The notes under the pieces are model-generated. The model saw only the letters and a list, made by a program, of their open reading frames with translations. It made no database searches and was not told the DNA's origin. Shown here one piece after another: positions 1 through 64,000 of a DNA stretch of 64,000 bases (positions are counted from its first letter, which is position 1; the number at the start of each line of letters is the position of its first letter). The DNA is taken from positions 434,001-498,000 of the forward strand of contig VCMS01000004.1 of the NCBI GenBank assembly GCA_022539475.1, written 5' to 3'. The DNA comes from Gracilaria domingensis. Taxonomy: Eukaryota; Rhodophyta; Florideophyceae; Gracilariales; Gracilariaceae. A program made the translations under genes and the position numbers.

Positions 1-336
1 GCCGCGCGAGAACGGCGCGTAGCGGCGCGCGGCGGCGCGCCAAATCGCGGCGCGCCGTGCTCGCCGCGCCGTTTTGGCCCTAAACGGCGGAAAAAAAGGC
101 GCCCAAACGAGCGCGCGTGGCGCCGTTTTGCGCGCGCCATTCCCGCCACGCGCGCTTTGCGCAGCTTTGCGTTCGCGCCAACCCGCGCGCCAGCCGCCGC
201 GCCACTTGCTTAAAACGCGCCGCCGCGCCGCCGCCGCGCTCCCGGCTCCCGCCCATCGCTCACCGCCCACTGCCCCCGTCCAGCTCGCCCAGTCCGCCGA
301 CCCCCGCAACCACCCCCCCCCCCCCCGCCGTCTGTC
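1..336. promoter_or_regulatory. GC-rich upstream region of the CDT2 gene
   Basis: No convincing gene here. The stretch is very CpG-rich, with GCGCGC words throughout. An exact E2F-type octamer (GCGCCAAA, the reverse of TTTGGCGC) lies at 37-44, which would suit an S-phase gene such as CDT2. A C14 tract at 313-326 ends ten bases before the chosen ATG. Confidence 0.4.
313..326 (+). promoter_or_regulatory. C14 tract just upstream of the CDT2 start codon
   Basis: Fourteen consecutive C residues on the coding strand, ten bases before the ATG at 337. Similar tracts precede several other genes in the window, so it is likely part of the core promoter or 5' UTR; the function is inferred. Confidence 0.5.
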
Positions 337-1931
337 ATGGCCTGCCCCACTAACAGTCTTTTCTCCGCCCTCCGCGCCCGTGAACACGGTTTTCGATGCC
401 ATCGTACGTAGCGCTCTCTGCTCCCGCCTTGGTCGTTCGTTTCCTCCCCCTCCCGCAACATCGCTCTAACCTTTGCTCGCCTCACCCGTTCGCACAAACA
501 GGACCGGACCACCATATCTTGGGCGCTCTCCGAACCACTCCGGAAGATGAATTTTCGTTCTGGAACGTGCAGCCGCCACAGCCACCGCAAGCTGTCCCCC
601 CGTTCTCCATCTCCTTCTCCACCCGCGCGCTGCACGGCCATGCGCTCCTGGCCGCCGACGAGGATGGTGTCATCACCATCTTGGACACGCGCCGCTCCTT
701 CCGCACACAACTTCACGCCTTCGCTAACTCGCCCGAAGCGCCGCCAGCGCGCTTCCGCGCCCACGACAACGCAATCTTCGACGCCATCTGGATCAACAAC
801 GATGAGGAGGTGGCCACCGCATCGGGCGATACAACGGTGCGAGTGTTCGATGTGGAGAGACACATCCGCACCGCAGCGTGCCGTGGAGCGTCCGGAAGTG
901 TCAAGGCCGTGCGTCAGTTGTCACCGTGCGTGCTGGCCTCAGCATCTCGAGATGGTGGCATCAGCGTGTTTGACACGCGGTCGCCCACGTACTGTGACAA
1001 CAGCTACGCGCGGGAAAACTATCTTGTGCCGGTGTTGCACATCGCGGACGCCCACGCCAAGCCGCGCCCCTCCTGCGCCGTCTCCGGTACCAAGAGGCGA
1101 CGGGTGCAGGAAGAGCGCACGGTTGGCGGCAGTGTTACCGCGCTGGTGACGGTGCCCAGAAGCACCAACTACTTCTTCACCGCGGGTGCAGCAGACGGGA
1201 AGATCAAGTTGTGGGATCTCCGCAAGATCAGTCGCCCGGATGAGGATCACTTGCTCTTCACAGCCCGGCCCAGCGAGCAGCCGCGGCTCGACTGCGCGCC
1301 GAGAAGAAGGCAATACGGACTGGCGGCGCTGGATGTGAACTCGGCCGGGACGCACTTGATAGCGTCCGGAACCGACAGCTCCATCTACATGTACGACATA
1401 CACAACATGGATCTGGGCTACACGAGTGTGCTTGCGGGGCACAAGCAGACATCGTTCTACATCCGCGCCAAGTTCAGTCCGTGCGGGCGGTTTGTGGGTT
1501 CCGGATCGGCGGACAGTAAGGTGTACATCTGGGACACCTTGCGGGAGACTGAGTTGGGGCGGTTGGACCCCATCCTGCAGCTTGACGGCCATCGGGGGGG
1601 AGACGCGGCCGGCGTGGATTGGTGTCGGAGCGAGCAGCACAAGCTTGTGACTTACTCGGATGACTCGACGGCGAGGGTGTGGAGGCTGCACTCGGGGTGC
1701 AGCGCGGGCGGTGTACGGCGCGCCGGGGAGCAGCCGTCCATGAGCGCGCGACGGGTGGAGGTGAAGAGACGGCGCGTCGCGGTGAGAAGACCTGTCGCGA
1801 GCAATAGAAAGCTTAGAGATTCCGATATTCGCTCGTACTTCAAGTGCGGGTCGTCGAGCCGGGGGGGGGCGCGGCGCCGCCCGACGGCGACGGGCGGTCG
1901 GAAGGTGCGGCAGTGGTGCGGAGAAATTTAA
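337..1931 (+). CDS. CDT2: CDT2/DTL-like WD40 substrate receptor of CRL4 ubiquitin ligase
   Basis: Join of 337-403 and 502-1931, 498 residues. The protein is a WD40 propeller of the CDT2/DTL family, which docks on DDB1-CUL4 and targets CDT1 and other PCNA-bound proteins for destruction in S phase. Visible family signatures are HGHALLAADEDGV early on, AHDNAIFDAIW, TASGDTTVRVFD, SASRDGGISVFDTR and GAADGKIKLWDLRK. Near the C-terminus (about residue 460) SDIRSYF fits the hydrophobic-x-x-aromatic-aromatic core of a PIP box, as in animal CDT2, although the usual Gln is absent. The start at 337 is preferred to the unspliced ATG at 396, because removing a GTACGT...CAG intron joins MACPTNSLFSALRAREHG to the propeller in frame. 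Family assignment is firm; the first exon is inferred. Confidence 0.85.
404..501 (+). other. Spliceosomal intron in CDT2 (98 nt, phase 1)
   Basis: Donor GTACGT at 404, branch-like CTCTAAC about 35 bases before the acceptor, and acceptor ACAAACAG ending at 501. Splicing joins the ATG at 337 in frame to the conserved region. The donor hexamer matches those of the gene at 4494-5262. Confidence 0.7.
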
Positions 1932-2198
1932 CGGGCAAGCGCGTGCTGCCGGACCGCGTGGAATAAAGATCGCAGTGTCGCTACACGTATCTATGCGGGA
2001 GGCGGAACGCGAGTTTTGGGCGGCCACGCGCTCGCGCCGAGATCGAGATGCTCGTGTCGGTGCGTGCGCGACACGTGCGCAGTGCGTCGGCGAGCGCAGT
2101 GCTCGCCGCGCGACGCGCCAGCTGTTCTGCGCGTCGCCGCGCGCCCCTGCGCGCCGAGCTGGCGCCGAGATGCGCCAGCGCGCCGCGCCGCCGCCCCC

Positions 2199-3056
2199 AT
2201 GACGGCTGCCTTCCTCGCGCGCGCGCTGCCCGCCAGCCGCCGCGGCCGCGGCCGCGCCGGCCGCCGCGCGTGCGCGCGCTGCCAGGTGGGCGCGCGCGAC
2301 CAGTTCGGGCAGTACGCGGCGCGCGACGTCGCGCGGCTCAAGCGGCAGCGCCAAATCGCGCAGTCGCGCCCGGCGCGCCAGTTTCACCACCACGTGCTAC
2401 TCAACCAGGGCTCCGCCAACGCCTTCTTCCCCGCGGCGGAGCGCTTCCTGCGGGCGTTGGAGAGCGAGGCGGGTTGGACGCGCGCGGCGCACCGGCTGTG
2501 GCTGCTGCGCTCCACGGCGGACCCGACGTTTGGGAGCCTGGCGGGCGAGCCGTTTCCGCCGCGCGTGTTGATGGTGCACCAGCCGCTTTGTGAGGGCGGC
2601 GTGGCGGGCGACGGCGGACAGCGCGTCGAGACGTGGTTGCGCGCGTTGGACAGGGCGGGGCGCGCGTTGTCGTCGTTTACGTCACATTCCGTCACGTACG
2701 CTCATTGGGGACGCTTTTCGGGTCAAGTGCAGTTCGACACGCTGCTGCCGCATCATCTTGTTGCGATCGAGATCATCAACGCCGACTGGACCGATGCCGA
2801 AACCGTGCCGGCTTTGCGTGAATGTCTCTTGCGCCATGCTGCTCGCTCTACGCAGCAAGGCAAAGCCCTTGTTTTCCACGTTTTGCAGAGCACCACTGAA
2901 CCCACTTGTTTTAAGACGCTCGAAGTTTACAGCTCTATCGACGACATTCGGCAGCATCTGCAACTGCTGGATCAACAGTTTGACGACGAAATTACGCCTT
3001 GCAGAGCTGCCGTCAATCGTGTTCGTCAGTTATACAAGTGCATCGGTGCATTATGA
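2199..3056 (+). CDS. Mitochondrial-type protein with ABM/Dabb-like C-terminal half
   Basis: 285 residues from the ATG at 2199. The first 45 or so residues are rich in Arg and Ala with no acidic residues until about residue 35, which is typical of a mitochondrial presequence. The C-terminal half (from about residue 190) resembles an antibiotic-biosynthesis-monooxygenase-type ferredoxin-like fold, with the sequence LVFHVLQSTTEPTCFKTLEV followed by a His-containing helix (DIRQHLQL). The middle could hold a second, more diverged copy. I cannot name a function. The stop lies only 14 bases from the stop of the convergent COQ2 gene, so the two 3' UTRs must overlap. The longer in-frame extension to 2016 is low-complexity and was not used. 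Confidence 0.7.
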   Translation: MTAAFLARALPASRRGRGRAGRRACARCQVGARDQFGQYAARDVARLKRQRQIAQSRPARQFHHHVLLNQGSANAFFPAAERFLRALESEAGWTRAAHRLWLLRSTADPTFGSLAGEPFPPRVLMVHQPLCEGGVAGDGGQRVETWLRALDRAGRALSSFTSHSVTYAHWGRFSGQVQFDTLLPHHLVAIEIINADWTDAETVPALRECLLRHAARSTQQGKALVFHVLQSTTEPTCFKTLEVYSSIDDIRQHLQLLDQQFDDEITPCRAAVNRVRQLYKCIGAL

Positions 3057-3070
3057 GCCAACTTTTTGTT

Positions 3071-4189
3071 TTACAATACTCTTCCGCACAGAATGCTTGC
3101 CCAGATCAATGAGCCAGTAATCTGATGGCTGAGAAACGCATCAAAGCAATCTCGCGGCTTGGAAAGCTCAACTTTGTTCAGATGGTATCCACTGTGTATC
3201 ATTGCTGCCGTGATTCCCATGTAGTACGTCGTTCCTAGTCCTGCCGATGCGCCTGCCGCCAACAGAAATGCCATTTGTGCACCCATGAAACCAGCCAAGA
3301 TCTGTTTGCTACGATCGCCAAACGCTAACGCAGTCGAGCCGATGCCCAGCTTCTTGTCATCGCTCTTGTCCTGATGCGCGTAAATGGTGTCATAGATCAT
3401 CGTCCAACAAATTCCAGATCCGTATAGCAGTGCAGATGGTAGAGTGATTGAACTTGTTGTGGCCGCACAGCCGAGCAGTGCGCCCCAGTTGAACGTCATT
3501 CCCAACGCCGCTTGTGGATAAACAAAGCGTCGTTTTGCAAGTGGGTAAAACATCACTGGCAGAACGCCGAGCGACGCCACCAAGAAACTAGATTCATTCA
3601 AGCATGTAAGGATGCCCAACGCCGCCAACAGTTGGGCCACAAGGGAAGCGATGGCTGCATTGACGCTGATTTCTCCCGAGGCAATTGGGCGCTTCCGTGT
3701 TCGAGCCACCTGGCGATCTATGTCTACGTCCCATATGTCGTTGATTGTACAGCCAGCTCCGCGCATGACAGCGGCTCCGGCGTAGAACAGGGGCAGTAGG
3801 TACATCATCTGCGGAATGCTTCCATGCATGCCGATCGACCACGCACATGGCAGGAACAAAAGATTGATACCAACCGGTTTGTCCAAACGCATCAAACGAC
3901 CATATGGCGTTGTCGAGATTGTGTTGTATGCGGTTTTTGCCTGTTCTTGCAAGGCTTTAAGCTGCAAAAACATCGGCGATGACTGAAAGCTTCTGTTCGG
4001 GGATTGGGATGCAGGCACGCTGCGCAAGGAACGAGGGAACACATGGCTTTGTTGACTATAATGCTCAATCGGTGAGGGTAGTGCAGATTGTTTAGAAGAG
4101 GGGCGCTTTCGAAACATCAGGGACGAAAGCGACATGATGCGACTGCGCGGTATGGTGGCAGAGGAGATGAAGCGTGGAAGAAGAATCAT
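3071..4189 (-). CDS. COQ2: 4-hydroxybenzoate polyprenyltransferase, mitochondrial (COQ2)
   Basis: 372 residues. A UbiA-family prenyltransferase that attaches the polyprenyl tail to 4-hydroxybenzoate in ubiquinone synthesis at the mitochondrial inner membrane. Both Asp-rich motifs are visible: NDIWDVDIDRQVARTRKRP (NDxxDxxxD, Mg-diphosphate binding) and DKSDDKKLGIGSTA in the second prenyl-binding loop. LDKPVGINLLFLPCAWS is the usual family start. About eight hydrophobic segments follow. The first 100 residues are Ser/Arg-rich, fitting mitochondrial import. UbiA paralogues also act in plastid quinone and heme A synthesis, but the motif set best fits COQ2. Confidence 0.92.
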   Translation of the reverse strand: MILLPRFISSATIPRSRIMSLSSLMFRKRPSSKQSALPSPIEHYSQQSHVFPRSLRSVPASQSPNRSFQSSPMFLQLKALQEQAKTAYNTISTTPYGRLMRLDKPVGINLLFLPCAWSIGMHGSIPQMMYLLPLFYAGAAVMRGAGCTINDIWDVDIDRQVARTRKRPIASGEISVNAAIASLVAQLLAALGILTCLNESSFLVASLGVLPVMFYPLAKRRFVYPQAALGMTFNWGALLGCAATTSSITLPSALLYGSGICWTMIYDTIYAHQDKSDDKKLGIGSTALAFGDRSKQILAGFMGAQMAFLLAAGASAGLGTTYYMGITAAMIHSGYHLNKVELSKPRDCFDAFLSHQITGSLIWASILCGRVL

Positions 4190-4493
4190 GGCGGTGTATA
4201 TAGGTAACGTCTGGATAGTTTGGGACCGGCGGTGTATGGTGACGCAAAATGCATGGCTCGAGAAGAACGTTGCACGATGGTGGACGGGGAATTGGGATCA
4301 AAGGTGCGCACGTGATCCTAGTTGAACGAAAAAAGCTGAAAATGGGGCGCTGGCGCACGATTTTGGCAGGCCAACGCATGACTGCGTCACGCGGTGTTAT
4401 TATGATGAGGTACAGGGGTACGCGTTTTGGCCGGTTGGTGAGCAAACGGAACCAAAAGGGGATGGACGTGGCACAAAGTTAAGGTTTTACAGA

Positions 4494-5262
4494 TTACTTG
4501 GTTTGTGGGACCAGACGGTCGCCGGCCACCGGAACCACTTGAGCACTGAAGTTGTCGACCGAAAGCATCATTTTGATCAGGACCATTTTCCTGCCAAGCT
4601 CGTCTTCGATTTTGCGCCTGATGGCTTTATCCTTTTCAGCAATGGAAGTAACTAGGGCCACGTAGTCGTCCATCATCTTCAAAGCCCGATCAGCGCCGTT
4701 TGGCGGAATCTCGTTCTTGTCTGTGATGCGGCAGGTGATAACAGCGGCCGTCAGCGTACACAGCTGGAGGCGTTAGGCGCCATAGGAAAAAAAAAAATGT
4801 GGAAAGGTGAGCACGTACCGCCAAATGGGCCTATCATGTCCTCATGTTCGCGAATGACAACTTCAACAAACTCCGAGTAGGCATCAGAAATCTTGGCAGC
4901 CTCGTTTGCAACGTACAGCTGTCTGACCCTGTCGTAAAGCGGATCTGCTTCCATCTCGCGCGTGTGAACAGCGCGATAGTCATCAATGACGGACCGCGCC
5001 TTGTCGGTAAGCGCGTGAAGCGATTCGTCTGTATCTACCCAGTCTGCATCCTGCACAGCACCCGGTGAGTCCCGAGAAGCGTCGCAAATCGCGCGCTCAG
5101 CGAAAAAAAGGGGCGAAAGCGTACCATAAGCTCGTTCCAAGCGCCCTCAACAGAGGCGCGCAGCGGCGCCAGCGCGTCGGCGCTGGCGGGCGCGCAGAGG
5201 CGGCGGTGCGCGGCGGACAAGCGCGCGGTGCGCGCGGCGCGCACAGCCAGACAGCGGAGCAT
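4494..5262 (-). CDS. Unknown mitochondrial-type protein, three exons
   Basis: On the minus strand, join of 5262-5125, 5050-4819 and 4720-4494, giving 198 residues. The N-terminus MLRCLAVRAARTARLSAAHR looks like a mitochondrial presequence. The mature part is helical and charged (DADWVDTDESLHALTDKAR in exon 2, ALKMMDDYVALVTSIAEK in exon 3) with no membrane segment. I do not recognise the family. The model rests on three open frames that join without stops through GTACGC/GTACGT donors and CAG acceptors. It shares a divergent promoter of about 400 bp with MGDG synthase. Confidence 0.65.
4721..4818 (-). other. Intron 2 of the unknown mitochondrial gene (98 nt, phase 1)
   Basis: Donor GTACGT at 4818, a T10 tract, branch-like CTGAC, and acceptor ATCACAG ending at 4721. 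The nearer CAG at 4764 would put exon 3 in a frame with an early stop, so the distal acceptor is preferred. Confidence 0.65.
5051..5124 (-). other. Intron 1 of the unknown mitochondrial gene (74 nt, phase 0)
   Basis: Donor GTACGC at 5124 directly after an ATG codon, pyrimidine-rich interior, acceptor GTGCAG ending at 5051. It joins NELM to DADWVDTDES in frame. Confidence 0.7.
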
Positions 5263-5658
5263 CTCGGGCGCGGCGCGGGCGGGCAGGAAGAAGAAGGCGA
5301 AGGAGGAAAGGTGGGGGGGGTCCCGGGCGGGTGGATGCGCGCAATAGGCGCGATGCAGATGCAGAGGTATGCAGATGGGGCGCAATTGGCCGTGGCACGT
5401 GTGCGCGATTTACACACGCTGTCAGCGCGCACATTGAATGCAGCCGCGCGAAGACGCCCTGCGGCGAATACGGTGCTCCCCGCGTCTGGCTGCGCAACGC
5501 GCCGCGTCTCTCGCAAAAGACTGTCGCGCACGTCTCCACCACCATTCTTTTCGCCCCACGCACCGCGTCACTTTTCCCTCTCCCCTCCCGCCCGCCGCCC
5601 GACCCCCCCCTCGCTGTCTTCTTCTTCTTCCCCGCGTCCCTCGTCACTCGCCGCTCAA
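5263..5658. promoter_or_regulatory. Divergent promoter between the mitochondrial gene and MGDG synthase
   Basis: A 396-bp spacer between two outward-facing start codons. It has GC-rich blocks and a pyrimidine-rich stretch with a C8 tract at 5603-5610 on the MGDG-synthase strand. An open frame runs through it upstream of the MGDG synthase ATG, but it is Arg/Ser/Pro-rich and unlike the family. Confidence 0.5.
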
Positions 5659-7170
5659 ATGGGCGCCTCCCAAAGCGCCATTGCGCAGCAGCGCGACAAA
5701 CCGGAACGCGAGGGACTGTTGCCCACTGTCACTTCACCCTCTCCCCGTGCCATAGAGAGCTTTTCAGAGCCGCCGACTCACAATGACATGACGGCTATCG
5801 CCCTTCCGCCCACGCCTAATGCTTCCGTCGATGTTGACAAACCCTTTCACGTCCTTGTGCTTATGTCTGATACTGGCGGCGGTCACCGCGCCTCAGCGCA
5901 GGCGCTCGACGCCGCCTTCGATTCGCTCTATCCTGCGCGAGCCCAAATCACCACCGTCGACTTTTGGACCTCTGTCGCAGGCTTTCCGTTCCACAATTTT
6001 CCACGCCAGTACTCGTACATTGCGAAGAGACCATGGATGTGGAAGTTCGTCTACCTGTGGGCACTCTTTCCCCCAACTCGCTGGCTCACAGAGACCGCTT
6101 TTTCGCTGTTTTGTCACGGCAAAGTTCGCCGTTACTTTGAGTCCGTCGATCCCGACCTCATCATTTCTGTACATCCGCTCGTCAATACTCTCTCTCTCTC
6201 TTGCCTCTCCGCCATCAGACGCGACAAGCGTGCCCCATCTCCGCCATACGTCATTGTTGTGACAGATCTAGGCGGCGCCCACCCCACATGGTTTGATCCG
6301 CGTGCTGACATGGTTTACGTCCCATCCGAGCCGTTGCATCAGGCTGCTCTCGAAGCTCAAGTACCGGAAGATCGCCTACGTCTCTTTGGTTTACCCATCC
6401 GCCCAGCTTTCTGGCAAGAAACCCGATCTACTTCCCAACTTAGAGTGGAACTAGGAATGGCCCTGAACATTCCTGCTGTTCTCCTCGTCGGTGGTGGAGA
6501 TGGTGTAGGTGGCTTACAATCAATCGCTATCGCTGTGGCCGCCCGTATCGCCGAAAACTGTGGCTCAGCTGCCGCCCAACTTGTGGTTGTTTGTGGAAAG
6601 AACAAGTCGCTTCTGAATCGTTTGCAAGCCACTAGTTGGCCAATCCCCGTCATTCTTAAAGGTTTTGTCAATAATATGAGCGAGTGGATGTCTGCCTGTG
6701 ATATTCTATGTTCTAAGGCCGGACCAGGCACAATTGCTGAGGCCTGGATCCGCGGGTTGCCAATTATACTTACTGGCTTTTTGCCCGGTCAGGAAGAAGG
6801 AAATGTCACACTGGTTACTGAGTCGGGCAGTGGCGAATTCCACTCGGAGCCAGATGACATAGCCGAATGCTGCGCTAAGTGGATCAGCGACCCAGAACTG
6901 CGAGGTGCTGTTGCTGAGCGGGCAAAAAGTCTGGGTAGACCCAAGTCCTGTCTGGAAATTGCTTCCGACGTATGGGAAATTGGTCAACAAAGACAAATTG
7001 AGAGGGACGCGTTCCGGCTGCGGGCGCTCTCTTCTCCGAGTCAGCATATACCGAATGGCTATGTTGCAATGGCCAGATTTTACGTTACCAATGGTTTCCG
7101 GAGTTTGCAAAGAAGTTTTCGATACGCGTTTGGGTATTCCCAAGTTGAAATCGTCGGTCCACGCGAATAG
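5659..7170 (+). CDS. MGD1: Monogalactosyldiacylglycerol (MGDG) synthase
   Basis: 503 residues. A GT28-family glycosyltransferase that transfers galactose from UDP-galactose to diacylglycerol to make the main thylakoid lipid. The N-terminal fold begins with HVLVLMSDTGGGHRASAQAL (about residue 64), which is diagnostic of plant-type MGDG synthases. The UDP-sugar-binding C-terminal half shows LLVGGGDGVGGL, ILKGFVNNMSEWM and CSKAGPGTIAEAWIRGLPII, and ends with GQEEGN. The chosen start gives MGASQSA, a good N-myristoylation signal, and follows a C8 tract. A longer in-frame start at 5335 would add an Arg/Ser-rich transit-peptide-like leader, so plastid delivery through that form cannot be excluded. 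Confidence 0.93.
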   Translation: MGASQSAIAQQRDKPEREGLLPTVTSPSPRAIESFSEPPTHNDMTAIALPPTPNASVDVDKPFHVLVLMSDTGGGHRASAQALDAAFDSLYPARAQITTVDFWTSVAGFPFHNFPRQYSYIAKRPWMWKFVYLWALFPPTRWLTETAFSLFCHGKVRRYFESVDPDLIISVHPLVNTLSLSCLSAIRRDKRAPSPPYVIVVTDLGGAHPTWFDPRADMVYVPSEPLHQAALEAQVPEDRLRLFGLPIRPAFWQETRSTSQLRVELGMALNIPAVLLVGGGDGVGGLQSIAIAVAARIAENCGSAAAQLVVVCGKNKSLLNRLQATSWPIPVILKGFVNNMSEWMSACDILCSKAGPGTIAEAWIRGLPIILTGFLPGQEEGNVTLVTESGSGEFHSEPDDIAECCAKWISDPELRGAVAERAKSLGRPKSCLEIASDVWEIGQQRQIERDAFRLRALSSPSQHIPNGYVAMARFYVTNGFRSLQRSFRYAFGYSQVEIVGPRE

Positions 7171-8093
7171 GTGGCATTTCCTCCATTTGCTCCGCATGAG
7201 GGGTTCTTATCTTGTCTATACGTACATAGCCCTACTGTCTTGTAATAACTCTATTCATTTTTCCGAGCATATGTTCCATGCTCCTTGGTTGAGTCATCTT
7301 CCAGAATGTCCTGAAGACGTGAGATACGTCTTATTCACTCGCAACGAACGTGATTACGGTAAAGCACCATAATTCTACTACAAACACCAATGTCTCTACT
7401 CACCATCTTCCTCTTCACTCGGAACAAGGCCAACAGGCAAACCCATTTCTTCCCACGCTTCGTTAAATCATTCTGCTTGGCATACGTTCACATGTATGAC
7501 CCCTTGTTACTTTTCAGAAACATTTCAGTACTAACTCCTCGAAACGCCCCTATTTCTTACCTGAATTGGTTTCGTACATGGCTTTGATGCAAAACAAGTA
7601 GAACGTGTGATGCTCTCTCTTTCTCCCTATCTATATGCTTATGCCCTAGTCTAATTCCGCATAAGAGCAGATGTGATGATTCACTACCCGGCACCCAATA
7701 AGCTCGGGCTGGCGGTACATCACGGACTGGTATTGTACGGGCGTTTGCTTTTCTTAGTTTTTTACAGCAGCGCTTAAGGCTTTGCTGTTGGCCTTTCAGG
7801 TGAGGGAGCACTTCTTTGAAGATCGCTCTGCTTTTAGTTCTCGTTAAGCTAGTGTGCCCATAAAAGAGAGAGAGAGAGAGAGAGAGAAGGCTTTGCTCCC
7901 TATTCTCTTTTGAATACATATCTGTGTTTACTTTCCCAGAAGACCAGAAGATATCCCTTCTCAGCTTCGGAGCATCATCGATAGTCTAGTGACCATCTCG
8001 CTTTGGACTTGGTTCTATCATAGCAGGTTAAGCCGCAAATTTAGACGATGCTGCACTCGGCCAAAGGAAGGTATCGGGGTAAGGATATCCTTC

Positions 8094-8137
8094 TACCCCT
8101 GGTATCCATGCTGTCGGTACCGACGGTACCGACGGTA
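8094..8137. promoter_or_regulatory. Cluster of three TACC-N3-GGTA palindromes
   Basis: TACCCCTGGTA at 8094, then two overlapping TACCGACGGTA copies at 8118 and 8127; a fourth copy, TACCAAGGGTA, lies at 8319. The same palindrome occurs near 16941, 21233 and 63411, always between genes. A dimeric regulator site is inferred. Confidence 0.4.
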
Positions 8138-8242
8138 AACATGTAAGAGCAAAAGAAAAAATAACGTCATGTTTGCGTGACACTTGCGTGACTGTTACGC
8201 CAGACCTATCCATTCAAGAATTTTTGATAACGCCGCTGCTTC

Positions 8243-8305
8243 TGAACTTCAGGAGGGATCATTCTCAAGAGGTCTCATTCTGAGACCTCCTAACCTTTAA
8301 GTTCA
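8243..8305. repeat. Stem-loop upstream of NAD synthetase
   Basis: Inner perfect stem GAGGTCTCA / TGAGACCTC (8269-8277 and 8281-8289) with loop TTC, and an outer stem TGAACTT / AAGTTCA (8243-8249 and 8299-8305). Role unknown. Confidence 0.5.
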
Positions 8306-8548
8306 TGAGACTGAGACATACCAAGGGTACCAGTGCTCGAAGTCTCTCTTATCTACAATTCGCTAAGCTCTCTCAGCACCACGACAGCCTCGCTACTTTT
8401 GGTAATGCTACATATTATGATGATGAAAATGACATGATTGATTCGAATGTGTGTTTCGTCCGACGCGTTTGCACATTGAGCGCGTCTTGCATACTATCTC
8501 TTTACATCTTCTTCCAGACACCACTCGCCCTCGAAGGCGTATTTAAAC

Positions 8549-10705
8549 ATGTCTACGTCTACAGTCACAGTTGCGACGTGCAGTCTCAACCAGTGGGCGA
8601 TGGATTTCCAAGGAAACTTGAACAGAGTGAAGCAATCCATACAACAAGCGAAGCAACAACAGGCGCGATATCGATTAGGACCAGAGTTGGAGATCTCAGG
8701 CTATGGCTGTGAAGATCATTTTCTAGAGCTGGATACATTTATCCATACTTGGGAATGCATTGCGGAGCTTATCTCGGAGGGTTATTCAGACGATATTGTT
8801 CTTGATATCGGCGGTCCCGTCATGCATCGCGATGTTGCCTACAACTGCAGAATCCTCATTCTCAACAGAGAAATACTACTGGTAAGACCAAAGATAACGT
8901 TTGCCGACGACGGAAATTACAGAGAGCCACGTTGGTTCACCCCATGGGATCGCCATCGCGCCTTGGAACAACTTATTCTCCCGCCTGTCGTCCGCAACGC
9001 TACGAGCAGCAAGAAGCCACACTGCCCAATTGGCCAGGCAGTGATTGAATTCTACGATGGCGTAGCAATCGGTTGTGAGTCTTGTGAGGAACTGTGGTCA
9101 CCAATGTCAACTCACCTCGAACTTTACATGGAGGGTGTGCATATTGTTGGAAATGCGAGCGGTTCTCACCACAGCCTCCGAAAACTTAACGACAGACTTG
9201 AACTCATCAAGTCTGCTACTCGTAAATGTGGCGGTGCATACCTTTACTCCAATCAAATCGGGTGCGATGGAGGCCGGCTTTACTATGATGGATCCGCAGT
9301 CATTGCCTTAAATGGATCCGTACTAAAACAAGGTTCTCAGTTCGCCCTGCACACAGAAGTGGAGGTTCTCACTGCAACCATTGAAACCAAGGACATTACC
9401 GCATATCGCCGTGAGAAAGCTTGTCGAGGCGTGCAGGCTGCAGACGCACGATCCAGATCCCACATTCCAAGAATCCACCCGACTGGATGTTTCCAGTTAA
9501 TCAATGGTGAGTCGGGCAAAGCCGTTCACCCAACAGAACCCCTCCTAGAGCTAATACAGTTTCGCCCGGAGGAGGAGATCGCCAGGGGTCCTGCGTGCTG
9601 GCTTTGGGACTATTTACGGCGCTCGGGAATGAATGGTTTCTTTCTTCCCTTGAGCGGAGGGGCTGATTCCTCTTCATCTGCTGTCATTGTTGGCAGCATG
9701 TGTCAGATGCTGGTGGATGCTACCAATAGTGGTCATTGTGAAGAGAGGCTGCTGAACGAAATACGTCGTGTAACACAAACCAATCGTGGATATGTGCCAA
9801 AGGATGCACGGGAGCTAGCGAATCGCATTCTTCATACTGTGTACCTTGGGAGTAAGGGATCATCGTCGGTAGAAACCAAACACAGGGCAGCTGCCCTTTC
9901 TGAGGAAATTGGAGCTTGGCATGCGTCAGTGGACATCCATGCTGTTGTAGAATCTGCTATTAACGTGTTTGTTAGTGTCTTCGGGACATCCTCAACACCA
10001 CGCTTCAAGGTACACGGGGGGTCTAATGCAGAGAACTTAGCTCGTCAGAATCTGCAAGCTCGAATACGAATGGTCCTCTCCTACTTATTCGCTCAATTGC
10101 TTCTCTGGGCACGTGTCGGCAAAGGTTCGCTGCTCGTTTTGGGATCCGCGAATGTAGATGAGGGGCTGCGAGGGTACCTGACAAAGTACGACTGTAGTTC
10201 AGCCGACCTAAATCCTATTGGTGGGATAAGCAAAACGGATTTGCGTCGCTTCTTACGATGGGCGGCGACTGATGAAGGGCTTGGGTACGGAGTCTTGAAG
10301 GATGTGGTGGACGCACCACCTACAGCTGAACTGGAGCCTTTAACAGAAAGCTATGTACAAACTGATGAAGAAGATATGGGTATGACATATGAAGAGCTCT
10401 CATGGTTTGGGCGACTTCGAAAGCTTGGGCGATGCGGACCTTACAACATGTACATCAAGCTAGCATCTGCTTGGAAGGATCGATCTGACATCCATGAAAT
10501 TGCGCAGCGGGTGAAGTTCTTCTTCCGAATGTATTCCATCAACCGACACAAGCTTACTACGCTTACACCTTCATATCACGCTGAAGATTACTCTCCAGAA
10601 GACAATCGTTTTGACCTCCGGCAGTTCCTTTACAATGTGAGGTGGACGTGGCAATTCCAGAAGATTGACGAAGACGTGGCTGAGCGACAAACGCGAACAA
10701 AATGA
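8549..10705 (+). CDS. NADSYN1: Glutamine-dependent NAD+ synthetase
   Basis: 718 residues, the usual length of the eukaryotic enzyme. The N-terminal nitrilase-type glutaminase domain (about 1-290) carries the Glu of PELEISGYGCEDHF, the Lys of LLVRPKITFADDGNYRE and the nucleophile Cys of GVAIGCESCEELW. The C-terminal NAD synthase domain has the ATP pyrophosphatase loop LSGGADSSSSA near residue 369, then LVLGSANVDEGLRGYLTKYD and DLNPIGGISKTDLR. It converts nicotinate adenine dinucleotide to NAD+ using glutamine-derived ammonia and ATP. The ATG at 8549 gives the conserved start TVATCSLNQWAMDFQGN. Confidence 0.96.
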   Translation: MSTSTVTVATCSLNQWAMDFQGNLNRVKQSIQQAKQQQARYRLGPELEISGYGCEDHFLELDTFIHTWECIAELISEGYSDDIVLDIGGPVMHRDVAYNCRILILNREILLVRPKITFADDGNYREPRWFTPWDRHRALEQLILPPVVRNATSSKKPHCPIGQAVIEFYDGVAIGCESCEELWSPMSTHLELYMEGVHIVGNASGSHHSLRKLNDRLELIKSATRKCGGAYLYSNQIGCDGGRLYYDGSAVIALNGSVLKQGSQFALHTEVEVLTATIETKDITAYRREKACRGVQAADARSRSHIPRIHPTGCFQLINGESGKAVHPTEPLLELIQFRPEEEIARGPACWLWDYLRRSGMNGFFLPLSGGADSSSSAVIVGSMCQMLVDATNSGHCEERLLNEIRRVTQTNRGYVPKDARELANRILHTVYLGSKGSSSVETKHRAAALSEEIGAWHASVDIHAVVESAINVFVSVFGTSSTPRFKVHGGSNAENLARQNLQARIRMVLSYLFAQLLLWARVGKGSLLVLGSANVDEGLRGYLTKYDCSSADLNPIGGISKTDLRRFLRWAATDEGLGYGVLKDVVDAPPTAELEPLTESYVQTDEEDMGMTYEELSWFGRLRKLGRCGPYNMYIKLASAWKDRSDIHEIAQRVKFFFRMYSINRHKLTTLTPSYHAEDYSPEDNRFDLRQFLYNVRWTWQFQKIDEDVAERQTRTK

Positions 10706-11097
10706 AAAGCACTGTCCACAGTAGCTTGTTTGTAATGGAGGTTGGCTCACCTCTCGACTCTCGTGATTATCGTCATGGTGGTCGTAGAGCCTTTGATGCC
10801 GACGTAGATGCTTCCGAGTCGGAAAGGAACGGTCAGAAACGAACGTACACATGCGCCCGTTGTTGCGCATCGCGCAAAGGCCGGCGAACTTGTACATGAT
10901 GATACCCCTACCAGAATACATGCCTTTGCGGGTACATTTTTGTAAAAGCATCAGTTGCATGAACATCTTTCGAATGTAAGGCTTCTGTGCTGCTGGTTCA
11001 CACTTCGATGCAGTGGTGAAGCTCTTCCCCCTTCAAGCGAATTGGCTGTTTCTGTGCTGTCCTTCCTGTTCTTTAACTGCGGTTGCGTATCCGCACG
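10706..11097. other. Intergenic spacer between NADSYN and the transporter
   Basis: 392 bases, no convincing coding region or structured element. It holds the 3' UTR of the synthetase and the upstream region of the DMT transporter. Confidence 0.5.
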
Positions 11098-12081
11098 ATG
11101 AAGCCAAACTCAACTCAATCATCCCCCCTCCCCGTCACGCAAGAAACAACCGTCTTGGATACCAGCTCACTGTATATACCTCCATCTGGATATGTAGTCC
11201 TGGCCAGTCTTCTGTTTACTTTGATGAACACAATCGGTCGTGACGCAGCACATATCCACAATGTTTCTTTTGCTGTAGTAACACTGTCACGTGGCCTTGT
11301 TCAGCTCATACTATGTCTGCCTGTTATGTTCATACTCCCAGTTTCCAAACTTTCTGGACCACAAATATGTCTCCTTGCTTTACGAGCGTTGTTGGGAGGA
11401 ATGGCATCGCTGTGTCGCTTCGCCAGTCTCTCTCAGATGAAAGTGGCTCTCTTAAGTGCCCTACACACCACCACGCCAATATTTGCTATCGTGCTTGGTG
11501 TTATATTCTTACGTCGTTCGGTACATAGACGGGATATCATTGCCATCTTGTTCTGCTCCTCGGGAGCTGGTTTCATCGCTTACGATTCTGTTATGGGCCT
11601 TTCCGAAAGTGTGCTTCCTGTGACAGTGGTCTTGACAGGTCTAAGCGCTGCAGCTTTGACAGCAGGAGCCTTTGTCGTGGTACGTGCAATGGGAGAAAAA
11701 GTACACTACATCTCAAACGTCTTTGCTGTAAGTATCGCAAATATTCTGGTTCCGATTGCTACAGTGGGGATGCGCGAACGCAGCATCCCTTTAGTTTTAC
11801 ACTTCTTCCAAGAGGAGATTAAGCGGATAGACAATTGGACTACCTATTGCCGTCTGGCCTCGGTTGGAACCCTGGGGTTTTTTGCCGCCTCCTGTATGAA
11901 CAAAGCCCTGCAAACCATACACCCCTCCAGAGCAGCCACAATCCGCTCTATGGACATTCCCGTCAACATCTTTATCGGATATATATTTCTCGCAGAGCTT
12001 CCGTCGTCGTCTGTTCAGTACCTCGGCTGCGCCCTGCTTACGTTGGGAGCATACATGAGCGCGGTGAACAAAACCACCTGA
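11098..12081 (+). CDS. DMT-superfamily (EamA-like) membrane transporter
   Basis: 327 residues from the ATG at 11098; a slightly longer frame begins with TTG and was not used. About ten hydrophobic segments form two five-helix repeats. The first repeat contains LRALLGGMASLCRFASLSQMK followed by the paired ALHTTTPIFAIVLGVIFLRR segment that typifies EamA proteins. The second ends with AATIRSMDIPVNIFIGYIFL. The closest family types are the eukaryotic SLC35G/TMEM20 and plant purine-permease-like or drug/metabolite exporters. Substrate and membrane cannot be deduced; there is no clear transit peptide. Confidence 0.85.
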   Translation: MKPNSTQSSPLPVTQETTVLDTSSLYIPPSGYVVLASLLFTLMNTIGRDAAHIHNVSFAVVTLSRGLVQLILCLPVMFILPVSKLSGPQICLLALRALLGGMASLCRFASLSQMKVALLSALHTTTPIFAIVLGVIFLRRSVHRRDIIAILFCSSGAGFIAYDSVMGLSESVLPVTVVLTGLSAAALTAGAFVVVRAMGEKVHYISNVFAVSIANILVPIATVGMRERSIPLVLHFFQEEIKRIDNWTTYCRLASVGTLGFFAASCMNKALQTIHPSRAATIRSMDIPVNIFIGYIFLAELPSSSVQYLGCALLTLGAYMSAVNKTT

Positions 12082-12114
12082 GACTCAGTCTTGTGCTACT
12101 GTACCTACGCACTC

Positions 12115-13941
12115 CTATTTCTTCCCATTTTCCTTTCGCGACGACAAACCGTTGCTTTGATACATCTCCGAAACGCTTCTCGCATTGGTATTGAGGAACT
12201 TCTTGCGCAAAAATCGCTCATACGCTTCAGCATGTCTGACAACGAAGCCGCGGACGCCTCTGGAAGAGCTACTTTGGCACGCAGAATTCTTGAAGAGTAA
12301 CCCAGCTTTCATCGCAATCAACTGATCAGAGCATGTGGGCGGCGTACCGTCATCCGAATCCGAATGCAGAGTAGTGTCGAATAAGTAAGCAGAGTCGACC
12401 CAGTCAATGTATGTTTCAAAATGCTTGGAGAAAAGTGCGTGGGAATTCAACTGGCTCGGAACAGGAACGCCTCTTCCTGTGGTCATCTTGCGAATCATGC
12501 CGCGCATAACTGCTATCTCGGGGTCCGTGGTGACGCCGACAAGTTCCACACGATATGGCGCAACCGGCTCCGGTCTTTTCTTCGAACGCACCCAATAGAT
12601 TTCGCTGACGTCACCATTTTCCTTCTCAACATAACCCGGTCCGCGTTCATATTCATAATCCGTGTCTCGAAGCATATCAATCGTCTGCTTGGCATATTCG
12701 CACCACGACATGGTACCGTCAAACACGAGGTCTCTTCGAGTGTTCACGGCTTGTAGGAAGAGCTGCTCTGCGGCGTCCATGGAGTCCTTGTGCACAATTC
12801 GAGCCGCGAGGGGAGTGACGCTCTGAAGAACTTGGAATAACGGGTCACTGAGCTTAAAGGCATCGGCTTCAACTACGACAACGTTCGCACCATGTTGTTT
12901 CCAGAAGGTAGTCTCAGAAATCATACCAACTACGGTGGTCTTGCCAGCGCCCATTCCTCCTCCCAGCAAAACACAGAGGGGGGATTCCCCTCCTCTCGAA
13001 GACTCGCGGGAAGCAACTGGGAGGGCATCACAGGTGCTACCACCGCAGTGAATGGCCTCATCAATCTTAGAATTTAGGACCTCTGACCTCTCGGACACAA
13101 GAGCATCAAGCTGATCAATTCCTTGCCTTCTTAGCATAGACTTCCACTGCGAGTGAGCGCGTCGCGGGGAAGTGAGCTCCAGCATTTCTTCCTCCTCCTC
13201 AGGATAATACGGAAGCTCGCCTTGAAAGGTGTCACCGTTTGCAAAGGCGACGAGGTTGGCCAAGTTCATGTCGCGACGAAGCTTTGGGAATTCGACGCAG
13301 TTGGCGTAGTCGTCAAAGCGGACGATGGTTGGGTATGACGTAATATTATACTGGTTCTTGAAGTCTGGAGACTTGGGGCCATTGAGCGAGACACAAATAA
13401 TTCTGCTCCCGACAGTACGCGCCATCTCCTCGAACACAGGTCTGACTGCTTTGCAAACGGAGCAGAAGTGAGCGTAGATGAAGACCATTATGGGCATATG
13501 GTTCTCGTGCAGGGACATGAGCAAAATTGGGTCCACTTCAGGAACGGAGGCGGAGGTGGAGAGGTTCTGCTGCAGTTCATCGAGCTTTGTGTTCTGCAGA
13601 CGCAGGTGGGTGAGGCAGCTGGCATTGGCGTTGACATACTCGGACACCTGGTCCCAGCGCTTCTCAAAGTAGGCGCTCGCGGCGTCCTCCACGGTGTGGG
13701 TGAAGAGACGACGCGCCTCGGGGATGGACTTGCCGGATGCGTCGGCGATGGAGCGCGAGAAGGAGTCGATATGGTTGCGCACAAAGTGCACGGAGAGGTG
13801 CGAGTCGAAGCGGAACAGAAAGACGGTGGCGACAAACTTGGTGCGGTCGGCACGCAGCAGGGCGGAGATGTGCGGGTAGCGGTTGGAGAAGTAGGCGGTG
13901 AAGTAGTCGCCGAACGACAGCACGGCCGAGCGCTTCTTCAT
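12115..13941 (-). CDS. Thioredoxin domain fused to a zeta-toxin-type P-loop kinase
   Basis: 608 residues from the ATG at 13941. After about 130 helical residues comes a thioredoxin fold (MPIMVFIYAHFCSVCKAV, cis-Pro region YNITSYPTIVRF) with an atypical active site CSVC at 160-163. From about residue 320 a zeta-type NTP kinase domain follows: Walker A GGGMGAGKTT, VVVEADAFK, VFDGTMSWCEYAKQTIDM and YRVELVGVTTDPEIAVMRG. This second half resembles plant zeta-domain P-loop proteins, whose substrates are unknown; bacterial relatives phosphorylate UDP-sugars, but that role is not implied here. A longer in-frame ATG at 14226 lies upstream of a TATATC element on this strand (near 14190) and adds only Arg/Pro-rich sequence, so it was rejected. 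Confidence 0.85.
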   Translation of the reverse strand: MKKRSAVLSFGDYFTAYFSNRYPHISALLRADRTKFVATVFLFRFDSHLSVHFVRNHIDSFSRSIADASGKSIPEARRLFTHTVEDAASAYFEKRWDQVSEYVNANASCLTHLRLQNTKLDELQQNLSTSASVPEVDPILLMSLHENHMPIMVFIYAHFCSVCKAVRPVFEEMARTVGSRIICVSLNGPKSPDFKNQYNITSYPTIVRFDDYANCVEFPKLRRDMNLANLVAFANGDTFQGELPYYPEEEEEMLELTSPRRAHSQWKSMLRRQGIDQLDALVSERSEVLNSKIDEAIHCGGSTCDALPVASRESSRGGESPLCVLLGGGMGAGKTTVVGMISETTFWKQHGANVVVVEADAFKLSDPLFQVLQSVTPLAARIVHKDSMDAAEQLFLQAVNTRRDLVFDGTMSWCEYAKQTIDMLRDTDYEYERGPGYVEKENGDVSEIYWVRSKKRPEPVAPYRVELVGVTTDPEIAVMRGMIRKMTTGRGVPVPSQLNSHALFSKHFETYIDWVDSAYLFDTTLHSDSDDGTPPTCSDQLIAMKAGLLFKNSACQSSSSRGVRGFVVRHAEAYERFLRKKFLNTNARSVSEMYQSNGLSSRKENGKK

Positions 13942-16217
13942 GTCGGCGAGAGGGCGGGCGCAGACGGCGCGAACAGGGCGGAGTGCGGCGGGCGGCGGCG
14001 GCGCGGCTGGGCGGACGGCGGGGCGGACGGCGAGGCGCGACGGCGGGGCGGAGATTGCGCCGACCGCGGCCGATAAGATATGGGGGGCGCGGGAGAGCGG
14101 CGGCGGGCGGCGGCAGCGCGGCGGATGACGGCAGCACTCGAGCCGGCGGCGCGGCGTAGAAAGGGAGCGGCGCGCGTGCGGCGCGCGCAGATATAAGCCA
14201 AGGCGCGCACATTTGCGCACAGCCATGCGCCTTTTTCTCGCGAAGAAACGCGCCAGGGGGCTCCATGGTGGCGCGCGTGGGCGCGCCGTTTTCAGCGCAT
14301 GGCGGGCGGCGCGTTGCGTCCTTTTCCGCGCGCCGCTTTCCCACGTGCTCGGCGCTGTTGCCCGCTGCTGCGCGCGGCGCCGTCGGCGCGCGCGCCGCGC
14401 TTGTTGTCTCGCCTTCTACAGTAGACACCAGCGGTACCGCGCATCCGCGCCGCGCCGCGCCGCTCGCGCTCCGTGCGTCGATGTCTCGTCTCGCGCCCAT
14501 CGCCCCTTCTTCTCTCCTGCCGTGCCCGCCTGCCATTGGCATTTTTCCCGACTCGATGCTGCTTTGTCACCGTTGGCTAACCCCTGACGAGTGCTATCGC
14601 TGCATGCCGTATCCGCAACACCGCGCTTGTTGATACCCGCCGGCGCAGCTTCTATGGCACAACCTTTGAGCCACAGCTTACATCACCAGCGCCGTGCACC
14701 GTTACATTTGCTCGAAGAGCAATGCTCCATCCATCCATCCATCCATCCGTCCAGCAGAGCACAAACTGCGAAAGCACGCGTATCTCTCATCTTCGTCGTC
14801 GTCGGCTGTCGTCCAGGCCCGACGTCGCCTTTGACAAGCATCTGTAATTCATGCGTGTGAACGCTGTAATCGTCGCGAACCACACTCTGGTAACCATCAG
14901 GCCGTTGCGTGAAGAGCAGATGACGAGAACGCTCAAAGTTTGAGCCTCAAACAGTATCGAAAGTTACTACGACGTAACCTTAACCTTCCTTACTCCTTCG
15001 TAAGGTCCCGCCTTGTTTTGATCACGCAACAAAGCATACTCGTGCCAGCAGATACTGCTTCATTTAATACCAACTTCAGGAACAACGTATGCAAATGCAT
15101 TCTTCATTCATCACTGTATTTACACCTTGATTTCACCACACACCTTAGAGCTTACCCTTTTAGCAGTCTGGAACAGTGCAAGAATAACCAACATTCGCCC
15201 AGAACATTCCTGCCGTATCACCCAGTGCGACGGAGAATGCAATCAGCGTCCACTGCACAATTCCATTGTGCTCCTTTAAAAGTTCGAGAAGCAAGGCGCA
15301 ACGTTTTTCTACAAGTCCACCCCAAAGCATGCTGGAAATGACCACTTATTATTGGCATCCAGCTCCGAGAACACCTCAAATTTTTTTTTGTGCCACGCGT
15401 TTTACATTGGCGTCAAACCATTGTAGCAATATGGGCGTACGTGGCGAATGAATGGATTGCTACACGTACCCAGGTGATAGCAACGAAGGATAGAACGATA
15501 AGATAAGTACTCTCGCAGCACGCATCGTCCGTGCGCTCGCTCGCAGAGCCGCGTATCATAGAGTATCAATTTGTAATACCGACCGCCAACCTTGTGCGTG
15601 ATTCTTTACGATGCTGCTTTTTTCTTATTCCCCAATATCTCGTTGATGAGATGCAAAAAGTTCTACCCTTCTGCCCGCAAATTCGATGGCCATGTGGAGA
15701 AACTACCCACTTTGAAGGTCACCGTCATCAATTGGGACAACTGCGACAAACCTTACGACAAAGCAACTTGGTTGCAGCTGATGCACGCGCCGTTTCGGAG
15801 CAACCAAGTTGTTAGTACTCGAAAGGAGTAATATCGACGCGCAGAGCAACGTAGAACATCGACTTACATATGCAGCAGCCTACACATGCAGCGCCCAGCG
15901 CGTGGTGGCCAGGCTTCTCGGCGCATGCAGCAAAACGCGCCAGTATCAGCCGATGAGAACTGGACGCAGACAAGCTGTTGACGCCGTATTGAAAAGCTGT
16001 CATTGCTTTCTGACGCCCGTGAGAAGCAAGAAGGTCGGCACAGAGTACGTGCAGCGAAAAAAGACACAGTTTTTACAAGGCACAGATGACGAACGCAACA
16101 GCACAACGACAAGCCGAAACGGTTGCAACAACAAAAGCGTCGCCGAACGCTGCTGACACAGAAGGGAACAGTTGCGGAGAAGCAGTTGCAGTGTGGAGGA
16201 AGTAGTAAAAAACACAT
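13942..16217. other. Gene-poor 2.3-kb intergenic region
   Basis: The first 500 bases are GC-rich promoter-like DNA for the thioredoxin/kinase gene, with a TATA-like element near 14190. A (CATC)n tract lies near 14728-14750. The rest is unremarkable mixed-composition DNA. Short open frames near 14480-14633 and 15531-15831 have no recognisable family. A non-coding RNA cannot be excluded by eye. Confidence 0.5.
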
Positions 16218-16658
16218 CTATTGCGCCTTCTTTAACCTTTTTTCAGCAACGCTTCTACCTTGTTGCACAAGCTTGGTGACCGTCGGACCAAGATTCCTGG
16301 CGTGCTCCTCGCCCGCCTGGTACAGCTTGGAAGCAGTTTCATCAATGACAGCCTCATGCTTCTCCAACTGTGGCTCGAGCACAATCTGATAAATGCGCTC
16401 GTAACCCTTTGTCATCGGCAACACGAGGAAGCCAACAAATGCGATTTTGAGCAAGTTCCACAACGGCACGCGATCATACAGAATGGGTTCGACGATGAGC
16501 GATAGAAAGGCAACAACGCTAAGCACTAACCAATACTTCAACCACGCCTGTTGCTTGGGAACATTCACGCGCTTGACAGCCTTGAACGACTGATATCCAG
16601 GGTACACGAGCCCGAGCATAATGATGGCCACTCGCGCAACATAGTCTAAGAAAGCCAT
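16218..16658 (-). CDS. REEP/DP1/HVA22-family ER membrane-shaping protein
   Basis: 146 residues from the ATG at 16658. The TB2/DP1/HVA22 domain is clear: VYPGYQSFKAVKR, then WLKYWLVLSVVAFLSLIVEP and the following VPLWNLLKIAFVGFLVLP with hairpin membrane segments. The C-terminal 50 residues form an amphipathic charged helix, the usual REEP tail. The family bends ER tubules and acts in ER membrane traffic. It is divergent to the unknown gene at 16995 across a 336-bp spacer. Confidence 0.9.
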   Translation of the reverse strand: MAFLDYVARVAIIMLGLVYPGYQSFKAVKRVNVPKQQAWLKYWLVLSVVAFLSLIVEPILYDRVPLWNLLKIAFVGFLVLPMTKGYERIYQIVLEPQLEKHEAVIDETASKLYQAGEEHARNLGPTVTKLVQQGRSVAEKRLKKAQ

Positions 16659-16994
16659 TTCTCCTCTCCGCAACGATCGCGCGCACGCCCAGACAGACCG
16701 AAGAAAAAGCCGCGACAAGCAACAAGAGATACAAACGCGCTGAGGCGATTATGAAGCTAGATTGATAAGGCTTGCGCAAACTTGCAGCGGATGGCGTGGA
16801 GGGCGCAGGAGCTGACTAAATGCGAGTGTCGGCAAGCCCCGTGGGGACCAGTGCTGCTCCCGGCCCAAAAAAGCCGAGCGCTATCAAGTTGCTGTAAGGC
16901 GCTTCGCGCCGACAGCGCGCGTTCATTCAAATTCAACTTTTACCCCTGGTAACGCGCGCGCGAGCATCTCTGCTCAGCTCAACTCAATGCACGC
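16659..16994. promoter_or_regulatory. Divergent promoter between REEP and the 16995 gene
   Basis: 336 bp between two outward-facing ATGs. It carries one TACC-N3-GGTA palindrome (TACCCCTGGTA, 16941-16951), 43 bases before the plus-strand start. Confidence 0.5.
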
Positions 16995-17657
16995 ATGAAT
17001 CGCCCCGCCCCAACCTCTGCATTGCAGAGTCTGCAAGCCACCACGCTATTATCGCCACGACCCTCCCGCTCCTCCGTCACGATGAGCGCCACCGCCGCCG
17101 AGCGCCTCCGCGGCTGGGAGACGCTCTCGTCACGGCTAGGCGCTCCGCCCTCGCGACAGCATCCCGGCGACGCCACCGCGCTGCTGCCGGTCGCGCTCTC
17201 CGAAGCGCAGCGTCGCCACCGCGCCGCCACAGCCGCCGCGCGACAAGCCGTACTCCGGCAGGAGGCTCCTCACGCACAGCATGTGGTCGCCATCAATCGG
17301 CTGGCCGTCGCTCTCGCCGAGTTACGGTCACACTTTCACCACCTTCTTCACACGCGGCATGCCGAGTTATCGGCCGCGATGAAGCCGCACGCGCCGCGGC
17401 AGGTGTTGTGGTTGACGCTGGAGGCGCGCAACCACTTTGCCGCCTTCGTTCACGCGCTGTGTCATCGGTGGGCACCAGCCGCCGGTCAGCGTGCTCCGTT
17501 GCATCACATTGTGCATCTTTGCCTGGCTGAACCTTTACAAGACACGCTCAGCCATCCCGGAGCGCAGCACGCGGAGCAGTCGTGCGCCTCCCTGCGCCAG
17601 GCACTGGCCGTCTTCAAGCGCGCCCTCAACGACCTTGCAGCTTCGTCCGTGCCTTAG
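16995..17657 (+). CDS. Hypothetical His/Ala/Leu-rich helical protein
   Basis: 220 residues from the ATG at 16995. I do not recognise the family. It is predominantly helical, unusually rich in His, Ala and Leu, with clusters such as LRSHFHHLLHTRHAELSAAM and FAAFVHALCHRWA, and few acidic residues. No signal peptide or membrane segment. The N-terminal 30 residues are Ser/Arg/Pro-rich and could be an organelle leader. Its last 32 bases overlap the 3' end of the convergent ESF1 coding region, so one of the two stops may be off, or the genes truly overlap. Confidence 0.5.
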   Translation: MNRPAPTSALQSLQATTLLSPRPSRSSVTMSATAAERLRGWETLSSRLGAPPSRQHPGDATALLPVALSEAQRRHRAATAAARQAVLRQEAPHAQHVVAINRLAVALAELRSHFHHLLHTRHAELSAAMKPHAPRQVLWLTLEARNHFAAFVHALCHRWAPAAGQRAPLHHIVHLCLAEPLQDTLSHPGAQHAEQSCASLRQALAVFKRALNDLAASSVP

Positions 17658-19756
17658 CTTTCGCCTTCGCCTTGAGTCGGCCTGCCAGTTCCCGAAGTTC
17701 CTCATTGGCGCTTGACGTTCGTTTTTCGCTCGTCTGCTTATTTTCACGCCGCGCATCGGCCTGTCTCCGGCGCATAGTCTCCGCCATGATTCTCTGGGTC
17801 GTTTCGTTGTCCTTAAACTTCCGATGAGTGCGATCCATCGCGAATAGATGCGAGCTGTACATCTTTTCGAATCGTTCGTCTTTCACGTCCACTGAGCTGC
17901 TCTTCGCCTTATCTTCTTTGATTCGCTCCCGTCGTGCTCGTCGATGTGCTCCTTTGCGCTTTACCCGTCTCCGCTCCTCCTCGTCATCTGACTCATCTGC
18001 CTGTAGTAAACTTCCCGCCGCCGCCGTTTCCTGTGCTTCTAATTTGTCCTGCATACCTCGTTTGTCGCCATCTTCGTCTCTCGCACCGTGTCTTCTCTCG
18101 AGATCCTCCATCTTTGCCTTCCTCTCCTTTCTTCCCTTGCGTGTCTTCCTTCTACCTCCAGCACCAACTTCGTTCTCAACGTCTTCAAACGACCGTTCCA
18201 CTGAGAAGAACTCGTCATCAAATCCATTGGCTCCTTCATCATCTCGGCGGACACCATCGCCGTTTTCGTCGATCTCGTTGTTCTGTACGCCATCGCTCTC
18301 AATTCTCGCTCGTCGCGCTCTTCGTTTTTCTGCCTTTCGCTCCGCACGCCGGCGCATGCGCGCCTCCCACGCACTTTCACTCTTTTGCTCTTCGCGTGCC
18401 TGCTTTCGTTTCACAATCTCTTCACCCTTTTCAAACATACCAGGCTCAAATGAAATCTGCATGTTCATATCTGTGTCCTCATGCTCCTCCGCGTCCTCAT
18501 CGCCCCCATCTATCGCCCCCAGCAGCAATCTTTTTTTCTCTTCGATTTGGTCTCGTTCGCCATCCTCTTCGTCTGACGAGGATGCCAAGTACGCCTTCAG
18601 ATTTTGTTCGTCTTCTTCGCGTTTACCTACCATCCTCTTCTTCAAAATGACCCTTTCTGGATCATCGGCATCCCATGATAGCTTTACACGGCAAGTATTG
18701 AGAGAAGAAGAAGCGATGTCTGGAGGCGCATATCCGTCTGGCACTTTGTTTGCGCGGTCTCTTGGTTTCGTCTCAATCTTCATATCGTTCGGAATGAAGC
18801 GAAGATCAAAGTCTAGTCCAGACTGCGCGTATTCTACTCCATCACACTGTTTGTAAACGGCATCAGCGCTTGCTTCGTCGGCAAATTGCACGACGGCGTA
18901 GTAATACTTGAGTCTTTCCTCTTCATACTTTCGTGGCAAGCTGCTCTTTCCATTTCCGGTCTTCCTGGTCTTCTACCTCATCCTCTTCTTCGTCGCTATC
19001 GCTTCCGTTGTCGCTTCCGTTGTCGCTCTCCTCTTGCGGGGATGACTTGGACACAGCAGCTGATTGTTGTTTGCGAGCGTCTTGCACCACACTCCAATCG
19101 GCGTTCGACAGTACTTGCGGCCCGAGAGTGGCTTCCTTTTCCAGACGTTCCAGGCCGAATTTGGACGGATGCACTTCAACCGAAGTGACATGCTTCCCAG
19201 GTGGACAGAAGCTGTCAAGGCTGGCGAATATATCCACAGCTCGCGTGGTGGACCAGTCAAGCCCCATAACCGCTAGTCTTTTAGTAGCCTTTCCTAGTGG
19301 AATGACTTCCATTGGTGCATCTCCCTCCTGCAACGCATCCTCTATCAGATCGTCGGACTGCTCTTCATCATCCGAACTGTCAAACGCCAGGTAGCGTTCG
19401 CCGTACTTCAAAAGCGGGTCGTCCTCTTTGCTGATTCCAAAATCATCATCATCGCTCTCCACGGCTTCCTGAATCGATTGCGACAGTCGGCCTTTCTTTG
19501 GTCTTCCGAAACGGTCAACAGGCGTTTCGAGGTCGCGAAACCCTGGGTTGGATTTTAGAGCAGCCTTAAATCTTTGGTCCGCGACATGTCGCTTTGCTTT
19601 CTTCGGAACTCTGCTGAAGCGCGGGTCGACGCGTGCAGCTGCGAATCGCTTGTCCTCTGTGTCCTGGTCGCGCGCTTCGTCCCGGTCTGCTGGTCGTCCA
19701 CGCTTGCGAGGATTGGGTGTTTTAGGTGTTGCAGTCGGTGTCGATTCTGCTGCCAT
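17626..19756 (-). CDS. ESF1: ESF1 homologue, 18S rRNA processing factor, with one frame break
   Basis: About 709 residues if a single-base shift near 18923-18934 is bridged. The upstream frame (19756 to the TGA at 18923) starts MAAESTPTATPKTPNPRKRG and carries DPRFSRVPKKAKRHV, KRLAVMGLDWSTTRAVDIF and SVEVHPSKFGLERLEKE. The downstream frame begins around KYEEERLKYYYAVVQFAD, then LRFIPNDMKIETKPRD and the acidic/basic C-terminus ending in Lys-rich repeats. Together these are the ESF1 order. The protein acts in nucleolar small-subunit pre-rRNA processing. RLKYYYAVV is highly conserved in ESF1 and sits just after the break, so the gene is probably intact and one base is in excess, or a +1 shift occurs at the TGA. 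Confidence 0.85.
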
Positions 19757-20116
19757 GATTGGATTGCAATACTGGAGAACAATTTGGCTGAGAGATGCGA
19801 TGGCCGCCAGAAGAAACGGTACGATAAGGTGAAGTTGACAGCGGGTGAGCCGGATGTGCGCTGGGACGTGGTCAACCGTCGGGCGGTGCTCACGGAAGAA
19901 CAACGCGCGCCGTGGCTTGATCGCCAAGTAGATCCCATTGCGCAATTGGTTTCATCGGCGTTCAGTTGCAATTGCACCTTTTCTTAGTTTTTATTAAAAT
20001 ATTAAAATGAACGCGACTCCACCAGGTGGTGTGCTCACTGCCAGTGAGTCACTGGTGCTCATGTCGCACATCGGGGATGCCTCTTGTAGTCCACACTCTT
20101 CGTCTTCTCTCATAGA
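19757..20116. other. Divergent spacer between ESF1 and the Nudix gene, with a possible small ORF
   Basis: 360 bp. On the plus strand an ATG at 19755 opens MIGLQYWRTIWLRDAMAARR. One frame over, from about 19810 to the stop at 19987, KKRYDKVKLTAGEPDVRWDV and further balanced sequence follows. Joined by one missing base this would be a small protein of about 75 residues; unrecognised and unproven. Confidence 0.25.
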
Positions 20117-20869
20117 ATGCTAACGCATCAGAGATTCCGCGTCGCTTTTCCAGCCAAACGACGGTCTCTGACGATGGCATTCGCTCCACATTGCTCGGTT
20201 CACGTCCCACGACGGCACGCTCTGATTTCGATGAATTCCCCACCTGTATGCTCACAGGCGAAACCAAACGGCGGGAGCGACAAAATGGAAAGCAAATCAG
20301 GTACTGCGCCGGTGCCGAATACAAACAAGCCGCCAGGGTTTTGTCGTCGCTGCGCATCCAAGCTGGAGTATCAGGTACCCGCTGGCGATAACCGCACAAG
20401 ACTTGTTTGCACAGGCTGTAGAGCGGTACTGTATGAGAACCCCAAGGTAGTCGTAGCGTGCGTACCAATTTCCGTTGATCGTCGTCGCGTATTGCTTGGG
20501 AAGCGAGCGTCTCCACCGCAGGGCAAGTGGACGATTCCAGCTGGCTTCCTGGAGTCTGGCGAGAATGCGCACGACGGCGCCGCGCGAGAAGCTCGCGAAG
20601 AGATGGGTGCCGTACTTGACATGAATCCTGTGAGCCTGCTGGCTGTGTACGACGTCTTGCCAGCCAATCAAGTCCAACTGGTATATCGATGCACGCTGTT
20701 GAACGAGCGCGACATTGCGCCAGGGTCTGAAATGGAGAAGGTGCGCATGTTTGAATGGAGCGGTATTCCATGGAATGAGCTTGCTTTCCCAACAGTGAAG
20801 TGGGCGTTGGAGTATTCCCTAGAAACCCTGCATAACTCGCATCAACGGCCTGAGTTGAAGGGTAGATAA
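20117..20869 (+). CDS. NUDT23: Plastid Nudix hydrolase, NUDT23-like (FAD pyrophosphatase)
   Basis: 250 residues. After a Ser/Arg/Pro-rich, acid-poor leader of about 70 residues comes a small zinc ribbon (CRRCASKLEY ... LVCTGCRAVLYENPK), which is characteristic of the NUDT23/NudC-like subgroup. The Nudix box starts at Gly143: G-x5-E-x7-REAREEMG, complete with the metal-binding Glu residues. In Arabidopsis the homologue cleaves FAD in chloroplasts to control flavin levels. The zinc ribbon also occurs in NADH pyrophosphatases, but the short C-terminal domain fits NUDT23 better. Confidence 0.88.
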   Translation: MLTHQRFRVAFPAKRRSLTMAFAPHCSVHVPRRHALISMNSPPVCSQAKPNGGSDKMESKSGTAPVPNTNKPPGFCRRCASKLEYQVPAGDNRTRLVCTGCRAVLYENPKVVVACVPISVDRRRVLLGKRASPPQGKWTIPAGFLESGENAHDGAAREAREEMGAVLDMNPVSLLAVYDVLPANQVQLVYRCTLLNERDIAPGSEMEKVRMFEWSGIPWNELAFPTVKWALEYSLETLHNSHQRPELKGR

Positions 20870-21613
20870 CATCGCAGAACAGAAGAATGAAAATAACCGT
20901 TTCCAATCTTTCTGATTTTGCTCTCGTCTTCTAACAGTCGGATATGGTTTGAGAACACTGACATATTTTTGAGGACAACTGCCTTGGACGGTGGGTTCTT
21001 GGGGTTGTTGATGCTATTTTTTTGTTTTACCTACTGCCAAGGGCGATGAAGCCTGTGTCACAATGTGAGACTGTCGTGGGGAGGCTAGATCAGGGACCCT
21101 AAGTCTTCGTATCTTTGGAAGATGAATAATATTCAGAACAGAGAAGGCTTCCCTCCGGAGGCATCCGTCTGCCTGACACTTCACAGGGTCCCCAGCAAGT
21201 ACGACGGTAGGTTACTGACGGTAAGCCTTCGATACCTTTGGTACTGTACGTGTCGCGCACGCCAGAAACTGGATGAGTGGTCGCTGGCAGCGACTCGCTG
21301 CCCAGCTCCCAGAGCTGCGTGCCGACTCGGCTCTGCGGTTGTTTGGGCTGCGGCCAAAAGCCTGTGGGGCACAGGTCAAGTGCGCGAGGTTACACGTTCA
21401 CGCGCTGTGCCACAGTGGCTCGCACCATTTTGCAGTTCTTTGTTGGAAAAGCCGTGCAAAACGAAGTCAATGCTGAACAAGCTATCTGCCTTCGTACACG
21501 TTAACCGGCATCGCGCTAGCGAGTATCATTTGAACGAGCGTTAGACAAATTGCTTCTTTGCCGCGTGGCATAAAGTATTCGGAGCCCGCAAGAGGAAAAG
21601 CTTAGACTTTGTG
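20870..21613. other. Intergenic region upstream of Raptor
   Basis: 744 bases. One TACC-N3-GGTA palindrome (TACCTTTGGTA, 21233-21243). A 140-codon open frame at 21122-21544 has no family resemblance and Cys/Arg-rich random-like content; not called as a gene. Confidence 0.5.
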
Positions 21614-24600
21614 ATGGAGTGCAGCAGAGCTACGATGCAGCCGAAAGATGCCTCACCTTCCACCTCAGATGCGCCATCCAACCCGTCACCAGCTCCCGCG
21701 CCCACTACAACACCCGCGCAACCCATGCGGGCGCGCAACCTCTACGCTTCTTCCACCCACCACCTCCTCGTCTTGCAGGAAGATGATGTTATTGTACAGC
21801 AGCTCTCTTCTCCACAACAGTCAACCGAGCACTCACCATCTGCCAGTAAGCCACCGCCAACACCGCAAGCCTCGCAACCTCTTCACCGCGCAGCTACCGT
21901 AAATCGTGCGCTTAGCCCATGGCGTCTCACAGACCGAATCAAGACAGTAAACGGCGTTTTGGTTCTCTGTCTCAACATTGGCGTTGATCCTCCAGACGCT
22001 CCTCGTCTCAACCCACGTGCGCGTCTCGAGGCGTGGACAGAGCCCAGCCTGCAGAACCCGACCGAGTCAATGCAACAGATTTCCATTACGCTCAGAAGAC
22101 AGTTTGAAAGCTTGCAACATAAAGCGCGTTATAAAGTTGCACCAGATCCGACAGTCGCAGAACTCAAACGCCTGTGCGTCTCTTTCCGCCGTACCGCAAA
22201 AACCGATCGTGTTCTGTTCTTTTACAATGGTCATGGGGTCCCCAGACCTACTCCAAATGGAGAGTTCTGGCTGTTTAATCACAATTATACGCAGTATATC
22301 CCTTTCAACCTGTACGATTTGCATGAGGTTCTGGGTAGCCCTACTGTGTATATCTTCGATAGCAACTCTGCTGGAACCGTTTTGCGTCACTTTGCCAAAC
22401 TCATTGACCAGTTTGAACAAGAGTATCAGTCTACCTGCAAGCGACCAGACCGCAACGCTAATTTCCCGCATCACCGGAATTCTATATTTCTTGCCGCATG
22501 TTCTGAAGGAGAAACACTGCCTGCCGCTGCATCCTTGCCGGCGGATCTCTTCACGTCTTGCCTCACGACTCCGATCAAAACCGCATTAAGGTGGTTTTGG
22601 AGAAGAACTCTTGTTAACGGCGTCACTTATGAAATGCTTGACGAGATTCCTGGGACGCTTGAGGCAAGAAACACCCCGCTAGGAGAACTGAAGTGGATAT
22701 TTACTGCCATAACTGATACCATTGCATGGAACGTTCTACCCAGAAATCTTTTCAATGAGTTGTACCGACGCGACCTTATGGTTGCAAGTCTGATGAGAAA
22801 CTTCCTTCTGGCGAATCGCATCATGCATTTTCATAGATGCAGACCTGTATCATATCCACCTCTGCCGGATACCCATGGGCATCCCCTTTGGCAGTGGTTC
22901 GAACTCGCCATGGAGAACATTCTTGTGCAGTTGCCCATGATGATTTCCGATATGAACCAAAGCAAGGCTTCCCAAACTTATCGCTTTATGCATCCGACTT
23001 CGTCCTCATCGTCTTCGTCATCGCTTGCGGTGCGCCCGGGGTTGGGAATACCATCCCCCGCGCAGAATATCCCGAATGCTGGAACTGACCTTCATCGGAT
23101 GAAGTTGTCTTATTTGGATCGTCGCAATTCCCATCGCCAGTCCTATGCGGATGCACCAACTATGCCGTCCGTGGCGAATTCTGCGCCAACGTACCGTTAT
23201 CAGTCTAATCCGTTTTTCCAACACCAGTTGGGTTCGTTTGGCATATGGCTTGATCAGGGACCGGCAAATCGCGGCCCGCCTGAACAGCTTCCGATGACTT
23301 TGCATAGCTTGCTCAGCCCAGCTGATCGTTTGCACACCCTTCAATTGCTTTCTCGGTATGTTCAGACGGGTGCTGACGCGGTTGACCGTACGCTTTCCGT
23401 TGGCATGTTTCCCTACGTGCTTCGTCTTCTTCAACACCCGTCTACTGCAGTGCGACAAGAACTGGTTTTCATTTGGGGAAAGATTCTAGCACTTGATGGC
23501 TCAGTTTGCTCAGATCTTTTGGACAAGGACAGATATATGTACTTTCTACAGTTTGTCGCTAAACCGCAAAATGGGGACCCCGAACCAAAGCCTGTATACA
23601 TTGCGGTCGCGTTCTACATATTGTCCATCATTGCCGCTCGCTATGCGGATCGTCTCCGGGAGTGCAAGATAATCGAACTTTGCCTTGAACGTCTGAGCCA
23701 CTCTAGCGCGTTTGTGCGGCGGTGGGCATGTTTGTGCGTCACAGAGGTTATATTGCATAGTCGCCGGGAGCTTATATCTCAACTATTGTCGTGGAACAGG
23801 TTCGTTTGCCATCTGCGTCGTCTCGCATCGGAAGATGTAGGTGCCGACGTTAGAGCTGCTGCGACGATTGCGCTTTCGACTATTATGAACGCCATTCTTC
23901 AAGATCAAAGTGACCCTGAAGAGGAACGAGCTTTCCAGAATGTTTCACGTTCACAGCTGCTTGCGGCGACGGAGAGCCCAAGGGGCTACAGCGCTATCGA
24001 ACAAAATGTTCCAAACAGAGATATGTCGACATCTCTGTCCAGGATGTCCCCTGAGGAAACTAACCGAAACGACTGGATGATGGATCACAGCCCTCGGGAG
24101 GGATCACACACACAGCCATTGAGGCGGCCGGGAAGGAGCCTCCCTCCCCTTCGACAACTCGCAGCACAAGAGCAGGACGTACTTGTTCGCATTGGAAGAG
24201 AAATCGCTCTGAACTTGGACAAGGAGTGCAGCACTTTGGTACGGCGCGAAATCTCGGCAGCGCTCTCGAAAGCTGTGCTGCGCCGGCAAGGCAGCTTTCT
24301 GAGGGCAGCATACTTTTTGGATACTTGTGGTGATGGCGGTGGCGGGGATGGAGATGGGATAGATACAAGCTCTGCGTCCTCAAGCTCAATGTTAAGTCAG
24401 TGCGAGAACGCATACAGGTTAATGTGGATATCGCTATGCGAACTGGCGTATGATTCGCACCCCGTTGTGGCAGCTATCGCTCGAGAGAGCGTTGACCTCA
24501 TTTACGACCGCCTTGACGAAATCAGCGTCGTTCGTGACCCATCTGAGAACAAGTTTTGGGCAAAGACAGGCTCCTCGCCAAATTCATACCCCGGACGAAG

Positions 24601-26057
24601 TTCTGTAGTGTTCAAGCCCGACTCGCGCAATATGCTTGGACAGTCGCCTGGGAGCGGTTCGGTCAACCTTTTCAATCAAGGGGGAAGAGACGAATGGAGC
24701 TCCACACAGCGGAGTTCGCGGCCACCACTGTTTTCGCCTGGGTCTGCGAGTGAGGCAGATATCGGGTCGCCTCCTTTGTTTCCAAGGAGCTCGACGAGTG
24801 TGCCTGGTGAAGGAGGTGATTCAGGGGTTGCGGCAAAGGGGAATATGGCTCGGGGGAGAATTCATGTTCGAGGAACAAGCGGACACAGTTTTGACCTGAA
24901 TGCAACAGCCAGGATGGGCAGAGGGACGCGCTTTCCGCGGACAAACAGCGTAACTCTGTTGCCAAGCGTGTCCGGCGCTGGGCGCGACTTTCGGGTCAAC
25001 GAGGCAGGGGCTGTCGGTAGCCCGAAGCACAAACCTCATCTACAGGTTGTCAAGCACATTGAAACGTTCATGCGTAGCATTACGCAACAACTGCATCTAG
25101 GCGGGCTATCCCCAAGCTCTACTGGGACCAACTCGGCTAATGTGTACGGCGCATCACGTGACGGTGACAGTAGTGCGAGCGCGAGCAAGTCGCCGCCACG
25201 ACCGCCGCGGCGCAGCCACTCGTACCAGATTCTGAATACGCTGGATTCGCTGTCTCCTACTCTAAAACCTGCCGTGTCTAGCGTTCGTGGGCATCCGCGC
25301 TTGGTGGATAAGCGACGAAGTAGGGATAGCGGTGGCGGCAATGAGCTGCTGGGCGACTCGAATGGGAGAAGAAAGGATCGGGGCACGTTGTCTGTGTCGG
25401 ATGCGAGCAACGCGACGCTGTCTCTGTTCGAATGGAGTTGCGCGCTGATCAATCGCGTGCAATGCGACTTGGGCACGGTGGACTGCGTGCATGAGGAAAA
25501 GGCAATGCCGCGACGCATCACAATGTGGGAAAAGCTGTGCAAAAGCAGCGGGCGGGCAGAGAGCGCCAACCAACGGTCGCAGGCGTCGGCGGAGGGCAAG
25601 AGGCGCGGGGCGGAGGGCGAGGAGGAGATTGAGTTTCGCAACGTGCGGCAGCTGGGGGTGTACATGATGGGGGCGGGCGGAGGGGCGGTGACGGCGATGG
25701 CGTTCCTGCCCAGCGACAAGGAAGTGGGCGACTACCAGCTGCTGGCGACCGGCGACAGCATGGGCTCGGTCGGGGTGTACGACGTGGAGAACGGGGCGTG
25801 CAGGGGCTCGTTTGGGGTGCCGTCTCCGCCCGGGGTGGCGGAGGTGGGCGTGAGCTCGATCGTGTGCCTGAACCGGTTCGGGTGGGAGTCGGCGGACGGG
25901 GACGTGGCCAACAGCCGGTCGGCGCTGATTCTGGCCGGCGCGTACGACGGGCGCGCGGCGGTGTTCAAGTCGGACGTGCAGGGCAAGCAGTACCGCATCA
26001 TGAGCACGTTCCAGGCGTGCGGCAAGGCGGGCGGGCACAGCTACGGCGCGCAGGCGC

Positions 26058-26116
<59 letters not shown>

Positions 26117-26879
26117 GGGACGGACGGGGGGTGGGCGTCGGGGCTGGGGCTGGGGGCGGAGGGCGCGGGCGCGGGCAGCGTGGGCGGGTGGAGCATGACG
26201 ACGCCCGAGGCGTTTGGCGAGGCGGTGCAGCAGTCGGGCAACGGGCTGTCGCTGGCGTTCGAGCCGAGCTGGTGGTACCTGGCGGCGGGGGGGTGCGAGC
26301 GCGAGGTGGTGCGGCTGTGGGACGTGTGGGCGGAGCGGTGCGTGTGGCGGGGGGGTGCGTGCGCGACGGGGCGTGGCCCACGGCGGTGAGCATGTGGGGG
26401 GGGGGGCGCGGGGGGTGATGGTGGTGGGCGGGTCGGACGGGTCGCTGGGGGTGGTGGACACGCGCGAGAAGCGCGCGCGGCGGCTGGGGCAGCAGCGGCT
26501 GCCCATCATCGCGGTGGGGACGTGCGCGCGCGAGGTGGTGGTGGCGGCGGACGTGGGGGGGGAGCTGGTGTTCTGGGACGCGCGGTGGGGGGTGGGCGCG
26601 GGCGGGGCGGGGCGGGCGGAGGTGGAGGTGGCGCGCATCCGCGCGCACCGCAGCTGCGTGACGGCGATGGCGGTGCACGACGGCGGGCGGTACGTGGCGA
26701 CGGGGTCGACGGGGCGCTGCGTGAAGCTGTTCGGCGCGGAGCGCACGATGGAGCACATGGTGCTGGCGGGCGAGCTGCGCGGCGGCGGCGTGACGGCGCT
26801 GAGCTTCCAGCCGCGCAGCAACGTGTTCGCCATCGGCTGCCGCGACGGCGGCGTGCTGCTGTACGGAGATTTGCATTGA
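21614..26879 (+). CDS. RAPTOR: Raptor (KOG1), TOR complex 1 scaffold, with two frame breaks
   Basis: About 1755 residues once two one-base gaps are allowed. Raptor binds TOR kinase and recruits substrates for growth control. The N-terminal caspase-like RNC domain shows RNLYASSTHHLLVLQEDDV, LVLCLNIGVDPPD, YKVAPDPTVAELKRLC, VLFFYNGHGVPRPTPNGEFW and VYIFDSNSAGTVLRHF. HEAT repeats follow, then a long Ser-rich linker and a C-terminal WD40 propeller from about residue 1350. The frame opened at 21614 ends at 26389. Propeller sequence continues in the next frame (CVRDGAWPTAVSMW) and then a third (VMVVGGSDGSLGVVDTRE, ending YGDLH at 26879). The breaks coincide with a G7 run (26349-26355) and a G11 run (26396-26406), each looking one G short. 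A GGGCGC hexamer repeat encodes an Ala-Gly stretch near 26060-26115. Confidence 0.93.
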
Positions 26880-27114
26880 GCGCGGCGCGCGGCGCGCGGC
26901 GCCCAATGGGCGGCGGCCAAACGCAATCGCGGCGCGGCGCCACTTAGGGCCAATCTGCGCAAATATCTGCGCCAGATCGGCGCGCGCGCGCGCGCGCGCG
27001 CGCTTGTGCTCGTCTCGCGTGCGGACCGGCCGCCAGCAACGGCGCCGATTTTTGCCTTTATTCTTATTTGTTATCAGTACACAAACAGTAAGCACTCGCT
27101 ACAGTATACACACC

Positions 27115-27152
<38 letters not shown>

Positions 27153-27171
27153 CAAGTTCGCTCGCGCGCTC
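26880..27171. repeat. Convergent spacer with (CG)n and (CA)n microsatellites
   Basis: Between the stops of Raptor and the C2H2 gene. Alternating CG at 26981-27003 and alternating CA at 27115-27149; both can adopt Z-DNA. No gene seen. Confidence 0.7.
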
Positions 27172-27494
27172 TCAAGTGAGCAGCGCCGGCCGGCACTGCT
27201 CCGCCAGGAACTTGGCCAGGTCCAGCTCCATCGAGCTCCACTTGGCGCGATCCGACGCGCGCCTCTTGCCGCCCAGCTTGGGCGCGCCGCCCGCCGCCGC
27301 GCGGTGCACGCCGCTGGCCGACAGGTGCCGCAGCATGTTGTACTTCTTGGCGAACCTTCTGTTGCAGCCGTTGAACGGGCACACAAAATCCTTGCGGTGC
27401 TCGTGCCGCGTCGCGATGTGCTTGGACAGGTTGCCCTTGTTGGACGACGTCTGCGAGCAGTTGGGGTACGGGCACGGGAACAGCTTCTTGGCGC

Positions 27495-27539
<45 letters not shown>

Positions 27540-27696
27540 GCTTGGCGCGCAGCGCCGGCGGCGCGGGCGCGGCGCGCGGCAGGTACGACAGCGCGTCGGC
27601 GGAGAAGGGCGCGCGCAGCAGGAACGGCGCGCCGGCGCCGGCGCCGGCGGGCAGCACGCGGGGGGGGAGCTGGTGGTGGAGCCACATGGAGGCCAT
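27172..27696 (-). CDS. Two-finger C2H2 zinc-finger protein
   Basis: 174 residues. Two adjacent fingers occupy roughly residues 74-134. Finger 1 is C-x4-C-x12-H-x4-H (CPYPNC ... HIATRH). Finger 2 is C-x4-C-x12-H-x6-H (CPFNGC ... HLSASGVH), with a slightly long His spacing. TSSNKGNLSKH and RFAKKYNMLRH give the recognition helices. A poly-Gly run encoded by a GGC repeat precedes the fingers, and an acidic/Leu helix (ELDLAKFLAEQCRP) ends the protein. Probably a DNA-binding transcription factor; targets unknown. C7 on the coding strand directly abuts the ATG. Confidence 0.75.
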
Positions 27697-28313
27697 GGGG
27701 GGGTGGTTGCGGGAAGGGGGGTTTGGTAGCGGGTGGAGTACGGAAGCGGCGCGGGAGGGAGGGGGGTGGGGGGTGTAGGGGGGGGCAGGGGGGCGAGCGG
27801 GGGGGGGGACTCACGGGCGCTTAAACGCGAGGGCGAGCACGCGCGCAGCAAGCGGCAGCTGGAAAGCGCGGCCGCGCGGCGGCGCTGCGGGGGGCGGCGC
27901 GCGCGCGCGGGGGGCGCGCGGCGCGCGGCGCGCGCGCGCGCGCCACGCGCGGCGCGCCGATTGGCGTCCGTAAGGCGCGCGCGCGCGCGCGGTTCCTCTT
28001 CCCGCGGCGGGCGGTCGTGCGCTTTCCGCGCGCATGCCGCCGCGCGCCGCGCTGTGTGGCGCTGCACGTGTAACCGGTGCTCGCGCGCTCGGAGCACGCG
28101 CGCGCGCGCGCCAATGGGCGGCCGCGCCGGCGCGCGCGCCGCTGCGCTGTCCGCGCCGTTCCATCGCGCCGCCGCGCTTACTGTCGCGCTCGCGCCAGCC
28201 GCGCGCGCCGCGCGCCGCATGGAGCCGCACGCTCGCGCGCGCGCGCACGCGCGCGCACGCGCGCGCACGCGCGACGTCTCGTCGCGCGCTCTGAATCAGC
28301 GCCCGTTTTACTC
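27697..28313. other. GC-rich spacer upstream of the C2H2 gene
   Basis: 617 bases separating two minus-strand genes. Many G-runs (C on the coding strand) lie just upstream of the C2H2 ATG (27697-27703, 27776-27809). CCAAT-box-like GCCAATGGGCGG occurs near 28111 and GCCGATTGGCG near 27957. Three copies of a GCGCGCGCAC unit lie at about 28234-28273. Confidence 0.5.
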
Positions 28314-28874
28314 TCACAGATAGTTGGCCGGGTCATTGCTGAGTCCGCGGATGCGCCGCGCGAGGTGGATGTCCCGCGGCATGATGGTCACCCGCTTGCC
28401 GTGGATGGCGCACAGGTTGGCGTCCTCCATCAGATTCACCACAAACGACTCGGCCGCCGTCTGCAGCGCCTCAATCGCGTCCACGCGCCACCGCAGCTCG
28501 TGGTGAAATTTCTGTGTAATCTCCTTCACCACGCGCGCGAACGGCAGCCGCCGAATCAACAAATTCACCGAGCGCTGGTACTTGCGGATCTCCATGATGG
28601 CGCGCGTGCCGGCGCGCGGCCGGTACCGATGCGCGCGCCGCCCGGACGCGCGCACGCGCTTGGCCACCGCCGAGGTCAGCGCCGGCGCCGCGCCGCCGCG
28701 CCGCGCCGTGCGCCGCGTCGGCACCGTCTTGCGCGTCACGCGCCGGTTGGCCGCGCCGCCCACCGACCCGCCGCCCCGCGGCGTGCGCGGCGTGCGCGGC
28801 GAGCGCGGCGTGCGCGCGCGCGCGCCGCCGGAGGAGGACGCGCGCGCGCGCGTCGGCGTTCGCGGCGACGCCAT
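28314..28874 (-). CDS. Divergent histone H3, candidate centromeric CENP-A/CenH3
   Basis: 186 residues, against 135 for canonical H3. The histone fold starts near residue 83 ([26 protein letters not shown]) and ends [27 protein letters not shown]. It differs from H3 at many positions that are invariant in canonical H3: two extra residues after [19 protein letters not shown] in place of the usual alpha2 start, and a C-terminal extension [10 protein letters not shown]. The 80-residue tail lacks the H3 K4/K9/K27 sequence and has Ser/Thr-Pro-Arg repeats ([13 protein letters not shown]). These are CenH3 traits, but loop 1 shows no insertion, so an unusual H3 variant remains possible. Confidence 0.75.
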
Positions 28875-29327
28875 GGCTGCTGTCTTGCTTCGGGGGGGTC
28901 GCGCGGGGTGTGTGTGTTGGGTGGGGGGGGGTGTTGTTGGTTCGGCTGGGCGCGTCAGGACGTGCACCGCATGCCGACGGAGAGGCACACGCCGGCGGCG
29001 GTTGTTGGGTATGGTAGGGGGTGGGAGGGGGGGGGGGGGGGGGGGGCGCGCGCGTAGAGCGGAGTGCGAACACGAGCACGCTGACTTGGCGCCGCCGCGC
29101 GACACACCGCCTCCAGAAACCACAAACCGGCGCGCGCCGCCGCGACAACGCGTGCGCGCCGCCGAGTTGGCGCCCTTTTGCGCCCCCACACGTGGCCACG
29201 CGCCCACGTGCCCGCCTTCGTGTACTTGTCCTGGCCTCTACAGCTACCCTGCTCCCAACAATCTCCACCTTTGTACGCGCGTCCACCGGCTCGTCACCTC
29301 CCCTCCCCCGCCCCCAATTCCGCAGCC
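28875..29327. promoter_or_regulatory. Divergent promoter between CenH3-like and TFIIE-beta genes
   Basis: 453 bp with a G20 tract at 29027-29046 and shorter G-runs at 28892-28898 and 28923-28930, which read as C on the histone strand. TTGGCGCC words near 29085 and 29165 resemble E2F sites. On the TFIIE side pyrimidine-rich CCTCCCCCGCCCCC lies just before the ATG. Confidence 0.55.
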
Positions 29328-29999
29328 ATGACGGAGGACCTGCCCGTGGGACTGCAGCTGGCGCGCGTCCACCACTTCCTGCGCGAGGAGCTGCTGCCGT
29401 TCACCTCCGCCCAGATCCACCAACACACCGGCGTCGACATCGACGGCAACCACGACGTGCTGCTGTCGCTCACCGGCGAGGCCAGCAAGGTCATCCGCGA
29501 GAAGGACGGCCGCTGGCGCTGGGCCTCCAAGTTCCAGCTGCGCAACTTCACCCACCTGCTCTCGCTCATGGCGCGCAGCGCCGACGGCGTCAACGAGAAG
29601 GACCTGTACGACTCGTACAAGGGCGTCAAGGACGACATCAAGAAGCTCAAGAAGCGCGGCGCCGTGTACCAGATCAAGAGCGGCTCCAAGGTCCTGCTTT
29701 TCCCGCACGACCCGCGCCTGGACACCCCCGTCGGCGACGAGGTGAAAAAGCGCTACAAGAACGTGCTGCTGCCGGACGCCATCGAGGTGCACCGCATCCT
29801 GGTCGCGCACGGCTTGAAGGACACCGATGACAAGACCGGCATCAGGATCTCGCAGCCCATTGCCAGGAAGCGCCCCAGCTCCAGACCCAACGCCCGCCGC
29901 AGGAACAAGCGCATCAAGCTCACCAACACCCACATGGCCAACTCGGCCGTAGATCTCACGCAGGACTACGACGCGGGAAAGTCCTCCGCCTTCAATTGA
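29328..29999 (+). CDS. GTF2E2: TFIIE beta subunit (TFA2/GTF2E2)
   Basis: 223 residues. Two winged-helix regions: the first around VHHFLREELLPFTSAQIHQH, the second with NEKDLYDSYKGVKDDIKKLK, followed by RGAVYQIKSGSKVLLFPHD. The C-terminus is basic (KRPSSRPNARRRNKRIKL). TFIIE-beta helps load TFIIH and melt promoters in RNA polymerase II initiation. The protein is shorter than the animal form, lacking most of its N-terminal Ser-rich tail. Its stop is 25 bases from the stop of convergent PRP16. Confidence 0.87.
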   Translation: MTEDLPVGLQLARVHHFLREELLPFTSAQIHQHTGVDIDGNHDVLLSLTGEASKVIREKDGRWRWASKFQLRNFTHLLSLMARSADGVNEKDLYDSYKGVKDDIKKLKKRGAVYQIKSGSKVLLFPHDPRLDTPVGDEVKKRYKNVLLPDAIEVHRILVAHGLKDTDDKTGIRISQPIARKRPSSRPNARRRNKRIKLTNTHMANSAVDLTQDYDAGKSSAFN

Positions 30000-30024
30000 C
30001 ACAACTTGACAACCTGTCGGCCGC

Positions 30025-32796
30025 CTATTTCTTCCCCTTGAGCGCCGCCCAGCTGCCCACAATCTGCGCCTCAATTTTCGCGCGTCGCTCCTGCAGCCGC
30101 CGCGCAATCGCTACCCCTTCGTCAGCCACTTGCTTTAAAATGTACAACGTCGCGCCCGCCTCAGCCAGCCACTGCGGCTCCACCGCCGTCACGCAGCTCA
30201 TAAACTCCTTCTTGGTCATGATTAATTCGTGGTACACGACGTAGTCTGCGCTCAGTCCGCTCCCGTACATGGCCGACGTGGGGTGCAATCCGCATACAAC
30301 CCCGGAGCGAATGTTGATATATTCCCCGACACCTTTCCGTCTGGCCGCCTGGTAGAAGAACGAAAACCCTATCGCCTTTCGGACCGTGTCCCAGTCGTCA
30401 CACGAAGACTGCACCATTTTCTTCGTCCGCACAATGTCGAGTAGCTGCTCACGTACTTCTCGAGCCTTCTTCTCATGCTCTTGCTGCTGATGTAGTGCTT
30501 GGCGCACCACTCGGCGCGTGCACCGCCGGCAATCCATCTTTGGTAAACATGCAACAACGTGAGATGATCGCTTTCCGGCACAAAGAATTTCTCTCGAGCC
30601 GCGTCGCTTTCTTCCTCTCGCCCCTGCGGCCGCACGAAAACGTTGGGAACTGAGAGCATCGCCACAATCGTTACCGTTTCGAGTAGGCATCCGTTCTGTA
30701 CGCCAGTGAATACCAGGCTGGACAGCGCAGGGTCAAGCGGGAACGTGGACATGTCGCGTCCCAGCGCGGTTAGATTCCCTTCTGCGTCAAGTGCCCCAAG
30801 TAGCCACAGTCCAAGCATGGATTTGAGAACGTTCTCCTTTGGCGGAGGGTCAAGAAACGGAAACTCTAGAATGTCGTCCACACCAAGAGTTTTCAACAAC
30901 AAAACCACATGGCTCAGGTTGGTACGCTGTATCTCCGGCACGTTTGTTTCGAGCAGTTCGCTAAGGTACGCAGTACTAGTGAAAAGGCGATAGCATTTAC
31001 CAGGAGCTGTGCGACCGGCGCGGCCAGCACGTTGAGCAACGGATGATTGAGAAGCTGGACAGAGAAGTAGAGCGTCCATTCCCAGCCTGGGATTGTAAGT
31101 CTTCAATTTGCAGAATCCCGCGTCTACCACGTATCGAATGCCGTCTATTGTAAGACTAGTCTCCGCGATATTGGTGGCTACTACAACTTTTCTCACTCCT
31201 TCAGGCGCTGGTTCAAAGATCTTCGCTTGCAGGTCAGTTGCAAGTTGCGAGTATATCGGAAGAATGATAACGGGTCGCGGGTTCTGCAGACTTGCAATCT
31301 TTTCGGCCAGAGCTTCGCAGGTAGTTTCAATGTCCTCCTGGCCAGTCATAAATATCAGAATATCACCAGGCACCGGAGCTTGAATGTGCAGCTGAACAGT
31401 TTGCCATACAGCTTGATCAACATAGTCCTCAACAGGGGTCTTGGAGAAGAATATGTCTACGGGAAACGTTCTACCTGGAATGTTAAAGATCGGAGCAGCT
31501 CCAAAAAAGTTTGAAAAGCGTTCCGCGTTGAGTGTAGCGCTGGTGATGATCACGCGCAAGTCTCGGCGTTTCTTGATCACGTTTCTGAGTAAACCGAACA
31601 AGACATCTGTGTTCAAGCTCCGTTCATGAGCTTCGTCCATCACGACAACAGAGTAGCGATCGAGATCTGGGTCAGTAAGACTTTCTCGCAGCAAAATACC
31701 GTCTGTCATGTACTTGATAACGGTGTTCGGTCCTGTGGCGTCCTCGAAGCGAATGGCATAACCCACTTGCTCCCCCACCTGGACGCCACCGTGGAATTCT
31801 TCTGCCACGCGTTGTGCAACAGACACAGCGGCCACACGACGCGGTTGCGTGCACCCAATAATGCCGAAGCGTGCAAACCCCTCTTCTTCAAGATACTGCG
31901 TGAGCTGGGTGGTCTTTCCTGAACCCGTTTCTCCCACAACCACACACACCTGATGCTCTCGAACCAAGTTCAAAAGGTGACGCTTCACTTGATAAACAGG
32001 CAAAGATTTCTTGGCTTGTTCGAGTTGGAGCGCATGACGCGTCTGATCTGCCGCGCTCAGTTTGGGTCGTGAGAGGACGTTGGAGAACTTTGAGGCCTCT
32101 TTCCAATCATCAGCGCCAAGACGCGCAGTTTCAGCGGCGCCAATTTCGACCTCGCGTTCCCTGCTTTCTTTCGCCTTGGCACCTGCAGATTGACCGAGTT
32201 CCCAGTACCTCGCGCGTTGCTTGCCTCGTTCGCGTTTCAGACGGTACGATTCCACTGTGGCACTGCCCTTCCTAGCAATGACGGCCATATCACTGGTGGG
32301 ATCCTTGACAGGCCAGTCCAGATGGCCGTCAGATATGGCGGTGTGATTGTGGGCGGCCGAAACGCCTTGCAGGAACGGGGGAATGATCTCCTGCACGACG
32401 AGAGCAACTCGCGGTCCGCAATCGTCTGGAAGCTCGTGGACGGCACGACGGGGCGCGCCGAGAGCGGCCGAGAGCTGGCGGTTCTCCCACTTTTGCGCAT
32501 CGGCCTGTTTGGCAGCGGCAGCGGCACTGAGGCGACGGGACTGCCTCTTCGCCAACGCAGAATCATCAAGAGCAGCCTCAAAGGCCTGAGCGCGGTCAAA
32601 ATCTTCGCCAAGGTACCACTGACGATCAAGCTGGTTCTGCTCGCGCAGATACGCCTCGTACGCAGGATCGCGACGAATGGACGGCGCGCGATGCGGTGCG
32701 CGAGGGGGCGCGCGATGCGGGGCGCTTCTGCTGGCGGGGGTGGTTCTGTCCCATCTGGACCGGCGTGGGTTGCGAGGCGGATTCGGCCTCTTCGGG

Positions 32797-32832
<36 letters not shown>

Positions 32833-33026
32833 AGTGGAGCGGTCGATGGGTGGGAGGGCGACGGCGACGAATCCCGACGCGCGGCCCTGCGCTTCGAAGG
32901 GCGCTGGCGACGCGGCTTGAACGACGGCGCGCACAGCGATGGCGACGCAGCCGAGGACGCGCTGGCGCTGACGCTGGCGCTGGCGCTGGCGCTGGTGCTC
33001 GGCGCGCGCGGCGGTGGCGACGGCAT
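30025..33026 (-). CDS. PRP16: PRP16 (DHX38) DEAH-box splicing helicase, with one frame break
   Basis: About 1000 residues if one base is restored near 30463-30473. PRP16 remodels the spliceosome after the first catalytic step. N-terminal low-complexity Ser/Ala and poly-Pro regions are followed by the PRP16-specific block VVQEIIPPFLQG, PVKDPTSDMAVIARKGSATV and the RYWELGQ segment. Helicase motifs: GETGSGKTT near residue 365, TQPRRVAA, DEAH, SAT, FMTGQEDIE, TNIAETSLTI and QRAGRAGR. The upstream frame runs to SKSMRR and then loses similarity. The conserved C-terminus (AREVREQLLDIV, GEYINIRSG, LHPTSAMYGSGLSADYVVYH) continues in another frame to the stop at 30025. The ATG at 33026 is chosen; the longer frame begins with GTG. 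Confidence 0.93.
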
Positions 33027-33466
33027 GGCGGCTGAACGAGGAAGCGGAAGCGCGCATCGCAATGAGGCATATGATGTGACATGATCGATGGCCACGCGCG
33101 TGCGGGATCATCAAACGGCCAGCACCGCAGCGAGCGACGGCAGCTGTGCGCGTCGCACACGTGGCGGCGTCGAAAAGGCGCAGTGTTGCGCTCCAGCAGC
33201 GCGCGTGGGGCGGCCTCATCACTGGGGCGGTGCCGCCTTACAGCGGGCACGACTGGCCACAGGCGCGCCGCGCTGTTTTGGCTCGTCGTGCACTTTGGGC
33301 GTGTGTGGCAATCACACGCACACCACGCCCGTTTGCTCGCCTGCTCCGGCGTGCGCACACGCGCTTTTCGGTTGTCGCCTTGTTCGTTCAGGTCCGTGCT
33401 GTCGGCCGGCTTGCTTGTCTGAGCGTTTCTCCTGCCGCTGCGCGCAGCCTCTTCACCCCTTGCACC
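33027..33466. promoter_or_regulatory. Divergent promoter between PRP16 and ArfGAP genes
   Basis: 440 bp between outward-facing starts. Mixed GC-rich sequence without the long C tracts seen elsewhere; no gene seen. Confidence 0.5.
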
Positions 33467-35335
33467 ATGGCGCGCCGTATTAGCGCGCGCGAGGCCGAGG
33501 ACGCCGAGAGGAAGTTGAGGCAGTTGACGCGCGTCGGCGCCAATCGCTACTGCGCCGACTGCGGCGACTCCGCGCCCAACTACGTCGTGCTGTCGTTGGG
33601 AACCTTTGTATGTCCTGTTTGCGCCAACATTCACCGCGACGCCAAGCGGAGGGGCGTTCGCAACCTTGACAGCGCCACCTTCTCCATCGAGGACGCCTAC
33701 AGAATGGAGGACCGTGGCAACGACCTTGCTCGCCAGAGATGGATGGCGCGATGGTCTCCGAGGGATTTTCCCGAGCCGCCGCCCGGTGACGTGGAGCGCA
33801 TCAGGGAGTTTATCTGGCTCAAGTATGATGGCAGTTGGGCGTCGAGGAGTATGACCGCCCCGCAGAGGCGTGACGACAGAGCTCGACCCGATCCTGCGCG
33901 CGAGAGATACGACCGCGACCGCGACCGCGACCGCGACCGCGACCGTGGCCGTGGCCGTGACGAGCGCGAGTACAGGCCACCGGCAGCTCGCTCTCGTCCC
34001 GACAGGGACTACTATCTTGAAAGAGAACGACCACGCGACAGAGATTATCCGGATAGAGATCGAGACAGAGACAGGGACAGGGACGACAGAGCACGAAGAC
34101 CGCGTTATGACGATGACTACGAAGAAGAGGACGATCGCCGTCGTTCCAAGCCCGACAAGAAGAAAAAGAAGAAGAGCTCAAAGAAGAAAAAGTCCAAATA
34201 TGACGACGATGACAGCGAGGATTCGTCCGAGGAAGAGTCTGAGTCTGATTCGGGAGAAGAAACTGATTCGGACGAGGATGACAAGAGGCGTTCTAAGAAG
34301 TCAAAGGCCTCAAAGAAGAAGAAGGACAAGAAGAAAGATCGCAAGAAGGGGAAAAAGACACCAGCCTTTGCGGGTACCATTGATGACCTTATTTCGCAAA
34401 ACACCGCGTCTGCCCCTTCCATGGGTGCAGGACCTGCTTCGTTTGGAAACGTCATTCAAACCCCTATGGGTCCCGCTGTCATGACGCCCCAAGGTCTCAT
34501 GCCGCCTGCCATGGCTGCCCAAATGATGCAACGGGGTGGAATGAACAGTGGTATGAGCGGCATGAGTACTATGAACGGCATGCAAGGCGGTATGGGAGCA
34601 ATGAAGGGAATGGGCATGCAATCGGGAGCTATGGGCGGAATGGGCGGTGGTATGGGAATGGGAGCTGGTGGCATGGGAGCTGGCGGAATGGGGGCTGGCG
34701 GCTTGGGGGCTGGCGGTATGGGAGCTGGCGGTATGGGTATGAATCAGATGGGTGGAGGAATGGGTATGGATATGGGTCCAAACATGAACGGAGGAATGGG
34801 CATGGGAGCAGGAATGGGAATGGGTGGAGGAATGGGACCTGGAATGGGTATGATGGGAGGCATGGGTGGTGGTATGGGCGGCGGCATGGCTCCCCAACAG
34901 TCTGCTCCCTTGGCACTACCAGCTCCGCCTCCGAAGGACGGTGGAGGTACTTCAGGTATCGTTGATGATGATGATGATGTATTGAACTCGTTAGGGCCGA
35001 TTCAAACTCTGAATATCAGTGACAATCCACCGCGCCCAATGGGCACAAGCGGAATGAACGGCGGAATGATGGGCAACGCAGGCATGGGAGCGGGCATGAT
35101 GGGTGGTGGAGCTATGAATGGTACCATGGGGGCTGGTATGAATGGTGCAATGGGTGCTGGCATGAATGGCGCAATGGGTGCTGGCATGAATGGTACGATG
35201 GGTGCTGGTATGAATGGTGCTATGGGTGCTGGTATGAACGGCATGGCTATGGGCGCAGGAAACAGTGCTGCGAATCCATTTGGTGCGACTGCGGCATCCG
35301 GGGCGGCATCTACCAATCCATTTGACGACTTCTAA
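33467..35335 (+). CDS. ArfGAP-domain protein with RD, KK and Met/Gly-rich tail and NPF motifs
   Basis: 622 residues. The N-terminal ArfGAP zinc finger is complete: C29-x2-C32-x16-C49-x2-C52 (CADCGDS ... FVCPVCANIHR). The catalytic Arg position falls in the NIHRDAKRRGVRNLDSATFS segment. It should stimulate GTP hydrolysis on Arf GTPases in vesicle traffic. After residue 130 come an Arg-Asp dipeptide-rich region, a Lys/Asp/Ser-rich region, then about 280 residues dominated by Met and Gly with tandem GAGMNGAM units. It ends with two NPF motifs (ANPFG, TNPFDDF) that normally bind EH domains. The family is nearest AGFG/SMAP types. The tail is prion-like in composition. Confidence 0.88.
   Translation: MARRISAREAEDAERKLRQLTRVGANRYCADCGDSAPNYVVLSLGTFVCPVCANIHRDAKRRGVRNLDSATFSIEDAYRMEDRGNDLARQRWMARWSPRDFPEPPPGDVERIREFIWLKYDGSWASRSMTAPQRRDDRARPDPARERYDRDRDRDRDRDRGRGRDEREYRPPAARSRPDRDYYLERERPRDRDYPDRDRDRDRDRDDRARRPRYDDDYEEEDDRRRSKPDKKKKKKSSKKKKSKYDDDDSEDSSEEESESDSGEETDSDEDDKRRSKKSKASKKKKDKKKDRKKGKKTPAFAGTIDDLISQNTASAPSMGAGPASFGNVIQTPMGPAVMTPQGLMPPAMAAQMMQRGGMNSGMSGMSTMNGMQGGMGAMKGMGMQSGAMGGMGGGMGMGAGGMGAGGMGAGGLGAGGMGAGGMGMNQMGGGMGMDMGPNMNGGMGMGAGMGMGGGMGPGMGMMGGMGGGMGGGMAPQQSAPLALPAPPPKDGGGTSGIVDDDDDVLNSLGPIQTLNISDNPPRPMGTSGMNGGMMGNAGMGAGMMGGGAMNGTMGAGMNGAMGAGMNGAMGAGMNGTMGAGMNGAMGAGMNGMAMGAGNSAANPFGATAASGAASTNPFDDF
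35100..35250 (+). repeat. Tandem 24-bp coding repeats in the ArfGAP tail
   Basis: Repeated units encoding GAGMNGAM/GAGMNGTM within the Met/Gly-rich region; length variation between strains is likely. Confidence 0.7.
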
Positions 35336-35713
35336 AATAGCTAAGACCAGTTTTGCGTGGATGAAAGTACGATGACACGATGATGGTCTCTCTGTGTACT
35401 TTGTGGGAAAACAATTTATATGGTGAACTGACTTGTGTGAAACACAAATGTTTGAACGCTCTTCAGCTGCAGTACGATTGGGGTGCATCATTCGTTCCCC
35501 AGCGCAGAGGAGCGAATGTAAAGCAATGATAGCGATGATGAAGAGCGGGTTGTGAAGATGTAGTTGTGTGGTTTGTCAAACAAGTCTAACTCTGAGGCAG
35601 TAGGTTTTACTTTACTCTTGAAACTTTTGAATGGCCGTTGATGATGGAGGACGGGGATAGGCGACATTGAGCATAGCACTTTTTAGTTGTTAATGAGTTG
35701 TTAGCTACAGACG
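35336..35713. other. Convergent spacer between ArfGAP and plastid PH genes
   Basis: 378 bases containing both 3' UTRs. No gene or clear structure seen. Confidence 0.5.
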
Positions 35714-36280
35714 CTATGCGGCGCCGCTCGCTTCTCTAACGTCTTCGTCCACCTTCTCCATGATGTATTTGTAAATGGAGTCAAACTCTGGGACGGCGCG
35801 AATCTCTAGTTTGGCACCATCCTTAAGGGAGATCACACAATCAGCTGCGCCGCCCATGCGACGGACATACTTGATGTTGTCAATGTCGCGGTAGATAATC
35901 TCTGTTTGATCCTTGCCCTGAAAGCCACTTGAGATTGAAATGCGCCGGCTGGTGACCTTGTAGCGCACCCAGGCAGCCCTTGCCAGGGCGGCGACGAAGG
36001 GAATGATGCCTATGACGGTGAGAATCGAAAGAGTGGGTACGATGAGCTCGTACTTGCTGGGAGCAGTCTCCATGAAGGTGGTCTCTGGCTCAAGCTTCGT
36101 CTTCTGCACGGGCACGTTCTTGGTGGGCCGGTAACGACGCGGCTTCTTTCCCTTGTTGGGCGGCGACGTGCTCATGCAAAACGCGGCGCGGCGGGCGGCA
36201 GCACGGGCGGTAGACAGCTGGCATGCGGCTCGATTCCGTGCTGCTCGCGGAACGAACGATGTGACGGGGATGAAAGCCAT
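35714..36280 (-). CDS. Plastid-targeted PH-domain membrane protein
   Basis: 188 residues from the ATG at 36280. An Ala/Arg/Ser-rich leader (MAFIPVTSFVPRAARNRAAC) with an aromatic residue near the start suits red-algal or plant plastid import. A hydrophobic span (LSILTVIGIIPFVAALARAA, about residue 97) precedes a bacterial-type PH domain, with VTSRRISISSGF, EIIYRDIDNIKYVRR and ADCVISLKDGAKLEIRAVPE. Similar short proteins are conserved in plants, algae and cyanobacteria with no settled function. Confidence 0.78.
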   Translation of the reverse strand: MAFIPVTSFVPRAARNRAACQLSTARAAARRAAFCMSTSPPNKGKKPRRYRPTKNVPVQKTKLEPETTFMETAPSKYELIVPTLSILTVIGIIPFVAALARAAWVRYKVTSRRISISSGFQGKDQTEIIYRDIDNIKYVRRMGGAADCVISLKDGAKLEIRAVPEFDSIYKYIMEKVDEDVREASGAA

Positions 36281-37382
36281 TGTGATAGACAAAGTGCTAA
36301 GGCGGGAAGGCGCCACAGGCGTAATGTCTGTGGTGGGGGCTGTTACGAAGTGAGGTGAAGTTGGCGGAGGCACGCATGATGGGGGGTGGACGACCGATGC
36401 TGTTCAAGAAGACGTGGACGTGCGTTGGTGTGAGGCTCTGGAACGAGCATGCACCCGTGACGTCGTGCGCACATCCACACAGCACCGAACTCGTGAAAAC
36501 GAGGAGTGCGCTCCACAGGACGCGTGTACACGCTGTACGTGCACTGTAAGCAGTGTTAGCGGTCTGTAAGCACAACAGCCGTTTGTCTTCAGCGCAACAA
36601 GACGAGACAGACCGCGTCGGGGTGTCCTCATCTATCGCAATTACCCTTACGGAAGTCGCATCTTTGGGAGGAATTCCTGCACTCGTGACGCGACGCTACC
36701 GTTGGATAACATCCAATAGATTCTCCTGTATCGTTTGCCAGACTCCGTCGTCACACGCAGCTTCGAGTTAACCTTATAGAGTTGATAGGCGTGAGAGGCT
36801 AAGTATAGCAACGTAGCACAACTCCTTCGCGATGCAAAGCTAGCTAAGACTGTGTGTTTCACAGTGTTTGCCGAACACACGCAACAAGCGCCGTGCCATG
36901 CGGGAGACAGGAGATAGATATACCGAAGGTAGTGATATAGGCAAGATTCGGCGCAGACTCTGCACTGCTCTGCAAATGGCAATGCATGCAAGCAAACGCA
37001 GTGGAGAGAGCGGGCGGGTAAGATAGATATGCGCCAGATTGGTGGTGAAGGCGCGTGCAAAGACAAAAAATCTGTGGCGCTGCGGTAGCGCTCAGAGGCG
37101 CCGTGGCGCCGCTCTCAGCCATTCAAATCTGTTTTGCCGTTAAATGTGAGCGCTGTTTGATCATTGCCACGCTGGGCGTATGATCAAACGTTGCGTGACG
37201 CACTTCACAATCATGTGTTCAACGTCTCTCTAGATACTCATCATCAATCTGAATGCTGTTTGCTCGTCGCCGACTGCTTGTCTCCTTCCTCTTCCCACCG
37301 CTCTCGCGAACGCCGCTTCTTCCGAGGAGGCGCACTTGCTTGTATGTGCCGCTGGTCTGCGCCTTGACTCCTCTTCGCCATC
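36281..37382. promoter_or_regulatory. 1.1-kb divergent region upstream of the NB-ARC/WD40 gene
   Basis: No gene supported. Unlike many other promoters here it lacks long C tracts and CpG-island sequence except a short GC-rich patch near 37075-37120. Composition is closer to that of the intergenic regions flanking non-housekeeping genes. Confidence 0.45.
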
Positions 37383-40300
37383 ATGACGGAGGGATTGCTA
37401 AGAATGTTTTCCCATCCGTCGAGCTCCATTCGAGAGGCGCTGGGCGGCATAGAGCTTCGCCTCTTGCCCAAGCACCGCTTCAACCAGAGGCTTGCCCAGG
37501 TGTTCGATGCCGCCCAACAGCTCAAGAAGGAGCTTGAGTCTTTCTCAAATCAGCTCAAGGAAAAGAAGGAAGCTATTCCTCAAGAAATATGGAAAGCGCT
37601 CAATGTTCAGAGGGGCGACCTCAACTTGCGCTATCGAGCCATTATGGATGCTATCGTCCAAATCGGAGCCAATAAGCCTCATGAGAGGGTCGCCCGCATG
37701 TGGTTTGCACCATCCACAAAGAAGCGATGCCAGAAGCTTCATTCCGAAATTCGCGACGTTAAGCATACTTTGACAGAGCTCATCACCCGTCTCACCATTC
37801 TTTCCGCCACCGAGAAAATCAAGTATGAGCTTACTAGACTGGCATCACAAGACTCTCGCCACGCTCACAACAAGCACGACTTGTTGGATGACGAATCTGT
37901 CAGTATGCGTTCAGCCAAGGTCAGCAGGGAAAGACTCCGTAGCTCCTTACATGATCTCTTCAACTACCGAGATATCACAACATCCGAATCTGAACGAAAC
38001 CCCACTAGCCCAGCTACATCACAAGAGAAGTCACCAAAGCGATCCTTCAAGAACTCTTCAACAAGCTCTGCGCAGCAACAATCGTCCACCCAATCCGCCT
38101 CAACTACGTCACCCGTATTGCATTCAGAGCAGCGTGAGGACGAGCAAGATCTCTATTTCTGTTCACGTCTTGTACATCCTGTTGTCCCGCAGTCCATGTT
38201 CGATATCACCAAGCCCGACAGCATTGAATTCCAGACAAAAAGTAGAGTTCTGTCAGCGAGCCAACAGGGTGGGCACTTTGTAGCGCTGCAGGGACTGCCA
38301 GGGACAGGAAAATCAGCGCTGCTACATGCCCTCAAACACGATGAAGACATTACTGCCCATTTCACAGAAGGTGTTCATTGGTTGCCACTTCGCTCCGGAG
38401 TTGCTGAAATTCACGACGCAATAGATTGTGTTGCTTATTTGGTGTCCATTACTGGCAGCAAGGCTGAAGCAAAAGACATTAAAGAAATGAGTGACATTCA
38501 GGCTGCTGTTCAACGTTCGTCCAAGCACTTATCCTCCAAAAGAATGCTATTGCTGCTGGACAAAAGCTGGACAGAAGGAAATGTCGGCTCGGCTTTAGTA
38601 TTCAAACTTAAGCCGTTTGTCACTTCTCGTTCTGGAACGGTTATAGTATTCGTGTCTGAGGATTCTGAAGCCATATGGGACGCTCATCGTATTTCGATAA
38701 CACCGCGTGATGTTCTCGGTGAGGATACATTGTACATATTCTTGAATCATGCAGGCTTCACAAAGGAAGAACTCGTGGAGGCTGAAACCGTGGAGATTTT
38801 GCGAGTTCTGCTACTGCTATGCCATGGTTTACCGTTGGCACTGGCTATTGCCGGGAAGACGATTGCCAACACAACCAAGTGTGGAATGACTCGTAAAGAG
38901 GCTATGAAATTGTATCTTGAGCAGCATGACAGTATCTTTGATGATGACGAGATGAACATCCCGTGCATATCTGATGTCATTGGTGATCACGTGCAAGCCG
39001 CTCTGCAAATCCTTGAGCAAATGTATGATAACAACCTACCGACAGGGATCACTTTCCGAGATCTCTTCTTGGCCCTCTGCGTTGTAGACAAGGGACATAA
39101 CCTGCCCTTAGAAGTTTTACGCCAGCTTTGGAACCTATCTCCTGGTATTGCGCACACGGTGGCATCTCTTTTTAATGCTACTGGTCTCACAACATTGCTG
39201 ATGAAGCATCATCAAGGTGTGGATGAGCTTCAGATTCATGACCTTGTACATGAGTACATTTGCAGCGAGTTGAGTTTAGTGGACTTCACCAACTACCACA
39301 TGAAGCTAGTGAAGTCGTACGAGGCTGTACTGGGTGATGGAGAGCCACTGATTTCGGACGAATGTCGAGCATGGTGGACGCTCAATGTCCGTGACGAAGG
39401 ATACCATAACAGAAATCTTATTCGCCATCTTTATCATTCTGGGTTCCGCTCTGAGATGTTGAAGCTTGTTGTGCATCCCAAGTGGATATTGGCCCAACTT
39501 GATGAAGTTGGAGCGGATCAAGTGGACAATGATATAGGCTTTGTCACTGATTTTCTCACGTTTAACAATTCAACGGATACTCAAGCGCTGGAAATGACTG
39601 TGGAGGAATATGAGGAAATAGGGGCAGCAGCTCGAGTGGCAGCAAAGACTGCTGGACGCAAATCCAAGCAAGTCACGTTTCACTTTTATGATCGACTACT
39701 TGCTGTTAACAGGGTTCAAGGTATCCTCTCCGATTATCTTCAAAGCTTTGAAAACAAGGCCAGAGATCCATGTCTGAGACCCGTTCAACCATGCCTTGGT
39801 TCGCCGAAGAACCAGTTACGCAGTATAATTCGCATTCTTTCGCGTCCTCAATGCATGGTTACTCTGGCCGGAGACAACTACGTCGCTTGTGGCTGTATTG
39901 ATGGGAGAATTGTCATGCTTGACACAAGGCGAAAAAGGATTGTCGGACAATGGAGGGGCCATAGTGATGCGGTGACTTCCATGTGCCGCTCTCTTACTGG
40001 GAAAGTTATAGTTACCAGTTCCTCGGATATGACGATTAGGGTATGGGATTGTGCGTCAAGCGAACAAATTGGGGAAGTTGTACTCCCGGACGACCGACAA
40101 GTTGCGAGTACTGCAGTTACAGTCGATGAACTGTTTGTCATTGCGGGCTTCCACGACGGTTCGCTCCTGGTGTGGGATTTGGAAACCGGAGATCGAGTGG
40201 CTGAAGCGTTCAATGTGCGGAGCCCCAGTGCTTTCACGACGATTGATGTATTAGCCGGAGGCGATCGCATGATCACATCCAGCGAAGACGGTTTCATTCG

Positions 40301-41516
40301 AATGTGGAAATTGGAAACAATGGCGAACGCGAATGAAGATCTTGTTCTTCATCTCAAGGAGGACAAGAACTGGTCTGCAGAACCCTTTTCGGACGCAGTC
40401 GACTGTCTTGCCATCCACCATGAGAGTCAGATTTTTGCTGCAGCATCGAACGGTTTGATTTGTGTATCGGACTTGCGCAGTGGGACAACAAGAAGCATGT
40501 GCGACACTAGTGGAAGTTTCGGAAAGATTACTGGTATGTGTTTCGACGAGAACGGAAAACACCTGGTTTTTGGCTCCGACGGGAGAGTTGTGCATATATT
40601 GGATGTGGAGAAGAATATGCTGACCGGGAAGCCCCTTCGAGGTCACACCCAAGGCGTCTGTGATGTGGCGTTTCTCTCAAGGGGAAGTGTGGTCATTTCA
40701 GCTGCAGGTGATGAGACTGTGAGAATATGGAACGTTGAAAATCCTCGCGGCTCGCTTACATCACCTTTGCATTCAGGAACTGTAACGTCCCTCGCATTGA
40801 CGGAAAAGGGTGATGTTGTAGTCTCTGCCTCACTGGATGGTTCACTTCGTTTGTGGGACGTGAAGACTGGAACTTCAATCGGAAAGCCCCTCACCGGATA
40901 CAGAGAGAAGATAAGCGCCGTTGCGGTTTCGAACAATGGAGAACGTGTAATCTCCGGAGCGTACGATGGCAGTATTCGTTTGTGGAGAATTGATGGTGAA
41001 ACTCATGAGAGCCTGAGCACTTTCCAAGCCCATTCGGACTGGATATCAAGTATAGATATTAGTCCCACGGGAAATAGAGCCGTGAGTGCTTCCTTTGATG
41101 GTTCTGTTCGCGCATGGGATTTGCTGAAGTGTGATGGTAACTATGTAACACTCCGAGGCCATAAGGGAAAGGTTAGAACCGTGAAGATCTCAAGTGATGG
41201 AGAGCGTATTATATCGGTATCAAGACATGAAGTTCGAGTTTGGGATCTTCTGCATAGTACCTGTATTCGACGGTTTGAACAAGAGAACATCGGTCTGAAG
41301 CGAACTGTATCCATTCTTAGGTTTGCGGAAGAGGACACCGAGGAAGCTTATCCACATCCACCAATACAGTGCAAAGGGTTCCAAGTGCGATACGGAAAGG
41401 AAGTACTTGCAACGCTGCCATCTTCCATAGAATGTTACGAGTACTCTCGGGCTAACAGTACAATCTGTGCTGGACTGCTGAACGGGCAAATGGTGTTCTT
41501 GAGATTGACGTTATAG
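37383..41516 (+). CDS. NB-ARC/WD40 STAND NTPase with helical N-terminus (NLR/APAF1-like)
   Basis: 1377 residues in one open frame. Residues 1-160 are a four-helix-bundle-like helical region (FDAAQQLKKELESFSNQLKE, KLHSEIRDVKHTLTELITRL) that recalls CC-R/RPW8, MLKL or fungal HeLo signalling domains. A Ser/Thr/Gln-rich linker follows. The NB-ARC unit has Walker A GLPGTGKS (304-311), Walker B RMLLLLD (387-393), GLPLALAIAG (482 on) and a winged-helix region with LQIHDLVHEYICSELS, an MHD-like position reading IHD. From about residue 810 to 1340 come some 12-14 WD40 repeats, enough for two propellers (DMTIRVWD, DGSLLVWDLETGD, DETVRIWN, DGSLRLWDVKTG, DGSIRLW). This is the layout of a regulated cell-death or immune switch; the role is inferred. 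Confidence 0.9.
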   Translation: MTEGLLRMFSHPSSSIREALGGIELRLLPKHRFNQRLAQVFDAAQQLKKELESFSNQLKEKKEAIPQEIWKALNVQRGDLNLRYRAIMDAIVQIGANKPHERVARMWFAPSTKKRCQKLHSEIRDVKHTLTELITRLTILSATEKIKYELTRLASQDSRHAHNKHDLLDDESVSMRSAKVSRERLRSSLHDLFNYRDITTSESERNPTSPATSQEKSPKRSFKNSSTSSAQQQSSTQSASTTSPVLHSEQREDEQDLYFCSRLVHPVVPQSMFDITKPDSIEFQTKSRVLSASQQGGHFVALQGLPGTGKSALLHALKHDEDITAHFTEGVHWLPLRSGVAEIHDAIDCVAYLVSITGSKAEAKDIKEMSDIQAAVQRSSKHLSSKRMLLLLDKSWTEGNVGSALVFKLKPFVTSRSGTVIVFVSEDSEAIWDAHRISITPRDVLGEDTLYIFLNHAGFTKEELVEAETVEILRVLLLLCHGLPLALAIAGKTIANTTKCGMTRKEAMKLYLEQHDSIFDDDEMNIPCISDVIGDHVQAALQILEQMYDNNLPTGITFRDLFLALCVVDKGHNLPLEVLRQLWNLSPGIAHTVASLFNATGLTTLLMKHHQGVDELQIHDLVHEYICSELSLVDFTNYHMKLVKSYEAVLGDGEPLISDECRAWWTLNVRDEGYHNRNLIRHLYHSGFRSEMLKLVVHPKWILAQLDEVGADQVDNDIGFVTDFLTFNNSTDTQALEMTVEEYEEIGAAARVAAKTAGRKSKQVTFHFYDRLLAVNRVQGILSDYLQSFENKARDPCLRPVQPCLGSPKNQLRSIIRILSRPQCMVTLAGDNYVACGCIDGRIVMLDTRRKRIVGQWRGHSDAVTSMCRSLTGKVIVTSSSDMTIRVWDCASSEQIGEVVLPDDRQVASTAVTVDELFVIAGFHDGSLLVWDLETGDRVAEAFNVRSPSAFTTIDVLAGGDRMITSSEDGFIRMWKLETMANANEDLVLHLKEDKNWSAEPFSDAVDCLAIHHESQIFAAASNGLICVSDLRSGTTRSMCDTSGSFGKITGMCFDENGKHLVFGSDGRVVHILDVEKNMLTGKPLRGHTQGVCDVAFLSRGSVVISAAGDETVRIWNVENPRGSLTSPLHSGTVTSLALTEKGDVVVSASLDGSLRLWDVKTGTSIGKPLTGYREKISAVAVSNNGERVISGAYDGSIRLWRIDGETHESLSTFQAHSDWISSIDISPTGNRAVSASFDGSVRAWDLLKCDGNYVTLRGHKGKVRTVKISSDGERIISVSRHEVRVWDLLHSTCIRRFEQENIGLKRTVSILRFAEEDTEEAYPHPPIQCKGFQVRYGKEVLATLPSSIECYEYSRANSTICAGLLNGQMVFLRLTL

Positions 41517-42015
41517 TCCCTGTCATACCGCAGAGGCTCGAAGACGAAAACTGTGATGTCAAGGTGCAAGAATGCTTCATCCTGCTCCCTCAACATCTCT
41601 CATAAGAGAGAGAGACGTCTGTTTACTTTGTGCCTGGCACTCGCATTATCTCTCATTGACTTCGTGAAGCTCTCCTGTGTATGGCCGTATTTCAACAACC
41701 TGCTGAAGGGCTGCATGGACATATTTTAGGTAAGTACCGCTGATAGGGAAGACTTCAACCACGTGGGCTCAACAGGTGTACATTGTGAAAATCTTTAGCC
41801 CGGGAAACGTTTATGTTCCATTTCGTCGAGGTTGTCCAATGAGTTGAGAGCAGATTTTCAGCAGTACGAAACTATTTTACCCGTAGCTTATCTTTTTATA
41901 CTGTTGCTTGTAGAATCTACAATGTAGATAGAACTATGCTAATAGACATAGCCAAAGTTTTGGATAAACGAAACAAAAAATAATATCGAGGGCTCAATGC
42001 TCAAAGGCGTTTCCA
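41517..42015. other. Convergent spacer after the NB-ARC gene
   Basis: 499 bases, AT-richer than most of the window, with both 3' UTRs. A short GA-rich tract lies near 41605. No gene seen. Confidence 0.5.
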
Positions 42016-43200
42016 TCAGTTCTCAAGAGCCGTTCTTGAAAACCTTGTCCAATCCGTGCCAATGCTCTTGGCTAAACCAATAGCTGTACCATTCCCGGCG
42101 TCGATATCATGATTTCCACACTTGCCGACATAGTACAGAAGCGCGGAACCGTCGTCAAGGGCAACAGCGTATGGATGTGATACACCTTTCTCATCCCAAG
42201 AGCCCTTTTCGCCGACATCCAACGCAACGGTGATTGGCCCCCAGTTCTCGCAATCGTTGCTCTGGCATACTCCTATTCGTGTTGTGCGGGTAGAATCAAA
42301 AATCACAACGAACATGAAATATACACTTCCTTTCTTTATAACGAAAGCTCGCTGAGTTCCACGTTCATCAATCGCCCCGGATTTTCCGGAACCTTTCAAG
42401 GCAATCCCCTTCTTTTCAAAGCATAGACCATCAGCGGAAAACGCTTTACCCACCATATACATTTTATGTTGGACATTAAATGTGTAGTAGTGCATCATGT
42501 ACCCATTCTGAACACGTACAACGTGCGGACTCGATACAAACAAGGAGTCAAATTCTTGTTCACCACCCACATCAAGCACAGCAGATGAAGGATAGGGACC
42601 TTCAAATCTAGTGAAATGTTCACCATCCTTACTCAGAGCAAGACCAATACGCATGCGAATACCTTCCATATCTGTGCCGCGAACGGAAACCGTTTCTTTG
42701 TCGCCGCCACTGTAATACATGAAGTACACGCCCGAATCTGCTCGTATGCGCGAGTTGGAATCAATTAATACATCGCCGGCACTGACATGTACAGTATCGA
42801 ATGCCCACCAATCCTCTGTATTATTCGGGAGGATGGCGCCGTTGTGAGGGCCGTCGACGCGACGCCAGGCTACACCGTCGTCAGACAGAGCGAGACCAAT
42901 GAGACCAGTGAGGGTTCCAGGAGGCGTGTGAGGGCTGTTCTCCCAATGGCGAGGCCGATATGTGTACCACATTGCAAAACGATCATCTTCGTCAGATATG
43001 TATCGATGAACGATTGGGGTGGAAAGCGCACCTACATCTGTTTCGGCTGGAGCAAATACGCGGCCAATTGTGCTTGCAGGTGGGGTTGATGTCGGTGACG
43101 CGGCGCAGGCGCTCACTCTGGGCCGGGCGAATGATGTTGTTGAGCAGCGATGGGCAAAGGGACTGGCTGCGAAAACAGGGCTGAGAAAGGCGGTCGACAT
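42016..43200 (-). CDS. Plastid-type five-bladed beta-propeller (GH43/GH32-like) protein
   Basis: 394 residues from the ATG at 43200; an earlier in-frame GTG was not used. The leader (MSTAFLSPVFAASPFAHRCS) has a Phe near the start and is Ser/Ala-rich, typical of a plastid transit peptide. The mature part has repeated strands of the glycosyl-hydrolase clan F/J propeller type (MWYTYRPRHWEN, GLALSDDGVAWRRVDGP, VYFMYYSGGDKE, GLALSKDGEHFTRFEGP, GKAFSADGLCFEKKG). Homologues occur across plants and algae and are usually annotated arabinanase/levansucrase-like with no proven enzyme activity. Confidence 0.78.
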   Translation of the reverse strand: MSTAFLSPVFAASPFAHRCSTTSFARPRVSACAASPTSTPPASTIGRVFAPAETDVGALSTPIVHRYISDEDDRFAMWYTYRPRHWENSPHTPPGTLTGLIGLALSDDGVAWRRVDGPHNGAILPNNTEDWWAFDTVHVSAGDVLIDSNSRIRADSGVYFMYYSGGDKETVSVRGTDMEGIRMRIGLALSKDGEHFTRFEGPYPSSAVLDVGGEQEFDSLFVSSPHVVRVQNGYMMHYYTFNVQHKMYMVGKAFSADGLCFEKKGIALKGSGKSGAIDERGTQRAFVIKKGSVYFMFVVIFDSTRTTRIGVCQSNDCENWGPITVALDVGEKGSWDEKGVSHPYAVALDDGSALLYYVGKCGNHDIDAGNGTAIGLAKSIGTDWTRFSRTALEN

Positions 43201-44307
43201 GGTTCGGGCACAGAGGTGTGCCGCTGAGTGCACACGCTGAGGTCAGTGATTGTGGCGGAGGTGAGAGGCTCCCTAATGTTGACGTATGTTATGGAGCAAA
43301 GGCCGCTGGGGAGAATGCAGACAGTGGCGAGATGCCGGCGATGGTGGTTTCGATGTCCAGAGATTGGAGACAGCACTCGGCTGCGATCGAGCGCTGTGCT
43401 CCAGGCAGCCGGGGTGCTCGAGCAGCAGAAGTTTCAGGCGGTAGCCTTCGAACACACGCCACTGCGGAGGCTCAAGACACGCCCTAGCATGAAGATGTTG
43501 TTGAAGACTGATAACTAGAGAAAACGTCAGGAGATTGGAGGCGCAATGGGCAGTGCTGGGTGGCGAGATTTGGCCATTGGGGCGCGGGTGCGTTTTACAG
43601 TACAGAACCGTAAGCAGACGCAACAAGTTCAAAAGCTCGCAAGACATGAGCGCGTCGCCGGTCATGGTGATGACCAAGCAGATAACAGGGAAGCAAATTC
43701 GGGCGGCGGCGAGTGGCTTCGAACACGCGCGACGCGCGACGGGAGACGGCGGTATGATCGACTTGGGGCAGCTGCATGATGCAAGCCGCATTCTGCCACG
43801 CGGCTAACTGGTCTCAGGCGGCGCGGCGGGACCAGCGCGTGACGGCGCGCTCGCGCCAGCGCGGGCAGCGCCAGCGCCTCGCAGCCGAGCGTCTCGCATG
43901 CGAGGTGTCGCAGGGCGCGCCGCAAGGCTGCCGTCGGCGCAGGTCGACGGCTGCGAAGGTATCAGCGAGGCGGCGCGGAGCTTCCAGCTCGCAGCAAGCG
44001 GCTGACGAGGCGGCGCACTTGCGCGCCTCAGCGCGGCGCGCGTCGCGCCGTTTTTCGCGCGCGGCGGCTGCGGCAGCATCGCCGTGGCTCGTTGCGATTG
44101 GCGCGGGCACGCCCCGAAAAGCGCGCTTTTTGGCGCGCGCGTCGTCTCGCGCTCCAGCCAAAATCTCATCCCGCACCCGCTCCACTTCTTGCCATCCGCC
44201 TGCCGCCGACGATACACCACCCCCCCTCCCCCCCCGCCACCATCCCCCCAAAACGCCCCCCACACACTCCCGCTCCGCCCGCTCTTTCGTCCCCCCTCCC
44301 CTCCGCC
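43201..44307. promoter_or_regulatory. Divergent region upstream of RAD23
   Basis: 1.1 kb; the 450 bp nearest RAD23 are CpG-rich with a CCAAT-like GCGATTGGCG near 44094, an exact E2F-type TTTGGCGC at 44129-44136, and C7 and C8 tracts at 44220-44226 and 44228-44235. The half nearest the propeller gene is ordinary. Confidence 0.5.
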
Positions 44308-45632
44308 ATGGCCGTCCAAGTCACCTTCCGCACTCTCACTGGCGCCACCTTCAAACTCGCGGCCGAGCCCACCGACACCATTCTCGACGTCAAGCGCAAG
44401 GTGGCCGACCGTGAGAGCAATTCCGATTACGCCTCCTATCGCCTCATTTTCAAGGGAAAGATTCTTGCCGATGACGCCACAATCTCCTCCGCCGGAATTT
44501 CCTCCACCGGCTTTGTAGTCGTCATGCCCCCAAGAAGAAACCCGTCAAGCCAGCTGCCACATCCACCCCTGCACCCGCCCCGGCACCCGCCCCCGCTCCC
44601 ACAGCTAAGCCCACTCCTCCACCTCCAGCAGAATCCACCCCCGCCCCGAAACCGCAATCTACCCCCGCTGACACTCAGCAAGCCCCATCCTCCTCTGCCG
44701 ACGCCTCGGGTGCCAGTTCGTTAGTTGTCGGTCAGGAGTACGAGCAAACCGTGCGCAGAATTTGTGAGATGGGCTTCCCAGAGCCAGACGTCAAGAAAGC
44801 CCTGCGTGCCGCCTTCAACAATCCAGATCGAGCTGTTGACTACCTGTTTAATGGAATTCCCGAAAGCGCGATACCGTCGGCCCCACCGGCTGCATCCCCT
44901 ACTGCCACTGCACCTACTCAAGCTGCCGCTACACCGAATCCTACGTCAAATCAGCCGCCCGCTAATGCTCCTGCTACAGGTCAGCAGACGTCTTCCCGTT
45001 CCGCCCCCGGGGCTACACCGTTCAACATGTTTGAGGCTGCCGGCAACTCCCCCTCCGCTGGCGCTGGCGCTGGCGCTGGCGCTGGCACGGGCAGTCTCGA
45101 CTTTCTCCGATCCGTGCCTCAATTTAACTTCATGAGGCGCTTAATTCAGTCTAATCCAGCGGTGCTTCCACAGCTCTTGCAACAGCTTGAGAACGTCAAC
45201 CCTCACCTCATGGCACTCATTGAAGACAACCAGGCAGAATTTACAAGGCTAATCAATGAGCCCATCCCGGAAGGCGAAGATGGTGGTGACGCCGCCATGG
45301 AGCAACTGACCCAGGCTATGGCCGGCGCAGGCGGTGGCGGTGGCCCTGCCCCTGGCCAAATAGTTGTCACTGAAGAGGAACACGAACAACTGCATCGGCT
45401 GAATGAATTGGCTGCTGGGTTCGGCCTTGAACAGGCCCAAGTCGTTGAAACGTGGCTGGCTTGCGACCGTAATGAAAATCTTGCTGCTAACTATCTCGTA
45501 GAGAACGCCGAGCAACTTCGCGCCGACCAAGCGGCCAATGCCGCGGCCGCCAACGCTGCTGCCGAGCAGGACAACGGTGGCCAGAACCAATCCGACCAAC
45601 CTAACCAAGGGAACCAGGGCCCTCCTGCTTGA
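44308..45632 (+). CDS. RAD23: RAD23 ubiquitin shuttle/NER protein, with one frame break
   Basis: About 441 residues if one C is added to the C5 run at 44527-44531. RAD23 carries ubiquitylated cargo to the proteasome and stabilises XPC/RAD4 in nucleotide excision repair. Domains in order: N-terminal UBL (MAVQVTFRTLTGATFKLAAE to STGFVVVM), Pro/Ala-rich linker starting KKKPVKPAATSTPAP in the second frame, UBA1 (YEQTVRRICEMGFPEPDVKK), a second linker with Ala-Gly repeats, the XPC-binding domain (FNFMRRLIQSNPAVLPQLLQ) and UBA2 (LAAGFGLEQAQVVETWLACD). The first frame past the break is Pro/His nonsense, while the second continues the usual linker. Confidence 0.92.
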
Positions 45633-45919
45633 AGCGGCTATCCAGCCGAGTTGTACTTCGAAAGACTACTTTCTTCGCTAACAGTCAGTACGGCACCGCT
45701 GGTTTGAACTGATCGTGTATGCCGCCCTCAAGCGTTTTGTGTGGTTGTGTATGTACGTAGTGTTCAGCATGGTACACTACTAGTTGCGGCAAAAAGTTCG
45801 ATTATGCTGTCAAACGCGATGCAACGCATCCATCTGCGCGGGGGTGGAGTTTAGACTTGCGTGTTACCTTCGTTTTAACTGGCTACCATGCTGACTTTTG
45901 CAGGTTTTAAAGCCCGAGC

Positions 45920-47947
45920 TTAGGTGTACCCAAAGTCAAACTTACCAGACTTTTCCTCTCTTCCCTCCACTGTATGAATGTACAGGATAGCGAAGAAGAG
46001 CAGCACCAAAGTCGCGCACAGCACGAATACGATTCGTTTCATTTGTCCGTCTCGTCCCCGGGAGAGATATGAAACTTTCCATCTTATTCCTCCTTGAGCC
46101 CTGCGCCCTTGTGGCCAGATCACCGCCAACGCGTTCGGCATTAAACTCGTCCACGTTCTCACTCCTCCAGATCCACCCATGGCCATTTCTTCGATGTAGT
46201 TTGCGATGCGAGTTATTCCAAACAAACACGAACACGGTTGCAAGGAAAGGACACTGGTTTGCGGGCACTGCGTGCATGTGTGAGTTTCGCGCCCAAAGCG
46301 ACCGCCGTATGAAACCTTGAAAGTGTTGCCTGGTAATGGCGAGAAGGCTTGAACCCCTTCTTTCTTTGATTTCCAACCCTTGTGAGCGGCGTTTACTCCC
46401 GTTGCCTTGAAATACACGGCATCCTCCTTTTCTTGGTAGCTGTTCCATATCAACCTAGTTCCGTGACGCTGTGAAATCAGCAGATCCTGTCTTCCGCTTT
46501 CATCCAAGTCTATGAAGGTGGCTGCAATAGGATCCTCAAGATTATACAATATGGGATTCTCGTTGAATCTACTGAAATGTAAGCGGCTCGCTTTGGGCTC
46601 ATGCTCACGTCCAAGTCTTCCAGTCAGTGGGAAAAGAACGCGTTCAAGAAATTTGTCTGGTCTTGGGTACCACATACCACTAGAATCAGTTGAAGCGCCT
46701 GCGTACAAGCTTAGAGTGCCGCTGTCGCCATCGATGAGAAGAAGGTCCAACTTTCCGTCGTAATTGAAGTCCCCGCTGCGAATACGGCTCTGCAGACGCA
46801 TCGGACCGAACAAGGTATCCGAGACGTGAACATCTTCAAGGGCGACATGCGTTTCAAAATGCCACGAAGGGTCAACAGCGCAAAGCTTCTTCTCGTAGTA
46901 TGGACGTCTAACGTTGTATGAAATCCTCACCTCACTCGTAAAGCGATTTGCGACAGCGATATCAATGGCTCCGTCCGCATTGAAGTCACCAAATGTGGCT
47001 TGGCCATCTCCGTGAGATGGATCCCATACAGATTCGTTAAGTATCATCACTTTGAAGGTATCTACTGCCTTCGAAGTGTTTGTAAAGTTATGCGGATCTT
47101 TTGTGAAGTACTGCTGACCATAAACCCAACGAGAAGAACTCTTATCGTGCAACCCGTGATTGAACCACACTTCTAGCCCACATGAGGTGCTAACGACAAA
47201 ATCTGGTTCACAATCGCCATCGATATCAACAAAGGCATTAGAGTTAAGTGCGGTGGTGGGAATGCAGTGATTGTGCAATGGTCCCGGCTTCCAAATCATC
47301 TTGGTGAACCGTCCTGGTGGGCCATTTATGTAAAACACTCGCTCAGACTGATCAGAGACAAAGAAGATGTCACTATGCATGTCATCGTTAGCATCCATGA
47401 TCAGCATGTTGGGTGTGAGCCCTGGTAGAACTCTGTCAAAGCGCAAACATCCAGAGCCATCACCTCGCAGAATTAGTCCAACATGAGAGTCATCTGGAAG
47501 AAGAACATTTACAAGAACGTCGAGAAATCCGTCAGAATTGGCATCGAAGGGAGCGGCAGAGACTATTCTGGCTTCGGACGATGCACCCGGAATTGAGTTA
47601 AGGTTCAGTATGCTTCTGAAAGTCGAATTAGATGGGCAAGCAACGCGAGAGAAAGAGTATTTGTGATGATTCCATGCTAAAACCTGAAGTGAACGCATCA
47701 GTTTTGTATGAGGAACGACGAGGAGATCGACATAGCGGTCCGTGGTAAAGTCTCCGACTGCAACAACTGAACCAGCAGCATCTCCGAGACCCAAGTACTC
47801 ACTCTGGTCTGTGAACAATTCAGATGATAAGAGAGAGCCAGAATGCGGATTTGGAGGTGGACGCGGTATTTCTCGCGGTCGTGTGTCAAAAATGGCAGAA
47901 GAGGCCATATGCAAGATGATTAACACAGTGCAAACGAAAATGAACAT
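45920..47947 (-). CDS. ITFG1: ITFG1/TIP-like FG-GAP repeat transmembrane protein
   Basis: 675 residues from the ATG at 47947. An N-terminal signal peptide (MFIFVCTVLIILHMASSAIF) is followed by integrin-alpha-like FG-GAP repeats with Ca-binding DxDxDG-type loops: VGDFTTDRYVDLLV, FDANSDGFLDVLV, FVDIDGDCEPDFVV, FGDFNADGAIDIAV, SGDFNYDGKLDLLLIDGD and FIDLDESGRQDLLI. A late Cys-rich stretch and one C-terminal membrane helix (IVFVLCATLVLLFFAILYIH) complete the type I topology. It matches the animal TIP/ITFG1 and plant DEX1-type architecture; the cellular role in algae is unknown. Confidence 0.88.
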   Translation of the reverse strand: MFIFVCTVLIILHMASSAIFDTRPREIPRPPPNPHSGSLLSSELFTDQSEYLGLGDAAGSVVAVGDFTTDRYVDLLVVPHTKLMRSLQVLAWNHHKYSFSRVACPSNSTFRSILNLNSIPGASSEARIVSAAPFDANSDGFLDVLVNVLLPDDSHVGLILRGDGSGCLRFDRVLPGLTPNMLIMDANDDMHSDIFFVSDQSERVFYINGPPGRFTKMIWKPGPLHNHCIPTTALNSNAFVDIDGDCEPDFVVSTSCGLEVWFNHGLHDKSSSRWVYGQQYFTKDPHNFTNTSKAVDTFKVMILNESVWDPSHGDGQATFGDFNADGAIDIAVANRFTSEVRISYNVRRPYYEKKLCAVDPSWHFETHVALEDVHVSDTLFGPMRLQSRIRSGDFNYDGKLDLLLIDGDSGTLSLYAGASTDSSGMWYPRPDKFLERVLFPLTGRLGREHEPKASRLHFSRFNENPILYNLEDPIAATFIDLDESGRQDLLISQRHGTRLIWNSYQEKEDAVYFKATGVNAAHKGWKSKKEGVQAFSPLPGNTFKVSYGGRFGRETHTCTQCPQTSVLSLQPCSCLFGITRIANYIEEMAMGGSGGVRTWTSLMPNALAVIWPQGRRAQGGIRWKVSYLSRGRDGQMKRIVFVLCATLVLLFFAILYIHTVEGREEKSGKFDFGYT

Positions 47948-48328
47948 TTGATCGCCAAGAAAAGAAGTATCGTTGATTTCCTGAAGCTTGCTACTGCTCA
48001 CAAAAAGATCGAGAGTGGGTTCGGAATAGGGAGCTTAGGACCGCAGTAAAGAAGAAAACGAGTAAGAGAGAAGAAACCAATTTGAGTGACAGATTGATCA
48101 TCAAAGTACCATGATGATAACACGAGGAGAAGAACCTTGACGTGAAAGCATCGATTGTTCTAAGAGTAGGTGCAATAGTGTCGCGAATGTGCGAGACAGA
48201 ATGAGGCGCAACGGCGCACAAGTCTGCACCCAAAAACCACTGTCTTCCTTTCCTTGTTAATTCGAATTAGACCTGAAGACTCGTCAGTGGAGGAGCTGCG
48301 CAACCTAGATACCAAAAAAAGAAAGACC

Positions 48329-48377
48329 ATATTGCAGGGGTTGCTATGCAAAATGTGTATAGCAACCCCTGCATATT
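48329..48377. mobile_element. Tiny inverted-repeat element flanked by ATATT duplications
   Basis: Arms GCAGGGGTTGCTAT (48334-48347) and ATAGCAACCCCTGC (48359-48372) are perfect complements around an 11-base loop. Both sides are flanked by ATATT (48329-48333, 48373-48377), as a target-site duplication would be. A minimal MITE or a structural terminator are alternatives. Confidence 0.35.
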
Positions 48378-48736
48378 CATCAATCTCTATGGGACGACTA
48401 CGAGAAGAACATCGCCATCAATGACGAACTAAATGGCGGTCTCGACCTGCAAAAGTGTCGTGCTTTGTAGGTTCCGACGAGAGAGAGAGAGCTTTGCCTC
48501 TGACAGATTTTGCGAGGACATGCAATTAACTACTTGAAGACAGAGAAGCGGCTGGTTCGGTCCGACGGTACAAAAGTTGTTTACTTCGACCTTAAATAGT
48601 TCCTCATCTGGAAACGGATCAAGATAGTAAATGTCTTCGTGGCAGCGGACAGATCAAAGGAAGGGTGCGTAATTTTACTACGTCTTTCGTTCCTTTCCAC
48701 GCCTCTTCATGATATCCTGCCATATGCCATACCCTT

Positions 48737-48814
48737 GATAGTGGATGTATGTTCATGGTGATGATCATCATGAACATATATCCACTATCATGACGATCAT
48801 CATGAAATACATCC
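48737..48814. repeat. Nested imperfect inverted repeat
   Basis: Left arm from 48737 (GATAGTGGATGTATGTTCATG) pairs with the segment ending at 48789 with one mismatch, and partly again with GATCATCATGAAATACATCC at 48795-48814. Confidence 0.5.
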
Positions 48815-49202
48815 ATTAAATGGACTGCCCCACGGAACGGCCTGAGGGCTTGCAAGTCTTGGGAAAATCTGCCCAAGTCGACAGACTACATCACCGGACG
48901 ATTATACAAGTTCAACAATCCAGAGATTGTTGCGCCGCTAACGATCCCATGACAGCTGTCGGAACTGTCAGCTGCGACTGCCAGATTTAGTTGCATTTTA
49001 ATTCTCCCAACGTGTCCTACGTCAGCGCCGAATTTTGGCTGCGCTGGGCCACGCACGCCGCCGTGGACAATAATACCATTCTTCCGTCTGGTTTGATCGC
49101 CTCTGCATTCGCGAGCACGCCGCATATTGCCTGGCGCTTGGAGCACGAAACAAACATACGGCTCACCCCCTCGCGTTGCACCCAACTCCGATTCGAAACA
49201 AA

Positions 49203-50801
49203 ATGGCTCCGATTACAGAACCTGCCCCTTCCTTGGGAGAAGGCGACTTCCAGAAGATGACGCTGGACACCTTCGTCGCTATGTCCGAAGATGACCGCGC
49301 GAAGATGAGTGCAACTGCCCGAAAGAAATGGCTCAAGCTGGAAAAGAAAGCCCAGGATAAGTCGCGCAAAGAAGAGGAGGCGAAGGAAAGGGCTGCCGCT
49401 GAGAACGCAGCCCGTCTCGAACGCGCAAAGCAGATAAAGATTGAGCAAGACCCTTCTCTACCCGAGGCCAAGCAAGTAAAGATCCGAGATCTGCAAAAAC
49501 ATGTCGACCAGCGTGTGAAAGTGTATGGATGGGTCCACCATCTTCGTGCTGATGGTAAGAAGTTATGGTTCATTGACTTGCGCGATGGCACCGGTTTTGC
49601 TCAAGTTGTCCTTACCGGCGACATGTGCATGACGTACGAAGCTGCCACTTTGTATCGAGAAGCTGCAATTGCTGTGTACGGAAAGTGGATTAAGGATGAA
49701 CAGGGGCGTGCTCAGGGATCTTTCCCAGGCTTTGAGCTTGCTGCTGACTATTGGGAGTTGGTGGGCCCTAGCTGTGCTGACATCGACATGCTTTTCACCA
49801 AAGACAGCAACCCTGATATTCTTATGAACCAGCGCCACCTTGTTCTTAGAGGCTCGAAGGCGTCGTCTATAATGAGAATGCGCTCTATCATCACTCATTG
49901 CTTCAGGGAGCACTTCTTCGACCGTGGTTACACTGAACTCTCCCCACCGACTCTAGTGAACACTCAGTGCGAAGGAGGTTCTACTCTATTTGACTTCCAA
50001 TATTTTGAGGACCAAGGCTATTTGACGCAAAGCTCCCAGCTTTACTTGGAAACTGGTATTGCTGCTGTCAATGACTGTTTTTGTATTCTCCCCAGTTACA
50101 GAGCCGAAAAGAGTCAGACCAGACGACATCTGGCTGAATTTCATCATATTGAGGCGGAGCGCCCATTCATTACCTTCGAAGACCTTCTGGAAACTATTGA
50201 GGACCTTGTCTGTGATGTAATTGACAGAGTAGGGAAGAAAATGGAGGGTGAAATGGATACTTTCTTGCGTGCCTCCGCGGGGAAACCTATTCCGAAATTG
50301 GAGAGGCCATTCTTGAGGATGACCTACGAAGATGCAGTTCAGTATTGTCGTGATCACCAGATCTACAAGGACCCCGAAACTAAAGAACACTTCGAGTTTG
50401 GAGACGATATTCCGGAGAAGCCTGAACGTGAGATGACCGATCAAATTAACAGACCTATCATGCTCATCAAGTTTCCGGCATCGCTGAAGAGTTTCTATAT
50501 GCAAAAGTGTGACGATGACAAGCGTTTGACTGAGTCGGTAGACCTCCTGCTGCCCGGTGTGGGAGAAGTTGTGGGTGGATCGATGCGTATGTGGAATGCG
50601 GATGAGCTCATGGAAGCTTACAAGAAGGAAAGCATGGACCCTGCTCCGTACTACTGGTTTACTGATCAGCGGAAGTATGGTTCTTGCCCTCATGGAGGTT
50701 ACGGCCTTGGACTAGAGAGGTTCATTTGCGCACTTCTCGGCATTCACCATATTCGTGACGCCTGCCTGTATCCTCGCTATCGCGGACGTATTTCTCCGTA
50801 A
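49203..50801 (+). CDS. NARS1: Asparaginyl-tRNA synthetase, cytosolic
   Basis: 532 residues from the ATG at 49203. An N-terminal Lys/Glu/Ala-rich extension precedes the OB-fold anticodon-binding domain (VKVYGWVHHLRADGKKLWFI, DLRDGTGFAQVVL). The class IIb catalytic core shows motif 1 around HCFREHFFDRGYTELSPPT, motif 2 (YRAEKSQTRRHLAEFHHIEA) and motif 3 (GGYGLGLERFICALLGIHHI). It charges tRNA-Asn. The CEGGSTLF and ALLGIHHIRDACLYPR sequences fit eukaryotic cytosolic AsnRS rather than AspRS or organellar types. No targeting leader. Confidence 0.95.
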   Translation: MAPITEPAPSLGEGDFQKMTLDTFVAMSEDDRAKMSATARKKWLKLEKKAQDKSRKEEEAKERAAAENAARLERAKQIKIEQDPSLPEAKQVKIRDLQKHVDQRVKVYGWVHHLRADGKKLWFIDLRDGTGFAQVVLTGDMCMTYEAATLYREAAIAVYGKWIKDEQGRAQGSFPGFELAADYWELVGPSCADIDMLFTKDSNPDILMNQRHLVLRGSKASSIMRMRSIITHCFREHFFDRGYTELSPPTLVNTQCEGGSTLFDFQYFEDQGYLTQSSQLYLETGIAAVNDCFCILPSYRAEKSQTRRHLAEFHHIEAERPFITFEDLLETIEDLVCDVIDRVGKKMEGEMDTFLRASAGKPIPKLERPFLRMTYEDAVQYCRDHQIYKDPETKEHFEFGDDIPEKPEREMTDQINRPIMLIKFPASLKSFYMQKCDDDKRLTESVDLLLPGVGEVVGGSMRMWNADELMEAYKKESMDPAPYYWFTDQRKYGSCPHGGYGLGLERFICALLGIHHIRDACLYPRYRGRISP

Positions 50802-51229
50802 GGAACGGATTATGCGACTAGTACAGTCATGACAGTGGACGGGAGCTCGGGCATCACCTGAAGGAGTACATCAAACTCCTGCCCGACTTGCGGCTTTTGG
50901 CGCAGCGAGCTCGATAAATAGAATGAGCTTACGCTATGTGCAGAGAGGTAACTTGAGAAGTTAGTCGCTGTAAAACTCTGTAAAGTACGTCTTCCTCGTG
51001 CGGATCAGCTTGGCCCAGTTGTTCTCGAAAGCAATGAAGCGCTTCGTACACACGAATGAAAGGTTCAGTGAGATAATACATGTGTGTTTGATACAAGACG
51101 AGGTTGCGTGCTGCTACAAACAAGCTGTACTCAGCGAGAGGTGACTCTTGAGACCGGAAGCTTGGCACTGTCGTTGGCTTTTGTGCTGGCAGTGCCGGGA
51201 TGTCAGGGCTGCTTGCTGGTAGCAAGTTG
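50802..51229. other. Convergent spacer between AsnRS and the capping enzyme
   Basis: 428 bases containing both 3' UTRs. A 60-odd-codon minus frame ending near 50929 contains Leu-rich helical sequence resembling a continuation (VARNLVLYQTHMYYLTEPFI) but has no clear link to the neighbouring stop; left uncalled. Confidence 0.4.
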
Positions 51230-52579
51230 CTACACATCATCGACATACTCCACGGGAACACGATCACCATCCATACCATCTGCAAGATCTCCATTTGGCA
51301 CCGAATGTCTCCGGTGCCCTCTTCGCCCACCGTCTCGGCGCCGTGGGGGTGGTCCCATGTTAGGGATTTGAGTCATTGATATTGGGGTGGTTACAAGATA
51401 ATCGTGGTTAGACTCATCAAAAAGGTCGTTTCGAAAGATACAGGCTTCAAGGTTCCGGGCGTTGGTTTGGACAAACTGGCGCTCGTGATCCGGGATTGGT
51501 TTTCTAGCTTTCTCAAGGTGGGCGACGAACTCGTCCCTTTCCACAGATTCCACAATGGTCTCAAGAGTGTCAATAACCGTTGACGCAAAATTGGGACCTT
51601 CCTTGTCATCGCGAACGCGAAGAAATCTCCATTCCCCTGCTTGTTTATCATAGGATAGTTCAACTACGGCGCCATTGAAGCGATCGAAGTCTGCTGCCCA
51701 TTTTATTTTTTGCTTTGATGGGATGATGACTTCTCTGAGCCTGATGAGGCCGCGCTCGCCCTTGTACGCAATGAAAGGTTTTACGGTAGGTACATTGCGT
51801 CGTTCGTCGTGCGCTCGTTCCAATTGAAGGGTGAAATCGATAGAATTAAGGTGTGGAGGCTTCCACTTGAGCAGGGCCTCGCACTTCCTTGTCTTGTAGG
51901 GAATGCCGACTGGGGCGAGGATGACGCCATCGTTTTCGTTGCATAGCACGCCGTCTCTTCTGTCATTGTTAACATAGATGTACCTGCCATCGTGATCTTT
52001 TTTAATGTGCGCAAACAGGCGTCGGATATGTCTCTTTTCGTAGTAGTCCTTGATGCGCAGACGCAAAAGACCGGCACAAAACGGGGCCCACAGACGCGGG
52101 GCGGCAACAAAGACGGCAGCGGCATCCATGCGGGCGCGGAAGCCCTTCTGGGCGATGCTGAGGTCGCCATTGATGGAGATGCAGTCGTAGATGAGATACT
52201 CGTACTGCTGGGTCATCATGTTGTACGTCAGCTCGCCATCCAGTATGGTGTCCTGCTGCTGCTCCACGAAGCCGCGCGTGAGCACCTGCGGATAGGGCTC
52301 GACGGCATAGAAGTTCATGGAGCGATCTATGAGCAGCACGTTGTTGCTGACTGCGAACAGCATGTAGCGCGTGCCGTCCGACTTCTCGAGGGCGACGTAG
52401 TCGTTGCCCTCGATCATACCGAAATGGCGTCGCGACAGCGTGAGCGGCATGGTGCCCGGAAAGCGGTACATGTGCTCGCGCGCGTTGGTGGCCTTCTGCA
52501 TGAGGTTCTGGAAGTGATCATGGATCTGGCGGAGCAGCGGCTCGCCGCGGGGGACGGGCGCAAGTCCGAGCTCGGCCAT
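51230..52579 (-). CDS. CEG1: mRNA capping enzyme guanylyltransferase
   Basis: 449 residues from the ATG at 52579. A stand-alone nucleotidyltransferase that adds GMP to the 5' end of nascent mRNA. Motif I KSDG has the GMP-linked Lys at residue 66 (ALEKSDGTRYML). Then come motif III/IIIa (FYAVEPYPQV, ILDGELTYNM, YLIYDCISING), motif IV (NDGVILAP) and motif V (ALLKWKPPHLNSIDFTL), followed by an OB fold with VVELSYDKQAGEWRFLRVRD and DKEG. No N-terminal RNA triphosphatase domain is present, as in fungi and unlike animals and plants. The C-terminal 40 residues are Arg/Gly/Asp-rich. Confidence 0.93.
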   Translation of the reverse strand: MAELGLAPVPRGEPLLRQIHDHFQNLMQKATNAREHMYRFPGTMPLTLSRRHFGMIEGNDYVALEKSDGTRYMLFAVSNNVLLIDRSMNFYAVEPYPQVLTRGFVEQQQDTILDGELTYNMMTQQYEYLIYDCISINGDLSIAQKGFRARMDAAAVFVAAPRLWAPFCAGLLRLRIKDYYEKRHIRRLFAHIKKDHDGRYIYVNNDRRDGVLCNENDGVILAPVGIPYKTRKCEALLKWKPPHLNSIDFTLQLERAHDERRNVPTVKPFIAYKGERGLIRLREVIIPSKQKIKWAADFDRFNGAVVELSYDKQAGEWRFLRVRDDKEGPNFASTVIDTLETIVESVERDEFVAHLEKARKPIPDHERQFVQTNARNLEACIFRNDLFDESNHDYLVTTPISMTQIPNMGPPPRRRDGGRRGHRRHSVPNGDLADGMDGDRVPVEYVDDV

Positions 52580-52998
52580 GACGCGGGCGGGCGGGGCGCG
52601 CTGGGGTGCGCTGGGGGTGGAAGAAGGGGGCGGGGGTTGAGGGTGACGGAGACGGAGGGCGGCCACGTGCGGGGGCAGAGGGTGGGGGCAGGGCGAAAAG
52701 ACGTCGCGGCGTGACCATGGCTGACGGGCAGCGCGGCGGCGCGCGCGGCGGCGCCATTGGCTGTTGCCAAAGCGCGCGCGCGCCGATTGGGCGGTGCGCG
52801 CGTGGGGGCATGTGTGTCGCTGCGCGCGCGGGTGGCGCGCGCGCGCGCGCGCGCGCGCGCGCTCGCGGCGTGGATGTCGTTGCGCGCGGCGCGGCGCGCG
52901 TGGCGTGCTCTCGACGCCCGCCCCACGCGCGCTTCCAGCGCTCGACAACCCCCCCGCCCGCCGCACGCCCCGTCTCGCGTGCCGCCGCCGCCGCCGCC
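52580..52998. promoter_or_regulatory. Divergent promoter between capping enzyme and GID9 genes
   Basis: 419 bp, CpG-island-like. CCAAT-type words GCCATTGGC (near 52752) and GCCGATTGGGCGG (near 52788), and an alternating GC run at 52835-52862. C-rich stretches and a GCC repeat abut the GID9 ATG. Confidence 0.55.
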
Positions 52999-54372
52999 AT
53001 GGACGACCTGCAGATGGAGCACGGCTTCCTCAAGGCGCCCTGGGAGGTGCTTGTGCGCAATTTCCGCGCCGGCCACAAGCCGCTGGCCAAGGAGGTCGAC
53101 GTCTTCTCCAACGCCGTGTCGCAGCTCATGCAGAACGTCTCCGAGCGTGCCAACAACCCCGCCACCGCCTCCCAGCCCCTCATCAGGCCGGAGAGCATTT
53201 CCGCCCTGGAGAACAAGCTCACCGGTCTCAAGCGCAAGCTGGAGACCGCCAGATCCAACGATGAGCAGTGCATGCGCCGCTGCTTCATGCGCATCCGCCA
53301 TCTGCAGACGCAGGCCCCTCCCACCCCGGAGCTCATGGAGTACCCGCCCCACGTCACCCCGCAACAAAAGCAGGAGGCCCAGCTCATGGATGTTGATTCG
53401 TCTGTGAAGACCGCCTCAAACGGCAACACCTCCGATGTGCCTGCTCCGAATGGCTCCCCCCGCGCGCTTCACCACGCTGCCGAGGACGATGAGCACGATT
53501 CCGTCGCAGAGCAAGCTGAAAAGCAGTCGCGTTGGGAGAAGATGCGCCTCAATAGAGCGCTCGTGGACTACATGTTGCGCGAAGGAATGTACGACACGGC
53601 TGAGACCTTGGCAAAGTCTCACGGCATTGAGCAGATTGTTGATATGAACATCTTTCGAGAATCCCGCGTTGTTATCGAAGCTCTGCGGCGACGCGACTGT
53701 TCGGAGGGCTTGAGATGGTGCAATGAGAACAAACGTCGTCTGCAAAAGGTGCAGAGCAAGCTCGAGTTTCGTTTGCGTTTGCAGGAGTTTGTGGAGTATG
53801 CACGCGCCGGTCGTAAAACAGATGCTATTACCTACATGAAGAAGTATCTGTCGTCCGCCAACTGCGATAACGAGCGCTTGCTGGATATCCAAAGGTTCAT
53901 GACCTTGCTATGTTTTGATCCCTCCACGTCGTGCCAGCCTTATAAAGACATGTTCTCTGAACGCAAATGGCACGAGCTCGAGGTTATGTTTAAGCACGAC
54001 AATTATCGTTTACACGGTCTTACCAGAGAGAGTACCATTGAGATCATGCTAAAGGCCGGTCTAGCAAGCCTCAAGACCAGAAAGTGCGGGACCGAAGCTG
54101 AGCGAAAACCGAATTGCCCGACTTGCGTTGAACCCTTCCTGAGTTTGGCGCAGTCTTTACCCCGCGGACGGCACGAAAACTCTGTGCTGGTTTGTTCGAT
54201 TAGCGGTGAGATTATGGACGAGAACAATCTCCCTATGGCTCTTCCAAATGGTAATGTGTACAGCACCAACGCTGTACGGAAGATAGCCGAGGAGAACAGC
54301 GGCGAAGTTATTGATCCTCGTAATGGCGACAAGGCTCGCCTCAAAGATCTACGGAAGATTTTCATAATGTAG
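52999..54372 (+). CDS. MAEA: GID9/MAEA (FYV10) subunit of the GID/CTLH ubiquitin ligase
   Basis: 457 residues. The order LisH-CTLH-CRA-degenerate RING is visible: NRALVDYMLREGMYDTAETL (LisH), IFRESRVVIEALRRRDCSEG with WCNENKRRLQKVQSKLEFRL (CTLH), RKTDAITYMKKYLSSA (CRA), and at the end NSVLVCSISGEIMDENNLPM ALPNGNVYS, the pseudo-RING that pairs with GID2/RMND5. The complex ubiquitylates metabolic and other substrates. A basic N-terminal coiled region (KLTGLKRKLETARSNDE) also fits the family. Confidence 0.92.
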   Translation: MDDLQMEHGFLKAPWEVLVRNFRAGHKPLAKEVDVFSNAVSQLMQNVSERANNPATASQPLIRPESISALENKLTGLKRKLETARSNDEQCMRRCFMRIRHLQTQAPPTPELMEYPPHVTPQQKQEAQLMDVDSSVKTASNGNTSDVPAPNGSPRALHHAAEDDEHDSVAEQAEKQSRWEKMRLNRALVDYMLREGMYDTAETLAKSHGIEQIVDMNIFRESRVVIEALRRRDCSEGLRWCNENKRRLQKVQSKLEFRLRLQEFVEYARAGRKTDAITYMKKYLSSANCDNERLLDIQRFMTLLCFDPSTSCQPYKDMFSERKWHELEVMFKHDNYRLHGLTRESTIEIMLKAGLASLKTRKCGTEAERKPNCPTCVEPFLSLAQSLPRGRHENSVLVCSISGEIMDENNLPMALPNGNVYSTNAVRKIAEENSGEVIDPRNGDKARLKDLRKIFIM

Positions 54373-54580
54373 CCTCTAGCTAGACACCTATCTTTCTTCA
54401 GTTGCATGTGTACAAAATTCCTTGTATATCTACACGTATCCATCTACTTCTTATCTATAGCAGCCATACTCGCCTTGGTTACGTCCGCACCACTGATCTT
54501 AACCTTTTCTATTTTGATACTGCCTTGCTGCAAGAGTTTGCGTACGACAAACGTTCAGTAGAGATAGTCCTGACAGCCTT

Positions 54581-57500
54581 TTAGTCCAAATACAAGCTTT
54601 TGTTTCCAAGAATACCCGATCGTCGACCATTATCTGATCTAGAGACGGGCCCAAATGTCATGATTTCTATCTCGCTCTTCCCAATTGCTTCATACTTCTC
54701 TGAATAATTTCTTTGCACCACGTTTGTCAAAAGCATGTGGAAACGTTGGTCAGTCCGAATCTCTGGTACGTTTTCCATCATACGAACTGCGCGCATCGCC
54801 CCACGAATAGAATCCTCGTGTCTTTCGACTTCCTGGCGAACAGCATTATCTTTCAGTTTCTCGCTAAAGGTAGCTCCAAGTTCTCTAACAATAACCTCCA
54901 TAATCTCCACCATTTGAGGCGCCATTTCGGACGTTGCTGCAATCGCAAGAATTAGCTGAGCAATACAGCGGACGTCGGCGTGGTCTCTTAATCCTCTCAT
55001 CACTTGGTCTAGCATCCCAATAAAAGGAATACGTAGATGCAAAGGACCACTCAGGAACGTGCGAACGCAATCAAACGCAGACTTTCTCAGATCAAGACCA
55101 TAGTCCTCCTCATGCTTGAATGGGCCAAGGTCAACAATTCGAACCAAGTCCTTGTCCTTCACCGTTCTCGCATATACGAGGGGCAATATGGTTTCCAGAT
55201 GGGACGCCAACAACTGTGGTCGTGACTTTGCTACTGCATTGATTGCTTGTAGAGCATTCTTCGCGACAATCACTTCACTATCACCAAGCAGCGCGATGAA
55301 AGCGTCCATATTGGACCTCAAATTGGCAAAAAGTGAATCATTCGCGGAGTTCGAGGTCACTGCAAACTTAATCGCAGCCGCAACCACCGCCCGGATATCA
55401 CTTGACGGTGACTTGGCAGCTTCCCTCATGCTACACAAGACCTCTTGAGGTGAGGCATGCGCAAGCAGCGCAAGACATTCCGCCGTCGCAGTTCGCACAC
55501 TTTCTTCCTCGGAACTTGTCGTTCCGAGCTTCTCGTTCGGAGGACTGTGAACGCCATTTCCTTTCATGAAGGTAGTTGGTTGCAAGAGCAAGACCGAAAT
55601 TAGCTGTTTGGTCATTGGGCCAATGTCAGTCTGTTGGGAAGACGATATGGCTTCTTTCAGGGAGTAGAGTAACAAATATTGCTGATGAGGTCTTTCGCTG
55701 AGATGGGCAAGTAGCGCAGGTAAACCGCTAGAACCATCTGCAGAAGATAGCGCCCCAAGAGCCAGAGCCGCAGTAGTTCTGACTTCTTCATGCTGTGAAT
55801 CAAGAGCTGCAAGTAGGGCATTTTTGATTAGCTCCTTCTCCTCAGCATCATGCAACAGGGTGGACCCTCTTCCAAACTCTCCCAAACATGCCAACGAGAA
55901 AACCTTTGTCTGTAAATCCTCCGACGTAACGTTGGAGACAATACTTTGAGCGATTTGGGCTCGGAGCTCGGCGTCTGCAGTATCGCATATCGCAACCACG
56001 CACTTTGCAACGCAATACACCGAAGATGCCGCAGCACCCGAACCAGTAGCGCTTAACGAAGCTTTGGTGATCTGTTTCTTCAAGTCTTCAAGCATCCTTT
56101 GGACCCTCAGTGGTTCCGCATCAACTTCCGCCAGTGACCGTAAGAACGAGAGCAGACTATAAATGGCCCGGCCTTGAAGAAGGAGAGAAGTAGATAATGA
56201 AATCGCTTTGGGATAAATCGAATTTGGAACCGCAACAAGACTAACAATCTGAGCCGTCCGCAACTTGACAAGATTACTCGTCAGCTTGAGTGCAAGATGA
56301 GTTACCGTCAAGTCTACATCAGTTATCAACTCACTCAAATTCGTAACTAAGTTGGTATCATTCTCTGCCGGCAGGTTAGGAACAATACAGAGGAACTCCA
56401 GCGCAGCTATGCGAAGAATCTGGTTGTTCTTGCGAAGAAACCCGCTCAATGTTAGAACAATCTCGCTCATCTTGGAACTGAGAATTTCTGCCGCTTCGGA
56501 AAGCGCAATGACACCCAGAGCTCGAACAGTGGCCAATCGGGTTACCTCCACTCTCAAGCGATCACACAAAACGTTTGCAATTTCGCCGAGACGTTGAGCA
56601 CCAAGATCGCTTCCAAACTCTGAGACCGCGCTTCCAAGACATTGAATAGCTGCTTCCTTCACCTCCGAGTCCTGATCCTGTGCAGTAGCCCTTCGCATCG
56701 CAGCGTCGTAAATATGACAAACAAGTGGCGACATCATGGACTTGCATTCCGACGAGGCGCTTCCGAACGCAATCAGCGCCGAGCTACAGAACCTCATGCA
56801 TTCGGCCGTGACCTTGTAATATCGATCATTGGTTCCCGACAACACGCGAGGGATGATAAGTTGGATGTGCTCTTTCAAAGCCTCCGCACCTCCCTTCTCA
56901 ATCACCTCTCGAAGAAAGAGTAGCGCTTCTGTCTTCATCGCAGTGCCAGTATCCGCCAAACCCTGATCAACCTCCTTCAGAACCTTTCCGACAAGGGAAG
57001 CTGTAATGGAAGGCATGGCGGACACAACCTCTCTCGTAACCGTCATAGCCTTGATACGAACCTTTGGCGAGCGTGAGCCAAGCTCAGTCTTAATTCTGCG
57101 AATGATCCGCGGGGCCTCGTCGTACAACGGAGCCAGTTCTGCTCGAGTTTCATGGGAGGAGTCAACGGCCATGGGATCCGAAACCGCGCCCGCCAGAGAT
57201 GGGGATGAAGAGGCTGCTTGCGATGCACACATTCTGAGCAGATCAATGAAGGCGCTGAATACGTCCAGTTTGACTTGCTCCTCCCTTTCACCGAAGCGCG
57301 ATACCAAAAAGGGGCCGAAGGTAGAACAGATTTGATCGGCAGGGCACAGCTGAGAAGTAATAGCAGCATGCAAGCACTTGACGGCAGCTCTTCTCACCTT
57401 CCAACTGGTATCATCGTCATCCGAGTAATCGTCATCATCGAACTGGTCACTGATATGATCATCCTCCTCCATGCCATCATGTTGAGCGTTTTCATCTTGT

Positions 57501-58504
57501 TGGTCATCTTCATCGGCAACATAGTTGGGATCATACTTTGCACGCATCATGACGCATTTTGAAAGCGTGCTCGCAAACGGAATCATTTCTCTGCGGCATC
57601 GCAGGCAAAAGGACTCCAAGGCCAGCAAGCAGTTTTCGTTGAGATCGTCGTCATCTTGCTGGTTCTCAAGCACGGCGTAATCAAACAAAATAGGGGCAAG
57701 CGTGTCCAGGTACGGACCCAAGCGGTGTCCAGAGTTCCTCGACAGGGCGCGAATGGCCTGCACAGCGGTTCGCACATGGTGGTCATCCTGGGGGCTTTGC
57801 AGCTGTTTCATGACGTTATCGACAATGGATTTAAACAGGTCGTTCTGACAGGCGGCTGTGAGGGCGCCGATACAGGCGATTGCCCTCTTGCGGACCAAAG
57901 GGTTCTTGGAGGCCATTTGCTTAAAGAGCGCAGAGGTAATGCTTGGATGATATTTGGCACATAAAGGAGCCATGCGCGCGAGCATCTCGTACAAAATTTC
58001 CAAGGCCTCGATGAGGATGTCGGTGGAATCGGCGAGCGCATCGAGATTGGATATAGGCGAGACGAGACGCGGGATGACCAAGTCAATGACGGCGACGGCG
58101 TTGGAGCGAGCGGGGGAGAGTTGGTGGAGAATGGACTTCAAGGCGAGGGAGGACACATCGCGCATGGCCTTGAGACTGTCGGAGGCGGTGCGCTTGGATT
58201 TGGACTGGGAGGTTTGCAGAAGATGGTCGAGCAGCTTGTCGATGATGTAGGCCGAGTTGTTTGGGTCGACGTAGAGCGTGAGATACGGGAGGCACTTGGT
58301 GGCCAGCGCCTGCACCTCGGTGTTGGTGTCCCTGAGCAGCTTGAGCACGGCCTTGGACAGGCGGCGCTGGGTGTCGTGATCGGCGCGGATGGAGGAGGTC
58401 TGCAGCTGCGTGAGCAGATCGGAGGTGGCCATGTAGCGGTAGTCGGAGTCGGAGCTGTCCATCTTGTCCAGGATGGCGCGAACGGAGAAGGTGGACGACG
58501 CCAT
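54581..58504 (-). CDS. CAND1: CAND1, cullin-associated exchange factor
   Basis: 1307 residues, close to the usual length. CAND1 wraps around unneddylated cullin-RBX1 and swaps F-box or DCAF modules. HEAT repeats run throughout: FSVRAILDKMDSSDSDYRYM at the start, TEVQALATKCLPYLTLYV, an acidic loop rich in Asp/Glu (about 330-380) and DTSWKVRRAAVKCLHAAI. The end has VDLGPFKHEEDYGLDLRKSA and FDCVRTFL, which is diagnostic of CAND1. C13 on the coding strand lies five bases before the chosen ATG. Confidence 0.95.
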   Translation of the reverse strand: MASSTFSVRAILDKMDSSDSDYRYMATSDLLTQLQTSSIRADHDTQRRLSKAVLKLLRDTNTEVQALATKCLPYLTLYVDPNNSAYIIDKLLDHLLQTSQSKSKRTASDSLKAMRDVSSLALKSILHQLSPARSNAVAVIDLVIPRLVSPISNLDALADSTDILIEALEILYEMLARMAPLCAKYHPSITSALFKQMASKNPLVRKRAIACIGALTAACQNDLFKSIVDNVMKQLQSPQDDHHVRTAVQAIRALSRNSGHRLGPYLDTLAPILFDYAVLENQQDDDDLNENCLLALESFCLRCRREMIPFASTLSKCVMMRAKYDPNYVADEDDQQDENAQHDGMEEDDHISDQFDDDDYSDDDDTSWKVRRAAVKCLHAAITSQLCPADQICSTFGPFLVSRFGEREEQVKLDVFSAFIDLLRMCASQAASSSPSLAGAVSDPMAVDSSHETRAELAPLYDEAPRIIRRIKTELGSRSPKVRIKAMTVTREVVSAMPSITASLVGKVLKEVDQGLADTGTAMKTEALLFLREVIEKGGAEALKEHIQLIIPRVLSGTNDRYYKVTAECMRFCSSALIAFGSASSECKSMMSPLVCHIYDAAMRRATAQDQDSEVKEAAIQCLGSAVSEFGSDLGAQRLGEIANVLCDRLRVEVTRLATVRALGVIALSEAAEILSSKMSEIVLTLSGFLRKNNQILRIAALEFLCIVPNLPAENDTNLVTNLSELITDVDLTVTHLALKLTSNLVKLRTAQIVSLVAVPNSIYPKAISLSTSLLLQGRAIYSLLSFLRSLAEVDAEPLRVQRMLEDLKKQITKASLSATGSGAAASSVYCVAKCVVAICDTADAELRAQIAQSIVSNVTSEDLQTKVFSLACLGEFGRGSTLLHDAEEKELIKNALLAALDSQHEEVRTTAALALGALSSADGSSGLPALLAHLSERPHQQYLLLYSLKEAISSSQQTDIGPMTKQLISVLLLQPTTFMKGNGVHSPPNEKLGTTSSEEESVRTATAECLALLAHASPQEVLCSMREAAKSPSSDIRAVVAAAIKFAVTSNSANDSLFANLRSNMDAFIALLGDSEVIVAKNALQAINAVAKSRPQLLASHLETILPLVYARTVKDKDLVRIVDLGPFKHEEDYGLDLRKSAFDCVRTFLSGPLHLRIPFIGMLDQVMRGLRDHADVRCIAQLILAIAATSEMAPQMVEIMEVIVRELGATFSEKLKDNAVRQEVERHEDSIRGAMRAVRMMENVPEIRTDQRFHMLLTNVVQRNYSEKYEAIGKSEIEIMTFGPVSRSDNGRRSGILGNKSLYLD

Positions 58505-58509
58505 GGCGC

Positions 58510-58522
58510 GGGGGGGGGGGGG
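58510..58522 (-). promoter_or_regulatory. C13 tract (coding strand) before CAND1 ATG
   Basis: Thirteen G on the plus strand, hence C13 on the CAND1 strand, ending five bases before the start codon at 58504. Confidence 0.5.
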
Positions 58523-58730
58523 TGGCTCTGCGCTGCGCTGCGCGAAGTACGGCGGGTGCGGGCGGGTGCTGCGGCGGTGGAGCGGAGGGGGGTGCACGGG
58601 AAAACGGACGCCTAACAAAAGCGCCACGAAGGGGCGCTTGGGCGCGGCGCGTGGCCACGCAGCGCGGCGCGGGCTGACAGTGTAATAGCGCGATGCGTTT
58701 ATGTATGGTACAGGGGGGGTGGGGGCGGCT

Positions 58731-58751
58731 CGCGCGCGCGCGCGCGCGCGC
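58731..58751. repeat. Alternating CG microsatellite
   Basis: Twenty-one bases of alternating C and G immediately 3' of the bZIP gene stop; Z-DNA-forming type. Confidence 0.7.
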
Positions 58752-58753
58752 AG

Positions 58754-58896
58754 TCACGCGACGGGGTTGAGGGACACGTCGCGCGCGTCGGCGTCCGTGA
58801 GCAGCGCGTCGCGCAGCGCGGCGCGCAGCGCGCGCTGCTGGCCGAGCAGCTGCGCCGACGGCGCTGCCGCGCCCGCCAGCTTGTCGCCCAGCGCGC

Positions 58897-58942
<46 letters not shown>

Positions 58943-59755
58943 GCACCCGGCGCTGCCGCAGCTGCACGCGCCCGCCGCGCCGCCGCCGTCGCCGTCCAGC
59001 CCGCTGCGCGCCAGCAGCTCGTTGAGCTCGAACGGCACGCCGTCCGCGCCGCAGCCGCCGCCCACGCCCAGCGCGTCGAACGGCGCCACGTCCGCCGCCG
59101 CGTGCGCGTGCGCGTGCGCGTGCGGCGACGCAGACGTAGACGCAGACGCAGACGCAGACGCCGACGCAGACGCCGACGCCGACGCCGACGCCGACTGCGG
59201 CGCCGACTGCGGCGGCGCCACCGCCACGGCCGGCGGCAGCAGCGGGTTGAGCTGCGGCGACAGCTCAATGCGCTGCTGCGACAGCACGGCCACCCGACTG
59301 CTGAGCCGCCGGATCTGGTCGTCCTTGTCCGACAGCAGCAGCACATGGCGGTACAGCACGTCCGACAGCCGGAACGCGTCGGCGATGCTGTCGCTCAGCA
59401 GGCGCTCGAAGCGCGTCACGATGAACTCCTGCTTGACGCGGCTGGCCACGGCGCTGGCGTGGTTGGCCACCTTCTTCTTGGCCGTCTTGAGCAGCACGCG
59501 ATCGCCGCAGCGCTGCGCGTCCGCCACCTTGCTCGCCAGCTGCTGCTGCTTCCTCTTCTTGGTGATACGGTACTCCTCCAGCGCGTCGTCGTGCACGCGC
59601 CGAATCAGCTGCGCGGCGTGGTCGGACGGCTGCACGCCGGCGTACTGGCGCAGCAGCGCGTACAGCTGCTGCGGCTGCGGCTGCGGCTGCGGCTGCGGCG
59701 CGGCGCTGGGCTCATGGCGCGGCGCGGCGGGCGGCGCGTCGGGGCGGGCGTCCAT
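58754..59755 (-). CDS. bZIP transcription factor with low-complexity domains
   Basis: 333 residues. The basic region has the invariant N-x7-R spacing at Asn98 and Arg106 (KKKVANHASAVASRVKQEF), followed by a leucine-zipper-like helix (FERLLSDSIADAFRLSDVLY). N-terminal Pro/Gln repeats, a central Ala/Ser dipeptide run, His-Ala repeats and a long poly-Ala segment (from a GCC repeat near 58890-58940) flank it. Probably a DNA-binding regulator; target genes cannot be read. The repeats have likely expanded by slippage. Confidence 0.72.
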
Positions 59756-60132
59756 GGCAGGGGGTGCGGGGGTGCGGGGGTGCGGGGGTGCGGGGGGGGG
59801 GAAGGGGAGGGGACGATGGCGGAGGGGAGGTGCGGGGCGGGGAAGAGAGGCGCGAGCGTACACGCCTAGGGGGGGGGAGGGGGGCCGCCGGGCAAATGTG
59901 CGGGGTTTAAAGGTGAAGTCACGCAAGCACGATAGCGCTGCACAGTAGCACGGCAGCTCGGCGCGGCGCGGCGCGGCGCGGCGCGGCGCGGGCCAGCGCG
60001 CAGCGGCGCCGCGCGCGGCCCCAAAAAGTGCCCAAAACGTGGCCGTGGCGCGCGCGCCGCGTCGATCATACGCGCGTAGGCGCGCGCGCGCCGCCGCTGC
60101 CGCCGCCGCCGCCGCGCCGCGCCGCGCGCGGC
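59756..60132. promoter_or_regulatory. Spacer upstream of the bZIP gene
   Basis: 377 bp. Nearest the bZIP start are tandem GGGGTGC units and a G10 run at 59792-59801 (C on the coding strand), then a GCGCG-repeat block near 59960-59990. The far end is the 3' side of the glutamine-synthetase-like gene. Confidence 0.5.
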
Positions 60133-61569
60133 TCAGTGCAGCGGCAGCAGCCGGCGCAGCAGCGCGTCCAGCCCGGCGCGCTCGGCCGCCGCCACCTCCG
60201 CCGCCTTGGCGTGCAGCAGCGCGTCCACCACGGCGTCCGGCAGCACGTCGCGCACGGCGCCGCCGCTCGCCGCGTCGCGGAAGCGCTCCATGCTCTCCGC
60301 CAGGCTGGTGGGCAGCCGCTCGGCTCGCCGCGCCGCCGCCACCGCGTGCGGGTCCTGCTGGCACGGCGGCGGCAGCTGCATGCAGGCGCGCACGCCGTTG
60401 AGCCCCGCGGCCACCACGCCCGCCAGGGCAAAGTACGGGTTGGACACGGCGTCCAGCGTCTTGAGCTCCATGTTGGAGCGGTCCAGTGCCAGCCGCAGCG
60501 GCGCCTCCTTGTTCGCGATACCCCACACCTTGTACACGCCCACCCAGTGCTGCGGCTGCAGCCGCTCGTAGCTGGCCACGCTCGCATTGGTCAGGAAGCT
60601 GAGCCACGGCAGCGCCTCCAGCACGCCGGCCACAAAGTGCTGCGCCAGCGGCGTCATGCCCACATGGTGCTCGTACAGCTCGGCGCTGCCGCCAAAGTGG
60701 CCAGCCAGGCTGAAATGCACATGCGCGCCGCTGCCCGCGCTGCCGACCTTGGGCAGGAAGCACGCGTGCAGCGAGTGGCGGCGCGCGACGGAGCGCACCA
60801 CTTCGCGCGCTATCAGCAGCTCGTCCACGGCCGTCAGCAGCGGCTTGTGCGCCAGCACCAGCTCGAACTGGCCCGGCGCCGACTCGGCGTGCACCGTGCT
60901 CACGTCGATGCGCGCCTGCGCGAGCGCGGCCACCATGTGATCCAGCACCGGCGCCGCGGCGTCCACCTGCGACAGCAGCGCAAAGCCGCCGGCGGCGCCG
61001 AACGGGCGCAGCGAGTCGGCGTCGCGCGGATCGCCCTCCAGCAGCACAAACTCCATCTCGAAGCCGGCGCGCATGGTGAGCTGCTGCGCGGCCAGCAGCT
61101 GCACGGCGCGGCACACGCTCTCGCGCGGGCACAGCGGCCACGCGTTTCCGTTGGCGTCGTGCAGGTGGGCGACCACAAAGCTGTGGTTGCGGTGCGTGGG
61201 CCACGGCAGCACGCGCGGCGGCGGCAGCAGCAGCTTGGGCGGCGCGGGCGGCGGCGCGCGCTTGTGCGGCGAGTAGGGCCGCATGTACACCTCGCCGACG
61301 GCGTCGAGCGCGCAGCCGGGCGGCAGCTCGCCGTCCGGCGTGAGCACGACGCCGCACTTGACGAACAGCGCGTTGGGCGCGGCGGCGGCGGCGGCGTCGT
61401 AGCGCACCAGCTTGGTGCGGCGCAGCGCGTGGTAGTCCAGCAGCACGATGCGCAGCAGCCGCACGTGGCGCATGGGCGCGGCGCCGCCCGCGGCGTCGGC
61501 GGCGGCGTCGGCGGCAGTGTCGCCGCCGACGGCGTCGGCGTCGGCGCGGAGGCCGTTGGCGCCCATCAT
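60133..61569 (-). CDS. FluG-type glutamine-synthetase-like protein
   Basis: 478 residues from the first of two ATGs at 61569. The GS class I-like catalytic fold is visible: RAGFEMEFVLLEGDP (metal Glu), HAESAPGQFELVLAHKP, LPKVGSAGSGAHVHFSLAGH (the NGSGxHxH-type motif) and a late NMELKTLDAVSNPYFALAG. It resembles the GS domain of fungal FluG and plant nodulin/GS fusions, but here the N-terminal amidohydrolase domain is missing and replaced by a short Ala-rich leader. True glutamine synthesis is uncertain; gamma-glutamylation of another amine is possible. Confidence 0.85.
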   Translation of the reverse strand: MMGANGLRADADAVGGDTAADAAADAAGGAAPMRHVRLLRIVLLDYHALRRTKLVRYDAAAAAAPNALFVKCGVVLTPDGELPPGCALDAVGEVYMRPYSPHKRAPPPAPPKLLLPPPRVLPWPTHRNHSFVVAHLHDANGNAWPLCPRESVCRAVQLLAAQQLTMRAGFEMEFVLLEGDPRDADSLRPFGAAGGFALLSQVDAAAPVLDHMVAALAQARIDVSTVHAESAPGQFELVLAHKPLLTAVDELLIAREVVRSVARRHSLHACFLPKVGSAGSGAHVHFSLAGHFGGSAELYEHHVGMTPLAQHFVAGVLEALPWLSFLTNASVASYERLQPQHWVGVYKVWGIANKEAPLRLALDRSNMELKTLDAVSNPYFALAGVVAAGLNGVRACMQLPPPCQQDPHAVAAARRAERLPTSLAESMERFRDAASGGAVRDVLPDAVVDALLHAKAAEVAAAERAGLDALLRRLLPLH

Positions 61570-62360
61570 TTTGGTGAGAAGAGGACGAACGATGCGCCCC
61601 GCCGCCACGATGCGCCCGCCGCCACCTCCGCGGGGCACGCGCACCACATGCGCATCAGCGCTCCAGGTGCTCCCATCGCGCGTGTGCGCGCTGGCCACGC
61701 GGCTCGCGCTGGCCACGTGCCCCCGTGGCCACGCGGCCACGCGGCGCGGCGCTGCATTGCGCGCGTGCGTGCGACTGCGCGCCATGCGCCATGTAGTCAC
61801 CACACACGCAGCGCGCGCGGCGCGTTTCCGTTTGCGCACGCGACGTAGGCGCGCCGCCCGCGTCGCCCGCCCTGTCGCCCGTCCTTCCGCGCCCTCCTCC
61901 CCCCGTCCTCCCCCCCCCCCCCCCCGCGCCGCCTCCCCGCCGCCGCCGCCGCCGCTTCCGCCTCCGCCTCCGCCGCCGCCGCCGCCGCCGCCGCCTCCGC
62001 GCCCGCCCGCCGCGCCGCCGCCCGCCGCGCGCGCCGCCGAGTGTGTGTGCCCGCCGGCGCTTGTGCGCGTGTCCCGGCGCGCGCCGCGTTTTTCGCCCGC
62101 TGGCTGAATTGGCTCGCTTTTCGCGTTGCGTGAAAAAGCGCCAACGCCGCTGCGCGCCGGTCCGCGACGCTCTCGCTCGCGTGTCTTGACTGCCTTCCAC
62201 CGCCCGTCCCGCCGCCTCCGCCGCGCGCGCGCGCGCTTCGTCCCTCCCCCCTCCTCCCCTCCCCTCCCCTCCCCTCCCCGCCCACCCCTTCCGCCGCGCC
62301 GCCGCCGCCGCCGCCGCTTTCGCGCCCCTCGTTTTGCGCTTTTTCGCCGCGTCGCACCCC

Positions 62361-62392
<32 letters not shown>

Positions 62393-62404
62393 CCCCCAGC
62401 CGCC
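61570..62404. promoter_or_regulatory. Divergent promoter of the GS-like and Akirin genes
   Basis: 835 bp, very GC-rich, with a C15 tract at 61911-61925 and a C30 tract at 62362-62391. Repeated GTGGCCACGC words near 61690-61745. Long antisense open frames here are compositional artefacts. Confidence 0.55.
62362..62391 (+). promoter_or_regulatory. C30 tract before the Akirin ATG
   Basis: Thirty consecutive C residues, 13 bases upstream of the start at 62405; the longest homopolymer in the window. Exact length may be unreliable. Confidence 0.5.
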
Positions 62405-63028
62405 ATGTCCGGCGTGGCCACGCTCAAGCTGCGCGGTGCGAAGCGTCACTTCGACGAGATGTCCGTCGACCTTCCGCCGCAGTCCTGCTCGCCGTCGCGC
62501 TTCGTCATCCGCCCGCCGCCGCTCAAGCGAGGCCGATGCACGCCCGCCACCTTCACGTCGCCGTCCAGACCGCTCAAGACGCACGCGCACCACCACGCGC
62601 ACCACCACCACCACCACGCTGTGCTGCCGCCTGTTTCCGCCACGCAACCGCTTCCCTCCCCGTCCTCCTCGTCCTCCCCGTCGCCCTCCACGCCGCACCC
62701 CTCCTCGCCCTCCTCGTCGTCCGCCGTGAGAGAAAAGCTGTCCGATCAGGAGCTTGCCGCCTTGGCCAAGCACGTGCCCAAGCGACTCAAGAAGGTGGTG
62801 GACAAATTGGCCACCGGCCAGCTTGCGCTGTCCGAGACGCTGTTCACGGTTCATGACCTGCGCGACATCTGCCGCTCCGTGCTGTCGGAGAAGGAGGCCA
62901 CCATGAACAATGAGTTTGCAACCATTCTCAATGACCGCTTGGCCGAACAGTTTCGTGACTTTACCAAGTTTAATGAAGATTATGTCACTCGACAGTTCAG
63001 GGGAAAGGACTACACCTACCTCAGCTAA
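62405..63028 (+). CDS. Akirin homologue
   Basis: 207 residues. Akirins are small nuclear bridging proteins that link transcription factors to chromatin remodellers in animals. The N-terminus ATLKLRGAKRHFDEM and PPPLKRGRC matches the bipartite basic nuclear signal of akirins. The C-terminal helical region LTVHDLRDICRSVLSEKEAT ... NDRLAEQFRDFTKFNEDYV ends in a short Tyr/Ser-containing tail, as in the family. The middle is His- and Ser/Pro-rich low complexity. Akirins are best known from animals, so identification rests on the two ends. Confidence 0.72.
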   Translation: MSGVATLKLRGAKRHFDEMSVDLPPQSCSPSRFVIRPPPLKRGRCTPATFTSPSRPLKTHAHHHAHHHHHHAVLPPVSATQPLPSPSSSSSPSPSTPHPSSPSSSSAVREKLSDQELAALAKHVPKRLKKVVDKLATGQLALSETLFTVHDLRDICRSVLSEKEATMNNEFATILNDRLAEQFRDFTKFNEDYVTRQFRGKDYTYLS

Positions 63029-63787
63029 GTTTGTTTACTTGCATTTTGTGGTGCAGTAAATTTCGTTTTGTCGAGCCTTTTGTTAATCTCCTCTTGCTGA
63101 TGTTGTGTTTTGTTGTGTTGTTGTTTGTTGTTGTTCGTGCTGCAGTAAAAAGAACAAAACGAGTATAAGAAACGACACGCTTGTGATCATGTGACATGAC
63201 ATGTTGATTCAACACAGCGGCCCGACGCGCAGCCGCCCTTGCACAACCGCCATCCCACAACAACTCTGTGGCGCGCGCCCTTGTTCGCGCCGCGATCAGC
63301 AGCGCGTGCGGCTACTCGCCGCCTCTGGCGCGCCGCTCGCAGTTGCGCGCCGTACGCCGTGGGCCGCACTTATGAATCGCGTCTGCGAAGGGTACCTTTT
63401 GGTACCGTCGTACCCCTGGTATTGGCGTGTCGCGCCGGCGTGTGGGACGCCGCGCTGCCAACTTTCTCGTGTGCACGTTACAAAAACATTTACAGCTGCG
63501 ATCATCATGATGATGCGCCCATCAAAGTGCAGCGCTGCGGCAGCAGCTGGCGGCCAGCGCAATCACACGTGTTGCACGTACGCTCCGAATCGTTTGCACT
63601 TCTACCAAGTTGGTGCTACTAACGTATCCATCGCCATCTCCGCGCCCTTCAACGTCGCCCCGTTTTTGCAAGCGTGGCCCCCTCCTACCCCCTGTAGTAC
63701 ATCCATCTTCACCGCTCCCCGCCTCCCTCTATCCCACCCCCACCCTCCCCCCCCCCCCCCCCCCCCACCCCCCCTGCCTCCTCCTTC
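63029..63787. other. Intergenic region upstream of the partial 3'-end gene
   Basis: 759 bp. GTT-rich tract near 63110-63140, a TACC-N3-GGTA palindrome at 63411-63421 with a near copy (TACCTTTTGGTA) at 63393, and a C20 tract at 63747-63766. Confidence 0.5.
63747..63766 (+). promoter_or_regulatory. C20 tract before the last gene's ATG
   Basis: Twenty consecutive C residues, 21 bases upstream of the ATG at 63788; matches the pattern upstream of other genes. Confidence 0.5.
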
Positions 63788-64000
63788 ATGCACAACATGA
63801 CCGGAGTGCTCCGAAATCGCTCCGACGATCATTACCCACACCCACCCGAGTGGGGCAAGGCGCTGCAGGGACGCGAAATCCTCATGTGCTGGAAGGACGC
63901 CACCTGGTACGAGGCCGTCGTCATCAACTACTCCGCGGAGACAAAGTGCCACACCATCGTGTACCGAGCCGACGACACGCTGGAAACCGTTTCTCTCGAC
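63788..64000 (+). CDS. Partial gene, Tudor/agenet-like N-terminus, runs off the window
   Basis: 71 codons are visible and open to the edge. After MHNMTGVLRNRSDD the sequence ALQGREILMCWKDATWYEAV, then INYSAETKCHTIVYRADDTL, resembles a Tudor-like domain of chromatin proteins (EMSY/agenet type). A second ATG at 63797 could be the start. The C20 tract upstream supports a gene start here. The rest of the protein is outside the window. Confidence 0.6.
   Translation, partial: MHNMTGVLRNRSDDHYPHPPEWGKALQGREILMCWKDATWYEAVVINYSAETKCHTIVYRADDTLETVSLD

What the first reader, a model, noticed from the sequence alone, without database searches (positions are those of the whole stretch)
37383..41516. NLR/APAF1-like STAND protein with a four-helix N-terminus in an alga
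One intact 1377-residue frame combines a helical-bundle N-terminus, an NB-ARC core with clear Walker A, Walker B and GLPLA motifs, and 12-14 WD40 repeats. That is the layout of regulated death or immune switches (APAF1, fungal HeLo-NACHT-WD40 and plant CC-R NLRs), all of which oligomerise on activation. Its long promoter lacks the C-tract and CpG features of neighbouring housekeeping genes, hinting at conditional expression. The combination in an alga looks little described.
Basis: partly seen in the sequence, partly recalled or inferred. Interest (0 to 1): 0.8.

Follow-up and report, generated by a model that had tools for sequence, protein, structure and literature searches.

The report
Red-algal NLR-like switch, altered ATPase site
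A red seaweed gene encodes a protein built like the death and immunity switches of animals and plants; it belongs to a large family already known in red algae, but two normally fixed residues of its ATP-handling site carry the opposite charge, here and in the related proteins found, which suggests a regulator more than a killer.

Summary
The observation largely holds: 37383-41516 is one intact 1377-aa frame with a helical N-terminus, an NB-ARC core, a sub-threshold APAF1_C match and 12 WD40-like motifs. The genome is Gracilaria domingensis. The gene is not alone: the genome has 88 NB-ARC matches, 27 with a TIR match just upstream, and NB-ARC-WD40 families are in print for Chondrus and Pyropia. 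What is new is this gene's variant. It has no close paralogue (29% identity at most over 200 residues or more) but four relatives at 57-73%. In all five, the second Walker B acid is Lys and the sensor-1 Arg is Glu, while Walker A, GLPL and MHD are kept. Of 39 paralogue places read, 39 keep the acid and 38 the Arg. The N-terminus is a predicted three-helix bundle with an uncertain first helix and no hydrophobic lead helix. Best reading: a nucleotide-binding, hydrolysis-altered regulator or helper in a red-algal NLR set. Function is inferred, not shown; the HeLo/RPW8/MLKL test is inconclusive; the promoter argument fails.

The parts
37383..41516 (+). whole gene, single open frame, 1377 aa
   Evidence: relatives
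37383..37472 (+). residues 1-30, conserved lead segment, amphipathic, not hydrophobic; the start may be M1 or M8 (P0001 and P0004 begin at M8)
37476..37832 (+). residues 32-150, predicted antiparallel three-helix bundle
   Evidence: pLDDT block means 70-96, but 49 at 101-110
37893..37961 (+). residues 171-193, weaker helix ending in the conserved SSLHDLF segment
37971..38192 (+). residues 197-270, Ser/Thr/Gln-rich low-confidence linker
38262..38873 (+). NB-ARC domain, residues 294-497
38292..38315 (+). Walker A GLPGTGKS, residues 304-311, kept
38547..38570 (+). Walker B LLLLDKSW, residues 389-396; second acid is Lys394
   Evidence: K in 5 of 5 of this line; D in 22 of 22, 12 of 12 and 5 of 5 paralogue places
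38652..38663 (+). sensor-1 segment VSED, residues 424-427; Arg replaced by Glu426
   Evidence: E in 5 of 5 of this line; R in 21 of 22, 12 of 12 and 5 of 5 paralogue places
38826..38837 (+). GLPL motif, residues 482-485
39234..39242 (+). MHD-equivalent IHD, residues 618-620
39387..39590 (+). APAF1_C-like helical region, residues 669-736, below Pfam's cut-off
   Evidence: E 0.0026, 18.1 bits against 22.8
39852..41513 (+). WD40 region, 12 d-strand motifs, enough for two propellers

Best explanation
The gene encodes a member of the red-algal NB-ARC-WD40 (APAF1/NLR-type STAND) family that probably still binds nucleotide (Walker A and MHD kept) but whose hydrolysis site has been rebuilt by a conserved double charge reversal (Walker B acid to Lys, sensor-1 Arg to Glu). 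Its WD40 propellers receive a signal or hold a partner; its N-terminal three-helix bundle, followed by a flexible linker, makes helix-helix contacts. I propose that it works as a regulator or helper, a slow or hydrolysis-independent switch, scaffold or brake, for the many TIR- and helix-type NB-ARC-WD40 proteins of the same genome, more than as a membrane-piercing executor. Shown here: architecture, family membership, the conserved residue changes, no close paralogue, lack of a hydrophobic lead helix. Inferred: nucleotide binding, altered hydrolysis, partnership with paralogues, immune role.
For: Both residue changes in 5 of 5 members of the line, against D in 39 of 39 and R in 38 of 39 paralogue places read. 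Walker A Lys, GLPL Pro and MHD His-Asp kept in 5 of 5. No close paralogue: 29% identity at most over 200 residues or more, short pieces up to 39%, with 78 of 147 candidates scored; residues 1-180 match only themselves. The line forms a 100/100 clade on a long stem (1.64) with the red-algal NB-ARC rows. First 40 residues: highest 19-residue hydropathy 0.03-0.29 in the four members that have them, against 1.42-1.78 in four L013-type proteins. An NLR with non-canonical Walker B reported as a modulator is known in plants (NARY, PMC12405136 passages). TIR-type partners exist: 27 of 88 NB-ARC matches have a TIR within 1.5 kb upstream.
Against: No biochemistry or expression data. The same paper that describes NARY says that executor NLRs often have degenerate Walker B and MHD motifs and that a second-Asp change in I-2 lowers hydrolysis and autoactivates (PMC12405136), so the changes could equally mark a primed executor. 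The lead segment is amphipathic (moment 0.55-0.64 in three of four members), which would not exclude a CC-type membrane helix; several paralogues with canonical motifs also lack a hydrophobic lead (L012, L014, L018, L020, L024: 0.59-0.85). APAF1-type proteins can work with little hydrolysis (recalled). The line is not more conserved than a canonical paralogue: L013 has relatives at 70, 69 and 47%. No direct link to any partner; the gene stands alone on its contig among housekeeping genes. 48 of 87 other NB-ARC matches were not read at motif level.
Confidence: 0.42

Rival explanations
1. Executor: an N-terminal helical bundle of the HeLo/MLKL/RPW8/CC type is released on oligomerisation and damages membranes.
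Confidence: 0.23
2. Non-immune APAF1-like scaffold: a constitutive housekeeping or developmental assembly platform that happens to use the NB-ARC-WD40 layout.
For: No close paralogue, four relatives conserved, among housekeeping genes; a relative (P0002) is a complete frame in a Trinity transcriptome of EukProt; promoter not distinctive.
Against: Grouped with an expanded family, partly in clusters and partly TIR-bearing; three Pyropia NB-ARC+WD40 genes rise on oomycete infection (PMC6928737, passages). That is guilt by family only.
Confidence: 0.25
3. Active sensor with a charge-swapped but working ATPase: Lys394 and Glu426 form a reversed salt bridge and hydrolysis goes on.
For: Both changes occur together and are charge reversals in 5 of 5; the rest of the nucleotide site is kept.
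Against: A Glu at sensor 1 should disfavour the gamma-phosphate contact made by that Arg in known structures (recalled); no model good enough to test it (mean pLDDT 50.1).
Confidence: 0.08
4. Decaying pseudogene.
For: Two catalytic motifs changed.
Against: Frame intact here and in P0002 and P0004 over full length; N-terminus 54-80% and whole protein 57-73% identical among relatives.
Confidence: 0.02

Closest known systems
NB-WD40 and TIR-NB-WD40 proteins of the red alga Chondrus crispus (61 NB genes, 58 NB-WD40, 23 of these with TIR; PMC7145615 passage; PMC9806590 passage)
   Same: phylum, NB-ARC plus WD40 layout, family size and TIR share (here 88 matches, 27 with TIR)
   Different: no mention of the Walker B/sensor-1 reversal or of this N-terminus in the passages seen; the papers were not read whole
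APAF1, CED-4, Dark
   Same: NB-ARC, APAF1_C-like region (sub-threshold), WD40 in APAF1 and Dark; fold matches
   Different: no CARD profile match; Walker B and sensor 1 altered
Plant CC-NLRs (NRC4, NRC3, ZAR1, Sr35; the name ZAR1 for entry 6j5t is recalled)
   Same: helical N-terminus followed by NB-ARC; best Foldseek match NRC4 at E 6.6e-5
   Different: WD40 in place of LRR; bundle match not specific
NRCX/NARY modulator NLR pair (PMC12405136 abstract and passages)
   Same: intact P-loop, non-canonical Walker B, reported as modulator
   Different: NARY has Glu for an Asp (LIVLEDV) and a degenerate MHD; here Lys at the second acid, Glu at sensor 1, MHD kept; no adjacent NB-ARC gene
Fungal HeLo/HELL NLRs and MLKL (PMC10197012 passages)
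   Same: helical N-terminal domain on a STAND protein
   Different: activity there rests on a transmembrane-prone N-terminal helix, which this gene lacks by hydropathy

Membership tests
NB-ARC (AP-ATPase) STAND proteins | NB-ARC domain over the curated cut-off | tested here: met
   52.1 bits against 23.5
NB-ARC (AP-ATPase) STAND proteins | Walker A Gx4GK[ST] | tested here: met
   GLPGTGK[ST], kept in 5 of 5
canonical (hydrolysing) NB-ARC ATPases | Walker B with two acids (hhhhDD/E) | tested here: not met
   LLLLDKSW in 5 of 5; 39 of 39 paralogue places read keep the second acid. This lowers 'canonical ATPase', not 'NB-ARC protein'.
canonical (hydrolysing) NB-ARC ATPases | sensor-1 Arg (TTR) | tested here: not met
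   Glu in 5 of 5; Arg in 38 of 39 paralogue places read, exception L035
NB-ARC (AP-ATPase) STAND proteins | MHD motif in the winged helix | tested here: met
   IHD
red-algal NB-ARC-WD40 family | NB core groups with red-algal NB-ARC-WD40 paralogues | tested here: met
   one fork of 21 rows (16 paralogue-type, 5 of this line) apart from 8 other rows, support 89/88, below the 95/80 mark; L035 falls outside (14 of the 22 paralogue frames with a P-loop were used)
red-algal NB-ARC-WD40 family | WD40 C-terminus | tested here: met
   PF00400 E 2.4e-52; 12 motifs
APAF1 family | APAF1_C helical domain | tested here: inconclusive
   E 0.0026, 18.1 bits, below the cut-off of 22.8
APAF1 family | N-terminal CARD | tested here: inconclusive
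   no Pfam CARD match at E 1 in residues 1-289; a diverged one is not excluded
HeLo / MLKL_N / RPW8 four-helix domains | profile match of the N-terminus | tested here: inconclusive
   none for this gene or two relatives at E 1; no PDB profile match of the kind; distant link to L013 type only suggestive
HeLo / MLKL_N / RPW8 four-helix domains | fold match of the N-terminus | tested here: inconclusive
   helical-bundle rows not specific
HeLo / HELL killer domains | transmembrane-prone first helix | tested here: not met
   highest 19-residue hydropathy 0.29 in residues 1-40
plant CC-NLR | LRR C-terminus | tested here: not met
   WD40 instead
oligomerising resistosome/apoptosome | assembly on activation | not testable with these tools
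   needs purified protein

The most novel reading that the evidence does not exclude
A STAND switch with its catalytic charges swapped: Lys in place of the Walker B acid and Glu in place of the sensor-1 Arg, fixed throughout a Gracilariales line, so that ATP binding without normal hydrolysis sets its state. Lacking a hydrophobic killer helix, it would serve as a hub or brake that pairs with TIR- and HeLo-like NB-ARC-WD40 sensors, a helper-type NLR network in red algae that arose apart from that of land plants.
Probability: 0.18. Interest if true: 0.75.

Novelty: new variant of a known kind. Interest (0 to 1): 0.42.

Why it matters
Red algae split from the green line before plant NLRs took shape (recalled), and how their intracellular immunity works is little tested. 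A conserved family member with a rebuilt nucleotide site beside dozens of TIR- and helix-type relatives gives a concrete, single-gene test of whether red algae divide NLR work between sensors, executors and regulators. It would also test whether a STAND switch can work with its catalytic charges reversed.

Tried and rejected
Pseudogene: rejected, frame and motifs conserved in relatives. Unusual conservation as a mark of importance: rejected by a control, since the canonical paralogue L013 has relatives at 70, 69 and 47%. Promoter features as a sign of conditional expression: rejected. Pfam GldM_1st hit of the N-terminus (E 0.00096, 19.6 bits against 25): below cut-off and not seen in the two relatives scanned, taken as a coiled-coil by-match. 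Specific fold of the N-terminus: no Foldseek match at E 0.001; VIA rows topped by designed three-helix bundles and TBK1, with CC-NLRs below, so no family named; MLKL and HeLo entries are not among the 50 rows shown. The model of 1-818 is poor (mean pLDDT 50.1, pTM 0.29), so nothing is claimed from its geometry. The second protein search (alignment A2) was flooded by WD40 proteins; of its 96 rows the five of this line were used, plus P0017 and P0088 as outside rows in the tree. Shuffled-column control for the N-terminal profile match: 40 shuffles, highest 20.8 against 24.6 observed; weak, because shuffling destroys helix periodicity, so reversed sequences were added (at most 18.9). The profile of L013/L012 N-termini found no MLKL or HeLo chain in the PDB. 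Of the 27 loci first fetched, five (L031-L034, L036) were left out of the table because their frames were broken or incomplete; they were read and agree with the rest. Not done: dN/dS (no DNA of the relatives), motif reading of the 48 remaining NB-ARC matches, naming the species behind P0002, P0004 and P0005.
Full report
What was checked. The frame 37383-41516 is open for 1377 codons from an ATG. Pfam finds NB-ARC at residues 294-497 (E 7.3e-14, over its cut-off) and many beta-propeller models from about residue 816 on. A pattern count gives 12 WD40 d-strand motifs. Between them lies a region that matches APAF1_C at 669-736, E 0.0026, below the curated cut-off; the paralogue L011 passes the cut-off with its corresponding region.

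Where it comes from. The genome has 77.9 million bases in 680 contigs. The paralogue L013 is 100% identical over the query to a protein listed as Gracilaria domingensis on a contig of 215,676 bases, the length of the contig from which it was fetched. The window is thus from that red alga. Neighbours are housekeeping genes: ArfGAP, a DEAH-type helicase, Raptor, NAD synthase, AsnRS, mRNA capping enzyme, a CAND1-type protein, a UBA/XPC-binding protein. Contig C4 holds no second NB-ARC match.

The family. NB-ARC has 88 matches in the genome (a lower bound), 46 of them in open frames of 1200 codons or more; 27 of the 88 have a TIR_2 match within 1.5 kb upstream on the same strand, and 27 of the 42 TIR matches are so placed. 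This parallels Chondrus crispus, with 61 NB genes, 58 of them NB-WD40 and 23 of these with TIR (PMC7145615, passage; TIR-NBARC-WD40 in Chondrus also in PMC9806590, passage). In Pyropia three NB-ARC+WD40 genes rise on oomycete infection (PMC6928737, passages). Red-algal proteins with NB-ARC, winged helix and APAF1_C are mentioned in PMC8891106 (passages), and two NB-ARC families of multicellular red algae in PMC8307928 (passages). The family is therefore known. As to Gracilaria: a full-text search for 'gracilaria' with 'nb-arc' gave one paper, PMC8307928, whose passages describe no such gene of Gracilaria. The other nine searches showed nothing on it in titles or abstract starts, but of the larger ones only part was listed (20 of 57, 8 of 15, 8 of 81), and most subscription papers are not in the library.

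This gene within the family. Searching with residues 1-790 gave 10 proteins: the gene itself, four relatives at 56-72% identity by that listing (one named Agarophyton chilense), and five NB-ARC proteins with TPR domains at E 6.9e-7 or weaker (only the 7991 candidates sharing most words were scored). In its own genome its NOD region matches paralogues at 29% identity or less over stretches of 200 residues or more (short pieces up to 39%; 78 of 147 candidates scored), and residues 1-180 match nothing else. A tree of 30 NB cores puts the five proteins of this line in one clade (100/100) on a stem of 1.64 changes per column, inside a fork of 21 red-algal rows (89/88, below the program's 95/80 mark) apart from eight other rows; the paralogue L035 falls outside that fork on a long branch. 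A control tempers the conservation: L013 has relatives at 70, 69 and 47%.

The altered nucleotide site. In this line Walker A, GLPL and the MHD-equivalent are kept, but the second Walker B acid is Lys (LLLLDKSW) and the sensor-1 Arg is Glu (VSED, ISED or ITED), in 5 of 5 sequences. All 39 fetched paralogue places were read: 22 with a P-loop in the first fetch (Asp at the second Walker B position in 22, Arg at sensor 1 in 21), 12 of a second fetch chosen mostly as the closest by sequence (12 and 12), and five with broken or incomplete frames (5 and 5). In sum 39 of 39 and 38 of 39, the exception being L035. They include near-identical copies (L021/L022/L026, L028/L029, L032/L033, L043/L044), so they are fewer independent lines. 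48 of the 87 other matches were not read. Plant NLRs with a non-canonical Walker B are known; one, NARY, is reported as a modulator that does not kill, but the same paper says that executor NLRs often have degenerate Walker B and MHD motifs and that a second-Asp change in I-2 lowers hydrolysis and autoactivates (PMC12405136, abstract and passages). The change therefore speaks for altered hydrolysis, and only weakly for which role follows. Hydrolysis was not measured.

How it most likely works. Probable nucleotide binding without normal hydrolysis, no hydrophobic killer helix, a Ser/Thr-rich linker (residues about 197-270) and two propellers fit a regulator or helper somewhat better than an executor. 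I put this at 0.42, a non-immune scaffold at 0.25, an executor at 0.23. Steps shown: architecture, family, residue changes, no close paralogue, hydropathy. Steps inferred: nucleotide binding, loss of hydrolysis, partners, immune role.

Verdict. Its rarity in algae was overstated and its promoter argument does not hold. The more interesting feature, missed because the Walker B was taken as clear, is the conserved charge reversal at two catalytic positions.

Noticed in passing
L013 (G000:C58:43191-50499), 1820-5737 +: NB-ARC-WD40 paralogue with canonical motifs, a hydrophobic first helix and a sub-threshold MLKL_N match (E 0.066; relative P0105 0.035; not P0103, P0104): a better candidate than the window gene for a HeLo-type executor in a red alga.
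   Followed up: partly
L035 (G000:C1:196360-203359), 1957-5196 -: A second divergent NB-ARC frame: sensor-1 Arg absent, MHD reads HS, and it falls outside the red-algal fork of the tree on a long branch.
   Followed up: partly
G000:C28:272000-299000; copy read as L030: Tandem TIR-NB-ARC copies (four with PF00931 matches, a further one with stops); in the one copy read, the first Walker B acid is Gly (LFLVGDIW).
   Followed up: partly
L012-L029 and L035, N-terminal 140-190 residues: Other helical N-termini fall into types by profile comparison: the L018/L019/L024/L028 type with the L015-L023 type (96%) and with L027 (96%), L012 with L013 (95%), and an L014/L020/L025 type; beside TIR and the window gene's type.
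   Followed up: partly
window 12115-14226 -: One frame joins a thioredoxin domain and a Zeta_toxin-type kinase fold (PF00085, PF06414).
   Followed up: no
window 42016-43233 -: 405-aa frame next to the finding with no Pfam match at E 0.001; its sequence looks like a glycoside hydrolase of the five-bladed propeller kind (impression only).
   Followed up: no
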